Positions 1 to 53,233 of a stretch of DNA of 53,233 nucleotides are shown here, in pieces; position 1 is the stretch's first letter, and every line of letters begins with the position of its first letter. The DNA lies in assembly GCA_020443425.1 (NCBI GenBank), contig JAGRIE010000027.1, positions 1 to 53,233 on the forward strand. The letters run 5' to 3'. Source of the stretch: Halioglobus sp. GTDB taxonomy: Bacteria > Pseudomonadota > Gammaproteobacteria > Pseudomonadales > Halieaceae. Below the pieces are notes generated by a model that worked only from the letters and a program-made list of their open reading frames with translations, did not search any database and was not told where the DNA came from. Both the position numbers and the translations under genes were made by a program.

Positions 1-1197
1 TTTGTCGCCGCCTTCGTGCCCGATGCCGCCGGCGCTGCGCGCGCCAAAGGTTCCTCTGCAGCATCATCTGCAGCGGCTGTCCCGGCACCGGCTGTCGCCC
101 CCGCCCACGCGGCGCCAGCCACTACCGCGCCAGTGGCGCCCACCGCTGCGCTGTCCGAGGGGCCGGACGACAGCGACGTGAAGGCGTCACCGGTGGCGCG
201 CCGCATCGCCCGCGCACACAGTATCAACCTGCACAATGTGCCGGCCACCGGTCGCCACGGTCGCGTCTCCAAACACGATGTCGAACAGGCCGCCGGCATC
301 CGGGTACTGGCCAACAGCGGTTGCGCCGCCAGCAGTGCGCGCTCCGAGCAGCCACCGCGCTCCACTGCGGATGATTCCCATGTGCCCTCGACACCGGTGG
401 CGCGCCGTCTCGCCCGCAGCCTCAACATCAATCTCAACGACGTCACGCCGACCGGTCGACGCGGCCGTGTCAGCAAGGAGGATGTGGAAAAGGCGGCGGT
501 GAATGCGACCGGCGTGGCCTACTACCGCGAGCAGGCGCTGAGCGGTATGCGCAAGATCATCGCGGCGCGGCTGTCGGAATCCAAGCAGACCATCCCGCAC
601 TACCGTGTCAGTGTGGATATCGAGATCGACAGCCTGCTGCAACAGCGCGCCTACATGAACGGCACGCTGGGCCACAAGATCTCGGTCAACGACTTCGTGA
701 TCAAGGCCTGCGCCAGTGCGCTGGCGCAGGTGCCTGAGGTGAATGTGCAGTAAGGCGAGGACTGCATCCGCCAGTTCGACCAGGCGGATATCGCGATGGC
801 GGTGGCGGTGAAGGGCGGCCTGATCACGCCGGTGATCCGCAACGTCGGCGTGATGAGCCTGCCGCAGATCGCCGAGGAGTCACGCGATCTGGCGGCGCGG
901 GCCCAGGCCGGCAGCCTCGGTGTCGATGAATTCAGCGGCGGCACTTTCAGCATCTCCAACCTCGGCATGTTCGGCGTCGACCAGTTCGACGCTATCATCA
1001 ACCTGCCGCAGGCGGCGATACTGGCGGTGGCGGCCGGGGTGAAAAAGCCGGTGGTGCGCGGCGACAGCATTGTGCCGGCGACTGTGATGCGGGTATCGCT
1101 GTCGGCGGATCACCGCGCTATCGACGGCGCCGTGGCCGCACGATTCCTGCAATCGCTGAAGGGTTTTCTGGAGAATCCGGCGTCGATGCTGCTGTAG
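1..1197 (+). pseudogene. 2-oxoacid dehydrogenase E2 acyltransferase, partial and interrupted by an in-frame stop
   Basis: This is the acyltransferase (E2) core of a pyruvate, acetoin or branched-chain dehydrogenase complex. The reading frame is open at the left edge, so the start and lipoyl domain lie outside the window. Two E3-binding domains sit in tandem at about 187-294 and 391-498; each carries a (S/T)PVARR start and a TGRxGRVSK centre, and Ala/Pro-rich linkers flank them. The catalytic domain begins near 530. An in-frame TAA at 751-753 interrupts it after VPEVNVQ, and homology resumes in the same frame with IRQFDQADIAMAVAVKGG. The active-site DHRAIDG motif is present near 1109-1129. Without readthrough the gene cannot make the catalytic domain as one chain; a downstream start at GTG/ATG codons near 796 would give only a fragment. 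A sequencing error at this codon cannot be excluded. The next genes lie close downstream on the same strand. Confidence 0.85.
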
Positions 1198-1234
1198 CAC
1201 CGCCGGGATCACACTACACAAACGAGAGAACGCT

Positions 1235-1660
1235 ATGACCAAACAAGTGCCCATTGCCGAAGGCCTCTTCACCTGGCCGTCTCCCGCGCCCGCGCTGCTG
1301 GCCAGCCGCTGCCAGCGCTGTGGTATCGCCAGTTTTCCCGCTGCGGACTCCTGTATGGCCTGTTCCGGCCAGGATGTCGCGATTGAGGAGCTGCCCCGGC
1401 GCGGCACGCTGTGGACCTGGACCGTGCAGCAATTCATGCCGAAAACGCCTTACCGCAGCAACGAGACAGCACAGACTTTCAAGCCCTACGGCGTCGGCTA
1501 TGTGGAACTGCCCGGCGGCGTGCGGGTGGAGGGCCGGTTGACAGAGAGCGACCCGCAGAAACTGCGCATCGGTATGGAGATGGACGTGATCTTCGCGCCG
1601 TTCCGCACCGAGGACAACGGTGATGAAGTCATCAACTTTTTTTTCCAACCCGTCGCCTGA
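1235..1660 (+). CDS. Zn-ribbon OB-fold protein (DUF35 family), thiolase partner
   Basis: A 141-residue protein. An N-terminal rubredoxin-like zinc ribbon has Cys26, Cys29, Cys40 and Cys43 in two CxxC pairs, followed by a beta-rich OB-fold (about residues 50-138). Family members are small subunits that associate with thiolase-like enzymes of the lipid-transfer/SCP2 type and are needed for their activity or stability. Here the gene lies directly before such a thiolase (43 bp gap), which supports a two-subunit complex. The ATG follows a purine-rich GAGAG. It probably belongs to the same transcription unit as the following thiolase, Rieske and SDR genes. The family call is secure; the substrate of the complex is unknown. 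Confidence 0.88.
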   Translation: MTKQVPIAEGLFTWPSPAPALLASRCQRCGIASFPAADSCMACSGQDVAIEELPRRGTLWTWTVQQFMPKTPYRSNETAQTFKPYGVGYVELPGGVRVEGRLTESDPQKLRIGMEMDVIFAPFRTEDNGDEVINFFFQPVA

Positions 1661-1702
1661 TCGCAGCTGCGATTGTGCGCGAGAGTGAATGAGAGAGACA
1701 GT

Positions 1703-2845
1703 ATGGATGTAGCAATAGTCGGCATCGGTATCCACCCCTTTGGTCGCACCCCGTCACGCACCGGCCTGCAGCAGGGCGCCTACGCCGCGCGCCTGGCGCT
1801 GCTGGACGCCGGTGTCGAGTGGCGCGATATCCAGTTTGCGTTCGGCGGCAGTGCCAGTGCCGGCAGCGCCGATGCGCTGGTAAATGAACTGGGGCTCACC
1901 GGCATCCCGTTTATCAATGTGGCCAACGGCTGCGCCACCGGCGGCAGTTCGCTGATCTCGGCGTTCAATGCCATCAAGTCCGGCCAGTACGATATCGGTA
2001 TGGTGGCCGGCTTTGACAAGCATGATCGCGGCGCTTTTAACGCCGATCCGAAAGAGCTGGGCATCGGCGAGTGGTACGGCGAGGTGGGACTGATGATGAC
2101 CACCCAGTTCTTCGCAATGAAGATCCAGAAATACATGCACGATTACAATATCAGCACCGAGACGCTGGCGAGGGTGTCGGAGAAGGCGTTTATCAACGGG
2201 TCGAAAAACCCCAATGCCTGGCGCCGCGAGCCGATTGCAGTGGAGGAGATTGCCAACTCCACCATGGTCAACGACCCGCTCACCAAGTTCATGTTCTGCT
2301 CGCCGTCCGAGGGCGGTGTCGCGCTGGTGCTGTGCCGCGCCGATCACGCGCACCGCTACACCGATACACCGGTCTACCTGAAAGCGGCGACCATGAAGTC
2401 GCGGCGCTACGGCTCGTTCGAGGTGTTTGCACCCAGCCAGGCGTTGCAGCAGGTGGACGGCCCGACGGTGGACGCCGCCAGTGCCGCCTTCGAGATGGCC
2501 GGTGTCGGCCCGGCGGATATGGATGTCCTGCAGTTGCAGGATACCGAGGCCGGGGCCGAGATCATGCACATGGCCGAGAACGGCTTTTGTGAGCACGGCG
2601 AGCAGGAGTCGCTGATCGCGTCCGGCGCCACCCATATCGGCGGCGCCATGCCGGTCAACACCGACGGCGGCTGCCTCGCCAACGGCGAGCCCATCGGCGC
2701 CTCCGGCTTGCGCCAGGTGTACGAAAATGTACTGCAGCTGCGCGGCCAGGCCGGCGAACACCAGGTCCCCGGCAACCCGCGGTTGGCCTATACCCATGTG
2801 TACGGTGCGCCCGGTATCAGCGCTGTCACGATATTGCAGAAATAG
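1703..2845 (+). CDS. Thiolase of the lipid-transfer/SCP2-like group
   Basis: A 380-residue thiolase-fold protein. Cys77 in the NGCATGG motif matches the acyl-accepting nucleophile. The C-terminal catalytic Cys is probably Cys324 in DGGCLANGEP. The usual GHP histidine is replaced by glutamate in GEPIGASG, a variation I associate with lipid-transfer-type thiolases rather than with FadA. Known relatives cleave 3-ketoacyl-CoA or perform retro-aldol cleavage of steroid side chains together with a DUF35 subunit, and that subunit is encoded just upstream. The ATG at 1703 is preferred over the GTG at 1673 because GAGAGAGA lies just before it and the thiolase homology begins at once (DVAIVGIG). The retained nucleophile argues for thiolytic activity. 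The precise substrate is not predictable. Confidence 0.88.
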   Translation: MDVAIVGIGIHPFGRTPSRTGLQQGAYAARLALLDAGVEWRDIQFAFGGSASAGSADALVNELGLTGIPFINVANGCATGGSSLISAFNAIKSGQYDIGMVAGFDKHDRGAFNADPKELGIGEWYGEVGLMMTTQFFAMKIQKYMHDYNISTETLARVSEKAFINGSKNPNAWRREPIAVEEIANSTMVNDPLTKFMFCSPSEGGVALVLCRADHAHRYTDTPVYLKAATMKSRRYGSFEVFAPSQALQQVDGPTVDAASAAFEMAGVGPADMDVLQLQDTEAGAEIMHMAENGFCEHGEQESLIASGATHIGGAMPVNTDGGCLANGEPIGASGLRQVYENVLQLRGQAGEHQVPGNPRLAYTHVYGAPGISAVTILQK

Positions 2846-2858
2846 CGGGAGACAGCAG

Positions 2859-4244
2859 ATGAACAATCCAAAGGCGCTCACACCCCAACAGTTGAAGGCG
2901 CGCTCCGAGGGCGAGTCCTACCAGCAGATGCTCGACAAGGAGACGGTGCCGGTGCCGGCCGCGCTGCGCGAGAGCACCGAGACCTACCTAGGCTCGGAAA
3001 ACCTGACGGTGGACCGCTACTTCAGCCCCGAGATCGCCAAACTGGAGGAGGAGAAACTGTGGAACCGCACCTGGCTGGCGACCTGCCGCGAATCGGAGCT
3101 GGCCGAGGTCGGCAGCTATTTTGTATTTGAGATTGCCAAATACTCCATCGTGTTGACGCGCACCGAGGCCGGCGATATCCGCGGCTACTACAACGCCTGC
3201 CTGCACCGCGGCCGCCAGTTGCGCAAGGATTGCGGCACCGCGCGCGAATTCAAATGCCCGTTCCACGGTTTCCGCTGGAGCCTCGAAGGCGACTTCATCG
3301 GCGCGCCCTGTGAGTGGGATTTCCCGCATATCGACAAGGACAGCTTCAGCCTGCCGCAGGTACAGGTGGACACCTGGGGCGGCTGGGTGTTCATCAATAT
3401 GGACCTGGAGGCCGAGTCGCTAGCCAGCTACCTGGGGGTGTTGCCGGAGCACTTCAAGCGCTGGCAGCCGGAGAACACGTTCAAGGTGATGCATGTCGAG
3501 AAAGTCATCGAGTGCAACTGGAAGGTCGCCTGGGAGGCGTTCATCGAGTCCTACCACACGGTGCAGACGCACCCGCAAATCCTGCCCTATCTCGGCGATT
3601 CCAATTCCCAGTACGACTGCTGGGGCGACAATATCAGTCGCACTATCTCGCCGATGGGTGTGGTGAGTCCGCACCTGGAGAACATCGCCCCGAACCAGAC
3701 CGTCAATGACTGGCTGGAACACGGTGCCTGGCTCACTGACGGTTCAAAGGTGGATGTGCCCGAGGGGATGAGCGCGCGCGAGTGGTTGGCCGAGTACTAC
3801 TTCAAGCACTATTCCGAGCAGTACCAGACCGATCTCGGCAGTTTCTGTACGCGCAGTGAGATCATGGATTCCATCCTGTACTCGGTGTTCCCCAACTTCG
3901 CGCCGTGGGCGGGCTTTCACCCGAACCTGACCTACCGCATGAAACCCTATGGCGACGATCCCGAGATGTGCACGATGGAGATTATCGTGTTGATGCGGTA
4001 TCCCGAGGGCGCCGAGCGCCCGGCGGACTGCGCGGTGCAGAAGCTCGGCAAGGACCAGTTGTTCTCCGAGGCCGAGGGGCTTGAGGGCGGCCTGGGCCGC
4101 GTCTTCGACCAGGACTTCAGCAACCTGAAAATGGTACAGAAAGGGCTGCACAACGTGATATCGGGCGAGATCGTGCTGGCCAATTACCAGGAGATCCGTA
4201 TCCGCCATTTCCACCAGACACTGGATAAATACCTGAACGCCTGA
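2859..4244 (+). CDS. Rieske-type aromatic ring-hydroxylating oxygenase, alpha subunit
   Basis: A 461-residue oxygenase subunit. The Rieske 2Fe-2S site is complete: Cys114-x-His116 in NACLHRG and Cys133-x2-His136 in CPFHGF. The mononuclear iron site is visible as ESYHTVQTH, with His233 and His238, and the third ligand is probably Asp419 in DQDFSN. The residue that usually bridges electrons between subunits (Asp) is Glu230 here. The family hydroxylates or demethylates aromatic, terpenoid or quaternary-amine substrates using electrons from a separate reductase. No ferredoxin or reductase gene is present in this window, so the partner must be encoded elsewhere. The ATG at 2859 follows a GGGAGA element 14 bp after the thiolase stop, consistent with an operon. 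Confidence 0.9.
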   Translation: MNNPKALTPQQLKARSEGESYQQMLDKETVPVPAALRESTETYLGSENLTVDRYFSPEIAKLEEEKLWNRTWLATCRESELAEVGSYFVFEIAKYSIVLTRTEAGDIRGYYNACLHRGRQLRKDCGTAREFKCPFHGFRWSLEGDFIGAPCEWDFPHIDKDSFSLPQVQVDTWGGWVFINMDLEAESLASYLGVLPEHFKRWQPENTFKVMHVEKVIECNWKVAWEAFIESYHTVQTHPQILPYLGDSNSQYDCWGDNISRTISPMGVVSPHLENIAPNQTVNDWLEHGAWLTDGSKVDVPEGMSAREWLAEYYFKHYSEQYQTDLGSFCTRSEIMDSILYSVFPNFAPWAGFHPNLTYRMKPYGDDPEMCTMEIIVLMRYPEGAERPADCAVQKLGKDQLFSEAEGLEGGLGRVFDQDFSNLKMVQKGLHNVISGEIVLANYQEIRIRHFHQTLDKYLNA

Positions 4245-4259
4245 GCGGAGCCTGATGCC

Positions 4260-5036
4260 ATGAACGACCTGTTAAAACCCTTTTCGCTGCACGGCAAAGT
4301 CGCACTCGTCACCGGCGCGTCCAGCGGCTTCGGCCTGCATTTCGCGTCCGTACTGGCGCGCGCCGGTGCGCGGGTGGTGCTGGCGGCGCGGCGCACTGAC
4401 CTGATCCAGGCCGAGGCCGAGCGTATCAACGCCGCCGGGGGTGAGGCGCTGGCGGTGACCATGGACGTCACCAGCAGCGACAGCATCGCCGCAGCGCTGG
4501 ACGCCGCGGAGCAGGCGTTCGGCGTCGTCACTGTGGTGATCAACAACGCCGGCATCACCATTCCCAAACTGTTGCTCGATCTCAGTGATGACGACTGGGA
4601 CAAGGTGATCGACACCAACCTCAACGGCGTCGCCTATGTCACCCGCGAGACCGCGCGCCGTATGGTAGCGGCGGACACCGGCGGCAGTGTCGTCAACATC
4701 GCGTCCATCCTCGCCGAGCGGGTGCAGAAAGCGCTGACCAATTACGCCGCCTCCAAGGCCGCGGTGGTGCAATTCACGAAAACCGCGGCACTGGAGCTGG
4801 CCCGCTACAACATCCGCGTGAACGCGCTGTGCCCGGGTTATTTCCAGACCGAGCTCAACGGTGAGTGGTTCAAGACCGCCGACGGGCAGGCGCTGATCAC
4901 GCGTATTCCACAGCGTCGCACCGGCAATCTCGACGAGCTGAACGGACCGCTGTTGCTGCTGGCCTCCGAGGCCGGTTCACTGATGACAGGTGCTGCCGTC
5001 ACCGTCGATGGCGGGCATGTGCTGTCCGATCTCTAG
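4260..5036 (+). CDS. SDR family NAD(P)-dependent oxidoreductase
   Basis: A 258-residue classical short-chain dehydrogenase. The cofactor loop TGASSGFG is at 18-25, the NNAG strand near 95-98, and the full catalytic set is visible: Asn120, Ser149, Tyr162 and Lys166 in NYAASK. The end of the second strand reads AARR, so no acidic residue marks NAD specificity and NADP is plausible. Such enzymes oxidise or reduce hydroxyl and keto groups on ring or acyl-CoA intermediates. The ATG lies 15 bp after the Rieske gene stop, so co-transcription is likely and a role in processing the hydroxylated product is a reasonable inference. Confidence 0.9.
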   Translation: MNDLLKPFSLHGKVALVTGASSGFGLHFASVLARAGARVVLAARRTDLIQAEAERINAAGGEALAVTMDVTSSDSIAAALDAAEQAFGVVTVVINNAGITIPKLLLDLSDDDWDKVIDTNLNGVAYVTRETARRMVAADTGGSVVNIASILAERVQKALTNYAASKAAVVQFTKTAALELARYNIRVNALCPGYFQTELNGEWFKTADGQALITRIPQRRTGNLDELNGPLLLLASEAGSLMTGAAVTVDGGHVLSDL

Positions 5037-5105
5037 GCGAGCCCGCGCGGACGTCGGTACGGCGCCAACACTCTATCCACTGAACACTCACTGAGAGCGG
5101 AGAAA

Positions 5106-5867
5106 ATGGCCATGGCGACACTGGCAGGGAAAACAGCAGTTATTCTGGGTGCCTCCGGCAGTGCCAACTTCGGCACGGCGATTGCGCGGCGCTTCGCAGC
5201 AGAGGGCGCGCACGTGGTGATTGCCGCGCGTCGTCTGGACCCGCTGCAGGCACTGGCGCAGGAGTTGGGCGGCACGGCGGTGGCCTGTGACGTCACCCGT
5301 GATGGCGATATCGAGCAGTTGTTCAAGGTGGCGACGCAGACGTATGGCGGGGTGGATATCGCGGTATTCTCGGCCGGCATGCACGCCGCCGGGATGATCG
5401 CCGAACTGGAGGCCGACGCCATCCGGCCGACGCTGGAAGTGAGTGTCGTGGGTGCGCTGTTGTTCTTCCGCCACGCCGCCGCCGCGATGCAAGGCGGTGG
5501 CTCTGTGATCACCATCTCCTCGCTGACCGCGCGGATACCGGGGCCGGGCCTGGGCGTGTACTCCGCGGCCCGCGCCGGTATCGACTACGCCATCAAGGTG
5601 GCGGCGATCGAGTACGGCGACGCCGGCGTGCGTTTCAACTCCATCGCGGCCGGCCTGATACAGACCGATATGACCGATGCGTTCTTCACGATGGATTCTG
5701 TCCTCGCCGGGCACCTGGATGCGACACCGTGCGGGCGCATGGGCACGCTGGACGATATGGCCGAGGCGGCACTGTTCCTCGCCGATGGACAGCGCTCGGG
5801 TTTTATCAACGGCCAGGTACTGGATCTGGCAGGTGGCCAACAGAACGGGCACCTGCCGCGCTTTTAA
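5106..5867 (+). CDS. SDR family protein with altered catalytic residues
   Basis: A 253-residue SDR-fold protein with a normal dinucleotide loop (GASGSANFG, 15-23) and a C-terminal region typical of the family. Two of the four catalytic residues differ. The YxxxK motif reads Tyr152-S-A-A-Arg156, so the active lysine is replaced by arginine (codon CGC). The expected catalytic Asn is Ser113 (EVSVVG). Ser138/139 and Tyr152 remain. It may be a weak or specialised enzyme or may have a binding role. The ATG at 5106 is near GCGGAG; Met3 at 5112 has a more usual spacing and is an alternative start. It sits between the canonical SDR and a flavin-type protein on the same strand. Confidence 0.85.
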   Translation: MAMATLAGKTAVILGASGSANFGTAIARRFAAEGAHVVIAARRLDPLQALAQELGGTAVACDVTRDGDIEQLFKVATQTYGGVDIAVFSAGMHAAGMIAELEADAIRPTLEVSVVGALLFFRHAAAAMQGGGSVITISSLTARIPGPGLGVYSAARAGIDYAIKVAAIEYGDAGVRFNSIAAGLIQTDMTDAFFTMDSVLAGHLDATPCGRMGTLDDMAEAALFLADGQRSGFINGQVLDLAGGQQNGHLPRF

Positions 5868-5890
5868 TCAAAACTACAGGGAGAATGGGA

Positions 5891-6394
5891 ATGCAGGGTT
5901 ATGAAGATGTCACGCTGTACGAGCTCAGTGATGAACGCGAGCAGGAACTGCTGCAAAAGCAGATCGAGTGCAATTTCATCTGGACCAACAAAGAGGGTCA
6001 CGGCCTCGGTGTGATCATGAACTATGTCGCGCGAAACGGTTCGATCTGGTTGACGGCCACCAGCCAGCGTGCGCGCATCAAGGCCCTGCGCCGCGACCCG
6101 CGCGCCTCGGTGGTGATCTCCAGCATGGGCACCGACATGGGGCCGGGCAAACAGATCACCTACAAGGGGCGGGTGGTGATCCACGATGACCAGGCCACCA
6201 AGGACTGGTTCTACCCGGCGATGGCAGAGATCATCAGCCCCTATCCCGCGCCGACGCCGGAGGCGGCGATGCAGCACCTGGATACACCGCTGCGCGTGGT
6301 TCTGGAATTGATTCCGGAGAAAACCATCAAGTTCGACGGGGACGCGATCTCGCAGGTCTCCTATGACGGCAAGGTGCCGGGCCACGAAAAGTAG
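5891..6394 (+). CDS. Pyridoxamine 5'-phosphate oxidase-like split-barrel protein
   Basis: A 167-residue protein of the PNPOx-like flavin-binding split-barrel superfamily. Strands run around FIWTNKEGHGLG, SIWLTAT, KALRRDPR and VVISS, the usual pattern of these FMN or F420 binding barrels. A closely similar paralogue is encoded on the opposite strand at 7103-7606; roughly half the residues match by eye. Members reduce or oxidise unsaturated or aromatic substrates or simply bind flavin or haem; the activity here is unknown. The ATG at 5891 is preferred to the one at 5885 because AGGGAG then lies about 8 bp upstream. A GC-rich hairpin follows the stop at 6407-6430. Confidence 0.82.
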   Translation: MQGYEDVTLYELSDEREQELLQKQIECNFIWTNKEGHGLGVIMNYVARNGSIWLTATSQRARIKALRRDPRASVVISSMGTDMGPGKQITYKGRVVIHDDQATKDWFYPAMAEIISPYPAPTPEAAMQHLDTPLRVVLELIPEKTIKFDGDAISQVSYDGKVPGHEK

Positions 6395-6406
6395 CACAAC
6401 TGCCAG

Positions 6407-6430
6407 GGCGCGGCGATTGACAGCCGCGCC
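6407..6430. terminator. GC-rich hairpin after the PNPOx-like gene
   Basis: A perfect 8-bp stem (GGCGCGGC pairing with GCCGCGCC) with an 8-base loop starts 13 bp after the stop codon. There is no following T-tract, so it may be a weak or Rho-assisted terminator or an mRNA-end stabiliser. The rest of the 257-bp gap up to 6651 shows no gene that I can support. Confidence 0.4.
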
Positions 6431-6651
6431 GCGGCACGTTTGTCGAGCGCTGCAGGCGCCGGGCCCGACCATCAACAGCGCCCACCTGCCTGCGAGTACG
6501 ATGCTGGCGGCCAGTGTGTGAGCGTGTCGCCGCTGGCGCAGTTTTCCGCCACGGGTATAGAGAAATCGACCGGCTCGGAGAAAGCGCTGGTGTACACTGG
6601 GGCTCGCACGGCACACTGAAGCAGCACACCGACACAGGATGGAGGACAACC

Positions 6652-7080
6652 ATGAACGAGAATAATGTTGCATACCAGATGTCACTGAGATCCAGGGAGT
6701 GCCTCAAGACCAAGGACAAGGCGCGCTGGCTCGATATGTGGGCAGAGGACGGTATCATCGAGGACCCGATCGGCCCGACCCCGCTGGACCCCGAGGGCAA
6801 AGGCCACGCGACACCGGCGGCGCGCGAGGCGTTCTACGACCGCAATATCGCCAATTCCGATATCGAGTACATCATCCACCAGACCTATACGGCGCATCTC
6901 GAGTGCGCCAATGTTGTCACACTCAATGTGAAGATGAACATCGATGGCAAGCAGTACAGCCAGCAGGTGAACGGCGTGTTCACCTACAGTTGCAACGAGG
7001 CCGGTAAACTGACCGCGCTGCGCGGCTTCTGGGAGTTCGACGAGGGCATGGCCACATTCAAGGAGATTGACGCGGCCTGA
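6652..7080 (+). CDS. NTF2-fold, ketosteroid isomerase-like protein
   Basis: A 142-residue SnoaL/KSI-like protein. The segment WAEDGIIEDPIGPTP matches the region around the catalytic base of bacterial ketosteroid delta-isomerase (VEDPVG), so Asp38 is a candidate general base. The second acidic residue of the KSI oxyanion hole is not obvious: the equivalent segment reads QVNGVF. Such proteins isomerise, dehydrate or bind small cyclic compounds. The ATG is preceded by a strong GGAGG at 7-bp spacing. It follows the catabolic operon after 257 bp and faces the convergent PNPOx-like gene at 7103. True isomerase function is not proven. Confidence 0.8.
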   Translation: MNENNVAYQMSLRSRECLKTKDKARWLDMWAEDGIIEDPIGPTPLDPEGKGHATPAAREAFYDRNIANSDIEYIIHQTYTAHLECANVVTLNVKMNIDGKQYSQQVNGVFTYSCNEAGKLTALRGFWEFDEGMATFKEIDAA

Positions 7081-7102
7081 GACGCTGCGACCGCGCGCGG
7101 CG

Positions 7103-7606
7103 TTACTGCTTGAGCGCCTCGGTGGTGCTGTCGCGCATGACACCGCCGTCGAAGGTGATGGTTTTCTCCGGCACGACCTCAATAATGACCCGCGCCGGTG
7201 TATCCAGAAATGCGACGAAGGCCTCGGGCGTCGGTGCCGGGCTGTTGGCGTGGCGGGCGAAGTCCGGGTAGAACCAGTCGCGCGTCTGCTGGTCCTTGTG
7301 CAGGATCGCGTGGCCCTTGAAGGTGATGGACTGGCTCAGGTCGTCGTCGACACCGGCGCTGGAAATCACCACGCTGCAGCGCGGGTCGCGCGCCAGCGCT
7401 TTCATGCGGGCGCGCTGCTCGGTCGCCGTGCACCAGATACGCCCCCTGCGCCAGATATAGCTCATGGTGACGCCCAGCCCGTGGCCGTCCTTGTTGGTCC
7501 AGATAAACGTCAGTTCGTTCTGTTTCAGCAACAGCTCTTCCTGCTTTTGCGGGGTGAGGCCGTACATGGTGACATCGTCGTAGTTTTCTACAGTGCTGGA
7601 ACTCAT
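7103..7606 (-). CDS. Pyridoxamine 5'-phosphate oxidase-like split-barrel protein (second copy)
   Basis: A 167-residue flavin split-barrel protein, paralogous to the protein at 5891-6394. Shared blocks include FIWTNK-x-GHGLG, QRAR-x-KAL, SVVISS, DWFYP, PAPTPEA and PEKTI-x-FDG. It begins at ATG 7606, preceded by a GAGAGGG element on its strand, and is transcribed away from the SDR at 7756. A palindrome lies between the two. The duplication suggests two related reactions on successive intermediates, or paralogues for different substrates; this is inference. Confidence 0.82.
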   Translation of the reverse strand: MSSSTVENYDDVTMYGLTPQKQEELLLKQNELTFIWTNKDGHGLGVTMSYIWRRGRIWCTATEQRARMKALARDPRCSVVISSAGVDDDLSQSITFKGHAILHKDQQTRDWFYPDFARHANSPAPTPEAFVAFLDTPARVIIEVVPEKTITFDGGVMRDSTTEALKQ

Positions 7607-7637
7607 CGGAACCCTCTCTGGTGACTGGATTTATAAT

Positions 7638-7659
7638 AAACAGTACGTCCTGACTGTTT
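7638..7659. promoter_or_regulatory. Candidate operator palindrome between divergent catabolic genes
   Basis: AAACAGT and ACTGTTT form an exact inverted repeat with an 8-base spacer, centred in the 149-bp space between the PNPOx-like gene (minus) and the SDR (plus). An AT-rich TATTATAAA lies beside it and could be the -10 of the leftward promoter. The size and position suit a dimeric repressor such as a TetR or GntR protein. No regulator gene is seen nearby, so the identity is open. Confidence 0.5.
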
Positions 7660-7755
7660 TGTGGTAAGGTATCACGCACATAATTTAATGCAAGCAGACA
7701 CCGCCAGGTTTTTCGCTTTGGGTCTGCTCGGGTAACGGCAGGAGAGAGGGAGTTT

Positions 7756-8535
7756 ATGGCGAGAGTGGCAAACAAAGTGGCGCTGGTCACCGGTGGCGCA
7801 TCGGGTCTCGGGCTGGCGTCGGCGCAGCGTCTGGCAGAAGAGGGGGCGATCGTCGTGATTGCCGACATCAACCGCGAGTTGGGGGAGGCCGCCGCCAGCG
7901 ATATTCCCGGTGCGCAGTTTGCACTGCTGGATGTCTCCGACGAGGCGAGCTGGAGCGCGCTGATCGACAGCATTGTGGCGCAGCACGGCCGCCTCGATGT
8001 GCTGCTCAACAGCGCTGGCGTCGTGCGCCTCGCGAGCATCGAAGAGACCACCGAGGAGATCTGGCGGCTCGTCAACGCGGTGGGGACCGACGGTACGTTC
8101 TACGGTTGCAAACATGCGCTGCGAGTGATGAAGCCCGCCGGGAGCGGCTCGATTATCAATATGTGCTCCACCGCCAGCATCCAGGGCGGCCCCGGGATTT
8201 TCGCCTACGCCGCCTCCAAGAGCGCCATCCGCGGGATCACCAAATCGGTGGCGGTACTCAGCGCCCAGAGCGGTTACGGGGTGCGCTGCAATTCGATACA
8301 CCCCGGGAATATGCGCACACCGATGTTGCAGGGCGTGCAGGACATTGTGCTGGAGAACGATCCGGAGGCGGCGCAGGCGATGGAGAACATCTGGGTGGGG
8401 GAGCCGGTCGATGTCGCCAATATGGTGCTGTTCCTGGCGTCCGATGAATCCAGGGCGGTGAACGGCGCGGCGCTGGTGGTCGATAATACCACAACCATCA
8501 CTGAGGGCGTGGTGCCCCGGACTGTCACCCAATAA
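7756..8535 (+). CDS. SDR family NAD-dependent dehydrogenase, hydroxysteroid-dehydrogenase-like
   Basis: A 259-residue classical SDR. The motifs are TGGASGLG (12-19), Asp37 at the end of beta-2 (indicating NAD preference), NSAG, Asn107, Ser138, Tyr151 and Lys155 (YAASK). The overall pattern, including VTGGASGLGLA and the NSIHPGNMRTPM segment, resembles 3-beta/17-beta and 3-alpha/20-beta hydroxysteroid dehydrogenases and cyclohexanol-type dehydrogenases. GGAGAGAGGGAG precedes the ATG. It is the first gene of a rightward unit with the NTF2-like gene at 8551 and is divergent from the PNPOx-like gene, with the palindrome at 7638-7659 likely controlling one or both. Substrate assignment is not possible from sequence alone. 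Confidence 0.9.
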   Translation: MARVANKVALVTGGASGLGLASAQRLAEEGAIVVIADINRELGEAAASDIPGAQFALLDVSDEASWSALIDSIVAQHGRLDVLLNSAGVVRLASIEETTEEIWRLVNAVGTDGTFYGCKHALRVMKPAGSGSIINMCSTASIQGGPGIFAYAASKSAIRGITKSVAVLSAQSGYGVRCNSIHPGNMRTPMLQGVQDIVLENDPEAAQAMENIWVGEPVDVANMVLFLASDESRAVNGAALVVDNTTTITEGVVPRTVTQ

Positions 8536-8550
8536 TAAAGAGGAATCGCT

Positions 8551-9063
8551 ATGTCGAATACGGACACTACCCTGCTGATCAGGAATGCGTTGATCGATAA
8601 CTACAACGGCTACGCGGAGGGACTGGACAGCAAGAACTGGCCGCTGGTGCGCGCCTGTTTCGCCGATGAGGTGCTGATCGATTACGGTGATATCAGCGCA
8701 CCCACAGGGGCGCCCGAAGTCCCGCGACGAGCGGACGACTGGATGAAAAACCTGCAGGCTGTGATCAATGGCTTTGATATCACCCGGCACGCCATCACCA
8801 ATCACCGCTTTACCATCACTGATGAGCAGGTCAGCTGCCGCGCCTACCTCAGGGCCGATCACATCATTTTTGCCAATCCCGCCGTGCCTGCGATCGGCCC
8901 CGAGGAAATGGTGACGGTGGTGGGTGAGTACACCAACACCTACCAACAGCTGGACGGTGTCTGGAAGATCTGTAAATCCGAACTGCGGGTGGACTGGTCG
9001 GAGGGCAATATCAGCCTGCTCGCGACCGCGACTGAGCGCGCTCCCGCCTACCGCGGTTCCTGA
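8551..9063 (+). CDS. SnoaL-like NTF2-fold protein
   Basis: A 170-residue protein of the SnoaL_4 type. An N-terminal helix pair (about 8-35) is followed by the FADEVLIDYGD segment and a curved beta sheet ending in WKICKSELRVDWSEGN. It lacks the EDPxG signature seen in the protein at 6652, so its catalytic chemistry is unclear. Family members include polyketide cyclases, dehydratases and small subunits of ring-hydroxylating dioxygenases. The ATG lies 15 bp after the SDR stop with AAGAGGA upstream, so the two genes are co-transcribed. Confidence 0.82.
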   Translation: MSNTDTTLLIRNALIDNYNGYAEGLDSKNWPLVRACFADEVLIDYGDISAPTGAPEVPRRADDWMKNLQAVINGFDITRHAITNHRFTITDEQVSCRAYLRADHIIFANPAVPAIGPEEMVTVVGEYTNTYQQLDGVWKICKSELRVDWSEGNISLLATATERAPAYRGS

Positions 9064-9073
9064 GCACCTGGCG

Positions 9074-9286
9074 CTAGCCCTGCCGGAAGCGGAATACCGG
9101 ACGGTCGATGAATCGGTTGATCCTATCCGCAAATGCCCGAACCAACAGCAGGGACCCCTCGCAGGTCAGGCGGTTGTTATCCCGGTACAGTACAACCGCA
9201 ACCTTCAGGTACAGGCATTTCCGATCGCAGAACGGCAGGCTGGAATCGAGAAACAACGCACGATCCGGGTATCCGGCGCGAAACAT
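9074..9286 (-). pseudogene. Remnant of the C-terminal SGNH domain of an acyltransferase
   Basis: A 70-codon minus-strand frame resembles the last block of OafA-type acyltransferases with a fused SGNH hydrolase. It has two cysteines (FCDRKC), then LYRDNNRLTCEGSLLL, matching the usual C...C...LYxDxNHLSxxG ending. The catalytic His of DxNHL is Arg here (CGC, one transition from CAC). No N-terminal acyltransferase helices or GDS block are found upstream; the neighbour at 9314 is a different membrane protein. It is best read as a decayed tail of an O-antigen or polysaccharide acetylation gene. The similarity judgement is by eye. Confidence 0.5.
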
Positions 9287-9313
9287 CGCATCGCTTTCTT
9301 TTGTCCGGGTGGG

Positions 9314-11056
9314 TCAAGCCCGTCCACCGCTCGGCAACCGGCATGCGACGTCGGGTCCCAGTGCGGCCTCAAAAACCAGCTGCAGTGGTAAGTCACCGAG
9401 GCTGCCGCGGAAATACCCGGTCCAGACAGTGTCATCCCACACCAGTTTCGCAATCGTAGTGGGCTCTTTGGGATTTGGGTACAGGTAGCCATAGAGGCCA
9501 TGGCCGTCGCTGATACGGGCTCGCCTGAAGCGCTGCAGCCGCTTGCCCTCAACGGTCAGCTTGATGCGCCGCAGCTGGTCCGGTCTGCCGCGGTCGGGGC
9601 CGACTCTGATCCGCATAAACTCGCAGTTCTGCAGTGGGCGATCGCCAGTATCCGGATCGGGGGCGTCGCGCTTCCCCAGCGGGGTGTGCTCGATCAGGAA
9701 GCGCTCAAACGCGATGTAATCGGGTGAAAATCGCCTGCCGCTGAACCGGGGGTCCCTGAAGTTGGGCGCTCCCAAGCGCGTCGTTATCTCCGTCTCGGTC
9801 GCGTAGAGATGCTTTTTCACACCCGCCATCAGGTTAAACCCGGTTTCTTGGTAGAAAATAAAAGCGGGTGCCAGCAACAGCAGCAGCATAACAGCGACGC
9901 GGGCCAGCGGTTTGCGCCCGACCGGGATGCTGTGTAGCAGCAACCCTGTAATACTCAGCCAGTACAGCATCACGATTGTCTGGTATCGATGCACTGTCGG
10001 GTCCGAGAAGCTTCTGCCGACGAAGCATGCGATGGCAGTGCCGAGGCAGATTGTGGCCATTGCCAGATAGAACGTTTCAGCCTCGCCCCCTGTGGTTTCG
10101 GTGGAGCAGCGTCGGCGCACGGTGTTCACCCATCCGTAGATAACCAGACATAGTGATGGAGCCAGAAAAAGATAGGGCAGCGGTGAGGAAGTGGCTGAAA
10201 GTGGTGAGGTCAGAAAGGCCACCACGTACTCCGGCAGTCGCTCCCTCTTATCAAATACGGATAGTAACTGCGCTCCCAGCGATAAGTGGACACTGGTGCC
10301 GGACAGCGTTTCCAGTACCAGTTCCTCCCCGGATTTCACCTGCTGTAAATAGAGTATGACGAAGGGCAGCATCAACACAGGAACCCACAGCGCCTGCCGG
10401 TTGCGGTAGCGCAGTGCCAACACCGAGATGACGAGGCATGTGATCACACCGGAAAATACGCTGTAGGCAGCCAGTACGGCAAAAAAGCATGCGCTGAGGG
10501 CTCTTGCTGCCGTCAGTTCCCGCACCGGGAACAGCATCAGGTAAACGCTCAGTGCACTGCATGCAGCGCAGATGTACCACAATGCATTGATCGGAAACAC
10601 GAGGTTGTAAGTCTGTGTGTAACTGCAGGTGTAGATCAGCGCCATACCGAGCATGAAAACACTGACACCTGCCCGGTCCGCTGTGCCAAGCCGTGCCACC
10701 CTGAAATAGAGGTAGCACAGCACGGCAATGCTCAACCAGCTACCGAGGTAAAACAAAGAGTTATCACCGTCGAGGTAGCGGTACTCCAGCGCCATCAACA
10801 GGCGGCCGACAGCGACCCTGTGCGCACTGGCATGCGGCGAGACCCAGTCTTGGAACGGCACGCCGCCCCAGCCGCTGTCGATAAATGCCTGCACGACGGG
10901 CAGCAGTCTTAGCGTGTCTTGAATAGGGATATCGATGTGGAACCTGGCCCAGAAAAACGCACTGAACAGCAGTGACAGCGCGCCGCAAGCAACGCTTGCG
11001 GCAACAAGGCATCTCTGGAGCGTGGGCGCTACTGCTAAAGTTTTGTAGGCGTTCAC
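9314..11056 (-). CDS. Polytopic membrane protein of unknown function
   Basis: A 580-residue integral membrane protein with about ten hydrophobic segments (for example LVAASVACGALSLLFSAFFW near the N-terminus and VAVMLLLLLAPAFIFY in the C-terminal half). A soluble C-terminal tail of about 150 residues follows, rich in Arg and Pro. The first loop contains DIPIQDTLRLLP and the second DWVSPHASAHR, a charged patch after TM1 that recalls GT-C glycosyltransferases, but I cannot assign a family. The start is the GTG at 11056. The adjacent decayed acyltransferase tail suggests a role in modifying a surface polysaccharide; this is inference from context. Confidence 0.7.
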   Translation of the reverse strand: MNAYKTLAVAPTLQRCLVAASVACGALSLLFSAFFWARFHIDIPIQDTLRLLPVVQAFIDSGWGGVPFQDWVSPHASAHRVAVGRLLMALEYRYLDGDNSLFYLGSWLSIAVLCYLYFRVARLGTADRAGVSVFMLGMALIYTCSYTQTYNLVFPINALWYICAACSALSVYLMLFPVRELTAARALSACFFAVLAAYSVFSGVITCLVISVLALRYRNRQALWVPVLMLPFVILYLQQVKSGEELVLETLSGTSVHLSLGAQLLSVFDKRERLPEYVVAFLTSPLSATSSPLPYLFLAPSLCLVIYGWVNTVRRRCSTETTGGEAETFYLAMATICLGTAIACFVGRSFSDPTVHRYQTIVMLYWLSITGLLLHSIPVGRKPLARVAVMLLLLLAPAFIFYQETGFNLMAGVKKHLYATETEITTRLGAPNFRDPRFSGRRFSPDYIAFERFLIEHTPLGKRDAPDPDTGDRPLQNCEFMRIRVGPDRGRPDQLRRIKLTVEGKRLQRFRRARISDGHGLYGYLYPNPKEPTTIAKLVWDDTVWTGYFRGSLGDLPLQLVFEAALGPDVACRLPSGGRA

Positions 11057-11245
11057 GAAGCTGCGCTTCTTCTGGTTATTCTATCTATAGGTGAAACCTG
11101 CAATCCAGGGCCAGCCTAGCGTGAAATACCGCGAAATTGAACTGCTTTCTGTGCGCCGAATCTCATGCCAGCAAGATTCCACATGCCGGAGGTGGTCGGT
11201 GGGGGTGATCCTGGTGTCTGGAGCGCGGCAGGCCGTGAGCCCGCC

Positions 11246-12622
11246 TCAGTCCTCGCTGCTGCCCTGGCTGCTCGCGGGCAGGCGCACGGTGACGCGTAAG
11301 CCGGTGCCGGTGTTCTGCGCCTCCACTTCACCACCGTGCTGCAGCAGGGCTCGCCTGGCGATGGCGAGGCCCAGACCGTAGCCACCGGACTCGCGCGTAC
11401 GCGCGGTGTCCACGCGGTAGAATTCGCCGAATATGGATTGCAAGTCGGAGTCGGGCACGCCTGGCCCCCTGTCCTCAATCGTCACGGTATATGAGTCCGG
11501 CCCGGATGCCAGCGATACTGAGACCTCGCTGTTGCTGCCGGTGTGGTGCAGCGCATTGCGCAGGATATTGTCAAAGCTCTTGTGCAACAGGTCGCCGGCG
11601 CTGTCGACGATTGCCTGTGGTGTGTCGGTGCTGAAGCCGAAGGTTTTTCCCTCGCCCTGTCCCTCGAAGTTGGCATCCTCGCACAGCTGCTGCAGCAGTG
11701 AGACCAGGTCGATATGGCTGTCCATAGTCAGGGCCTGTGGCTGCGTCGACAGCAGTTGCCCGATCAGGTCCTCGAGGCGCTCTGCCTCCTGTTCGATGCG
11801 CAGCAGGTAGTCGGCGCTGTTATCGGGCTTCTCCTGTGCCAGCACCAGCGCGATACGCAGGCGCGCCAGCGGTGACCGCAATTCATGGGAGACATCGCCC
11901 AACAGCCGCTTCTGCGCCTGGATACGCGCCTGCAACTGCTCTGCCATGGTGTTGAAGTCACGCGCCAGTTCGTCGGTCTCATCACCGCCTGTCTCGCGCA
12001 CCTGCAAGCGCGTATCCAAATCGCCGTTGGCCAGTCGCCTTGATGCCAGTCGTAAATCTTTCAGCCGGTTGGTCATCAGGCGGGACAGGCCGAAACAGAT
12101 CAGCCCGCTGATCACCACTGCCAGCACAATGCGCAGCATCAGGTTGTCACCCAGTGCATTGAGGATAACACCGCGCTGTGACGGGAACACAAACACGGCG
12201 TATACCGCTCCCTCATAGGGGCGATAGATGCGGTAGACGACCATGCGGTCCTTCGGAGAACCCAGCATCGATTTGTCGGGGTCGGCGCGCAGTCGACTCG
12301 CGATCTCTGCGACCCTGTCTGGCACCTCGCGCTGCAGCAGGTCGCTGTCCTCGCGCGTCACCAGGTAGATATCGATATCGTGTTTGCTGCGGATATCGTC
12401 CACTGCTGCCAGCAGGGCCTTGCCCTTGAGATTCTCCAGCGAGTAGATCGTGCGGAGCAGGAAACGATGTGGCGGCCCCGGTCTGCCGTGATCGCCCCAT
12501 TCGCGCCCGGGTGGCAGCGAGTCGAAATAATTGGAGGCCAGCATCCAGCTCCCCAGGATGGTGATGGACATCAACCAGAAGCCGATAAACATCCTCAGGA
12601 ACAGGTTGCCTCGCAGTCGCAT
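11246..12622 (-). CDS. cpxA: Envelope-stress sensor histidine kinase, CpxA-like
   Basis: A 458-residue two-helix membrane sensor kinase. TM1 lies at about 9-30 and the periplasmic sensor at 31-155. TM2 at about 161-181 is followed by a HAMP linker (about 182-234). The HisKA domain has the phosphorylated His247 in DVSHELRSPLAR. The ATPase has the N box (NILRNALHHT), DRGPGVP and GYGLGLAI. The gene starts 3 bp after the response regulator stop, and a CpxP/Spy-type gene is divergent from the pair, the arrangement of the Cpx envelope-stress system. CpxA phosphorylates CpxR when envelope proteins misfold and acts as a phosphatase otherwise. The name rests on domain layout and synteny. Confidence 0.88.
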   Translation of the reverse strand: MRLRGNLFLRMFIGFWLMSITILGSWMLASNYFDSLPPGREWGDHGRPGPPHRFLLRTIYSLENLKGKALLAAVDDIRSKHDIDIYLVTREDSDLLQREVPDRVAEIASRLRADPDKSMLGSPKDRMVVYRIYRPYEGAVYAVFVFPSQRGVILNALGDNLMLRIVLAVVISGLICFGLSRLMTNRLKDLRLASRRLANGDLDTRLQVRETGGDETDELARDFNTMAEQLQARIQAQKRLLGDVSHELRSPLARLRIALVLAQEKPDNSADYLLRIEQEAERLEDLIGQLLSTQPQALTMDSHIDLVSLLQQLCEDANFEGQGEGKTFGFSTDTPQAIVDSAGDLLHKSFDNILRNALHHTGSNSEVSVSLASGPDSYTVTIEDRGPGVPDSDLQSIFGEFYRVDTARTRESGGYGLGLAIARRALLQHGGEVEAQNTGTGLRVTVRLPASSQGSSED

Positions 12623-12625
12623 CGC

Positions 12626-13324
12626 TCAGTTCTCGCCTGTGCCCAGCCGGAACTGGTAGCCACTGCCGCGGACGCTGACGATCAGGTTGTCGCCGCCGAG
12701 TGCGGACAGCTTCTTGCGTATTTTACTGATGTGCACATCAATGCTGCGATCGTACGCCGACAGCTCTCGGCCCAGCGCGCGCTGGCTGAGCATCTCCTTG
12801 CTCACGACCCTGCCGGCATTGCTGACCAGCACCTGCAGTACATTGAACTCGGTGCTGGTCAGCTGCAGGTCTGTGCCCGCAAATGTGGCGCTGCGGTCCG
12901 CGGCGTTCATCGCAGTCAGGCCCGCCGCCAGTGTGGCCTCGGTCGCGTCCTCCACAGCCGGTTTTGCGCGTCGCAGGATGGCGCGTAACCGGGCCGCGAG
13001 TTCGCGCGGATTGCAGGGCTTGGGAAGGTAGTCATCCGCACCCAGTTCCAGCCCGAGTATACGGTCGGTGTCCTCGCCGCGGGCAGTGAGCATCAGTATC
13101 GGAGTGGAGCTGAACTGGCGCACCTGACGCAGCACATCCAGGCCCTGCAGGCCGGGCAGCATGATGTCCAGCACGATGGCGTCGTGATGCTGGACGCGAC
13201 AGTGCGCGACAGCTTCGGCGCCGTCGTGGATTGCCTCGATATCGAAGCCCTCCATCGACAGGTAGTCGGAAAGCAGCGCGCACAGCTCCTTGTCGTCGTC
13301 GATAATCAGTACATTGTTGCCCAT
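12626..13324 (-). CDS. cpxR: Envelope-stress response regulator, CpxR-like (OmpR family)
   Basis: A 232-residue OmpR/PhoB-type regulator. The receiver has acidic pocket residues near 9-11, phospho-acceptor Asp53 (VLDIMLPG), Thr80 and Lys102 (PKP). A winged-helix domain occupies about 130-230 (recognition region RSIDVHISKIRKKL, then GSGYQF). The start is the ATG at 13324, since the receiver begins immediately with NVLIIDDDKE; an upstream start would add an unconserved extension. It is the first gene of the cpxRA operon, divergent from cpxP. Candidate self-binding sites lie in the shared intergenic region. Confidence 0.9.
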   Translation of the reverse strand: MGNNVLIIDDDKELCALLSDYLSMEGFDIEAIHDGAEAVAHCRVQHHDAIVLDIMLPGLQGLDVLRQVRQFSSTPILMLTARGEDTDRILGLELGADDYLPKPCNPRELAARLRAILRRAKPAVEDATEATLAAGLTAMNAADRSATFAGTDLQLTSTEFNVLQVLVSNAGRVVSKEMLSQRALGRELSAYDRSIDVHISKIRKKLSALGGDNLIVSVRGSGYQFRLGTGEN

Positions 13325-13388
13325 GGGTTGATCCCGTAAAAGGTTTTCCGATGAGAGTGTGAACAAACCGTGGAGCGTTGTCACCCGG

Positions 13389-13445
13389 CTTAACCCACGG
13401 CAGCCGTTCTTAACATTTCTTTACGCCGCCGGGGCAGAGCTTAAC
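13389..13445. promoter_or_regulatory. Three spaced CTTAAC repeats and a CpxR-like box between cpxR and cpxP
   Basis: Within the 219-bp divergent region CTTAAC occurs at 13389, 13409 and 13440 on the same strand, spaced 20 and 31 bp, which is about two and three helical turns. The middle copy is part of 13410-13424, which on the minus strand reads GTAAA-N5-GTTAA. That is one mismatch from the GTAAA-N5-GTAAA consensus known for E. coli CpxR. A further GTAAA is at 13336. The layout is what helical-phase binding of a response-regulator dimer would need to control both genes. Confidence 0.6.
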
Positions 13446-13543
13446 AGCGCTGTGGCCGTATGATTATTCACGTCAAGCGGCGTACCGACCAAGGCTACAC
13501 CGCCAGCACTGTGAATTACTTTCAATGCTCAGGAGAATGCAGC

Positions 13544-14011
13544 ATGAACAAAACACTGAAAAAGGTTCTTATGGGTGTTGTCGCACCCGCGTTAGCCACA
13601 CTATTTGTCGCCGCGGCCGGTTGGTCCATGCCGCCCGGGGACACCCCGCCCGATCCGCAGCGCAGGGCGGCGCACCTGGCGGAGGTACTGGAACTGACTG
13701 ATGAGCAAACCGTTGCTGTGCAGACGTTGATGACCGCTTCGTTTGAGCAGGCGGAGGACGACAGGGAGCGTTTGCACAGCCTGCGCTCGCAACTGCTCGA
13801 CCAGCCGGCCGCATTTGACGCCAGTACCGCGCAGGCGACTGCGGATGAGATCGGCCAGATCACCAGCCGTATGATGTACCGCATGGCCAGTACCCGCGCT
13901 GAAATCTACCAGTTGCTCACCGATGAGCAGAAAGAAATCATGGACCAGATGGGCGAGCGCAAAGGTAAACGCGGCGACAAACGTCGCGGTCACGACGGCC
14001 CGATGTTCTAA
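13544..14011 (+). CDS. cpxP: Periplasmic Spy/CpxP-family stress protein
   Basis: A 155-residue exported protein. The signal peptide covers about residues 1-29 (KKVLMGVVAPALATLFVAAAG). The mature part is helical with two LTxxQ motifs, LTDEQ at 51-55 and 125-129, the hallmark of the Spy/CpxP family. It ends in a basic, Gly/His-rich tail. CpxP relatives bind the sensor domain of CpxA as a feedback inhibitor and act as weak periplasmic chaperones. The ATG at 13544 follows AGGAG. Divergence from cpxRA and the candidate CpxR sites indicate stress induction. A clear terminator follows. Confidence 0.85.
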   Translation: MNKTLKKVLMGVVAPALATLFVAAAGWSMPPGDTPPDPQRRAAHLAEVLELTDEQTVAVQTLMTASFEQAEDDRERLHSLRSQLLDQPAAFDASTAQATADEIGQITSRMMYRMASTRAEIYQLLTDEQKEIMDQMGERKGKRGDKRRGHDGPMF

Positions 14012-14045
14012 CGCATTCTGGTAATCCCCGTTACCAGGTCCCTTT

Positions 14046-14069
14046 GGGCGGCGCAAGCCGCCCTTTTTT
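14046..14069 (+). terminator. Rho-independent terminator after cpxP
   Basis: GGGCGGC, a GCAA tetraloop and GCCGCCC form a perfect 7-bp stem directly followed by six T residues, 35 bp after the cpxP stop. It also separates this gene from the convergent protease gene ending at 14102. Confidence 0.9.
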
Positions 14070-14101
14070 GTGTCGGCGCAAGCGCCAGTGGCTGCGTCGC
14101 G

Positions 14102-17053
14102 CTATAACTCCTGCACCGTCATACCTAACTGCTCTCGCAGGGACGCCGTGGTTTCCAGTTGTCCGGCGCTGGTGACGACAGCAGTACTGGCCAGCTCAGG
14201 CTTCAGGTAGGTCTCTACCACACGGCGCAGATCGTCCAGCCCGACTTCCAGCACGCGCTGCCTGAACAGCTCGCGCGACGCATGGCTGCGGCCGAACAGG
14301 CGGTTGTGGAAATGTTGTTTGGCCTCTCCCGCTGGTGAGCTGGGTTTGTCCATGCTGCCGATCACACCGAGGATCGCCTCTTCCAGCGCGCGGTATTCGT
14401 GCCGGTTGTCCAGCATCCACGATACGGCGAGGTCAAAATCCTGCAGCGTTCCGGCCAGGCGCGGGTCGCGGTAGGAGTAGAAGCGGAAGGCGGCGATGCT
14501 GGAATCCTGCGAGGCACCACCGCCGTAGGCGCCGCCCTGTTCACGGATGGCCCGGTGCAGATAGCCGTTGCGTAAGAACCCGCCCAGCACTGTCAGCGCG
14601 GCGGCGTCGGGATGCTGTTCCGGCACCGTGGGATAGGCGCGGGCGCAAAAATTGACCTGGGTGTTGGTCAGCCACAGCTCGGCGCGGCGCTCGCGAATGG
14701 CGGGCAGCGCGAATGCGGATGGCTGGGCCTTGTCCGCCGCCTGCGACCAGACCTCCCCGGCCAGCCCCACAACTGAGTCCACTTTGTGCTGCTCGGCGAT
14801 CACCAGGAACTGCATTGGCGAACTGAGCAGGTTGTCGTGCAGTTGTGCCAGCCGCTCTGACACGGCCTGCAAGCCGGCCTTGTCGGCGAGGCTGTCATCG
14901 AGTTGCCGCAACTGGCGGATACCGGCGAGACCCGACTGATGATGGTGCAGATTGGCCAGTGGGCTCATGCCGGCACAGGCGGCCGTCATCGCCAGGCTGT
15001 GGCCGTTGCCGGTGATGGACTGGTCGCGTCGCGCACGCTGCTGGTTGATCAGGTCCCGGATGCGGTTGGTCTCGTCGAAGCGCACTTTATGCAGGGTGTC
15101 GCGCATCAACTGTGTCTGCGCGGCGGCGTTGCGTAACAGTGCCTTGGACGACAGGGAAAAATGCGCGCTGATGGCCTGTTCATCGTTGGCCTCGCCGCGC
15201 ATGGCGACAAAAGCCGAGATGGCGCCCACCGTCGCCGCCTGCCGGTGCTGCACGTCCAGATAGGAATCCGGTCCCAGCCCGACTTCGGTGAGGATGTTGG
15301 TGTACAGCGGCAGTATCTGCAACTGCGTGCTATCCAGTGAGGGCAGGGCAGTGACCGTCTGCTGGTACACGATGCCATTGGTACCCTGGCCATAGGTGGT
15401 GAAGGGCATGCCCTTCACCTGCAGCTGCTGGTAGGTCAGCTCGGGCAGGGCCGCCGGCACGTCGCTCAGCTCTACCTTGGGCAGTACGCTGTCGTCGTCT
15501 ACTTTCGCCTGCCGCGCCACCAGGTCGGCGGCCAATTGCACGGTGGCGTCTCGCTGGCCCGGCGTCATCGCCGCCTTGATGTCGGCGAGCCGCGCTTCCT
15601 CCTCGGCGCGCTGGCGGGCGGACAGCTGTTTGTCGGGCGTCATCACCAGTGTCACCCGGTGCGGGTTGTCCAGCAGCAGCTGCCGCGCGAGACGACGGAT
15701 ATAGTCCGGGTCCTGGATCTGCTGCTGCAGGTCGGCGATCACCGGTTCCAGGTTCAGTACCGCGATCGGGTCGCTGTAATGTGTGGCGCAACCCAGCGCC
15801 TGCAGTATCAGTTGCAGGCCGTAGGGATAGCCGTCGCCGGTGATCTCACGCTGGTGCAACTCGAGCTGGTGCAGTACTGCCTCCAGCCGCTCCTGGCTCA
15901 CGCCGTCCCGGGCGACCTGTTCGATCACGCCCAGTACCAGTGCTTCCAGCGCGTCAGTGTGCTCGGCCTCACTGCCCTCGATCCCGCAGCAGAACACCAT
16001 TTCACGCATGGAGTCTTCCAGGCCGCACAGCGGCGATGGTGAGCGGCCCAGCTCCGTGGTTTCCAGCGCGTGTTGCAGCGGCGAGGCGCTGTTGTCCAGC
16101 AGTACGCTGGACAACAGTTGCGCCTCCAGCAACTGCTTGAGGTCGGAGCTCTCGCCCAGCATCCAGCCCATCACCAGATGGGTTTTGTGGTCGGTGGCGT
16201 CATTGTCGTCATAGACATAGCTGTCCTGCACGCGCACCGGCTGTGACAGGCGCTGCTCCGGCTGCACTTCAATGCGCTGGGGCAGTTGGTCGAAGTGATG
16301 CAGGGCGCGCTGCTCGAACACGCTCTGGTGCTCGCTCGCGGGTATATCACCAAAGGTCATGAAGATCGCATTGCTGGGGTGGTAGTGGCTGCGGTAGAAC
16401 GCCTGCAGCTGCTCGTAGCTGAGATCCGGAATGTGCTTTGGGTCCCCGCCGCTGTTGTAGTGGTAGGTGCTGGTTGGAAACAGGTGCTCACAGAGCTTGC
16501 CCCACAGCACGCTGCTGATGGAGCTCATCGCGCCTTTCATCTCATTGAACACCACGCCCTTGAAGACGAGGTCACTGTCCGGGTTGTCGGCCTCGGCAAA
16601 CTCCACCCGGTGGCCCTCCTGGGCGAAATCCAGCGGGTCCAGCCGCGAGAAGAACACCGCGTCCAGATACACCTGCAGCAGGTTGTCAAAATCCTTGCGG
16701 TTCTGGCTGGCGAACGGGTAGGCGGTCCAGTCGGAACTGGTAAACGCGTTCATGAATGTGTTGAGTGAGCGCCGCAGCATCATGAAGAAAGGGTCGCGCA
16801 CCGGGTAGCGGGCACTGCCACAGAGCGCCGTGTGTTCCAGGATATGGGCGACGCCGGTGGAGTCCTGGGGCACCGTGCGCAGCGCCACCAGGAACACGTT
16901 CTCGCTGTTGTCGGAGGCGAGATGGTAGTGCACAGCACCTGTTTTGCGGTGACGGTACTGTTCAACCCGGATATTGAGGGATTCGATAGTCTGCTGGCGA
17001 ATGGCCTCAAATGCGGGATGGACATTGGGGAGGGCGGTGCCGCTGTTACTCAT
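14102..17053 (-). CDS. M16 family zinc metalloprotease, PreP-like (M16C)
   Basis: A 983-residue protease of the presequence-protease (M16C) type, built of two halves joined by a hinge. The inverted zinc motif HILEH (His70, Glu73, His74) is followed by the family block CGSARYPVRDPF, and the third zinc ligand is probably Glu171 (FNEMKGAM). The length agrees with PreP and bacterial homologues, which degrade short unfolded peptides inside a closed chamber. There is no signal peptide, so it is probably cytoplasmic. The gene is monocistronic on the minus strand, 66 bp before the glutaminyl-cyclase stop. Confidence 0.9.
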   Translation of the reverse strand: MSNSGTALPNVHPAFEAIRQQTIESLNIRVEQYRHRKTGAVHYHLASDNSENVFLVALRTVPQDSTGVAHILEHTALCGSARYPVRDPFFMMLRRSLNTFMNAFTSSDWTAYPFASQNRKDFDNLLQVYLDAVFFSRLDPLDFAQEGHRVEFAEADNPDSDLVFKGVVFNEMKGAMSSISSVLWGKLCEHLFPTSTYHYNSGGDPKHIPDLSYEQLQAFYRSHYHPSNAIFMTFGDIPASEHQSVFEQRALHHFDQLPQRIEVQPEQRLSQPVRVQDSYVYDDNDATDHKTHLVMGWMLGESSDLKQLLEAQLLSSVLLDNSASPLQHALETTELGRSPSPLCGLEDSMREMVFCCGIEGSEAEHTDALEALVLGVIEQVARDGVSQERLEAVLHQLELHQREITGDGYPYGLQLILQALGCATHYSDPIAVLNLEPVIADLQQQIQDPDYIRRLARQLLLDNPHRVTLVMTPDKQLSARQRAEEEARLADIKAAMTPGQRDATVQLAADLVARQAKVDDDSVLPKVELSDVPAALPELTYQQLQVKGMPFTTYGQGTNGIVYQQTVTALPSLDSTQLQILPLYTNILTEVGLGPDSYLDVQHRQAATVGAISAFVAMRGEANDEQAISAHFSLSSKALLRNAAAQTQLMRDTLHKVRFDETNRIRDLINQQRARRDQSITGNGHSLAMTAACAGMSPLANLHHHQSGLAGIRQLRQLDDSLADKAGLQAVSERLAQLHDNLLSSPMQFLVIAEQHKVDSVVGLAGEVWSQAADKAQPSAFALPAIRERRAELWLTNTQVNFCARAYPTVPEQHPDAAALTVLGGFLRNGYLHRAIREQGGAYGGGASQDSSIAAFRFYSYRDPRLAGTLQDFDLAVSWMLDNRHEYRALEEAILGVIGSMDKPSSPAGEAKQHFHNRLFGRSHASRELFRQRVLEVGLDDLRRVVETYLKPELASTAVVTSAGQLETTASLREQLGMTVQEL

Positions 17054-17119
17054 AGTGTGTCTCTGGAATCGTCTGTTCGGGTGTATTGGTGTGACCGTGC
17101 ATCACGATGCGGCGGTATT

Positions 17120-17917
17120 CTAACGCGAAACGGCTCCACTTTGCTGGCTTTCAGGCACCGCCGTCACCGGCAGCAACTCAATACGGTACAGCCACGGCCA
17201 GCGCTTGCCGGTCACCCAGACCGCGCCGTCGGCGGGGTTGCGGGCAATGCCGTTCAGCACATCGGTGCCGCTCTGGTACTCGTCTGCCGGCAGCAGGCCC
17301 CGCAGGTTGATGCTGGCGGTCACTCTGCCGCTGTCGGGGTCGATCACCACGATGCGGTCGCTGTACCAGATATTCGCCCATATCGAACCGTCCACCCACT
17401 CCAGCTCGTTCAGCAGCTCGACCGGCCGTCCCTGCTCTGTCACGGTGATGGAGCGCAGAATTCGGCCCGTGTCCGCTGACATGATGTGCAGCCTGGCGCT
17501 GCCATCGCTGTAGATCAGCTCGCGTCCGTTGTTGGTCAGCCCCCAACCCTCACCCGGGAGCGGCAGCCAGCGCTGGAACTCAAGATCAGACTCGCGATAC
17601 ACCAGCATCGCACGATTGCGCCAGGTCAGCTGGTAGATGTTGTGGTCCAGCACCGTGAGACCCTCGGCGAACAGCTGCTCGTCGAGGTGTTTTACCGCGT
17701 CCACACCGCCGTCCGGGAACCGGTAACGGAGCAGGCGCGACTCGCCGTAGTTGCCGACACTGACGTACAGGTAATCGCCCTGTATCTCCAGGCCCTGCAC
17801 GAAATGGTCCCGCGGCTGGGCTCGCTGGTCGATCACTTTCACATCGTACTGCTGCACCGACCACGCCAGGGGTGGCAGCACGCTGGCAAGCAGGAGCAGT
17901 AGACGCAGTGCTTTCAT
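17120..17917 (-). CDS. Glutaminyl-peptide cyclotransferase (plant-type beta-propeller)
   Basis: A 265-residue exported protein with a signal peptide of about 20 residues (MKALRLLLLLASVLPPLAW). The mature part is a five-bladed propeller with the family blocks FVQGLE, FAEGLTVL, GEGWGLT, LNELEWVDGSIWANIW and LNGIA. These zinc-independent enzymes convert N-terminal Gln to pyroglutamate in the periplasm. The ATG at 17917 overlaps the mnmC stop (ATGA), so translation is coupled. The true substrate in bacteria is rarely known. It is the third gene of the minus-strand trio 20990-17120. Confidence 0.85.
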   Translation of the reverse strand: MKALRLLLLLASVLPPLAWSVQQYDVKVIDQRAQPRDHFVQGLEIQGDYLYVSVGNYGESRLLRYRFPDGGVDAVKHLDEQLFAEGLTVLDHNIYQLTWRNRAMLVYRESDLEFQRWLPLPGEGWGLTNNGRELIYSDGSARLHIMSADTGRILRSITVTEQGRPVELLNELEWVDGSIWANIWYSDRIVVIDPDSGRVTASINLRGLLPADEYQSGTDVLNGIARNPADGAVWVTGKRWPWLYRIELLPVTAVPESQQSGAVSR

Positions 17918-19929
17918 GGCCGGATCCGGTTGCGTGTCAGGTCGCGGATGATAAACCGTGCGGGTGACAGGGCGCGACACAGGTTGCGGCTGAGGGGCGG
18001 GGGCTCATCGCAGATCAGGCTGGCCAGCAACTCGGCGGCTATCGGTGTCGAGGTCAGCCCCCGCGAGCCGTGTGCGGTGTTGAGGTAGAGGCCCGGTATG
18101 CAGGGGCCGCGGTGCGCAATAGTCTGGCGCGCATTCCTGGCCAGCGCACCGAAGTCCCTGATGAACTCGTCATAGGCCGGTGCCGGGCCCACCACCGGCA
18201 GGTAGTCCGGGCTGGTGCAGCGATAGCCGACGCGGCTGGCCAGCGCGGCGGGGTCGAGAGCGTCCAGTTGCGCCTGCCAGGCGGGCACCGCGGCGGCCAG
18301 CTTCGACAGGTTGTCGCGGTTGTCCTCGGCGCGTGGGGCCGGATCGCTGACATCGAGGTTGAAGGAGGCGCCGATACTGTGGGTGCCGTCACGCGCCGGC
18401 GCGATATAGCCCTCGTGGCAGAGCGCGGCGCGCAGGGCGCCGGTTGCAGAGGTGGCCGGCACTTCGGTGACCTGGCCGCGTATTGTCTGCAAGGGCAGCC
18501 ATTGCAGTTGCGCCATCGCGGCAGTAGCGGTGCCGGTCGCGACGACCACAGCACTGGCCTGCGCCAGCACCTCGCCGTCGGCCACTGCCCGCCACTGCCC
18601 GTGTTCACGGCGCAGTGCCACCTCGCCGCAGTGTTCCAGCACCCGGATCGTATCGCACGTCACCAGCGCCCGGCAGACGGCGGCGGGTCGCACCCAGCCG
18701 GAACGCGGGAACCAGTAACCGGCGCAGGGCTGCTCCAGGCCCAGAACGGCGTTGGCTTGATCGCGGTCCAGCACCCGGGCGATGTCCTCCAGCCCGACCA
18801 GCGCGTCCCGCAGCGCCGCCATCTCAACGTCGTTGCTGCTCTGCTGGAAGCTGCCACACAGTTCACCGTCGCGATGGGGGCTGAGCTGTCCCGCCTCAAA
18901 CATCGCCCGGTAAAAGCCGGTGGCGAACTGGAAACCCTGCAGTGCGAAATCGACCAGCGATGAGTGTTTGCGCGACAGCCGGGTATAGATGACGCCCTGG
19001 TTGTTGCCGGAGCCCTCGCCTGACAGTGCGCCGCGCTCCAGCAGGGTGACCGCGATACCGCGCTCCGCCAGCGCAGCGGCCGTCGTGCAGCCGGCGAGCC
19101 CGCCGCCGATGACCAGCACGTGTTCAGGCCGTTGTTCGCGGTGCCGGGAGAGATCCCAGGGGGACAGTGCAGCGCGCGCTTCGGGCGCGACCGGCGCGGT
19201 CATCACTCCGCGCAGGCATTCGCGTTTGCGCCCGTAGCCGGGCACTTTGCGGACCGCGAACCCGGCGGCCCCCAGTTTTCGCCGCACGTGTCCAGCGGCA
19301 GTGAAAGTGGCAAAGCTGGCGCCGGGCCGACTGAGGGCGGCCACGGCGTCGATCACCTGCGGTGACCACATCGCCTCATTGCGAGTCGGTGCGAACCCGT
19401 CCAGGTACCAGGCGTCCACCAGCGGTTGTCCTCTGCCGGCGAGATCGGCCAGCGCGTCATCGGCGTCTTCCCACCACAGGTCCAGTCGCACGCCCGGCTC
19501 CAGTCGCAGGCGGTGCTGGCCCGCCAGCGGTGCGGGGTATCCGGCGAGCAGGCGAGTGGCCAGCGGGCCCAGGCCAGGCCATGCCGCCAGCGCGCGTTCG
19601 AGATCGCCGCGGCGCAGCGGGTATTTCTCTATCGACAGGTAGTGCAGGTCGGGGCGCGGCGTCGGCAACGCTCGCCACGCCTGCCAAGTCAGCAGGAAAT
19701 TAAGGCCGGTGCCGAAGCCCAGTTCACCGATACAGAACCGGGTACAGTCATCACGCAGCCAGCGCCGGGGCAGGTCGCTGCCCTGCAGGAACACATGCCG
19801 GCTCTCTTCCAGCCCGTTATCCTGCGAGTAGTACACATCGTCGAAGCTGTCTGACACCGGTTCGCCGGCGTCGCTCCAGCGCAGTGCCGCTGTCGGCACG
19901 GGCTGCCACGGCTGGTTGTCCCGTTTCAT
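17914..19929 (-). CDS. mnmC: Bifunctional tRNA 5-methylaminomethyl-2-thiouridine synthesis protein MnmC
   Basis: A 671-residue fusion. The N-terminal part (about 1-235) is the SAM-dependent methyltransferase (ELGFGTGLNFLL; DAWYLDGFAPTRNEAMWS). The C-terminal part is the FAD oxidoreductase (VLVIGGGLAGCTTA near 262; GEGSGNNQGVIYTRLS). The oxidase removes the carboxymethyl group and the methyltransferase adds the methyl to give mnm5(s2)U34 in tRNA. The length equals the family norm. The ATG at 19929 overlaps the stop of the upstream gene, and its own stop overlaps the next start, so the three genes form one operon. Confidence 0.95.
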   Translation of the reverse strand: MKRDNQPWQPVPTAALRWSDAGEPVSDSFDDVYYSQDNGLEESRHVFLQGSDLPRRWLRDDCTRFCIGELGFGTGLNFLLTWQAWRALPTPRPDLHYLSIEKYPLRRGDLERALAAWPGLGPLATRLLAGYPAPLAGQHRLRLEPGVRLDLWWEDADDALADLAGRGQPLVDAWYLDGFAPTRNEAMWSPQVIDAVAALSRPGASFATFTAAGHVRRKLGAAGFAVRKVPGYGRKRECLRGVMTAPVAPEARAALSPWDLSRHREQRPEHVLVIGGGLAGCTTAAALAERGIAVTLLERGALSGEGSGNNQGVIYTRLSRKHSSLVDFALQGFQFATGFYRAMFEAGQLSPHRDGELCGSFQQSSNDVEMAALRDALVGLEDIARVLDRDQANAVLGLEQPCAGYWFPRSGWVRPAAVCRALVTCDTIRVLEHCGEVALRREHGQWRAVADGEVLAQASAVVVATGTATAAMAQLQWLPLQTIRGQVTEVPATSATGALRAALCHEGYIAPARDGTHSIGASFNLDVSDPAPRAEDNRDNLSKLAAAVPAWQAQLDALDPAALASRVGYRCTSPDYLPVVGPAPAYDEFIRDFGALARNARQTIAHRGPCIPGLYLNTAHGSRGLTSTPIAAELLASLICDEPPPLSRNLCRALSPARFIIRDLTRNRIRP

Positions 19930-20990
19930 CCGGCCCGGGTCTTGAGGCCGAGCTCGTCCGGCAGCCAGGCGGGGAGGTGGGGGTTGGTCACGGCCAACAG
20001 GTCGTCGACAGCAAACACATGCAACTCCGGTGCGCCCTGCACCGGCCGGTACAGGGTGATCACAAAGTCCTGGGCACCTGCGGTCTCGGGCAGCTGCACC
20101 TGCCACTGGTCGGAGAGTACGCTGATGGTGGTGTCACCGGGTTGCAGCCGGACCTTGACGATGTAGTGATTTTTGCCCACCGGCTTCAGGCTGCGGTTTT
20201 CGGCGCCGACGAGGGTGTCGAGCAGACGCGTTTTGATATTGCAGATCGGCGCCGTATCGCGACGGCTTTCCGGAATGCGGGGGTCCACCAGCCGCTCGCT
20301 GATATGCGCCAGTGCGGTACTGGCCTCGGAGCCGTTCAGTCGCACTTGATCTGCGCTGTAGAGGGTTTTCTCCAGTGTCCGTGAGTCGTGCAGCGCCTGC
20401 TCACGCTGGGCGATCTCCTCAGGCGTGGGCAGTATTTGCGCCGACTCCTCCAGCTCCTGGTAGTAACTGTCCAGCAGCGCGTGGAGCCGCTCGACACTGC
20501 CCGCTTCGTCTACCCGCGCGGTAGCGGCGGCGTCGGCAGTGGCCGGGTCGTCGATGACATCCGCTGTCGGCGTGGGCGCGGTGGTCTCCAGCGCGGCCTC
20601 ATAGTCACGCCTCAGTGTCTGCTCTGCCCTGATTTTGTCTTTCGCTGTGAGAATCTGCTGTTGCAGCAGGGTCACCTCCTGTTCAGTGACCTCAATCAGC
20701 CGCTGCTTCAGCGCCACGGCGCCGACTGCCAGGGTGCGAACAGCTGAATTCGGGCTCTGCTCGGGTGGCGTGTCACCGGGATGCACCAGCGCCAGGGTTT
20801 CGCGGAACTGGTCCAGCTCGGCGGTCAGCATCAGGCGCTGGTCTGTCAGCTGTTGCAGGGTGAGGCTGGCTTGCGGCAGTTCGGCGCGGGCCTGTGCGCA
20901 GACCAGCAGTGCGCACAACAGCAGGCGGCTCACCCGGCGACGGCGCACGCTCACGGGTGTGGTTGTCTGCTGATGGGGTCGTTTTTGCAT
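19926..20990 (-). CDS. Exported coiled-coil protein of unknown function
   Basis: A 354-residue protein. An arginine-rich N-terminus is followed by a hydrophobic segment (LLLCALLVCAQARA) that looks like a signal peptide. A long helical region of about 40-190 is probably coiled coil (LTLQQLTDQRLMLTAELDQF; VTLLQQQILTAKDKIRAEQ). A compact beta-rich C-terminal domain covers about 250-345. I do not recognise a named family. The start at 20990 lacks a clear ribosome site, so it is uncertain. The stop overlaps the mnmC start by ATGA, which ties it to that operon without explaining its role. Confidence 0.65.
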   Translation of the reverse strand: MQKRPHQQTTTPVSVRRRRVSRLLLCALLVCAQARAELPQASLTLQQLTDQRLMLTAELDQFRETLALVHPGDTPPEQSPNSAVRTLAVGAVALKQRLIEVTEQEVTLLQQQILTAKDKIRAEQTLRRDYEAALETTAPTPTADVIDDPATADAAATARVDEAGSVERLHALLDSYYQELEESAQILPTPEEIAQREQALHDSRTLEKTLYSADQVRLNGSEASTALAHISERLVDPRIPESRRDTAPICNIKTRLLDTLVGAENRSLKPVGKNHYIVKVRLQPGDTTISVLSDQWQVQLPETAGAQDFVITLYRPVQGAPELHVFAVDDLLAVTNPHLPAWLPDELGLKTRAG

Positions 20991-21137
20991 AAACACTGGG
21001 ACTGCTGAATCGTGGCGCCAGTTGTCGGCCGCGCTGTGCCGGAATAGTAACAGATGGCGCGCAGTCACCTCCAGCAGCGCGTTGCCCGCGAGGCTGCGGG
21101 AAAGTAGACTGTTGTCTCTTACAGGCCAGAGGTCACC

Positions 21138-21644
21138 ATGGCGCAATCACTTGTTCAATCCATGCCACAGGACAAATTTCTGCTGGTGGCGTTCAATCTG
21201 CTGCACCGGGCGTTCATCGAGCCGACACGGACGCAGGCCAAAGCGCTGTACCAGCAGGTAGCAGCCGGCACAGCGGTCAACCTGACGAAAGTGCAGTTGG
21301 AGGACAAATCGACAGCGGCGTTCCAATTGTCGCTGTCGCACAGCGAATTCAAGGGCAGGATCAATTTCGGCGCCTTCCGCGCCAGCGTCAAGGCACTGGT
21401 CGCCAATATTGCGCAGGCGCTGCGCGAAGAGCGGGAACTGAAGGTGTTCAGTGCCCTGCACGGCGGCAGCGCGATGATTTTCGGTATCACGGCGGTCACA
21501 CTGGAGGACGGGCAGCACAATGTGATGGTGCTGGCGGTCGATGCGCGCGAGGATGAGGCCACCACGGTACTGCAGCTGATGTACCTGGACCCGTCGCAAT
21601 TCACTGAGGCCGCCACTGCGCCCCGCACGGAGGGGGTCAGCTAG
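21138..21644 (+). CDS. Small cytoplasmic protein of unknown function
   Basis: A 168-residue protein without a signal peptide or membrane segment. An alternating helix/strand pattern is visible, with a conserved-looking SALHGGSAMIFGITAV turn and a C-terminal strand pair (NVMVLAVDAR, VLQLMYLDP). I do not recognise a family. The start codon is ATG at 21138. It is the only plus-strand gene in this stretch and overlaps the convergent MaoC-like gene tail to tail: the two stop codons share CTAG at 21641-21644. Confidence 0.6.
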   Translation: MAQSLVQSMPQDKFLLVAFNLLHRAFIEPTRTQAKALYQQVAAGTAVNLTKVQLEDKSTAAFQLSLSHSEFKGRINFGAFRASVKALVANIAQALREERELKVFSALHGGSAMIFGITAVTLEDGQHNVMVLAVDAREDEATTVLQLMYLDPSQFTEAATAPRTEGVS

Positions 21645-22117
21645 GGCTCGACCTGCACAAGGGGCAGGGCGGGGCGCGGCAGTTGCAGTTTTTCTGTCGG
21701 CGCCATCACTTCCGCAGTACCGGTCAGGACCAGTTTGTCCGCCTGGTTCAGGACTTTACAGTCCAGTGTCACGGTATTGCGCCGGTCTTTCTTCTCCGTC
21801 ACTTCAAGGTGCACGGTGATGGTGTCACCGATTTTCACCGGCAGGCGAAAGCGCAGTGACTGCGCCAGGTAGATGGAGCCCGGCCCCGGCAGTTCCATGG
21901 CGATGGCCGCGGAAATAATGGCGCCGCTGAGCATGCCGTGCGCGATACACTCCTTGAATGGTGTGCCGGCGGCGAAGGCGGGGTCGAGGTGTACCGGGTT
22001 CACATCGCCCGACAGCGCGGCGAACAACTGGATGTCCCGCGCCTCGATGCGCTTGGAATAGGTGGCGGTTTGCCCTATCGTTAACTCGTCATAGGTATAA
22101 TTGTGCATCTGTGGCAT
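21641..22117 (-). CDS. MaoC-like (R)-specific enoyl-CoA hydratase
   Basis: A 158-residue hot-dog protein. The hydratase-2 motif FAALSGDVNPVHLDPAFA supplies the catalytic Asp38 and His43, and IAHGMLSGAIISAAI forms the central helix. The size equals PhaJ-type single hot-dog hydratases, which hydrate trans-2-enoyl-CoA to (R)-3-hydroxyacyl-CoA. The start is the ATG at 22117 (GGGA about 8 bp upstream); ATG 22108 is an alternative. It is divergent from hrpA by 88 bp. PhaJ, a fatty-acid or other acyl-CoA role cannot be distinguished. Confidence 0.85.
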   Translation of the reverse strand: MPQMHNYTYDELTIGQTATYSKRIEARDIQLFAALSGDVNPVHLDPAFAAGTPFKECIAHGMLSGAIISAAIAMELPGPGSIYLAQSLRFRLPVKIGDTITVHLEVTEKKDRRNTVTLDCKVLNQADKLVLTGTAEVMAPTEKLQLPRPALPLVQVEP

Positions 22118-22205
22118 GACTCTGGTCCCAACTGAAATTCCTGTAGAGCTTAACCCAATTCGCGCGCTCCGGCGTGCAGAACCCGACTGACAGAAGACAA
22201 TCCGC

Positions 22206-25200
22206 ATGCAGAACCCACCCGGACCCGAGAGGCGCGTCCCGGCCATTACTTACCCTGAAGAGCTGCCGATGTCTGAGAGCCGGGACGAGATTGCGCGCGC
22301 GATCAATGCCAACCAGGTGGTGATTGTCGCGGGGGAGACCGGCTCGGGAAAAACCACCCAGCTGCCAAAAATCTGCCTGGAACTCGGTCGCGGCGCGACG
22401 TCCCTGATCGGCCATACGCAGCCGCGTCGACTCGCTGCGCGCACGGTGGCTGCGCGCATTGCCGAGGAGCTGCAGACCACGCTGGGCGACCTGGTGGGCT
22501 ACCAGGTGCGTTTCACCGACCAGGTGACCGCGAATACGGCGATCAAGCTGATGACCGATGGCATCCTGCTGGCGGAGATGCAGCACGACCGCCTGTTGCG
22601 CAAGTACGACACCCTGATTATCGATGAGGCCCATGAGCGCAGTCTCAATATCGATTTCCTGCTCGGCTATCTCAAGCGCATCCTGCCGCAGCGTCCGGAT
22701 TTGAAACTCATCGTGACCTCGGCGACTATCGATGTGGAGAGTTTCTCCCGTCACTTCTACAACGCCCCGGTTATCGAGGTGTCCGGCCGCACCTTTCCGG
22801 TGGAGACGCAGTACCTCGGGCTGGAGCCCGGGGAGGACGAGGATGTGACCGCGCAGATCGTGTCACTGGTGGCGGATATTGATGCCGGGCAGTTCGGCCC
22901 GCGCGGGGATATCCTGGTATTCCTGCCCGGTGAGCGCGATATCCGCGAGCTGGCGAAAGCGCTGCGCCAGGCCACAGAGCTGGATATCCTGCCGCTGTAC
23001 GCCCGCCTGAGCCAGTCCGAGCAGAACCGGGTGTTCGACCGCTCCGCTCGCAAGTCCGGCATCCGGGTGGTGCTGGCGACCAATGTCGCGGAGACCTCCC
23101 TGACCGTACCCGGTATCCGCTATGTGATCGATCCGGGCCAGGCGCGCATCAGTCGCTACAGTCACCGCACCAAGCTGCAGCGATTGCCGATTGAGCCGGT
23201 CTCCCAGGCCAGTGCGGACCAGCGCAAAGGGCGCTGTGGACGGGTCGGCCCCGGGGTCTGCCTGCGCCTGTACAGCGAGCAGGACTACCTCAGCAGGCCG
23301 CGCTTCACGGATCCTGAAATCCAGCGCACCAACCTCGCTGCAGTGATCCTGCAGATGCTGACACTGGGCCTGGGCGAGGTGGAACAGTTTCCATTTATCG
23401 ATCCCCCGGATGTGCGCATGGTGCGCGACGGCTACAAGCTGTTGCAGGAACTGGGTGCGGTCAGTCGCAGGGGGGCGCTGACCGAGGTCGGCAGGCGCAT
23501 GGCGCGGCTGCCGGTGGACCCGCGCCTGGCGCGAATGGTACTGGCGGCCTCGGAGCAGGACTGCCTGGCGGAAATCCTGGTGATCACCAGTGCGCTGACG
23601 GCGCAGGACCCGCGCGAGCGGCCGCCGGAGAAGCAGCAGCAGGCGGACCAGATGCACGCGAGGTTCCGCCACCCACGCTCGGATTTCATGGCCTGGCTCA
23701 GCCTCTGGCGCTACTACGAGGAGCAGCGGCAGGCGCTGAGCCAGAACCAGTTGCGGAAATTGATGCAGCGCGAATTCCTGTCCTTCCTGCGCATGCGCGA
23801 GTGGCGCGACATCCATATGCAGCTCAGTATCGCGTGCCGCCAGCAGGGGCTGAAAGCGGCGTCCGTGCTGCCGGGGGAGGAAAACTACCAGGGCATCCAC
23901 ACCGCACTGCTGAGCGGGCTGTTGAGCAATATCGCACAGCACGATGAGAAGCGTGATTATCTCGGCAGCCGCAACCGCAAGCTGCAGATCTTCCCGGGGT
24001 CCTCACAGGCGCGCAAGTCACCGAAATGGCTGGTGGCTGCTGAAATCGTGGAGACCTCGCGGGTGTTTGCGCGGGAGGTGGGCGCGATAGAGCCCCAGTG
24101 GGCGCTGGGTATCAACCCGGATCTGCTCAAACACCACTACTATGAGCCGCGCTGGCAGGCGCGTCGGGGGCAGGTGGTGGCCAGTGAGCGAATCAGCCTG
24201 TACGGGCTCACGCTGGCCGATAAACGGGTAGTGCACTACGGGCCGCTGGCGCCTGCGGAAAGCCGTGAACTGATGATCCGTGAAGGCCTGGTGGCCGGTA
24301 ATTTCCGCCAGTACCCGAAATTCCTCAAGCACAACCGGCGCCTGGTGCAGGAGCTCGAAGAACTGGAGTCGCGCACCCGCCGGCGCGATATCCTGGTGGA
24401 TGAACAGGCGCTGTTCGAGTTCTACGACGAGCGGCTTCCCGAGTCCATGGTGACGGCGACCGCGCTGCGCACCTGGTTGAAACGCAACCCCGAGGGCGAG
24501 CGCTCGCTCTATATGACGCGGGAGGTGTTGATCGCCCGCGATCCCGGTGCCGCGGTGGGTGAGCAGTTCCCCAATGAGCTGGAGTGGGAGGATATGCGTT
24601 TCAAGCTCAGCTACCAGTTCGAGCCGGGGCAGGAGGCCGATGGCGTCTCCGTCACGATTCCGGTGGCACTGCTGAACCGGGCCCCGCGCCACCTGTTTGA
24701 CTGGTTGGTGCCGGGCCTGCTGCGCGAGAAGTGTATCCAGCTGGTCAAGAGCCTGCCGAAGGACAAGCGCAAGCACCTGGTGCCAGCCCCGGATTTTGTC
24801 GACCGGGCGCTGGAGCAACTGCCAGCGGCGGATGTCGATTTACTGGCCAGCCTGGCACAGCAGTTGTCGGCGCTGGGACGGGTCGCGGTGCACCGCGACG
24901 ACTGGGCGCAGCAGAAGCTCGACGACTATTACCGCATGAACATCCGTGTGGTCGATGCCCGGGGCCAGCTGCTGGGCCAGGGCCGCGACCTGCAGGCACT
25001 GGTGCGGGAGTTTCGCGAGGACACGCGGCAGAGTATCAGTGCCAGCCCACAGTCATCTCCGGCGCGCGAGGGCATCACACGCTGGGATATGGGCGAGCTG
25101 CCGCAGGAGTGGCGATTCCGCCAGGCCGGTATCGATATCGTCGCCTACCCGGCGCTGGTGGATAAAATCGACAGTGTTGCCATCGAGCTGTGTGACTACC

Positions 25201-25952
25201 CCGGTGAGGCGGCCACCCGCCACCGCCTGGGGGTGCTGCGCCTGCTGCGACTGGCGGGTGCGCAGCAGGTCAAGTTCCTGCGTAAACAATTGCTGCGAGG
25301 CAACGAATGCCACCTGATGCTGGCCGCGGCGCAGCTGGAGCGCGGCGCCCTGGTGGAGGACATGATTGACGCCGCGTACATGCAGGGGGTGCCTCTGCAA
25401 CAGGCGCTGCCGTTCAGCGAGGCGGCGTTCAGCGCGCTGGAGCAGGCGGCCAGGGGCGATGTCATCGGCCGGGCCAACGATATCGAGGCGACGCTGCTCA
25501 ACGCGCTGCGCGCGCTCGCTGACATTCGTCGCCGCCTGGCGGCACTGCCGCCCGATAAGTGGCGCGATACTCGCGATGATATAGAAGCCCAGTTGTCGCG
25601 CCTGTGGTGTGAATCCTTCCAGCGTGACACCCCTGCCGAGTGGCTGGCGCAGTACCCTCGCTATATGAAGGCATTGCAGCAGCGACTCGAGCGTCTGGCG
25701 GGGCAGTATCCCAAGGACCAGAAGTACACGAGTTCGCTGGCCGCGCTGGAGCAGCCGTTGCAGGAGGCGCTGCTGCGCCGTCCGGGGCTGCTGCAATTGA
25801 GCCCGGAGGCCAGCACCTACCGCTGGATGCTGGAGGAGTTCCGGGTGTCCCTGTTTGCCCAGAATCTCGGCACACGGCAGGCCGTGTCGCAGAAGCGCCT
25901 GCAGGAACAGTGGCAGGGTGTCAGCCGCTACCTGCAACAAAACCCTCATTAA
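22206..25952 (+). CDS. hrpA: ATP-dependent RNA helicase HrpA (DEAH box)
   Basis: A 1248-residue DEAH-box helicase. Motif I is GETGSGKTT (43-51) and motif II is DEAH (140-143). Motif III SAT lies near 171, and motif VI reads QRKGRCGRVGPG near 338. These are followed by the HA2 and OB domains and the long C-terminal region characteristic of HrpA (DUF3418). It is somewhat shorter than E. coli HrpA because the N-terminal extension before the ITYPEELP block is short; I kept the ATG at 22206, just before that block. HrpA helps rescue stalled or collided ribosomes and process mRNA. A weak hairpin (AAAACCC with GGGTTTT, 25939-25963) overlaps the stop. Confidence 0.95.
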   Translation: MQNPPGPERRVPAITYPEELPMSESRDEIARAINANQVVIVAGETGSGKTTQLPKICLELGRGATSLIGHTQPRRLAARTVAARIAEELQTTLGDLVGYQVRFTDQVTANTAIKLMTDGILLAEMQHDRLLRKYDTLIIDEAHERSLNIDFLLGYLKRILPQRPDLKLIVTSATIDVESFSRHFYNAPVIEVSGRTFPVETQYLGLEPGEDEDVTAQIVSLVADIDAGQFGPRGDILVFLPGERDIRELAKALRQATELDILPLYARLSQSEQNRVFDRSARKSGIRVVLATNVAETSLTVPGIRYVIDPGQARISRYSHRTKLQRLPIEPVSQASADQRKGRCGRVGPGVCLRLYSEQDYLSRPRFTDPEIQRTNLAAVILQMLTLGLGEVEQFPFIDPPDVRMVRDGYKLLQELGAVSRRGALTEVGRRMARLPVDPRLARMVLAASEQDCLAEILVITSALTAQDPRERPPEKQQQADQMHARFRHPRSDFMAWLSLWRYYEEQRQALSQNQLRKLMQREFLSFLRMREWRDIHMQLSIACRQQGLKAASVLPGEENYQGIHTALLSGLLSNIAQHDEKRDYLGSRNRKLQIFPGSSQARKSPKWLVAAEIVETSRVFAREVGAIEPQWALGINPDLLKHHYYEPRWQARRGQVVASERISLYGLTLADKRVVHYGPLAPAESRELMIREGLVAGNFRQYPKFLKHNRRLVQELEELESRTRRRDILVDEQALFEFYDERLPESMVTATALRTWLKRNPEGERSLYMTREVLIARDPGAAVGEQFPNELEWEDMRFKLSYQFEPGQEADGVSVTIPVALLNRAPRHLFDWLVPGLLREKCIQLVKSLPKDKRKHLVPAPDFVDRALEQLPAADVDLLASLAQQLSALGRVAVHRDDWAQQKLDDYYRMNIRVVDARGQLLGQGRDLQALVREFREDTRQSISASPQSSPAREGITRWDMGELPQEWRFRQAGIDIVAYPALVDKIDSVAIELCDYPGEAATRHRLGVLRLLRLAGAQQVKFLRKQLLRGNECHLMLAAAQLERGALVEDMIDAAYMQGVPLQQALPFSEAAFSALEQAARGDVIGRANDIEATLLNALRALADIRRRLAALPPDKWRDTRDDIEAQLSRLWCESFQRDTPAEWLAQYPRYMKALQQRLERLAGQYPKDQKYTSSLAALEQPLQEALLRRPGLLQLSPEASTYRWMLEEFRVSLFAQNLGTRQAVSQKRLQEQWQGVSRYLQQNPH

Positions 25953-25999
25953 ATTGGGGTTTTAGGGCTGGGAGTCGCCGGTGTTTCTTCCCTGTGCGC

Positions 26000-26028
26000 G
26001 GAAACTTATCGTTTGCTATCCTGTCATA
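26000..26028 (+). promoter_or_regulatory. Candidate ECF sigma-factor promoter for the RiPP locus
   Basis: GGAAAC at 26000-26005 and GTCATA at 26023-26028 are separated by exactly 17 bp, the arrangement typical of ECF-type promoters (GGAAC, N16-17, GTC). It lies 100 bp before the precursor ATG. Comparable EGxCG/MNIO operons in other bacteria are induced by metal or oxidative stress through ECF sigma factors. No sigma or anti-sigma gene is present in this window. Confidence 0.55.
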
Positions 26029-26127
26029 ACTGCCACGAGGTGGGTTTCATGTCGCTCTGCGCTGGGGTCGCTTCGGGTTGTTTGCTTCACGAACCTTGTT
26101 TTCTCAGACCACTGACAGGAATTTATT

Positions 26128-26472
26128 ATGGCTAATTCAAAAAAACCGCTGGCAGCTGCACTGGGCGCTGCATTTCTGGCGACTTCCATTGCTCCTCTGG
26201 TAACTGCAGAGACCAATCCATTTTCCGCACAGCAATTGAGCGGTGGCTATAACCTGGCCAACTACGACAAGCACGAAGAGGGCAAGTGTGGCGAAGGCCG
26301 GTGCGGCGACAGCAAAGCTGAGGGCGAAGGCAGCTGCGGCGAGAAGGCCGACGGCGAGGGCAGCTGTGGCGAGAAAGCCGGTGTTGAAGGCAGCTGCGGC
26401 GAAAAAGCGGGCGGCGAAGGCAGCTGCGGCGACAAGAAAGCCGAGGGTGAAGGTAGCTGCGGCGGTCACTAG
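26128..26472 (+). CDS. Secreted EGxCG-repeat RiPP precursor (HvfA-like)
   Basis: A 114-residue precursor. The signal peptide (about 1-27, ending VTA) is followed by a short linker and a low-complexity core with seven EGxCG motifs (Cys at 54, 59, 70, 80, 90, 100 and 111). Every cysteine of the protein lies in one. The last five are EGSCG at about 10-residue spacing, encoded by an imperfect 30-bp repeat. In characterised relatives an MNIO enzyme with its partner modifies such cysteines (oxazolone and thioamide formation), giving copper-binding peptides. The two partner genes follow with overlapping ends. A candidate ECF promoter precedes it. The modification here is inferred, not seen. Confidence 0.88.
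26284..26463 (+). repeat. Imperfect 30-bp tandem repeats encoding EGSCG units
   Basis: The core coding region contains about five units of the form GAGAAAGCC-GGC-GAAGGCAGCTGC-GGC, each encoding E-K-A-x-G-E-G-S-C-G with small changes (for example GVEGSCG in the third). The GGCAGCTGCGGC part is nearly invariant. Such repeats can expand or contract by slippage, so the number of modified cysteines may differ between strains. Confidence 0.75.
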
Positions 26473-27329
26473 TGGCGCAATCTGACCGGGTGCTCCAGGG
26501 AGCGGGACTCGGTCTGCGGCGGGCCCTGCTGGGCCCGCTGTCATCCATGGACCACGGAGAGGTCGATTTTTTGGAAGCGGCACCGGAGAACTGGATCGGT
26601 GTCGGGGGGCGTTTCGGCAAACAGTTTCGCGCGCTGGCCGAGCGCTACCCGCTGGTGCTGCACGGTTTGTCACTGGATATCGGCGGCCCCGACCCCATCG
26701 ACACCGACCTTGTGCGCGCCGTGCGTGACCTGATGCGTGAGGTGGATGTGCCGCTGTACAGCGAACACCTGACCTACTGCGCCGCCGAGGGACATTTGTA
26801 CGACCTGTTGCCGATTCCGTTTACCGAGGAGGCTGTGCACCATGTCGCCGCGCGGGTGCGCCAGGTGCAGGACATCATCGGTCGCCCCATCGCGCTTGAA
26901 AACGCCTCGTACTACGCGCAGCCGCACACCGAGCTGACGGAGGCGCAGTTTATCAATGCCGTGCAGCAGGAGAGCGGATGCGACCTGCTGCTGGATGTGA
27001 ACAATGTCTACGTCAATGCGATCAATCACCGCTACGACCCCGACGCATTCCTGGATGCACTGTCACTGGAGCGCGTGCGGTATATCCACATCGCCGGGCA
27101 CTTTGACGAGGCGCCGGACCTGAAAGTGGATACGCACGGCGCGGATGTCATCGATCCGGTCTGGGCACTGCTGGCTGGCGCCTACCGTCGCCTCGGCCCG
27201 GTGCCCACGCTGCTGGAGCGAGATTTCAATTTCCCGCCGCTGTCGCAACTGCTGCTGGAGGTGGCCCGAATCAGGGCTGTGCAGCGGCAGGAACAGTGCG
27301 ATTTGCCTGTGGAGATGGCGGCCCGGTGA
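26472..27329 (+). CDS. MNIO family (DUF692) RiPP-modifying iron oxidase, HvfB-like
   Basis: A 285-residue TIM-barrel protein of the multinuclear non-haem iron oxidase family. Recognisable blocks are [51 protein letters not shown] and HIAGHFDE; their His, Glu, Asp and Asn residues ligate the iron cluster in family structures. The gene begins with GTG, whose G is the last base of the precursor stop, so translation is coupled. It should act on the cysteines of the precursor at 26128 with help from the downstream partner. Family assignment is secure; the exact chemistry is inferred from relatives. Confidence 0.92.
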
Positions 27330-28099
27330 GCGATTCAGCGCTGCAAGCCAGCCAGCTGTCGATGGCACGCTATCTGCGAAATCCCGGCCAGTACCCACCC
27401 CCGGCAGGGATAGAGCCGCGCCGCCTGAGGATCTACGAGCGGCTGGTGTACAACAATATCGAGGGATTTATCAGTGGCGGCTTCCCGGTGCTGCGTACAC
27501 TGTACGAAGATGCGGCCTGGCATGCACTGGTGCGCGCTTTCATCGACCAGCACCGCTGCCACACCCCTTACTTTCTCGAAATCAGCCAGGAATTCCTGCA
27601 CTTCTTGATGCACGACTACCCGCTGCAGGCTGATGATCCCCCGTTTATCGCGGAACTGGCCCACTACGAGTGGGTGGAGCTGGCGCTGGATATCTCCGAG
27701 GAGGTGTTACCAGCGCCGGTGGCGCTGGGAGACATACTCGCCGCGCCGCTGCAGCTGTCGCCCCTGGCCTGGTTGCTGAGTTACCGCTACCCGGTGCACA
27801 GGATAGGCCCGGCTTTCAGGCCCACGGAGGCAGCTGCGCCGACTTATCTGGTAGTCTACCGGGATCGCGGGGACAAGGTCGGTTTTATCGAACTCAATGC
27901 GGCCACTGCGCGCCTGCTGGAACTGATCCGGGACAACGCAGGCGCAACCGCCGGCGCGCTGCTGGCAGCGCTGGCGGAGGAGATGGGGCAGGCCCGCGAG
28001 CCGATACTGGCGTATGGGGAGGAGCAGATCAGGCAGTTGGCGGAGCGGACGGTGATAATGAGACCTGCATCACCCCACCCCCCCACCCCCCCTGAATAA
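27326..28099 (+). CDS. RiPP partner protein with DUF2063 domain, HvfC-like
   Basis: A 257-residue protein. The N-terminal DUF2063 helical domain (about 10-95) contains [21 protein letters not shown] second alpha/beta domain (about 135-235) contains YLVVYRDRG and [15 protein letters not shown]. In related loci this protein forms a complex with the MNIO enzyme and presents the precursor. The start is GTG overlapping the MNIO stop (GTGA). The extreme C-terminus is encoded by C-rich tracts (two runs of seven C at about 28078-28092), giving SPHPPTPPE; slippage there would alter only the last residues. Confidence 0.88.
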
Positions 28100-28173
28100 G
28101 GGCATATTCACCGGTTGAACCGAAAGCGCGCTGCGCGTACCATCGCTCCCTTTCTTGCCGACAAATCTCTGAA

Positions 28174-28896
28174 ATGGCTTTACTGCGTTGTTTGCTGCTG
28201 CTGTCGATAGCGCTCCCGGTCCTCCCTGTCTGGGCGGAGGAGGGCGACGAGCGGAATATTGACCCCTGGGAGCCGATGAACCGTCGTATTTTCAGCTTTA
28301 ATGAAACACTCGACGATTACATACTGCTGCCCGCCGCCAAGGGCTATCGCTACGTCATGCCCGACCCCGCAGAGCGCGGGGTCACCAATTTCATCTCCAA
28401 TGTCTACGAGTTCAACTCCTTTTTCAACTCGCTGCTGCAGGGGCGTCCCGGCAATGCACTGCAGAGCGCAGCCCGCTTTCTGGTGAACACCACCGTGGGC
28501 TTGGCAGGTTTCATTGATGTTGCCACCGAGATGGGGATCGAGCACAGTCCGGCCGATTTCGGACAGACCCTCTACACCTGGGGCGTCGATTCCGGCCCCT
28601 ACCTGATGCTGCCGGTGTTCGGTCCGCATACGGTTCGCAGCAGTGCGGGCTATTTTGTCGACACCTACACCTCCATTCCCGGCCTGATCGAGGACAGGGA
28701 GTGGGCCTACCTGTTCTGGACGGTAGAAGCGGTCGATCTGCGCGCCAACCTGATCAAGGCGGACGACCTGGTCACCGGGGATCGCTATATTTTCGTCCGC
28801 AATGCCTACCTGCAGCGGCGCCAGTATTTCCTCACGGGGGAGGTGCAGGACAGCTTTACCGAGCAGGAAAAGCCGGACGATTATCTGGAATTCTGA
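28174..28896 (+). CDS. mlaA: MlaA/VacJ family outer-membrane lipid-asymmetry protein
   Basis: A 240-residue MlaA protein, with the family blocks NIDPWEPMNRRIFSFNETLD, NFISNVYE, FLVNTTVGLAGFIDVA, DFGQTLYTWGV and YLMLPVFGP. MlaA removes mislocalised phospholipids from the outer leaflet of the outer membrane and passes them to MlaC. The N-terminal 21 residues form a signal peptide, but no cysteine lies at the cleavage region (PVWAEEG), so it does not look like the usual lipoprotein. The start lacks a good ribosome site. No other mla gene is near. Confidence 0.92.
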   Translation: MALLRCLLLLSIALPVLPVWAEEGDERNIDPWEPMNRRIFSFNETLDDYILLPAAKGYRYVMPDPAERGVTNFISNVYEFNSFFNSLLQGRPGNALQSAARFLVNTTVGLAGFIDVATEMGIEHSPADFGQTLYTWGVDSGPYLMLPVFGPHTVRSSAGYFVDTYTSIPGLIEDREWAYLFWTVEAVDLRANLIKADDLVTGDRYIFVRNAYLQRRQYFLTGEVQDSFTEQEKPDDYLEF

Positions 28897-29034
28897 GGCG
28901 GGCGGCCGCTTCAGGACGCGTTATCCGTCCATCTGAGCGTAAAATTGTAAAATCCTGCCAAAGCGTAATTTCCGCGGTTGCCTGTCCCTCACGATGGGCG
29001 TAGTGTCACGCCCAACACATGATTAAAGCCTGCT

Positions 29035-30219
29035 ATGACTGCTTCACACGGCAATGTACTGATCGTTGACGACCTTCCCGAGCGCGCTGAATCGATGGCC
29101 AGTTTCCTCACGTCCGCCGGTTTCAATGTGGAGGTGGTGACTGACGTCAGCAACACCGTCTACTCACTCGGTGCTGACAGCGAGATAGATGTCATCCTGT
29201 GTGAACTCGATCTGAGGAATTTCTCCTGGTCTGATGCCCGACGCGCGTTGCGCGAGATGGATGTGCAGGTGCCGTCAATCATGTTCTGCGATGTGGCTGA
29301 CCCGGAGCGGATGATGACAGCGCTGCGGCTCGGCGCCAGTGACTTCTTCCTGCGCCCGATCGAGGACAAGGATGCCCTGATCCGCTCAATCGAACGCTGT
29401 GTACAGCAGCGCAACCTGCGCCGGGAGCTGCGCGAGTCGCGGCAGCGGCTTGAAGCTGCCAATATGGAGTTGCGCGGCACCGTCAAGATGCTGGAACAGG
29501 ACCAGCAGGCCGGTCGGCAGGTCCAGATGCGCATGTTGCCGGTGACACCGATGGTGCTGGATGATTATGTATTCAGTCACACGGTGATCCCGTCGCTGTA
29601 CCTCAGCGGTGATTTCACTGACTATTTCACCGTGGGCGACCATTACGTGATATTTTTCATGGCCGATGTCTCCGGCCATGGCAGCTCCTCGGCGTTCGCC
29701 ACTGTGTTGTTGAAAAACCTGTTTGCCCGCAAGCGGTCCGATTACTCGCGTCACCGCAGCCAGTCCATACTGGAGCCCGTGTCCATGCTGCAGCACGCGA
29801 ACAAGGAACTGCTGGACCTGGGCGTGGATAAATTTGCCACGATGGTGGTGGGATTGCTGGATATGCGCCAGAATACATTACGGTACAGTGTCGCCGGGCA
29901 TCTGCCGTTGCCCGTGCTGGTTTCCAGTGAGGGTGCCCGCTACCTGCAGGGCGAGGGCGCCACCGTGGGCCTGATGGAGGACGCCGCGTATGAAGAGCAT
30001 GTCATCGATCTACCGGACAGTTTTATGCTGGCGCTGTTTTCCGACGGTATCCTGGAAATTCTCCCGCAGATGAGCCTGGTGGAGAAAGAAGCGTATTTCC
30101 TCAAGGTCTTTGAGGAGACCTCGGATTCGCCGGAGCAACTGGCGAAGCATCTCGGCCTGGATCACGTCGAGACTGCGCCGGACGATATTGCGGCGCTCTT
30201 TGTGATCAAGCGTGGTTGA
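29035..30219 (+). CDS. HsbR-like response regulator with PP2C (SpoIIE) phosphatase domain and degenerate receiver
   Basis: A 394-residue protein. A receiver (about 6-125) is followed by a coiled coil (about 130-168) and a SpoIIE/PP2C-type serine phosphatase (about 180-394) with GDFTDYF, ADVSGHG and FSDGILE. The phosphatase metal-binding aspartates look intact. The receiver is altered: the phospho-acceptor position is Glu57 (ILCELDL), the conserved Lys is Arg (FLRPI) and the Thr/Ser switch is Cys (MFCDV). Relatives dephosphorylate a STAS anti-sigma antagonist in partner-switching control of motility, biofilm and stress. The candidate partner is the next gene, whose ATG is 2 bp downstream. Confidence 0.88.
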   Translation: MTASHGNVLIVDDLPERAESMASFLTSAGFNVEVVTDVSNTVYSLGADSEIDVILCELDLRNFSWSDARRALREMDVQVPSIMFCDVADPERMMTALRLGASDFFLRPIEDKDALIRSIERCVQQRNLRRELRESRQRLEAANMELRGTVKMLEQDQQAGRQVQMRMLPVTPMVLDDYVFSHTVIPSLYLSGDFTDYFTVGDHYVIFFMADVSGHGSSSAFATVLLKNLFARKRSDYSRHRSQSILEPVSMLQHANKELLDLGVDKFATMVVGLLDMRQNTLRYSVAGHLPLPVLVSSEGARYLQGEGATVGLMEDAAYEEHVIDLPDSFMLALFSDGILEILPQMSLVEKEAYFLKVFEETSDSPEQLAKHLGLDHVETAPDDIAALFVIKRG

Positions 30220-30220
30220 T

Positions 30221-30703
30221 ATGACACAGGGGCGCATTCTCGCAGCCAGCCAGGACGGCGCGTATGTTATCCGACTCGAAGGCGATGTGCGTCTCACGCT
30301 GTGTACCACCATCGACGATTACATCGAGAAAATGTTCGCCGATCCGGAATTTGCCAGTGTCTGGGTGGATTTGTGCGCCGCCGAGGGCATCGACAGCACA
30401 ACGCTGGGCCTGCTGGCCAGGCTGGCGTTGAAGGTGAAGGAGCGGTTCGGCTTTACGCCCGCGATCTACTCCTGTGATCCCGGTATCAACCGCCTGCTCA
30501 GGAGCATGGCGTTTCACCGCCTGTTCGAATTGCATGAAGAGGTGTGCAGCAACCCCGACAGTATCGAAGAGATACCCACAGTGATCGGGAGTGAGGAGGC
30601 GGTGAAGCAGAAGGTCATTGAAGCCCACCGCGTCCTGATGGGGATATCGGATGAAAACCGCGATCGCTTCAAGGACCTGATTACCGCCCTGGAGTGCGGC
30701 TGA
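30221..30703 (+). CDS. STAS-domain anti-sigma-factor antagonist, HsbA-like
   Basis: A 160-residue protein with a STAS domain in the first 100 residues. The phosphorylatable serine is probably Ser59 in EGIDSTTLGLLARL. The helical C-terminal extension (about 110-160) is longer than in SpoIIAA and similar in size to HsbA of Pseudomonas. In that system the antagonist, when dephosphorylated by HsbR, binds the anti-sigma factor. ATG 30221 starts just after the phosphatase stop; GTG 30212, overlapping the upstream gene, is an alternative. No HptB or anti-sigma gene is visible here. Confidence 0.85.
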   Translation: MTQGRILAASQDGAYVIRLEGDVRLTLCTTIDDYIEKMFADPEFASVWVDLCAAEGIDSTTLGLLARLALKVKERFGFTPAIYSCDPGINRLLRSMAFHRLFELHEEVCSNPDSIEEIPTVIGSEEAVKQKVIEAHRVLMGISDENRDRFKDLITALECG

Positions 30704-30704
30704 A

Positions 30705-31145
30705 CTACATCTGCGCTGTCAGTTTGCAGTGAATATAGTCGGAATGTGGCACATAGATCAGGTCCGCGACATTGCGGATCAGGTGTTCCTCGTATTTGTC
30801 CACATCGCCGTCCGCATAGGCGACGGCCCACATCGCGCTGACCAGCGCCACTTTCTGGTCCAGGCTCCACCCCTCGTTAATCACACGCGTAAACTCATAC
30901 AGTGATGTCGCATCCTCGACGCGCTCCTGGGCAGCGGTCACCAGGTTGTGCACCTCAGCCGGTTCCAGCTCAAGTACGGTGGGCAGCAGCTGGGCGAGCT
31001 TGCTCATTTCGATGCTGCTCTCATCGAAGTCGGCGCGGGCGGTTTCCACCAGCAGCGCGGCAGCGGCCAGGCGCAGGTTGCGCTCCCTGGACTCTTCGCT
31101 CTCCTGCGGGGTGTGCTCGAACAGGGATTTCAGTACATGAATCAT
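30705..31145 (-). CDS. TerB-family protein
   Basis: A 146-residue all-helical TerB-like protein. The typical blocks are [21 protein letters not shown] near the first helix pair and [32 protein letters not shown] near the second, each with acidic metal-binding residues. TerB-fold proteins are often linked to tellurite resistance or phage defence, but stand-alone copies like this are of unknown role. The start ATG overlaps the tal stop by ATGA, so it is the last gene of dusA-tal-terB. Its stop lies next to the convergent STAS gene stop. Confidence 0.85.
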
Positions 31146-32095
31146 TGTGAACCTATCAATTGCTCCAGTTTCAGTTGGTCGGCGACGAAGTTGCGAATCC
31201 CGTCCGCCAGTTTGTCAGTCGCCATCGCATCTGCGTTCAGGTCATAGCGAAACTCCGCTTCCGTCGGTTGCCACCTGCCATCGTCGCTGCGCGCGTCGGC
31301 GGGGCTCAGGCGGCGCGGCAGGCTGCCGTTGTCACTGGCCAGCTCCTCCAGCAGGGCGGGGCTGATGGTCAGGCGGTCACAGCCCGCCAGTGCCTCGATT
31401 TCTCCACAGTTACGGAAGCTTGCGCCCATCACCACTGTCTCGTACCGGTGCTGCTTGTAGTAGTTGTAGATTCTCGTCACCGACTGCACGCCGGGGTCAT
31501 CCATTGCGTCCTTGAGTACCAGCTCGGTGTTGGCCTTGTACCAGTCGAGGATGCGCCCGACAAACGGGGACACCAGGAACACCCCTGCGTCCGCGCAGGC
31601 GACCGCCTGCCCGAAGCTGAATAGCAGGGTGAGATTGCAGTTGATGCCCTCCTGCTCGAGCTGCCGGGCGGCGCGGATTCCCTCCCAGGTGGAGGCCAGT
31701 TTGATCAGTATACGTTCGGGGCCGAAGCCGGCCTCTGCGTACATGCCAATCAGTTTTTTGGCGCGTTCAATCGAGGCGGCCGTGTCGAACGACAGGCGCG
31801 CATCCACTTCGGTGGAGATGCGTCCGGGGATGATGCCGAGAATTTCCGAGCCGACATCAACGGCAAAGCGGTCGGTGCAGTTGGTCAGTTGCTCGCTGCT
31901 GCTGCCGCCCTGTGCGCTGGCCCACTCCCGGGCTTTTACCAGCAGGGGCTGGTACTGGGGGAGTGAGGCTGCCTTGAACAGCAGCGAGGGGTTGGTGGTG
32001 GCGTCGCGCGGTGCGTAGCGGCGGATTGCCTCGATATCACCCGTGTCGGCGACCACATCGGTCATCTCTTTTAGCTGGTCGAGTTTGCTGTTCAT
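31142..32095 (-). CDS. tal: Transaldolase
   Basis: A 317-residue transaldolase of the E. coli TalB type. The Schiff-base lysine is Lys132 in [12 protein letters not shown], the N-terminal block [10 protein letters not shown] is present, and the length matches TalB (317). It transfers dihydroxyacetone units between sugar phosphates in the non-oxidative pentose phosphate pathway. It lies 9 bp after dusA and overlaps terB by 4 bp, so it is part of a three-gene operon of unrelated functions. Confidence 0.97.
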
Positions 32096-32104
32096 GGCGT
32101 CTCG

Positions 32105-33103
32105 CTATCCGTAGTTTGCTACCAGTGCGTAGGCCTGCTCTAGCACTTCGATTCCCGCCTCCTTCCTGTAGGCGTTCTCGCTCAGGTGGCGGCGGAATTT
32201 CCTGGCTCCCGGCACGCCCTGGTACAGGCCGAGGATGTGGCGGGTAATATGATTGAGTGATGCGCCTTGCGCAAGTTGTCGCTGCGCATACGGGATCAAC
32301 GCAGCGATAATATCATCGCGGGATTGGGCTGGTTTGTCCATCCCGAACAGTGCCCTATCTACCTCCGCCAGCATCCAGGGGTTCTGGTAGGCCTCCCGGC
32401 CCAGCATCACGCCATCGACATGCTGCAGGTGGTGTTGGCACTCAGCCAGCGTCTGGATACCGCCATTGATCACGAAGGTGAGGTGCGGGAAATCCGTTTT
32501 CAGCCGGTACACCCAGTCGTAGTTCAGCGGCGGTATTTCACGGTTCTCTTTCGGCGACAGGCCCTGCAGCCAGGCTTTGCGCGCATGCACGATGAACACG
32601 GAGCAACCGGCGGCGGCCACCGGCGCGACAAACCCCAGCAGCTCATCGTAGGATTCCATCGCGTCTATGCCGATACGGTGCTTGACCGTCACCGGGATAT
32701 CGCAGCAGTCGCGCATGGCTTTGACGCAGTCTGCGACCAGCGCCGGACGCGCCATCAGGCAGGCGCCGAACATGCCGGACTGCACCCGGTCAGAGGGGCA
32801 GCCGCAGTTGAGGTTGACCTCGTCGTAGCCCCACTCCTGCGCCCAGCGGGCGCACTGCGCCAGTTCCTGTGGATTGCTGCCGCCCAACTGCAGCGCCACC
32901 GGGTGTTCCTCGCTGTTGTAGTGCAGGAAACGCTCGCGATCGCCATGGATCAGCGCGCCGGTGGTCACCATTTCGGTATACAGCAGTGCCTGCCGGGTCA
33001 GCAGGCGCCAGAAGTACCGGCAGTTGTGATCTGACCAGTCCATCATCGGCGCGATGGAGAAACGCCTGTGGGTGTCAAGTGTTGTCGTGTCGGTTGGGGC
33101 CAC
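32105..33103 (-). CDS. dusA: tRNA-dihydrouridine(20/20a) synthase DusA
   Basis: A 332-residue FMN-dependent enzyme that reduces U20/U20a in tRNA. The key blocks are SIAPMMDWSDHNCRYFWRLL at the N-terminus, NLNCGCPSDRVQSG with the catalytic Cys, VKHRIGID and VMLGREAYQNPW. MMDWTD-type starts and the KHRIGID block identify the DusA subgroup rather than DusB or DusC. It is the first gene of the minus-strand operon; an 8-bp inverted repeat stands 25-45 bp upstream of the ATG. Confidence 0.95.
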   Translation of the reverse strand: MAPTDTTTLDTHRRFSIAPMMDWSDHNCRYFWRLLTRQALLYTEMVTTGALIHGDRERFLHYNSEEHPVALQLGGSNPQELAQCARWAQEWGYDEVNLNCGCPSDRVQSGMFGACLMARPALVADCVKAMRDCCDIPVTVKHRIGIDAMESYDELLGFVAPVAAAGCSVFIVHARKAWLQGLSPKENREIPPLNYDWVYRLKTDFPHLTFVINGGIQTLAECQHHLQHVDGVMLGREAYQNPWMLAEVDRALFGMDKPAQSRDDIIAALIPYAQRQLAQGASLNHITRHILGLYQGVPGARKFRRHLSENAYRKEAGIEVLEQAYALVANYG

Positions 33104-33127
33104 CGTGTGCTCATCCTGAATTAGAAG

Positions 33128-33148
33128 CGGTCGCAGTCGATGCGACCG
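33128..33148. promoter_or_regulatory. Perfect inverted repeat upstream of dusA
   Basis: CGGTCGCA and TGCGACCG form an 8-bp inverted repeat with a 5-base loop, 25 bp upstream of the dusA start. It may be an operator, an mRNA 5' hairpin, or part of transcription termination between this operon and the next minus-strand gene ending at 33233. There is no T-tract. Confidence 0.35.
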
Positions 33149-33232
33149 TTAATCTACCATTTTGCCTGTGCCCGGAGGAGGGCGGGCGCGAAGAAAAGTC
33201 GGCGGGTCCGTCGGAGTGACCCGTGGCGCTAC

Positions 33233-33979
33233 CTAGAACGTTTTCAGTGTGGTCGAGCGTATTTCCAGCGGCTGGTAGCCGAAGATGGCGCTGAGGTGGT
33301 GCAGGTAGGCGTGCTGGCCGTACTGTCGCCACTGCGCGTTCAGGCGTGAATCGACGCCCTGGTAGTGCTGCAGCAGGGCGGGGTAGTCCACGTCGCCCTC
33401 AAGTTGCTGCTCGCTGCTGAGCTCCTGTACCAGCATCAGCCAGGTCTGGCTGGCACCCATCGCAAAATAGGGCCATGAGCGCTGTATCTCGATCGGCCAC
33501 TGTGGATCACTGGTGAGTTCCAGCCGTCCCAGTTCTTCGGGACTGCGCTGTGCAAAGCGCACTTTATCGATCAGTTTGTTGTCCAGCAGCCACTGCGTCA
33601 GCGGGGCGGATTTCACCTCCTCGTCGATGCGCGCCGCCGTGGCCTTGTCGGCATAGAAGATCAGGCTGAACTGGTTGCCGGCATCGCCGCGACCGGCGCG
33701 GCGGTGAAAACGCCACAGCGGCAGCGCCGCCTGGTTCCCGACAATGGCCGGCAGGTACAGTTGCTCGGCAATCAGCAGATGTGCCGCAAAATCGGGTACT
33801 GCATCGTCCGGCCAGGCCAGGCGTATCCGCAGCTGCCACCAGTAGCGCTGCGCCTGTTCGGCGTCCAGCGCGGCCGCCGCCGGGGCAAACGGCGCCGCAG
33901 GTTGCACCTGCAGCGCCGGCGTGCAGGCCGCCAGCAACACGCTGGCCAGCAGCAGGCAAACTCTAACTCTGTGCGACAT
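33233..33979 (-). CDS. Lipoprotein of unknown function
   Basis: A 248-residue protein with a lipoprotein signal: SHRVRVCLLLASVLLAAC, acylated at Cys19 (LAAC). The mature part is rich in Trp and aromatic residues (QRYWWQLRIRLAWPDD) and has an alpha/beta character; no family is recognised. The start is inside the end of the pnuC-like gene (17-bp overlap), so it is translated with it. This tight link to a vitamin permease hints at a substrate-related role, which I cannot confirm. Confidence 0.7.
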   Translation of the reverse strand: MSHRVRVCLLLASVLLAACTPALQVQPAAPFAPAAAALDAEQAQRYWWQLRIRLAWPDDAVPDFAAHLLIAEQLYLPAIVGNQAALPLWRFHRRAGRGDAGNQFSLIFYADKATAARIDEEVKSAPLTQWLLDNKLIDKVRFAQRSPEELGRLELTSDPQWPIEIQRSWPYFAMGASQTWLMLVQELSSEQQLEGDVDYPALLQHYQGVDSRLNAQWRQYGQHAYLHHLSAIFGYQPLEIRSTTLKTF

Positions 33980-34571
33980 GTGCGTGTGTCTCCAACTGCC
34001 AGCGGTACGTTCTGCGCCAGCTGATAAATCCCCAGACCGAGAGCACACTGTAAAGGGCAATGAGTACCGCGTAAATATCCAGGCTGCGGTCGTGGTACAG
34101 CCAGACCGACGTCAGGTTGATCAGCAGCCAGTATAACCAGGCCTCCATGACCTTGGTGATCTCCATGAACGTCGCCAGGATGCTGAACACGGTGGTGAAG
34201 GCGTCGACCAGCGGGCGCTCCGCATCCGTGTGGTATTGCATCGTGTAGCCGAGGCTGAGCGCGAGTATGCTGCCGAGCAGCACGGCCCACCAGTGAAAGC
34301 GCGCTGGCCATGTGACGACCGGGTTGTCGCTGGCCAACAGCCTGCGGTGCCAGCGAATCCAGCCCCAGGCACCCATCGCTGCAAAGAAGACATACAGGAA
34401 GGCCTCGGAGTACAGGCGAGCATCTATGAACAGGTAGACGCTCAGTGCGCTGCCGATAATGCCGAAGGCCCAGCAGATAACCTGTTCCCGAATCAGGAAT
34501 ACCACGTATAACAGGTTGGCAGCAGTCGCCAGGATTTCTACAATCAGCGCTGTTGATATTTCAGTTTCCAT
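33963..34571 (-). CDS. PnuC-family vitamin permease (nicotinamide riboside or thiamine)
   Basis: A 202-residue integral membrane protein with about seven helices. The family patterns are VICWAFGIIGSALSVYLF, YVFFAAMGAWGWIRWHR, FSILATFMEITKVMEAWLYW and YSVLSVWGFISWRR. PnuC carriers move nicotinamide riboside by facilitated diffusion; the PnuT branch moves thiamine and is often found with TonB receptors under TPP riboswitches. Such a receptor and riboswitch lie 0.9-3.2 kb upstream on the same strand, so PnuT is my preferred reading. There is no riboswitch directly before this gene. The ATG at 34571 is only 25 bp from the divergent oxygenase start. Confidence 0.85.
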   Translation of the reverse strand: METEISTALIVEILATAANLLYVVFLIREQVICWAFGIIGSALSVYLFIDARLYSEAFLYVFFAAMGAWGWIRWHRRLLASDNPVVTWPARFHWWAVLLGSILALSLGYTMQYHTDAERPLVDAFTTVFSILATFMEITKVMEAWLYWLLINLTSVWLYHDRSLDIYAVLIALYSVLSVWGFISWRRTYRWQLETHAHVAQS

Positions 34572-34596
34572 TATCCTTCGACCTCTGGAGCAATCA

Positions 34597-35430
34597 GTGT
34601 ATGTTGGTGACCGTCCGGCGGCACAGCCCGTGACTGCCCCAGTGCTTGACGGGGGACTTATCCTCACCGATATACCGCTGTGGCCGGCAACGCCGATGCT
34701 GGCTGCCACCCGTGAGTTTATGCAGTCGGCGATGAGCTCGCGGTGTCGCTATCTGCAAAAGTGCTACGGTCTTGCGTTTGACGGCTATTCCCACTGCGGG
34801 CAGGTGGACAGTACACACCAGGCGCCGGGCGACCTGCTGCACACGTTTGTCTACTCCGATATCTATCCGCCCGAGCGCTATCCGCCGCCATTCCAGCCCT
34901 GCCTGCGCCAGCAGTGGCCGGCGCTGACGCGCCAGCTGCAAACGCTGGAAGTCTCGCTGCTTGCTGCATACAGGGAGGATCTCAGGCCCTGGTACCAGCA
35001 GTCTGTCGGCCATATGATGTCCGCCAATTACTATCCGCCGCAGCGGCAGTTCAGTGCGGCTGCCGCCGGCAATACCCGTTTGTCCGCACATCCGGATGTC
35101 TCCCTGTTCACTGTCTTCCCATTCGGCCTCGACAGTGCGTTTGAATATGAGGACGCGCTCGGCCAGTGGCATCCGGCACCGGCCGCAGACACCATGGTTG
35201 CATTTCCCGGCTATCTGCTCGAATGGTTGAGCGGTGGCCGTATCAAGGCGCTTAACCATCGCGTCCGTCTCGACGCGGATGCTGCTCGTGAGCGCTATTC
35301 CTTTGCCGTGTTCTCGATCCCCATGCCGGGGACCACCGTCTCCCGGGCGTCGCCCACGCCCGGCCAGCCCCGCCAGCAGCTGACTGCACAGGGCTACTTT
35401 GAGCACTACGGCAGCCTCTGGGATTACTAG
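34597..35430 (+). CDS. 2-oxoglutarate/Fe(II) oxygenase, isopenicillin-N-synthase-like
   Basis: A 277-residue oxygenase of the IPNS/2OG-FeII superfamily. The iron triad is visible as His165-x-Asp167 (AHPDVSLFT) and His221 (LNHRV). The RxS pair binding the 2OG carboxylate is Arg233 and Ser235 (RYSF). The start is the GTG at 34597, with CTGGAG 6 bp upstream; earlier starts would run into the divergent pnuC-like gene. It lies between the TonB receptor and the permease on the opposite strand. Its substrate is unknown; an involvement with thiamine or its breakdown products is speculation based only on position. Confidence 0.82.
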   Translation: MYVGDRPAAQPVTAPVLDGGLILTDIPLWPATPMLAATREFMQSAMSSRCRYLQKCYGLAFDGYSHCGQVDSTHQAPGDLLHTFVYSDIYPPERYPPPFQPCLRQQWPALTRQLQTLEVSLLAAYREDLRPWYQQSVGHMMSANYYPPQRQFSAAAAGNTRLSAHPDVSLFTVFPFGLDSAFEYEDALGQWHPAPAADTMVAFPGYLLEWLSGGRIKALNHRVRLDADAARERYSFAVFSIPMPGTTVSRASPTPGQPRQQLTAQGYFEHYGSLWDY

Positions 35431-35451
35431 GCGCGAAGCGGCGCAGCGGCA

Positions 35452-37608
35452 CTAGAATGCATATGTGAGCTCAATGCCGTAGGTTCGCGGTTCGCCGAGC
35501 TGGGTGAAAGTCTCGTTCTGGTAGGCACCGTAGTCATCGCGCGGGTCATTGCCGAAATACAGGCCGTGCACCGCAAAATCCTTGTCGGTGAGGTTTCTTC
35601 CCCACAGGGTGACGCCGATATTGTCGTGCTGCCAGTGCAGGCTGGCATTGAGCAGGTCGTAGCTGTCCAGCTTGCCGTCGTGGTAATAACCGTAATAGCT
35701 GTCGCCGCGACCCTCGACTTCAATATGGCCACTCCAGGCATCGCTGAACATTACGCGGGTGCCGACGTTGTACTGGTACTTGGGTGATTTCGCCTGGTCG
35801 CGATTGTCCTTGTCGATGAACTGCCACTGATCGAGGTCGAAGGTTTCCACTGAGTCGACCTCGGCGTGCAGCAGGCCGATATTGGCGTACAGTACGACAT
35901 ACGAGTTGAGCGCGAAGCTGCTCTCCAGTTCCAGTCCGTAGTTGTCGGCATCGCTGGTGGAGTCCAGGTAGCCGATCCAGAGTCCGGCGGCGTCATCCCA
36001 CATCCAGTTTTCGAGCTGGGCATTGCTCCTGTGCGTGTAGAACACGGCTGCGCTCAGCGCCAGGCGCTGGTCAAACTGCTCCGTCTTGATGCCGATTTCC
36101 GTGTTCAGCAGGCTCTCGTCGTCAAAGCTGAGCTTGCCCTGTGTGAAGTCCTGGAACGCTGGCGACATAAACGGCTGGTTGGCAGTGGCGGTGGTGTTGA
36201 TGCCGCCGGGTTTGGCGCTGCGTGCGACTGTGGCATACACCATGGTGTCATCGTTGACGCTGTAGCGCGCACTCAGTTTACCGTTCCAGAGGTTGTCATT
36301 GTTGGCGCTTCGGAAGCCGTTGCTGTCGCGGTAGTTGTCCTCGACGCGTTCCAGGCGCACCCCCGCCACCAGCGTCAGCTGGTCGGTGACAGCGTACTCG
36401 TACTCGCCGTAGATGGCGTACCGGTCGGTGTCGTAGTCGCTGTTGCTGGACGAGTCCCCATACCACAGGCTGGGGTAGTGATAGTCGAGATTTTCGCTGC
36501 CGTCATTGGCGTAGAGGCCGACCACATAGCGCCCCGCGCCCGCTGACAGGCTGTCGTCACCACCCAGCAGCTGGAGGTCGGCGACCAGGCGCTCGCGGTC
36601 GCGGTCGAAGATTTCCTGCGCAGTCTCGTGGCCGCCGGAACAGGTGTACAGCGTGCAGAAGGCATCCGACACCCAGTCACCGTCATAGCGCTGGTGCATG
36701 TCCATGTCGATGTAACTGACATTGGCTTCCAGTGTCAGCGTATCGGCCAGCTGCCAGGTGCCGCTCGTCGTCGCCGCCAGCACCTCCTGTTTGTCCTTGC
36801 CGGGTTGGTCCGACCAGGTGTTGCGATTGTTCTCAATGGACCAGGGGTCGTGGCCGTTGTCGGCGTCGAAGTACAGCAACCCGAGTTCATAGTGTGCAGT
36901 GTCCGTCGGTGACCACTGCAGGCGGCCGCGGGTGGTCAGCTCGTCGAAGTTATTGGTGTCATCCTTGTCCAGGTTTTCGTTCTCGATATAGCCATCACTC
37001 CTGTTCTGTTGCACCGCGAGGCGGCCCTGGACGGTATCGCCGAGTGGGCCGCTCAGCACCATCCCGGCGTTGTAGCTGTCGTAATTGCCGACGCCACCAC
37101 TGAACTCGCCCTCAAAGGTGTCGGTCGGCGCATTGCTGATGATATTGATCATGCCCGCGTGGCCGCTGGCCCCGTAGCGCGTGCCCTGCGGTCCTCGCAG
37201 CACCTCCACCTGGCTGACGTCAAACAGCATCCCGGCATTGACGCTGTCGCCCAGCTCCATATTGTCCAGCCGCATGCCGACGGAGGGGTAGTATTTCGGG
37301 TCGTAGTACTGCTCGAGATCACCGATGCCGCGTATCTGCACGAAGCGGCTGCGCGAGGCACCGGAGGCCCAGGTGACGTTGGGCACGGCGTTCAGGATAT
37401 CCTCAAGATGTTGCGCGGCGCGGTCAGTGATGGTGTCCTGCGAGATCACGCTGACACTGCCGATGGTCTCCATCAGGGTGGTATCGCGAAAATTCGCGGT
37501 GACAATGATTTCTTCCAGTGTGGGAGAGTCGGCCGCCTGTGCGGCGGTGGAGGCAGTGATGCCGGCGAGCGCCAGCACGGGTGCCAGGATTACAGCAGGT
37601 TTGGACAT
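35452..37608 (-). CDS. TonB-dependent outer-membrane receptor, probably for thiamine
   Basis: A 718-residue receptor. A signal peptide (about 1-25, ending AQA) precedes the TonB box region (EEIIVTANF) and the plug with VQIRGIG and VEVLRGPQGTRYGASGHAGMINI. A 22-strand barrel follows, ending YGIELTYAF with a C-terminal Phe. It would import a scarce large or charged nutrient using TonB energy. The gene lies directly downstream of a TPP riboswitch, which strongly suggests the ligand is thiamine or a thiamine compound. AGAGG stands before the ATG. The match is to a functional class rather than one named gene. Confidence 0.92.
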   Translation of the reverse strand: MSKPAVILAPVLALAGITASTAAQAADSPTLEEIIVTANFRDTTLMETIGSVSVISQDTITDRAAQHLEDILNAVPNVTWASGASRSRFVQIRGIGDLEQYYDPKYYPSVGMRLDNMELGDSVNAGMLFDVSQVEVLRGPQGTRYGASGHAGMINIISNAPTDTFEGEFSGGVGNYDSYNAGMVLSGPLGDTVQGRLAVQQNRSDGYIENENLDKDDTNNFDELTTRGRLQWSPTDTAHYELGLLYFDADNGHDPWSIENNRNTWSDQPGKDKQEVLAATTSGTWQLADTLTLEANVSYIDMDMHQRYDGDWVSDAFCTLYTCSGGHETAQEIFDRDRERLVADLQLLGGDDSLSAGAGRYVVGLYANDGSENLDYHYPSLWYGDSSSNSDYDTDRYAIYGEYEYAVTDQLTLVAGVRLERVEDNYRDSNGFRSANNDNLWNGKLSARYSVNDDTMVYATVARSAKPGGINTTATANQPFMSPAFQDFTQGKLSFDDESLLNTEIGIKTEQFDQRLALSAAVFYTHRSNAQLENWMWDDAAGLWIGYLDSTSDADNYGLELESSFALNSYVVLYANIGLLHAEVDSVETFDLDQWQFIDKDNRDQAKSPKYQYNVGTRVMFSDAWSGHIEVEGRGDSYYGYYHDGKLDSYDLLNASLHWQHDNIGVTLWGRNLTDKDFAVHGLYFGNDPRDDYGAYQNETFTQLGEPRTYGIELTYAF

Positions 37609-37663
37609 GATGAGCCTCTATACAGTCAGAGACCCGGACAACGACGTCAGATGGGTTCAATTA

Positions 37664-37753
37664 CACCTATTCCTACGCCGGTATTAACCGGATCAGGTTC
37701 AAGGGTTCGTTTGTTACCAGCACAAACATCTCAGGCCGTAGCCACCCCTTAGG
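37664..37753 (-). promoter_or_regulatory. TPP riboswitch (THI element)
   Basis: Read on the minus strand, the leader contains GGGGTG (37743-37748), CTGAGA (37729-37734), then ACCTGATC and CCGGTTAATACCGGCG, then GTAGGAA near 37671-37678. These are the conserved bases of the thiamine pyrophosphate aptamer. CCTA and TAGG close the P1 stem and GTTTGT/ACAAAC forms P3. It lies about 55 bp upstream of the TonB-receptor ATG. Binding of TPP would reduce expression when thiamine is plentiful. Confidence 0.95.
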
Positions 37754-37764
37754 ATGAGCGGGGG

Positions 37765-37792
37765 AGTATAGGTTCTGGGCAGCAAAAATCAA
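37765..37792 (-). promoter_or_regulatory. Sigma-70-type promoter for the riboswitch leader
   Basis: On the minus strand TTGATT (37792-37787) and TATACT (37770-37765) are separated by 16 bp. The predicted start site is about 8 bp before the riboswitch, which fits a leader that begins almost immediately with the aptamer. Confidence 0.65.
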
Positions 37793-37870
37793 AGCGGCTT
37801 GTGTGAAATATTGGCTTGTGCGTGCCACTGTGCTATCTAGGGGCACATCGGACGATGTTCAGGAGACGCA

Positions 37871-38758
37871 GTGGTGACATCGATGCAATTCAGTGCTGCA
37901 GACTGTCTGGCGCTGGTGGAGCGCTCACCGGCGGCGGTCGCCGCGCACGACCGGCAGGCGTGGCTGTCCCTGTTTGCCCGCTACAACCTGGTAGAGGACC
38001 CGGTCGGTTCCGCGCCGCATATCGGCGGTATCTACGACGCCCGGTCAGGGTATCGCTCCGATGCGCACTTGCTGCGGTTCTACCACACCTTTATCGCGCC
38101 GAACGCGATTCGCTTTGACGTGGAGCGCGATATCGTCTGCGGCCTGCACGTCGTGCGCGATCTGGCCATTGAGATCACCATGGCGCCCGGTGTGGTGGTG
38201 CGCGTACCGATGCACCTGTTGTATGAACTCACGGTAGAGGACGCAGAGCTGAGAATCTTCCGGCTGGCCGCGCACTGGGAGCTGTGGCCCATGCTGCGCC
38301 AGCAGGCTGCCGCCGGCTGGCCCATGCTGCGTGTGGGCACTGCCTCCACGCTGCGCATGCTGCGCCATCAGGGCATTTTGGGCACCGCCGGTTTCCTGCG
38401 CGCGCTGTCCAGTGTCGGCGAGGCCGGTAAACAGCAGGTGCAGCGCTTTGCGCAGTATTTCAACGCCGGTGACACGGCCGCACTGCGGCGCCTGTTTGCC
38501 GCTCCTGACACCCCGGTTGCCTTCCCCTGCGGGCAGCGCGAATTAACGCCCGCCGCCTGCGCTGCCGAAGGCGGGGTGATACGCTTCGACAAACTGCTGG
38601 CGGCGGGCAATGTGGTGTCGGCCAGTGTGGACTACACGAACGGCGGTGAGCACACGCGCGGCGTCGCGTTTTTCGAGTTGGACAAGCGACGATTACTGAT
38701 AGTGGGGACGAGTTTTTACTGGTCGGGGGGTGCCGGCGACGTCGACATCTCGGCCTGA
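37871..38758 (+). CDS. Double NTF2-fold, ketosteroid-isomerase-like protein
   Basis: A 295-residue protein that looks like two NTF2-type domains joined by a helical linker. The first (about 10-140) has the KSI-like signature LVEDPVGSAP with Asp43, closely matching the catalytic-base region of ketosteroid isomerase. The second (about 185-290) begins VQRFAQYFNAGDTAALRRLF and ends RGVAFFELDKRRLLIVGTSF. Most family members are single-domain. The start is GTG with CAGGAGA 6 bp upstream. It is divergent from the TonB receptor but is not under its riboswitch. The catalytic role is not proven. Confidence 0.75.
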   Translation: MVTSMQFSAADCLALVERSPAAVAAHDRQAWLSLFARYNLVEDPVGSAPHIGGIYDARSGYRSDAHLLRFYHTFIAPNAIRFDVERDIVCGLHVVRDLAIEITMAPGVVVRVPMHLLYELTVEDAELRIFRLAAHWELWPMLRQQAAAGWPMLRVGTASTLRMLRHQGILGTAGFLRALSSVGEAGKQQVQRFAQYFNAGDTAALRRLFAAPDTPVAFPCGQRELTPAACAAEGGVIRFDKLLAAGNVVSASVDYTNGGEHTRGVAFFELDKRRLLIVGTSFYWSGGAGDVDISA

Positions 38759-38827
38759 GGGAGTCTGCTTGGCGCTGTGTGCGAAGGCGACGCCGCACTG
38801 CGTGTGGGCTTTAGTTCGCTGACGCCG

Positions 38828-38833
38828 TATAAT
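38828..38833 (+). promoter_or_regulatory. -10 element upstream of gltX
   Basis: A perfect TATAAT lies 32 bp before the gltX ATG. The -35 region at 16-17 bp spacing (around GGGCTT) is poor, so this is only a candidate promoter. Confidence 0.4.
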
Positions 38834-38864
38834 CGCCACTCTTTTTTCGATACCCCGGATACCC

Positions 38865-40355
38865 ATGACCGTACGCACCCGAGTTGCGCCATCCCCCACC
38901 GGCGACCCCCATGTCGGCACAGCCTATATCGCCCTGTTCAATCTCTGTTTTGCACGCGCCCACGGCGGCCAGTTCCTGTTGCGGATAGAGGATACCGACC
39001 AGGCGCGCAGCACGCCCGAATCGGAGCAGGCGATACTCGACTCACTGCGCTGGCTGGGGCTGGAGTGGGATGAGGGCCCGGATGTCGGCGGTGAACACGG
39101 GCCGTATCGGCAGAGTGAGCGGATGGAGATTTACGGCCAGTACGCCCAGCAATTGGTGGAACAGGGCAAGGCCTTTGTCTGCTATCGCACCGAACAGGAG
39201 CTGAATACGCTGCGCGAGGCCCGTCGCGCCGCCGGTACCAGCACGGCCCTGAAGCCCTCGGATCTGCGCCTCGCTGAAGACGAGGTCGAGAGACGCCGGC
39301 AGGCGGGCGATCCCTATGTTATCCGTATGCTGGTGCCGGAGGAGGAGGGCAGCTGTGCGGTGGAGGATATGCTGCGCGGCACCATTGAACTCGACTGGGG
39401 CATGGTGGATGCACAGATACTGCTGAAGTCCGATGGTATGCCCACCTACCATCTCGCCAATGTGGTCGACGATCACCTGATGGGCATAACCCATGTACTG
39501 CGCGGTGAGGAGTGGATCAACTCGGCGCCCAAGCACAAGCTGCTGTACGAGTATTTCGGCTGGGATATGCCGCAACTCTGTCATTTGCCGCTGTTGCGCA
39601 ACCCCGACAAGTCCAAGCTGAGCAAACGCAAAAACCCCACCAGCATCCTCTACTACCAGAGAATGGGTTTCCTGCCCGAGGCCCTGCTGAACTATCTCGG
39701 GCGTATGGGGTGGTCGATGCCGGATGAGCGCGAGAAATTTTCGCTGCCGGAGATGGTGGCGAATTTTGACATCCAGCGTGTGTCACTGGGCGGGCCGATT
39801 TTCGATATCGAGAAACTGCGTTGGCTCAACGGTACCTGGATTCGCGAGGAACTCGATGAGCAACAGCTGGCGCAGCGGCTGGTGGACTGGGCGTTCAATC
39901 GTGACACGCTGATGCAGGTGCTGCCTCACGCACGCCAGCGTATGGAGACCCTGAGCGATTTTGCACCGCTGGCGAACTTCCTGGTCAGTGGTACCCTGCC
40001 GCTGAGCGAGGACAGCTTTGCATCCATCAAGGGCGACCGCGCCGAGACTGTCAGGCAGCTGCAGTTTGCACTGTGGCGACTGGAGGCACTGCGCCACTGG
40101 ACGCGGGACGATGTGTGGAACGAGATGAAGTCGCTGTCCGAGGCGCTGGGCGTCAAGGTCAAGGAACTCCTGGCGCCGCTGTTTATCGCCATTGCCGGAT
40201 CCAGCGCGTCCTTCTCGGTGGTGGATTCGATGGCCCTGCTGGGGCCGGATATGAGTCGCGCGCGTATCCGCCACGCGATTGATGTGTTGGGTGGGGTGTC
40301 CAAGAAAGCGGCCAAGCAACTGGAAAAAGACTACCGTGCACTGGGTGAGGGGTAG
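38865..40355 (+). CDS. gltX: Glutamyl-tRNA synthetase
   Basis: A 496-residue class I synthetase. The HIGH-type motif is PHVGT (15-19), within [19 protein letters not shown], and the KMSKS-type motif is KLSKR (251-255). [24 protein letters not shown] and THVLRGEEW are standard GltX blocks. It charges tRNA-Glu. The ATG at 38865 is the only good start. The C-terminal anticodon-binding domain is complete ([14 protein letters not shown]), and a decayed GST-type fragment follows 15 bp later. Confidence 0.97.
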
Positions 40356-40370
40356 CTGACGGCTGGCAAT

Positions 40371-40520
40371 ATGGCGACGCCACTGATGGCGACGCTGCTG
40401 CGCGCCAGCAATGGCATCCAGAGTACGCCGGCGACGGTCAAGCCTGCGCTGACCCTGCAGTTGTACGATATCGAGAACTGTCCCTACCGCCGGTTGGTGC
40501 GCGAGAGGTACAGCGCCTGA
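40371..40520 (+). pseudogene. Truncated remnant of a glutathione S-transferase N-terminal-type protein
   Basis: A 49-codon open frame starting 15 bp after gltX ends in TLQLYDIENCPYRRLVRERY, then stops. This matches the opening beta-alpha unit of tandem GST_N/glutaredoxin-like proteins (LYDxxxCPYCRLVRE). The second active-site cysteine is Arg (CGC, one change from TGC), and the remaining ~200 residues of such proteins are missing: the FKBP-type gene ends only 11 bp downstream. Probably a deletion removed the rest. Homology is recognised by eye. Confidence 0.55.
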
Positions 40521-40530
40521 GCAGCACCGG

Positions 40531-41013
40531 TCAGTGGTGGTGACCACCGGGACCGTGTACATGCCCGTGCGACAGTTCCTCGGCGCTGGCGTTCCTCGTC
40601 TCCAGGATCTCGATGTCAAAGACCAGTGTCTGGCCCGCCAGCGGGTGATTGGTGTCAATATCGGCGGTATGCCTGCCCGCCTTGACCACAGTGACTGCCC
40701 GCATACCCTCACTGGTGCTGAGTTGGACTACCGCACCTGGGCGTAGCTTGCCCTTGAACGCCAGGTGCTTTATCGGCACCCGCTGGACACGATCGGGGTC
40801 ACGCAACCCGTAGCCCTGTTCCGGGCTGACTGTGGCGGTGAAGCTGTCGCCAGCGTCCTTGCCTGCCATCTCGGACTCCAGTCCGGGAATAATATTGTTG
40901 GCGCCGTGCAGGTATGTCGCCGGATCTCCTCCGCGCGAGGTCTCCAGTTCCTTGCCTGACTCATCGCTCAGGGTGTAATGAAAATTGACTACGGTTTCCG
41001 GTCCTATTGGCAC
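40531..41013 (-). CDS. FKBP-type peptidyl-prolyl isomerase, SlyD-like
   Basis: A 160-residue protein. The FKBP core is interrupted by an IF domain: FHYTLSDESGKELE at the start, the GANNIIPGLE signature, VSPEQGYG opening the inserted chaperone domain, and DTNHPLAGQTLVFDI near the end. The last residues are histidine-rich (HGHVHGPGGHHH), which in SlyD binds nickel or other metals. The enzyme speeds proline isomerisation and protein folding in the cytoplasm. The start is GTG at 41013, supported by GAGGAG 8 bp upstream. Confidence 0.92.
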   Translation of the reverse strand: MPIGPETVVNFHYTLSDESGKELETSRGGDPATYLHGANNIIPGLESEMAGKDAGDSFTATVSPEQGYGLRDPDRVQRVPIKHLAFKGKLRPGAVVQLSTSEGMRAVTVVKAGRHTADIDTNHPLAGQTLVFDIEILETRNASAEELSHGHVHGPGGHHH

Positions 41014-41390
41014 TGCCTTTCTCCTCTGCCAGCTGCAGTGCAGATAGTAAGGGCTCGCGGGCGAAAGTCCTAGTCCTCCTCGCATCACGGTAAAGTCGTT
41101 GTGTGGTGCGTCGCTGCGTCAGGAGTGCGCTTGCGGAACCAATAGTCCTGTGAGGACTATCCCATTCTCGCCTGGCCGGCTTTGATAGCGCTTTGATGGC
41201 GGCCCCGGTTGGCAGTACAATGCTCGGACTATTTTGCCCGACCTCTGCTTGTGGGCGAACGACAAGCAGGCCCCCGGCGGTGTGTCGGGGCACACGGGGC
41301 ATGGGCAGTGGCGTATGCTCGAGCAGCGGGTATGCCTCCCATCGACGATTTGACTGGTATTGCCTGCTGGCATATTCAACGGACAAGACA
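41014..41390. other. Intergenic region with an inverted and a tandem repeat
   Basis: No gene is supported in this 377-bp divergent region. It contains a perfect 8-bp inverted repeat (ATAGTCCT/AGGACTAT, 3-base loop) at 41141-41159 and an 11-bp tandem near-repeat GCTTTGATAGC/GCTTTGATGGC at 41179-41200. A weak promoter-like TTGGCA (41209) to TATTTT (41230) lies upstream of the next gene. The repeats may be a regulator site for either gene. Confidence 0.5.
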
Positions 41391-42848
41391 ATGAAGAAAC
41401 TGTTTTTGCATATCGGATTGGGGAAAACCGGTTCCTCGGCCCTGCAGTCGTGGCTCTCCCTGAACTCCGCGGCACTGTCGCAGCGGGGTGTAGACTACGC
41501 CGACCTGGTGCCGCATGCGAAAACAGGTGAAGTGTCCTCGGGCAACGGCTACGACCTGCAACGAGCGTTGATCGGCCATGATTTCGAGGAAGTCGAGCGA
41601 CTGCTGACCTCGACCTACTTTTTCAACCCGAAAAATGATGTCGCGCTCATCAGCTGCGAACTGTTCCAGGGGATTCGCGCGCCCTTCGTCCAGAAGATCC
41701 ATGACATCTGTGCGAAGTGCGAAATAGATGTCACGATTATCGTCTATATCCGCAGCGTGTATGAACAGCAGTACTCAAGTTATCTGCAAGGTATCAAGCG
41801 AAGCTCTATCGCTCATCGCTTTGGTGAGATGAGTTCGGATATCGCCTTCCACCGCTCGGTAGAGTATCTCCGGCGCTACGTCAGGGTGTTCGGCGACAAG
41901 GTGATCGCCGTCAACTACGATATCGCCAAGAAAGATATCTACGCGTCGTTGGCAGACATCATCGGGTTGGATACCACCGGGCTGAAGAAGTTGGAGAAAA
42001 AGGTCAACAGGAGCCTGACGCTGGAAGAAGCGGAAGTGCTCAGGCGAATGAACCGTTTCCACGGGGGGGTGTTCGCGACCACTATCTCCGATTTCGTGAT
42101 CGCGCTATCACCCAATATCGAGACTCCCATTGTCTATGACCGCGGCCTGGTGCAGCGGGTCAGGGACGCCACCGAGGAGGATCTGCTGTGGGTCAACCAA
42201 CAGTTCAATATCCCGGTTCCAGTCGCTTCGGACAACTACGACGGGCACTCCAGTGCGGAGCCGCCGGTGCTCACGGCTGACTCCTACAAGCCTGTGGTGC
42301 AGTGGGCATTGGCGTTTGATCCCGGCAAAGCGCTGCGCGCGGACTTTGCCGACTTCCTGCAACAGTTCGCAGTGTTTCTCGAGGATATTTCCGTTGCGGA
42401 CGCGCAGGCACTGGAAGGCAGGCTGGAACGAGTGCGGCGTGAACTGGAGAAAGACCAAAAAGACAGCGCGGCAGAGACGGTTACCGGTTCAGAGCAGCCC
42501 ACGTCTGCGGCCGGGAAGACCAGGGTCCGTAAACCGGCGCACATAATCACCTACTTCTACGACAGCGACACGTTGAGCAGTGAACAGCAGGCGCATGTCG
42601 GCGCCAGGTTCAAGGACTGGCAGTCATGCATTGAAAAACATGCGGTTGGCAGCGCTGTCAACGGCGTGGTGACAACAAGGCTGCTGGGCGCTGACGAGAG
42701 TGCCAGGGAAGCACCCATGACGGGCTATTCACTGCTCGAGCTGGATGATATGGACGCCGTGCTGTCGCTTGCCGGCAAATGCCCGCTGCTGGAGGTCGGT
42801 GGCGTGGTTGAAGTCTCCCGCGCAGTCAATCTCCTCGATATGTGGTAG
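41391..42848 (+). CDS. Sulfotransferase-like protein with C-terminal YCII-like domain
   Basis: A 485-residue protein of unusual layout. The N-terminal 200 residues look like a sulfotransferase: a PAPS-loop-type HIGLGKTGSSAL at 7-18 and a beta-strand plus YIRSVYEQQYSSYLQ resembling the 3'-phosphate-binding segment. A middle helical region follows (about 200-350), then an acidic linker. The last ~100 residues form a YCII-like ferredoxin-fold domain (GYSLLELDDMDAVLSLAGKCPLLE, VGGVVEV). A paralogue with the same layout is at 47675-49297. It may sulfate a surface glycan, which the nearby glycosyltransferases would support, but no activity is established. The ATG start has a weak ribosome site. Confidence 0.75.
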   Translation: MKKLFLHIGLGKTGSSALQSWLSLNSAALSQRGVDYADLVPHAKTGEVSSGNGYDLQRALIGHDFEEVERLLTSTYFFNPKNDVALISCELFQGIRAPFVQKIHDICAKCEIDVTIIVYIRSVYEQQYSSYLQGIKRSSIAHRFGEMSSDIAFHRSVEYLRRYVRVFGDKVIAVNYDIAKKDIYASLADIIGLDTTGLKKLEKKVNRSLTLEEAEVLRRMNRFHGGVFATTISDFVIALSPNIETPIVYDRGLVQRVRDATEEDLLWVNQQFNIPVPVASDNYDGHSSAEPPVLTADSYKPVVQWALAFDPGKALRADFADFLQQFAVFLEDISVADAQALEGRLERVRRELEKDQKDSAAETVTGSEQPTSAAGKTRVRKPAHIITYFYDSDTLSSEQQAHVGARFKDWQSCIEKHAVGSAVNGVVTTRLLGADESAREAPMTGYSLLELDDMDAVLSLAGKCPLLEVGGVVEVSRAVNLLDMW

Positions 42849-42891
42849 CCGCCAGGGCTGCCGACTGCAACCGCATAACAGGATACGCAGG

Positions 42892-43530
42892 ATGAAGGAG
42901 AACGCTGTACCCGACAGTGATGGGCTTTTGGAGGCGGTTAATCGCGATGTTGCCCAGCTGATCAACCACCTGCGCTGCAGCAATGCGCCGGAGGAGGCGC
43001 TGAGCGAGGCGACCCGCCACATCCGCCAGGCGATGGAAGCGCTCGCGCCCTGGTTACAGGAGGGCGAGGGGTGGTCGACAATCTCCATCGCATCGCAGAT
43101 GTCCGGTCTCAGCTGGCGGGATGACGATATCACCTCAGTGATGCCGTACAGCCCGGTCAGTGGCAAACGCAATGCGATCGCACTGCCGGTCAAACTGTGG
43201 AAAGTCGCCGACAACGAGGTGCGTGGTGAGGCCGTATTCTCCTCCACCTATGCCGGTCCTCCGAATGCTGTTCACGGTGGCATTATCGCCGCGGTCTTCG
43301 ACGAAATCCTGGCCATGGCCAATGTGATTTCCGGCAACGCCGGGTTCACCGGCACACTGACCATCAAGTACCACGACAAGACGCCCCTGAACACACCCAT
43401 TGAGTTGCGGGGTATCAATGTGCGTCAGGATGGGCGCAAGCAGCTGAGCCGCGGGGAAATGCGGGTCAATGGCAAGGTGACGGCTACTGCCGAAGGCCTG
43501 TTCATCTGCGCTGCCGACAGCGAGCGCTGA
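42892..43530 (+). CDS. PaaI-type hot-dog thioesterase
   Basis: A 212-residue protein whose C-terminal 130 residues form a hot-dog domain. The motif AVHGGIIAAVFDEIL is the thioesterase signature (HGG with a downstream Asp on the long helix). An N-terminal extension of about 70 residues is helical and not part of the fold. Members hydrolyse acyl-CoA or aryl-CoA thioesters. The ATG at 42892 has AGGA upstream and lies 43 bp after the sulfotransferase-like gene, so it could share its transcript without an evident functional link. Confidence 0.85.
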   Translation: MKENAVPDSDGLLEAVNRDVAQLINHLRCSNAPEEALSEATRHIRQAMEALAPWLQEGEGWSTISIASQMSGLSWRDDDITSVMPYSPVSGKRNAIALPVKLWKVADNEVRGEAVFSSTYAGPPNAVHGGIIAAVFDEILAMANVISGNAGFTGTLTIKYHDKTPLNTPIELRGINVRQDGRKQLSRGEMRVNGKVTATAEGLFICAADSER

Positions 43531-43546
43531 GCGCAGGCACCGCCGC

Positions 43547-43921
43547 TCAGCTTTTTCTCAGGGCCAGGCCGGCAAGCACCGCGGTGGCGGTTTCGAAGGC
43601 CAGGGCGCCGTAGGTATAGGTGGCTACGGGGTCTGCGCCGGTCGCGGTGGAGTACAGGCGCGCCAGCGCAAGCCCACCGATCATTATCAGCAGTGCCGAC
43701 AGTGCGGGGCGGAAAAAATCCCGGCGCAGCGCGCCCACCAGGCAAAAAATCCCGAAGCCGAACTGCAGGCCACCGTACATCGCGCCCATTTCCGCGTAGG
43801 CGTCACCATTGGTGATGGCGAGGCCGGCGTAATCGGCCGGCAGCTGCGGGTTGAACAGGCAGGCCAGGCCATAGGCGCTGAACACGAACGCGGAAACCCA
43901 TAAAATCACTTTGCCCAACAC
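43547..43921 (-). CDS. DUF4345-like small membrane protein
   Basis: A 124-residue protein with four hydrophobic segments (VILWVSAFVFSAYGLACLF; GAMYGGLQFGFGIFCLVGA; LSALLIMIGGLALARL; GALAFETATAVLAGLAL). The layout and the YAEMGAMYGGLQ segment match DUF4345 proteins, whose function is unknown. The start is GTG with AAGGAG about 6 bp before. Longer starts would add a Cys/His-rich extension without ribosome site. Confidence 0.75.
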   Translation of the reverse strand: MLGKVILWVSAFVFSAYGLACLFNPQLPADYAGLAITNGDAYAEMGAMYGGLQFGFGIFCLVGALRRDFFRPALSALLIMIGGLALARLYSTATGADPVATYTYGALAFETATAVLAGLALRKS

Positions 43922-43984
43922 GGTTATCTCCTTCTGGCAGGCGGCGGTTGCGACGAAGCTTAACACAGCAGTGATCGCCCGTAG

Positions 43985-44013
43985 TTGACAGGCGCATTGG
44001 CTAACACTAGAAT
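43985..44013 (+). promoter_or_regulatory. Sigma-70 promoter for tRNA-Ala
   Basis: TTGACA (43985-43990) and TAGAAT (44008-44013) are spaced 17 bp and followed by a GC-rich discriminator (GCGCAGCG). Such discriminators are typical of stringently controlled stable-RNA promoters. The predicted start is about 58 bp before the tRNA. Confidence 0.85.
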
Positions 44014-44078
44014 GCGCAGCGTCCATTGAGCTAGTTTTATCAAAAACTTATTTTCATCAATGGGTTAGCGCAGTTTTT

Positions 44079-44154
44079 GGGGCTATAGCTCAGCTGGGAG
44101 AGCGCAACACTGGCAGTGTTGAGGTCAGCGGTTCGATCCCGCTTAGCTCCACCA
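44079..44154 (+). tRNA. tRNA-Ala (anticodon GGC)
   Basis: A 76-base cloverleaf. The acceptor stem GGGGCTA pairs with TAGCTCC (one G-U). The D arm contains AGCTCAGCTGGGAGAGC. The anticodon stem CAACA/TGTTG has loop CTGGCAG, so the anticodon is GGC. The T loop is GTTCGATCC and the CCA end is encoded. It stands alone with its own promoter and terminator. Confidence 0.97.
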
Positions 44155-44161
44155 AACACAT

Positions 44162-44199
44162 AAAAGGCTCAGGCGATTCTCGTCCCTGGGCCTTTTTTG
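44162..44199 (+). terminator. Terminator after tRNA-Ala
   Basis: AAAAGGCTCAGG and CCTGGGCCTTTTTT form a stem of about 11 pairs with one mismatch and an internal loop, ending in a T-tract, 8 bp after the tRNA. The rest of the space up to 44445 contains no gene; a GGCGG/CCGCC hairpin (44414-44429) sits just before the ribosome site of the next gene. Confidence 0.8.
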
Positions 44200-44445
44200 T
44201 TTGCGCCGTCCGCTCTCGATTCTGCACCAACAGAGCCGCAAAATGCCTTAACAGGCAGCACCAGAGACCTGTTTTCAGTTCCATCCCTGTAAAATTTCCT
44301 GACACTCGTGCGAATTGTGTCGCAACTCCACGCTTTGCCCGGCTGATTAGGCCCCTGGTGTATATCTTCGAAAAAACACATCACCTATAGTTCTTCCAAC
44401 GCATCAGAACAGAGGCGGCTTTTTCCGCCGTAGGAGTAGGTGATT

Positions 44446-45069
44446 ATGAAAACCAAACTATTGACGATTCTTACCACGTTCGTGTTAGCCGGCCCGATGG
44501 CTGCTAACGCCGCACTGATCGGATCCTATGGAACAGGCTCCAGCGGGGCGGCCGTGGGTGGAACATTCACCAGCGATAACATTTACGTGTACGACACTAA
44601 CAACGCTGCCTACTTCCAGGGCGCAACCACACCTGCCTCCAACTGGGTCTGGGGTGTTGACCCCGACAAGGACGCGACCATCAATTTCACGTTTTCGTTC
44701 GACCTGACGGGTTATGACCTGAGCACAGTGTCTATCACCGGATTGTGGGGCGCAGACAATTTCGGCAGTGTCTTCCTGAATGGCAACACGGTCTCTGCGC
44801 TGCCTGCGGCGACACCCAAATACACCAACTTCAGAACGCTGACTGCGTTCACGGCGAGCGATGTCAACTTCTTCAACCAGGGCATCAACAACCTGGTCTA
44901 CAGTATCACCAATGACGGTGCCGCGGGTGCGTTCCGTGCTGCCGGCGAACTGTTTGCGGACGCCAGCGGCCCGAACGTGGCTCCCTCCGCCGTGCCTGCA
45001 CCTGCCTCGGCAATGCTGGTACTGCTGGGCCTCGCAGGATTCGGGGTGAGAAAGCGTCGCAACGCCTGA
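44446..45069 (+). CDS. PEP-CTERM domain exported protein
   Basis: A 207-residue exported protein. The signal peptide (about 1-22, TILTTFVLAGPMAANA) precedes a beta-rich body with many Asn and Thr. The C-terminus is the sorting tail VPAPASAMLVLLGLAGFGVRKRRNA, a hydrophobic helix followed by a basic end. In the VPAP form, exosortase cleaves or transfers the protein during export in organisms that make an exopolysaccharide. No exosortase gene is here, but glycan genes follow. The ATG is preceded by TAGGAG, and a short hairpin (GGCGG-CTTTTT-CCGCC) lies before it. The function is unknown. Confidence 0.88.
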   Translation: MKTKLLTILTTFVLAGPMAANAALIGSYGTGSSGAAVGGTFTSDNIYVYDTNNAAYFQGATTPASNWVWGVDPDKDATINFTFSFDLTGYDLSTVSITGLWGADNFGSVFLNGNTVSALPAATPKYTNFRTLTAFTASDVNFFNQGINNLVYSITNDGAAGAFRAAGELFADASGPNVAPSAVPAPASAMLVLLGLAGFGVRKRRNA

Positions 45070-45090
45070 TACCTGCCAATCACGTTGATC

Positions 45091-45114
45091 AGCCCCGTGA
45101 CCCGGGGCTTTTTT
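45091..45114 (+). terminator. Rho-independent terminator after the PEP-CTERM gene
   Basis: AGCCCCG, a TGACC loop and CGGGGCT form a perfect 7-bp stem followed by a run of T, 21 bp after the stop. Confidence 0.92.
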
Positions 45115-45288
45115 GTGCCTGTCGATAAGTGCAGTGTCCGCCCACAGTGACCCTGCCAAATCCCCTCGCCACAGCCCGGGCTGATATCCTATACTTGTGC
45201 CGATATGGAGTAATAGCGGGTTTGCCAGATTGGTAGGCGCGCCGGCTGACAGCAGGGTGATCTTCTCATCAACGAACCAGAGAACGAA

Positions 45289-46806
45289 TTGCAACATGCC
45301 GGCCGGTTGAATTCTCCGCAGGGCGATACGTGCGCCTTTTCTGAACAGGCGTGGCAGCAACTCGCGCTGAGTGCAATCGACGCCCGCAGCCAGGCCCGCA
45401 GCGGTCGTACGACCTTCAAGCTGCGCTTGCACAATGGCTCGCGTGAATTGTTCGACCCGGCCTGTTTCGGGCGCGTTGCAATCAGTTATTTCCTGCTGGA
45501 TCAATACGGTGAGACGATTGAGAGAGTGAACCCGCGTTCACCGCTAGGCCGAGCGGTCGGACCGGGCGAGTCCATCGATGTGACTGTTGAATTGGTAGTG
45601 CCAGACAAGCTGCCCCGACAGGTTGCGCAGCTCAGGTTCAGTGTCTTGGTGGAGAAGCGCTTCTGGCTGTTTCGCAAATGCCCGGAGCATGCGCTCGATA
45701 TACCGGTGGCAATGGGCGTCCCCGCAGCGCGCAGGCGATCCTACCCTGCCAGCAAACACGCCGCCTTCACGGCACAGTCAGCGACGCTGCCCAGTGTGGC
45801 GGATGTCGCACAGTACAGCGAGCTGTCGACAGAGATACTCCGCGCCCCCCGGCCCATGGCCTTTGCCTGTGGGGCGTATTCTGCCGCTATAGCGGAGCAG
45901 TACGCTGTGGAGAGCAGGGCGCTGTCGCTGGGGGTCTATTCGGCAAAGCGGTTGATGGTGGTCGGTTCATGCGGGCTGCAGTATGACGGCGAGGCGCTCG
46001 CCTGCAAGCCGGCCGGCATCTTCAGGGCGAAGTTGCCGCCGTATCGAGATCCGGATCACGTCCTTCGTGTGCGTGGCACCTGCGTGCTTTTCGGGCCTGT
46101 CTACTGGAATTGGGGACACTGGCTAATCGATCACCTGCCAAAGCTTTACCTGGTGCAACTGGCCGGCTGGGACATTGCGCGGTTGAACTACCTCCTCCCC
46201 ATCGATACCCCGGTCTGGGTTGAGCGACTGCTGCTGATGATCGGTATCCGGATGGATCAGCTGGTTCGCTATACGGATGCTGTCGAGGCCGACGAAATAC
46301 TGATTCCGACCAAAATCCGGCACCTGCATGTCTTCTCACCCCTGCTGGCTGAGGTCCAGAGATTTCTTTGCGATCGGCTCTCGCACTGTGTCGACAGCAG
46401 CAACAGTTATGACCGCCTGTACTTCTCCCGCAGTGACGGCAACGCGTATCGTGTTATGCAGGGCGAGCCTGAAGTCGAAACAATGATGAGAAAGGCGGGA
46501 TTCCGTGTGCTACAGCCGGAGAAGTTGCCGCTGGAACGCCAGCTGGGCCTGTACCGCCACGCAACAGTGATAGGCGGGGAGTACGGGTCCGCATTGCACG
46601 GCAGCCTGTTTTCCGAAAAAAACCCCACGGTGTTCGCGCTGAAAAGCACCTGGCCGCAACCTGGTTTCGTGCAGTCCGGAATCGGAGATGCACTGCATCA
46701 GCCAACCGGTTATGTGTTCGGTGAGTCCAGGGACAGGCGCGTTTTCACGATACAGCCTGGGGATGTCGAGGAAGCGCTGGATATCATCGCATCCAGCGTT
46801 TCCTGA
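45289..46806 (+). CDS. Glycosyltransferase family 61-like protein
   Basis: A 505-residue protein. The C-terminal ~300 residues match the GT61/DUF563 pattern: FGPVYWNWGHWLIDHLPKLYL, a YFSR segment before the acceptor region, and GGEYGSALHGSLFS near the end. The N-terminal ~135 residues form an added beta-sandwich-like domain similar to the glycan-binding tails of polysaccharide export proteins. The reading frame opens at 45250 and its first usable start is TTG at 45289 with AGAG upstream; the first in-frame ATG comes much later. It probably transfers a sugar in exopolysaccharide or capsule synthesis. Donor and acceptor are unknown. Confidence 0.85.
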   Translation: MQHAGRLNSPQGDTCAFSEQAWQQLALSAIDARSQARSGRTTFKLRLHNGSRELFDPACFGRVAISYFLLDQYGETIERVNPRSPLGRAVGPGESIDVTVELVVPDKLPRQVAQLRFSVLVEKRFWLFRKCPEHALDIPVAMGVPAARRRSYPASKHAAFTAQSATLPSVADVAQYSELSTEILRAPRPMAFACGAYSAAIAEQYAVESRALSLGVYSAKRLMVVGSCGLQYDGEALACKPAGIFRAKLPPYRDPDHVLRVRGTCVLFGPVYWNWGHWLIDHLPKLYLVQLAGWDIARLNYLLPIDTPVWVERLLLMIGIRMDQLVRYTDAVEADEILIPTKIRHLHVFSPLLAEVQRFLCDRLSHCVDSSNSYDRLYFSRSDGNAYRVMQGEPEVETMMRKAGFRVLQPEKLPLERQLGLYRHATVIGGEYGSALHGSLFSEKNPTVFALKSTWPQPGFVQSGIGDALHQPTGYVFGESRDRRVFTIQPGDVEEALDIIASSVS

Positions 46807-47674
46807 GGACAATCAGTGGCGGAGCCGTCGCCTCGCCGCTGTGGACGGGCCCTGTCGTATCAATAGCCCAGCTTGCTGAGCGTGACGCCCAACTGTTGCA
46901 TGCCCGCTTCGACGACCTGCTGCCGCGTTTTATCTTGACACTGCTTGAGAGGATCAACTGCCTGAAACAGGTCACTATTGACTCGATGTACAAGGAGACG
47001 TACGAATCTATCCGTAAAAGCGCATCATTCGAGCAGGTGATGGCGAACTGCATGTGCTATCCCTGAATGTACACACTCCCGAGCAGTGAACTACAGGAGG
47101 TCATCGCTTCCTCAAGTAGAATATCCCGCCGGAGACGACAGCGGAGGTGGATTTGCAAAATCGCCAAAATTTCATCGGGCTGAGAAAGCGCCTGGCCGGA
47201 TTTCTTGTAGCCGAGAATTGCCTGAATGGAATCAAGTCCCTGCTCGATATCTTGAACTCGGTACATGAGGGGCAGTCGCAGACCCCGGCGGGCGGCCTGC
47301 CCCCTCCGGCACCTGCGTTTCAGTGTGTAGCATCTGTGTACACGCCTTTGGGCGGTCGGCATGCTGTCACCCTGCACAGACCGCGCAGGAGAGGTTCCAT
47401 CCCCATTACGCTGGCGCGAAGCCCCATGGTTGTCAGTGAAATCACTTGATTATCGTGGTCCAAATTGCTGATCGAAAGCAGCCTGCCCGCGTGATTAACC
47501 GCCCTGAAATAGACGTCTTAATTGACATGATAGGTTGTTTGGTTAAGATGCTATGGCTATGGCGCTTGCCGGACGGCATACGGTCATCAGCGTGTCGCAA
47601 ATGGGCTTGCGACACACATCCGGGGCAGATGCGGCTGGTGTTGTGACGCCTGAGGGATTCAAGGAAAACTCGAA
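46807..47674. other. Long gap with open-frame remnants and no secure gene
   Basis: No gene is secure in this 868-bp stretch. On the plus strand a frame with no usable start runs to a TGA at 47064-47066 and encodes helical, codon-biased sequence (LAERDAQLLHARFDDLLPRF). Another plus-strand frame (47147-47449, GTG start) and a minus-strand frame (47057-47377) compete over the next part; neither has a family match. The stretch looks like decayed coding DNA. A promoter-like pair, TTGACA at 47522-47527 and TAAGAT at 47544-47549, probably serves the next gene. Confidence 0.55.
47522..47549 (+). promoter_or_regulatory. Candidate sigma-70 promoter for the second sulfotransferase-like gene
   Basis: A perfect TTGACA is followed after 16 bp by TAAGAT. 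The predicted leader of about 120 bases ends at the TTG start at 47675. The local sequence is AT-rich compared with its surroundings. Confidence 0.5.
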
Positions 47675-49297
47675 TTGAAAGCTATTGTTCATATAGGCGC
47701 TGAAACAACATACGCCAGTTCCATACAGCAGTTTCTGTATATTAACAGGAAAAAACTTCGAAAAGCCGGATACCATTTTCTCCAGAGTGCAGGGGAAAAG
47801 GATAGCCGATCGCTACCGGCATACTGTGTCAGCGCCGAAAAAATCGACGACTACTTCCTGGCTGAAGGCATCAAGAATGCCCGCGAGCGGGAGGCTTTCA
47901 AGACCCATTTTATCAGTGAATTTGAAGCCGAATTGCGCGATCTCCCCGATGCTGTTCATACCGTGTTGATCTCCAGTGAGCACTTTCATTCGCGGATCGT
48001 GTCAGCCACTGATATTGGCAATGTACACCAGTTGCTGTCCGCCCATTTTGATGAGATCAAAATCGTCTGTTATCTGCGGGAGCAGGTGACAATGTGTGCC
48101 AGGAGCTATTCGACATTTCTGAGATCTGGTGGCACACATTCCTTTGGAAAATACCTGGAGGAGTGCAGGCCAGGTAATGCCCGGTACAATTACTGGGACA
48201 TGCTGGAAAACTGGGAGCGATACTTCGGTGCCGATGCACTGAATGTGTCGCTGTTTGCGAAAGAGAGTCTTCTGAATGGGGATTTGCTGGACGATTTCAC
48301 TGCGAAAATTGATCATTCCTTTCTGGGTGAGCTCGATAAAACGGTGCAAATCGAAAATGTGTCACTGCGTCCGACAGGTCAGGTGCTGTCCAGAGCGGTG
48401 AACCTGGTGTTTCCCGCGAAGTCCAGAGTTCCAAAAATTGCGGCGTTCAGGGTTGCTTGTCAACAGCTTATCGCCGACCGGATGACAGGTCGGGGGCAGC
48501 AGCCTGACCTGAACACATGGCAGGCGATCTACAACAGTTTTCAGGATTCTAATGAACGTCTGCGCCAGAAATACTTTCCAGGTATTGATACCCCGTTCAT
48601 CGAGCCCTTTGAGATGGAGGTGCCCCGAAATGCCATCGATGAAGAGTTCACGGAACTGCTTTTTGATATCGTCGCCCTAACGAAGGAAAGTGGTGTCGAT
48701 ATGGAGATGCCGCGGTTTTATGCGCGACTATGGAGTGTCATATCCGACTGTGTAACGGAAATGGAAGGCTTCCAGGGTGGAGTCAGATCGAGCCCACCTC
48801 CCGTTACCCTGGATGTGAGGGATGGGCATCTGTTGAAAGACATCGCACTGAAGATAGAGAAAAGTAACCCGCAGGCCACATTTAAACTCATGACACTGGC
48901 CAGCCGGGTGTTGCCGACCGCGCCGGTCGTGAAGAGGACCCTGCAGCGTTATGCTGGAAATGATGGGGCCGGACCTAAATCCATTTTTTTTGTCACCTAC
49001 CACGGTGGCCGTAAGCCCACTGACCCCAATGAATATCGGCAGCTGGATGAACGATTTGGTCGCTGGCTGGGCTCGTTAGACATACCATCGGGAAGTTCAA
49101 TGGTAGCCGTCAAAGACAACAAAGTGTTGCGAGGCGAGAGTATTCTGCCGAGTACCGACCCGTCGGCGATGGTGGGATACACGATTTTCCAGGCCACTTC
49201 TCTGGAAGAGGCCATCGTCATCGCCGAGCAATGCCCTCATCTGGAAACAGGGGGAACCGTAGAAGTGTCCGAGATATCTGCGCTGGGTACACCGTGA
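47675..49297 (+). CDS. Sulfotransferase-like protein with C-terminal YCII-like domain (second copy)
   Basis: A 540-residue protein with the same layout as that at 41391-42848. The N-terminal sulfotransferase-like region begins KAIVHIGAETTYASSIQQFL, and the 3' segment reads CYLREQVTMCARSYSTFL. A helical middle region and a C-terminal YCII-like domain (GYTIFQATSLEEAIVIAEQCPHLE, GGTVEV) follow. The PAPS-loop lysine and glycines found in the first copy (GLGKTGSS) are lost here (GAETTYASS), so cofactor binding may be gone. The start is TTG with AAGGA upstream; no ATG is available near. It lies between GT61 and a GT2-GT4 gene, suggesting a surface-glycan role. GC content is lower than in neighbouring genes. 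Confidence 0.72.
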   Translation: MKAIVHIGAETTYASSIQQFLYINRKKLRKAGYHFLQSAGEKDSRSLPAYCVSAEKIDDYFLAEGIKNAREREAFKTHFISEFEAELRDLPDAVHTVLISSEHFHSRIVSATDIGNVHQLLSAHFDEIKIVCYLREQVTMCARSYSTFLRSGGTHSFGKYLEECRPGNARYNYWDMLENWERYFGADALNVSLFAKESLLNGDLLDDFTAKIDHSFLGELDKTVQIENVSLRPTGQVLSRAVNLVFPAKSRVPKIAAFRVACQQLIADRMTGRGQQPDLNTWQAIYNSFQDSNERLRQKYFPGIDTPFIEPFEMEVPRNAIDEEFTELLFDIVALTKESGVDMEMPRFYARLWSVISDCVTEMEGFQGGVRSSPPPVTLDVRDGHLLKDIALKIEKSNPQATFKLMTLASRVLPTAPVVKRTLQRYAGNDGAGPKSIFFVTYHGGRKPTDPNEYRQLDERFGRWLGSLDIPSGSSMVAVKDNKVLRGESILPSTDPSAMVGYTIFQATSLEEAIVIAEQCPHLETGGTVEVSEISALGTP

Positions 49298-49420
49298 GAT
49301 GCCTCCACAGGGGCGGCTCCGCATTTAGCGTAACAACCATTGGATTTTGGAATCGAAACCTGGCCCGCGCCTAGCAGCGCATCGGTCAACTCTAGAGATA
49401 TAAGTGAGGTTAATTACAGA

Positions 49421-49813
49421 ATGTTACCCAAGAATCGAAAACTCCGGTATGTGAAGGACAGGGCATCCAATGCATATTGGCTGCTGAAACAGGGGGATTT
49501 CAAACGTTTTCTGGAACGGCTGACCGGTGAGGTCGAGTTCCAGCTGGGCAGCGTGCGAGACCGGGTAATCACGTATGCCGAAGCTCGCAGCCAGGGGCAG
49601 TTGAGTCTTCAATCGCAGCCCAGCCAGGAGGCCCCCGCGGCTGTTCCCGACCTTGATTCGGAGTATATCGACAGGAGGAAAATCCTGCCTCCAAGTTACA
49701 GACCCACACAGTTCAAGCGTGTTGCCCCGGTTGCCATGCAGGCAGATGCAGAGGAAGTCAAAGCCGAGTTGCGAGCGATACTGTCCTCTTTCAATGTTCG
49801 AGAGAGAGGCTAG
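49421..49813 (+). CDS. Small protein of unknown function in the glycan cluster
   Basis: A 130-residue soluble protein, basic at the N-terminus (LPKNRKLRYVKDRASNAYWL) and with a disordered, Gln/Pro/Ser-rich middle (about 75-100). The C-terminal helix is acidic (ADAEEVKAELRAILSSF). No family is recognised. The ATG at 49421 is preferred because the upstream TTG start at 49340 adds unconserved sequence. It ends 6 bp before the glycosyltransferase, and the close spacing suggests translational coupling and possibly a shared function. Confidence 0.6.
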   Translation: MLPKNRKLRYVKDRASNAYWLLKQGDFKRFLERLTGEVEFQLGSVRDRVITYAEARSQGQLSLQSQPSQEAPAAVPDLDSEYIDRRKILPPSYRPTQFKRVAPVAMQADAEEVKAELRAILSSFNVRERG

Positions 49814-49819
49814 GAATCC

Positions 49820-51949
49820 ATGTCAAATACGGTAAGCATCACAGCGGTAACGGTCACTTTCAATGGTATGGCCTTTCTCGAGGGTTTTCTCAACTCCCTA
49901 TTTGCGACAGACCAGCAGGGCATCCATCTTGAGGTCATTCTGGTCGACAATGGTTCTACGGATGGCACTGTCCAGTGGGTGAGAGAGAATTTTCCGCAGG
50001 TCAGGGTGATCGAGAACGACGAGAACAATTACGCCAAGGCGCTGAATGTAGCGATCGCGAACTCTGCCAGCGACTTTGTTGCGATTACCAATAATGACGC
50101 CACAGTGCACCCGGATTGGTTGCAGGGCTTCCTTACAGTCTTCCGCCGCGACGACAAAATCGGTGCAGTGCAGAGCAAGATATTGTTCTCCGATTCCAAC
50201 CGAATCAACAGTGTGGGTGTACAGGAGGTCGAGCACTTTTATTTCGGCGATATCGGCTTCGACCTGGAGGACTCGTCGCGCTATTCAAAACCAAAAGAGC
50301 GCGAGTATGTCACTGGCGGCTCGGTGATGTTCCGTCGCACCTGTCTCGAGGATGTTGGGCCATGGGACGAAGAGTTCATCATGTTCATGGAAGATGTCGA
50401 TTACAGCGCCAGATGCCGGGCAAAAGGATGGAAACTGTGGTACTCGCCCAGCAGTATTCTCTATCACCAGTACCATGGCAGCAGTTCACAGGCACTCTGT
50501 GAGTACTTCTGTACGCGAAATCGATTGCGATTTGTCGCCAAACACTTCCCGCTGGAATTGGTGGCCTGCATACCGACTTCCCACTTTTTCCAAAAGGGCG
50601 AACTCGATAATCTGTACCGTTCGCTGCTCCATGCCGTGCAGGAGATGACCACTTGCCACGATGCCGCCACTGTGAAGCAAGTGCTGCAGGAACTCAGGGC
50701 CCGCTTGCCCGAGTACCTGGGTGACGTTGGCACCTATATGTTCTTCTCCCATCTGGAGGTCCTGTTGGGGTTGCGCAAGATCCGTGTTGGTATCTACGAT
50801 CATGCCGGGCATTTTGCCGGCGGCGGCCAGCGGTATGTGGCGGAGATGGCTGATCACATGCAGGACCGCTACGATGTAGGTTATATATTTAATAACGATG
50901 TGGAATTGAGTGAGTACAAGGACTGGTTTGACCTGAATCTGGACAGGTGCTCCATGAAGATCATCAAGATCCCATTCTTTGAGGATCGCAATCGCTATAC
51001 GGCCGATGAGGGTATGGTACTCGGAGAGCGCACCAACCCATTTGATATCATCGCCAAAGAAACACTCAATTACGATATCTTCATCAACGCCAATATGCTG
51101 GGCAAGGTAAACCCGCTGTCGGCAGTGTCTATTTTCGTCTGTCATTTCCCTGATCAGGAGCGGACACGCTTTTTCCAGGTGGATAAATACGATCACCTGG
51201 TTATCAACGGCGACTACACCGGGGAGTGGGTCAAGCGTCGGTGGAATATGGAGCCGACGAGAAAACTGTATCCGCCGGTAAATATGTACAACCCCCAAAG
51301 CAACCCTGACGACAAGGAGAAAATCATTCTCTCTGTGTCCCGGTTCGAAATCAGCGGCAGTAAAAAACAGGTCGAAATGATCAATACGTTTGCCGAGATG
51401 GTTCGCCAGTACCCGGAAGAGACCCGCGACTGGAAACTGATGCTGGTCGGTGGTAGTACGCCGGGCAACACTTATATCGAAGAGGTTGAGCGGGCGATTG
51501 CCAATGCCAATTGTAATATCGAATACAAGGCCAATGCCGCGGTCAGCGAGATTCGGGATTTCTACCGCCGCGCGGCGATTTTCTGGCATGCCTGTGGCCT
51601 GGATGAAGAACGCCCTGAGCGGGTCGAGCATTTCGGCATGACCACCGTTGAGTCCATGCAGAACTGTTGTGTACCTATCGTTATCGATGGAGGTGGGCAG
51701 CGGGAGATTGTTGAACACGGTGATTCCGGTTTCCGTTTCTCCACGCTTGAGGAGTTGATGGCGCTCAGCCTGACTGTGATGGGTGACCGGCACCAGTGTC
51801 GGCGGATGGCCGAGCGGGCGTACCGGCGCAGCGGCCAGTTCAATCGCAAGGTATTCCGTGAGAATCTTGACAGGCTGCTCGCTGATGCTGAACTGCAACT
51901 GCTCGGCCAGGATGTGTTGCCGCGTCCCTCTGCCAGCGAAGCAGCTTAA
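49820..51949 (+). CDS. Two-domain glycosyltransferase (GT2 plus GT4)
   Basis: A 709-residue bifunctional enzyme. The first half (about 5-300) is a GT2 domain: AVTVTFNG, LVDNGSTDGTV, TNNDATVHPDW with the metal-binding Asp, then VTGGSVMFRRTCLEDVGPWDE and FMEDVDYSARCRAKGW. The second half (about 320-700) is a GT-B domain of the GT4 type: YDHAGHFAGGGQRY near its start and EHFGMTTVESMQNCCVPIV with the EX7E motif near its end. It should add two different sugars to a growing surface glycan. A decayed GT4 fragment follows 24 bp after the stop. The ATG at 49820 lies 6 bp past the upstream gene. Confidence 0.9.
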   Translation: MSNTVSITAVTVTFNGMAFLEGFLNSLFATDQQGIHLEVILVDNGSTDGTVQWVRENFPQVRVIENDENNYAKALNVAIANSASDFVAITNNDATVHPDWLQGFLTVFRRDDKIGAVQSKILFSDSNRINSVGVQEVEHFYFGDIGFDLEDSSRYSKPKEREYVTGGSVMFRRTCLEDVGPWDEEFIMFMEDVDYSARCRAKGWKLWYSPSSILYHQYHGSSSQALCEYFCTRNRLRFVAKHFPLELVACIPTSHFFQKGELDNLYRSLLHAVQEMTTCHDAATVKQVLQELRARLPEYLGDVGTYMFFSHLEVLLGLRKIRVGIYDHAGHFAGGGQRYVAEMADHMQDRYDVGYIFNNDVELSEYKDWFDLNLDRCSMKIIKIPFFEDRNRYTADEGMVLGERTNPFDIIAKETLNYDIFINANMLGKVNPLSAVSIFVCHFPDQERTRFFQVDKYDHLVINGDYTGEWVKRRWNMEPTRKLYPPVNMYNPQSNPDDKEKIILSVSRFEISGSKKQVEMINTFAEMVRQYPEETRDWKLMLVGGSTPGNTYIEEVERAIANANCNIEYKANAAVSEIRDFYRRAAIFWHACGLDEERPERVEHFGMTTVESMQNCCVPIVIDGGGQREIVEHGDSGFRFSTLEELMALSLTVMGDRHQCRRMAERAYRRSGQFNRKVFRENLDRLLADAELQLLGQDVLPRPSASEAA

Positions 51950-51973
51950 AGCAGAGGCGACCGTTGTTGCCCC

Positions 51974-52140
51974 TTGAGGCTGTTACTCAATGCTAAAGCA
52001 TTGTGTCCGTCTTTAACCGGCGTCGGCAACTACACCTACCACCTGCTGAACAGTTTCTGCAGGGAGGCAATGTAGGGGAGGTGAACTGCTTCTCGGGCAG
52101 CCACTGGTTGCTCGGCGTCGAACAACTGGCCAGCACCTGA
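51974..52140 (+). pseudogene. Frameshifted N-terminal remnant of a GT4 glycosyltransferase
   Basis: A plus-strand frame from TTG 51974 reads MRLLLNAKALCPSLTGVGNY, then TYHLLNSF, the typical opening of a GT4 enzyme (S/PLTGVGxYTYxLL). It is closed by a TAG near 52069. A second plus-strand frame, shifted by one base, continues coherently with GNVGEVNCFSGSHWLLGVEQ until TGA 52138-52140. A single frameshift at about 52060-52070 would join the two parts. The rest of the enzyme is missing, because rapA ends at 52142 on the other strand. This is a broken gene fragment recognised by eye. Confidence 0.6.
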
Positions 52141-52141
52141 T

Positions 52142-53233
52142 TCAGGTGGTGATAATCAGCCTCAGCGCCTGTAGCTGCAGGTTTGCGTGCCGGATATGCA
52201 CGGCGCACTCCTCGATGCGGAACGCGAGATGGTCGAGTTCCTCCTGGCGGATAGAGGGATTGACCGCGCGCAGTGCACGGAGTCTATCCAGTTCTGCGCT
52301 GAGCGTATCGCGCATTGTCTGCTCGGCGCTGGCCAGGATCTCCTGCTGACGCGCTTCGGCCTGGGCTGAGGCCAGCGCCATCTTGGCTTCCACTTCAGTG
52401 CCCACCTGCTTGATGATGGCGAGGGCGGTGGGCTTCTTCACTTTCTCAATGAGTTGGTTGAGCCGCTCGTGCGGTACGATGTCAGCGAGATCCTTGCCGC
52501 GGGCGTCTACCAACAGGCGCATCGGGCGCAACGGAAGAAAACGCTGCAGTTGCAGCTCCCTGGGCGCGACGCAATTTACCGTGTAGATCACTTCGAGCAA
52601 CATGGTGCCCGGCGGCACGCCTTTCAGGGTGATGGTCCCCAGCGCGGCGTTGCCGAGTTCGGTTGACTGCACCATCTCCATCGCTTCCAGCACCATGGGG
52701 TGTTCCCAGGTCAGGAACTCCATATCTTCGCGCGCCAGTGCTTTCTCGCGGCTGAAAGTAATTGTCGTGCCGTCTTCTCGCACACCGGGGAAATAGCCGG
52801 TGAGCATGTGCTCGGACGGGCGCAGTATCAGGGTGTGGTCAGAGTGGTGTTCCTGGTCGACGCCAAAGGTTTCGCACAGGGCTTCGAGATAACCAGTGAG
52901 GTCATCATTGGACTCGATCGCCAGTATCTCTTCTATCAGGGTTTCGGCTATCGGCTTTTTACAGGAGTTGCGTTCCAGCAGCTTGTCGCGGCCCTCGCGC
53001 AATTCCTTGCGGGTTTTTTCCGTGAACGACGCGCTGTCGGACAGCAGGGTTCCGAATGCCTCGGTGCGCCGGTTGAGTTCAGTGAGAAGGCGTTCCTCGA
53101 ACGCTTCAAAAATCATATATCCGGCAGAGCAGCTTTCCCGGAACAGGTTTAAACCCTGGTCATACCATTCGAAAAGCGACTGTTGGGCCGTGCCCTCCAG
53201 GTAAGGGACGTGGATATCGACATTGCTGTTCTG
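52142..53233 (-). CDS. rapA: RNA polymerase-associated protein RapA, C-terminal part
   Basis: The gene runs off the right edge; 363 C-terminal residues are present. The block VDIHVPYLEGTAQQSLFEWY at the edge is a RapA signature after the helicase core. The C-terminal region follows, with RPSEHMLTGYFPGVREDGTT, REDMEFLTWEHPM and LRALRAVNPSIRQEELDHL. RapA is a Swi2/Snf2-type ATPase that binds RNA polymerase and helps it recycle after transcription. The ATPase and N-terminal domains lie outside the window. The stop is at 52142-52144, within 2 bp of the decayed GT4 fragment on the opposite strand. Confidence 0.95.
   Translation of the reverse strand, partial: QNSNVDIHVPYLEGTAQQSLFEWYDQGLNLFRESCSAGYMIFEAFEERLLTELNRRTEAFGTLLSDSASFTEKTRKELREGRDKLLERNSCKKPIAETLIEEILAIESNDDLTGYLEALCETFGVDQEHHSDHTLILRPSEHMLTGYFPGVREDGTTITFSREKALAREDMEFLTWEHPMVLEAMEMVQSTELGNAALGTITLKGVPPGTMLLEVIYTVNCVAPRELQLQRFLPLRPMRLLVDARGKDLADIVPHERLNQLIEKVKKPTALAIIKQVGTEVEAKMALASAQAEARQQEILASAEQTMRDTLSAELDRLRALRAVNPSIRQEELDHLAFRIEECAVHIRHANLQLQALRLIITT

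Follow-up and report, generated by a model that had tools for sequence, protein, structure and literature searches.

A Halieaceae-type operon for a predicted copper-binding peptide, with a conserved RpoE-like promoter and EGxCG motifs in two contexts

The peptides described as oxazolin, Buf_EGKCG and captophorin carry 5-thiooxazoles and bind copper, oxazolin having been revised to a 5-thiooxazole structure in PMC13097082. The minimal case in the available text of that paper is fonABC of Fontimonas thermophila, which consists of exactly three genes (precursor, MNIO and DUF2063 partner) and yields fontiphorin with seven 5-thiooxazole sites; fontiphorin and gonophorin both bind copper. FonBC acted on a substrate with two repeats but left one with a single repeat unmodified, and it accepted Ala, Arg and Thr as the third residue of the motif, Ser not being named in the portions of the paper at hand. 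The mmrABC operon of Microbulbifer encodes 5–8 cysteines and its flanking ORFs were judged unrelated, DoxX going unmentioned in the part of the text available (PMC12538549); its product bulbicupramide is a Cu(I) binder with no appreciable binding of Ni(II), Zn(II), Mn(II) or Fe(III). The MmrA-C proteins were undetected with added copper, and, in what we have of that account, the authors were reluctant to assign a role in copper protection. The hvf product of Haemophilus influenzae has six 5-thiooxazoles (PMC13419390, from the accessible text), and, according to the accessible part of PMC7907618, hvf has a linked DoxX gene and RpoE2 of H. influenzae controls that species' homologous DoxX operon after hypochlorite. 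The bufferins Buf1 and Buf2 are likewise described, in the text available of PMC12452194, as having a signal-peptide precursor, an MNIO and a DUF2063 partner.

We have analysed here a stretch of 53,233 nucleotides from Halioglobus sp. (the window; GCA_020443425.1, contig JAGRIE010000027.1), which contains a further, Halieaceae-type case of this published kind. Precursor, MNIO (DUF692) and DUF2063 genes of HvfA/HvfB/HvfC type overlap within 26128–28099 of the forward strand. The 114-residue precursor (26128..26472) matches NF050137 at 30.9 bits (cut-off 19.5), and the 285-residue MNIO (26472..27329) belongs to the HvfB family by NF003818 (422.1 bits, cut-off 360) and to DUF692 by PF05114 (342.9 bits, cut-off 25). 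The partner (27326..28099) matches NF050145 at 306.3 bits (cut-off 142) in a scan that used the frame from GTG 27296, which is likewise open; its 257 residues are counted from GTG 27326. PF09836 and PF22106 score 88 and 106.8 bits. The precursor TAG (26470–26472) overlaps the MNIO GTG start at 26472, and the MNIO TGA (27327–27329) overlaps the partner GTG within the sequence GTGA. A first-pass annotation had proposed an MNIO operon of this type with genes overlapping end to end and 26472–27329 as DUF692, and the NCBIfam and Pfam profiles and the coordinates agree with it on these points; the oxazolone/thioamide chemistry that it attributed to the relatives is outdated by the revision of oxazolin in PMC13097082, as given in the text available.

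The HvfB and HvfC families are shared with H. influenzae hvf, but the precursor scores 21.3 bits against the strict HvfA equivalog NF050188 (cut-off 95), so strict HvfA identity is not claimed. The MNIO falls below the cut-offs for BufB (NF050167, 270 against 310 bits), the bufferin precursors also differing from the one here, and for the methanobactin enzyme MbnB (TIGR04159, 44.1 against 325 bits). Among solved structures, the MNIO is closest to 3BWW (E 3.7e-82) and the partner to 3DEE (E 9.2e-13), the two named for this class in the available text of PMC13097082. The same source names Arg15-Arg16 and Asp249-Phe250 of FonB, and these are matched at the level of motifs, rather than through an alignment with FonB, by LGLRR (13–17) and ERDFN (249–253), which are kept in 76 and 77 respectively of 78 aligned rows, window included. 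The assembly has a single PF05114 match. Relatives of the MNIO at 77–90% identity come from Halioglobus and from gammaproteobacterial or proteobacterial records; 352 plasmid records also encode relatives, all below 60% identity among the matches listed. A small ORF at 26049 (28 codons, three Cys) that overlaps the precursor start was set aside, as by eye it has no counterpart upstream of the nearest relatives. Within 25900–28250 the sole Rfam match is below the gathering score, lies on the opposite strand at 28020–28076, and is taken as chance.

The EGxCG motif occurs seven times in the precursor, starting at residues 51, 56, 67, 77, 87, 97 and 108, and each of the seven cysteines lies within one of these copies, as first noticed from the letters. 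The first two form an adjacent pair of ten residues (26278..26307), and the other five are solitary EGSCG motifs (26326..26463, starting at 26326, 26356, 26386, 26416 and 26449), all on the forward strand. A ten-residue EKAxGEGSCG unit had been suggested; spacings run 5, 11, 10, 10, 10 and 11, so the unit is only partly exact. The core is not unusually short, as had been thought, since 114 residues and seven motifs fall within the range of the relatives compared. Residues 1–28 (26128..26211) constitute what we judge from the sequence, rather than from a predictor, to be a Sec-type signal peptide region, closely kept in relatives, and a conserved 12-residue leader block follows at residues 30–41 (26215..26250). 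In nine hand-picked family precursors the signal peptide and leader block are closely conserved and the repeat array is variable, with N30, P31, F32, A34, L37, S38, G39, G40 and Y41 invariant; the leader block is a probable recognition element. An AlphaFold2 model of the precursor gave no confident structure (mean pLDDT 43.4, pTM 0.11).

The operon is situated between an hrpA-type helicase gene (22206..25952; DUF3418 at 619.3 bits, plus helicase domains) and an mlaA-type lipoprotein gene (28174..28896; PF04333 at 243.8 bits), both on the forward strand, outside the operon, and serving as syntenic anchors. All 30 of the Halieaceae-type regions compared show this arrangement on one strand; 27 of them are distinct, three contigs having been entered twice (L032/L148, L036/L166 and L041/L160). 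The named Microbulbifer loci L046 and L050 share the slot, so the operon is probably the counterpart of mmr, with which it also has in common the A-B-C order and the EGxCG repeats, the mmr repeats being EGKCG in the text available of PMC12538549. Zhongshania loci L042, L052 and L069, and loci L058 and L059, occupy it too. Among 11 mlaA loci of relatives inspected for an empty site, seven have hrpA less than 200 bp from mlaA (G005, G006, G007, G010, G012, G020 and G021); one more is cut by a contig end (G003), and three outside the family lack hrpA. Six of the seven empty-slot genomes have no HvfC match over the cut-off, and G020 has a DoxX-linked cluster elsewhere. Because of these empty sites, we take the operon to come and go as a unit. 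We also observed that the six same-genus genomes with no HvfC over the cut-off (G003, G005, G006, G007, G010 and G012) are 3.0–3.3 Mb, as against 3.5–5.4 Mb for those that have one, two of the six being 74% complete and G006 having a weak partial match. Farther downstream in the window, 29035–30703 encodes a response regulator that resembles RssB and carries a SpoIIE phosphatase domain (366.6 bits to NF045505, short of its cut-off of 700), followed by a small ORF; most of the regions compared retain this stretch behind mlaA.

No DoxX gene adjoins the operon, as the first-pass annotation had said, and the single DoxX match of the assembly (94% complete) is on another contig, C143. This is the rule in the family and does not single out a minimal variant: of the 28 over-cut-off HvfC loci in the window's family, two (G016:C49 and G020) have DoxX within 3 kb, as have seven of 11 outside it, with positions compared by hand from the profile-match tables, the G045 gene (one of the seven) being upstream on the opposite strand, the G025 contig ending 490 bp downstream, and a weak match (28.5 bits) lying 5.3 kb away at G016:C17. 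No DoxX was found at Microbulbifer L046 and L050 either, and the locus matches fonABC, as described in the available text, in its minimal three genes and seven motif sites. In two Alcanivorax loci (L062 and L065) the hrpA/mlaA slot carries DoxX between HvfC and mlaA, and so DoxX has come or gone within the slot itself. The family also has a second type of cluster, at G016:C49 (L115) and G020:C2 (L116), which combines an EGKCG-pair precursor, HvfC and a linked DoxX, and is without the GAAACT form of promoter. At G011:C23 (L114) and G026:C10 (L120) an EGKCG precursor adjoins DoxX with no HvfC on the contig and no MNIO in the stretch compared; these are possibly orphan precursor-DoxX pairs.

Upstream of the precursor is an ECF-type promoter, GAAACTT-N15-GTCATA (26001..26028, forward strand), with a geometry like that of RpoE promoters. 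The RpoE promoter consensus is GGAACTT-N15-GTC, and the -35 of the operon is GAAACT rather than GGAACT. The GTCATA-ending form occurs once in the assembly, at this position. The annotation had drawn attention to GGAAAC-N17-GTC, which it placed 100 bp upstream; it is at 26000–26025, 128 bp before the precursor ATG, and is weak by itself, a match turning up in 27 of 100 shuffled versions of the window, but the ECF-type site is borne out by conservation. A broad form is present in 42 of the 80 precursor upstreams with at least 130 nt of sequence (shuffle mean 3.99, largest 8). The refined form GAAACT[TA]-N15-GTC, which was chosen on the same sequences in which it was later counted, is found in 26 of 30 Halieaceae-type upstreams including that of the window (mean 0.02 and largest 1 in 200 shuffles; 0 on the reverse strand). 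These 30, comprising 24 from the window's family and six named MAG or genome records, are part of 40 leader-matched upstreams that are related rather than independent, together with nine others and L003, which was dropped (17 nt). The form is missing from L013, L016, L018 and L021, and, among family loci outside the 30, from L012, L115 and L116 and not from L118; [GA]AACTT-N15-GTC occurs in six of the nine upstreams that are not Halieaceae-type.

The Microbulbifer upstreams are different. The refined form is in none of 27 distinct upstreams, two looser forms are in two and nine of them (shuffle means 0.04 and 3.45), and a TATAAT/TATACT box is in 24 (shuffle mean 1.71). These come from 31 loci, of which L256 and L268 have no precursor, leaving 29 upstreams (27 distinct); most of the loci (g34) were assigned via their precursors, those of L253 and L266 being identical to L046 and L050, and the promoter site could fall outside L247, L258 and L267 because less than 120 nt is available there. 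With 26 of 30 set against 0 of 27, the two groups seem to drive the operon differently. By eye, many Microbulbifer upstreams (e.g. L240–L266) also have a conserved GGTCT-type element ahead of the TATAAT/TATACT box.

Five sigma-model matches in the assembly exceed the cut-off; that on contig C88 is RpoE (TIGR02939, 290 bits), and three (C139, C222 and C167) are untyped. Upstream of the C88 rpoE gene, at a distance of 88 nt from its start, is GAACTA-N15-GTC, and 38 stretches around sigma genes (L168–L205) contain six loose matches, both observations standing without a chance control; in three stretches (L168, L200 and L203) the form is ahead of the sigma match, L168 and L203 being typed RpoE. 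Genome-wide the pattern is at background, with five sites against six for a reversed control, and we read no regulon from it. One such match, G000:C133:38039-38063 (L144), is just before a gene that by eye resembles an SCO-type copper chaperone, and at G000:C148 (L170) a sigma gene is followed by one that by eye resembles a cupin-type ChrR anti-sigma factor. Taken together, the promoter suggests RpoE-type envelope-stress control of the Halieaceae-type operon, the assignment to RpoE following from the likeness in promoter geometry. The idea of a distinct stress signal, raised in the first-pass annotation, thus has some support from promoter conservation.

The residue at position 3 of the motif depends on context. 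Precursors were called by rule in 108 loci (82 non-redundant), and 80 were counted after removal of near-duplicates. Lys is present in 484 of 499 adjacent motifs, those with a neighbour five residues off, and solitary motifs have Ser in 74 of 143 and Lys in 55. Shuffling letters within each precursor gave a mean of 46.4 and a maximum of 57 solitary Ser in 5000 draws, against the 74 observed. When the precursors were grouped on their leader patterns, which placed 79 of 82 and brought a few rows from outside the family into the Halieaceae-type group, solitary Ser was more frequent than shuffling predicts in the Halieaceae-type set (50 of 71; reached in 0 of 2000 draws) and Lysobacter (12 of 18; 0 of 2000), weakly so in Zhongshania (4 of 13; 38 of 2000) and among Alcanivorax-type precursors (3 of 6; 90 of 2000), and not in the remaining precursors (5 of 29; 806 of 2000) or in Microbulbifer (1 of 35; 678 of 2000), where 29 of 35 solitary motifs have Lys. 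The Microbulbifer pattern thus differs from the five solitary EGSCG of the window's precursor, as do the FonA repeats quoted in the available text of PMC13097082, which have Lys at position 3 and are set apart by that description. Tandem copying of units accounts for part of the split, and a state of at least two solitary Ser requires at least 12 changes on the MNIO tree, a quick reconstruction that leaves 27 forks open and has some long branches flagged. EGSCG is absent from the text available of PMC13097082 and from the MNIO papers among the matches listed, whose supplements, outside the search, may list it.

We propose, with a probability of roughly 0.85, that this is a Halieaceae-type copper-peptide operon under an RpoE-type promoter, in which HvfB and HvfC make 5-thiooxazoles and the peptide holds copper(I) in the periplasm. 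Transcription would start under envelope stress; the HvfB-HvfC complex would recognise the conserved signal peptide and NPFSA leader and oxidise the EGxCG cysteines, with removal of four hydrogens each, to 5-thiooxazoles; and the modified peptide would then pass through Sec into the periplasm and hold copper(I) there by its thiols. The operon, families, leader and promoter conservation and synteny were computed here, and the 5-thiooxazole chemistry and copper binding are expected by analogy with published relatives; the periplasmic location and modification of solitary motifs in the same manner as adjacent ones are likewise presumed. The family models, the MNIO motifs, the 3BWW/3DEE likeness, the slot shared with Microbulbifer, the promoter in 26 of 30 upstreams and GAACTA-N15-GTC before the C88 rpoE gene all argue for this proposal. 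Counting against it are the failure of FonBC to modify a one-repeat substrate, with five of seven motifs here solitary, the four of 30 upstreams and three further family loci that lack the promoter, the GAAACT form of the -35, the background level of the pattern genome-wide, the score below the NF050188 cut-off, and the failure to see MmrA-C under copper, the FonBC and MmrA-C points being as given in the text available.

Several other readings should be considered. An unlikely one is that the adjacent pair alone is modified and that the five solitary EGSCG keep free cysteines for metal or redox buffering, giving a peptide that is part thiooxazole and part thiol. The FonBC behaviour with one- and two-repeat substrates points this way, and the Lys and Ser preferences of adjacent and solitary motifs would fit two roles. 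However, FonBC is tolerant at position 3, albeit with Ser not among the residues named in the portions available, the solitary motifs of Microbulbifer mostly have Lys, and the L016 precursor has eight motifs, none adjacent, and yet retains its MNIO, which is hard to explain if solitary motifs are never modified. Somewhat less doubtful, although still improbable, is that the peptide acts mainly against envelope oxidative stress such as hypochlorite, with copper binding secondary. The conserved RpoE-like promoter, the RpoE2 control of the homologous DoxX operon and the absence of detectable MmrA-C under copper are consistent with this, the last two as reported in the text available, but the published copper binding of the Microbulbifer product, fontiphorin and gonophorin speaks for copper, and stress-sigma control and a copper function are mutually compatible.

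A distinct DoxX-less variant devoted to another metal, as the first-pass annotation envisaged, is very improbable. The operon does lack an adjacent DoxX, but so do 26 of 28 HvfC loci in the family within 3 kb, in keeping with the published fon and mmr loci, and bulbicupramide, as far as the available text goes, showed no appreciable binding of the four other metals listed above. Building on the proposed copper-peptide operon, we tentatively entertain a further possibility, about as doubtful as the oxidative-stress role, that Halieaceae have wired it to RpoE envelope stress, unlike Microbulbifer with the same slot, and that the sites of the precursor fall into two functional classes, the adjacent Lys pairs jointly holding copper and the solitary Ser motifs serving some other purpose or binding in another geometry; such a split would have arisen repeatedly.

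The promoter conservation of the Halieaceae-type operons and their solitary Ser motifs go beyond the published accounts compared, as far as the text of these is available. The conserved RpoE-type promoter points to envelope stress as a candidate inducing signal in Halieaceae, and bears on a question left by the available text of PMC12538549, namely why Microbulbifer keeps an operon whose proteins are undetected even under copper. The division between solitary Ser and adjacent Lys motifs also offers natural substrates for probing the motif context accepted by the MNIO and the holding of copper.
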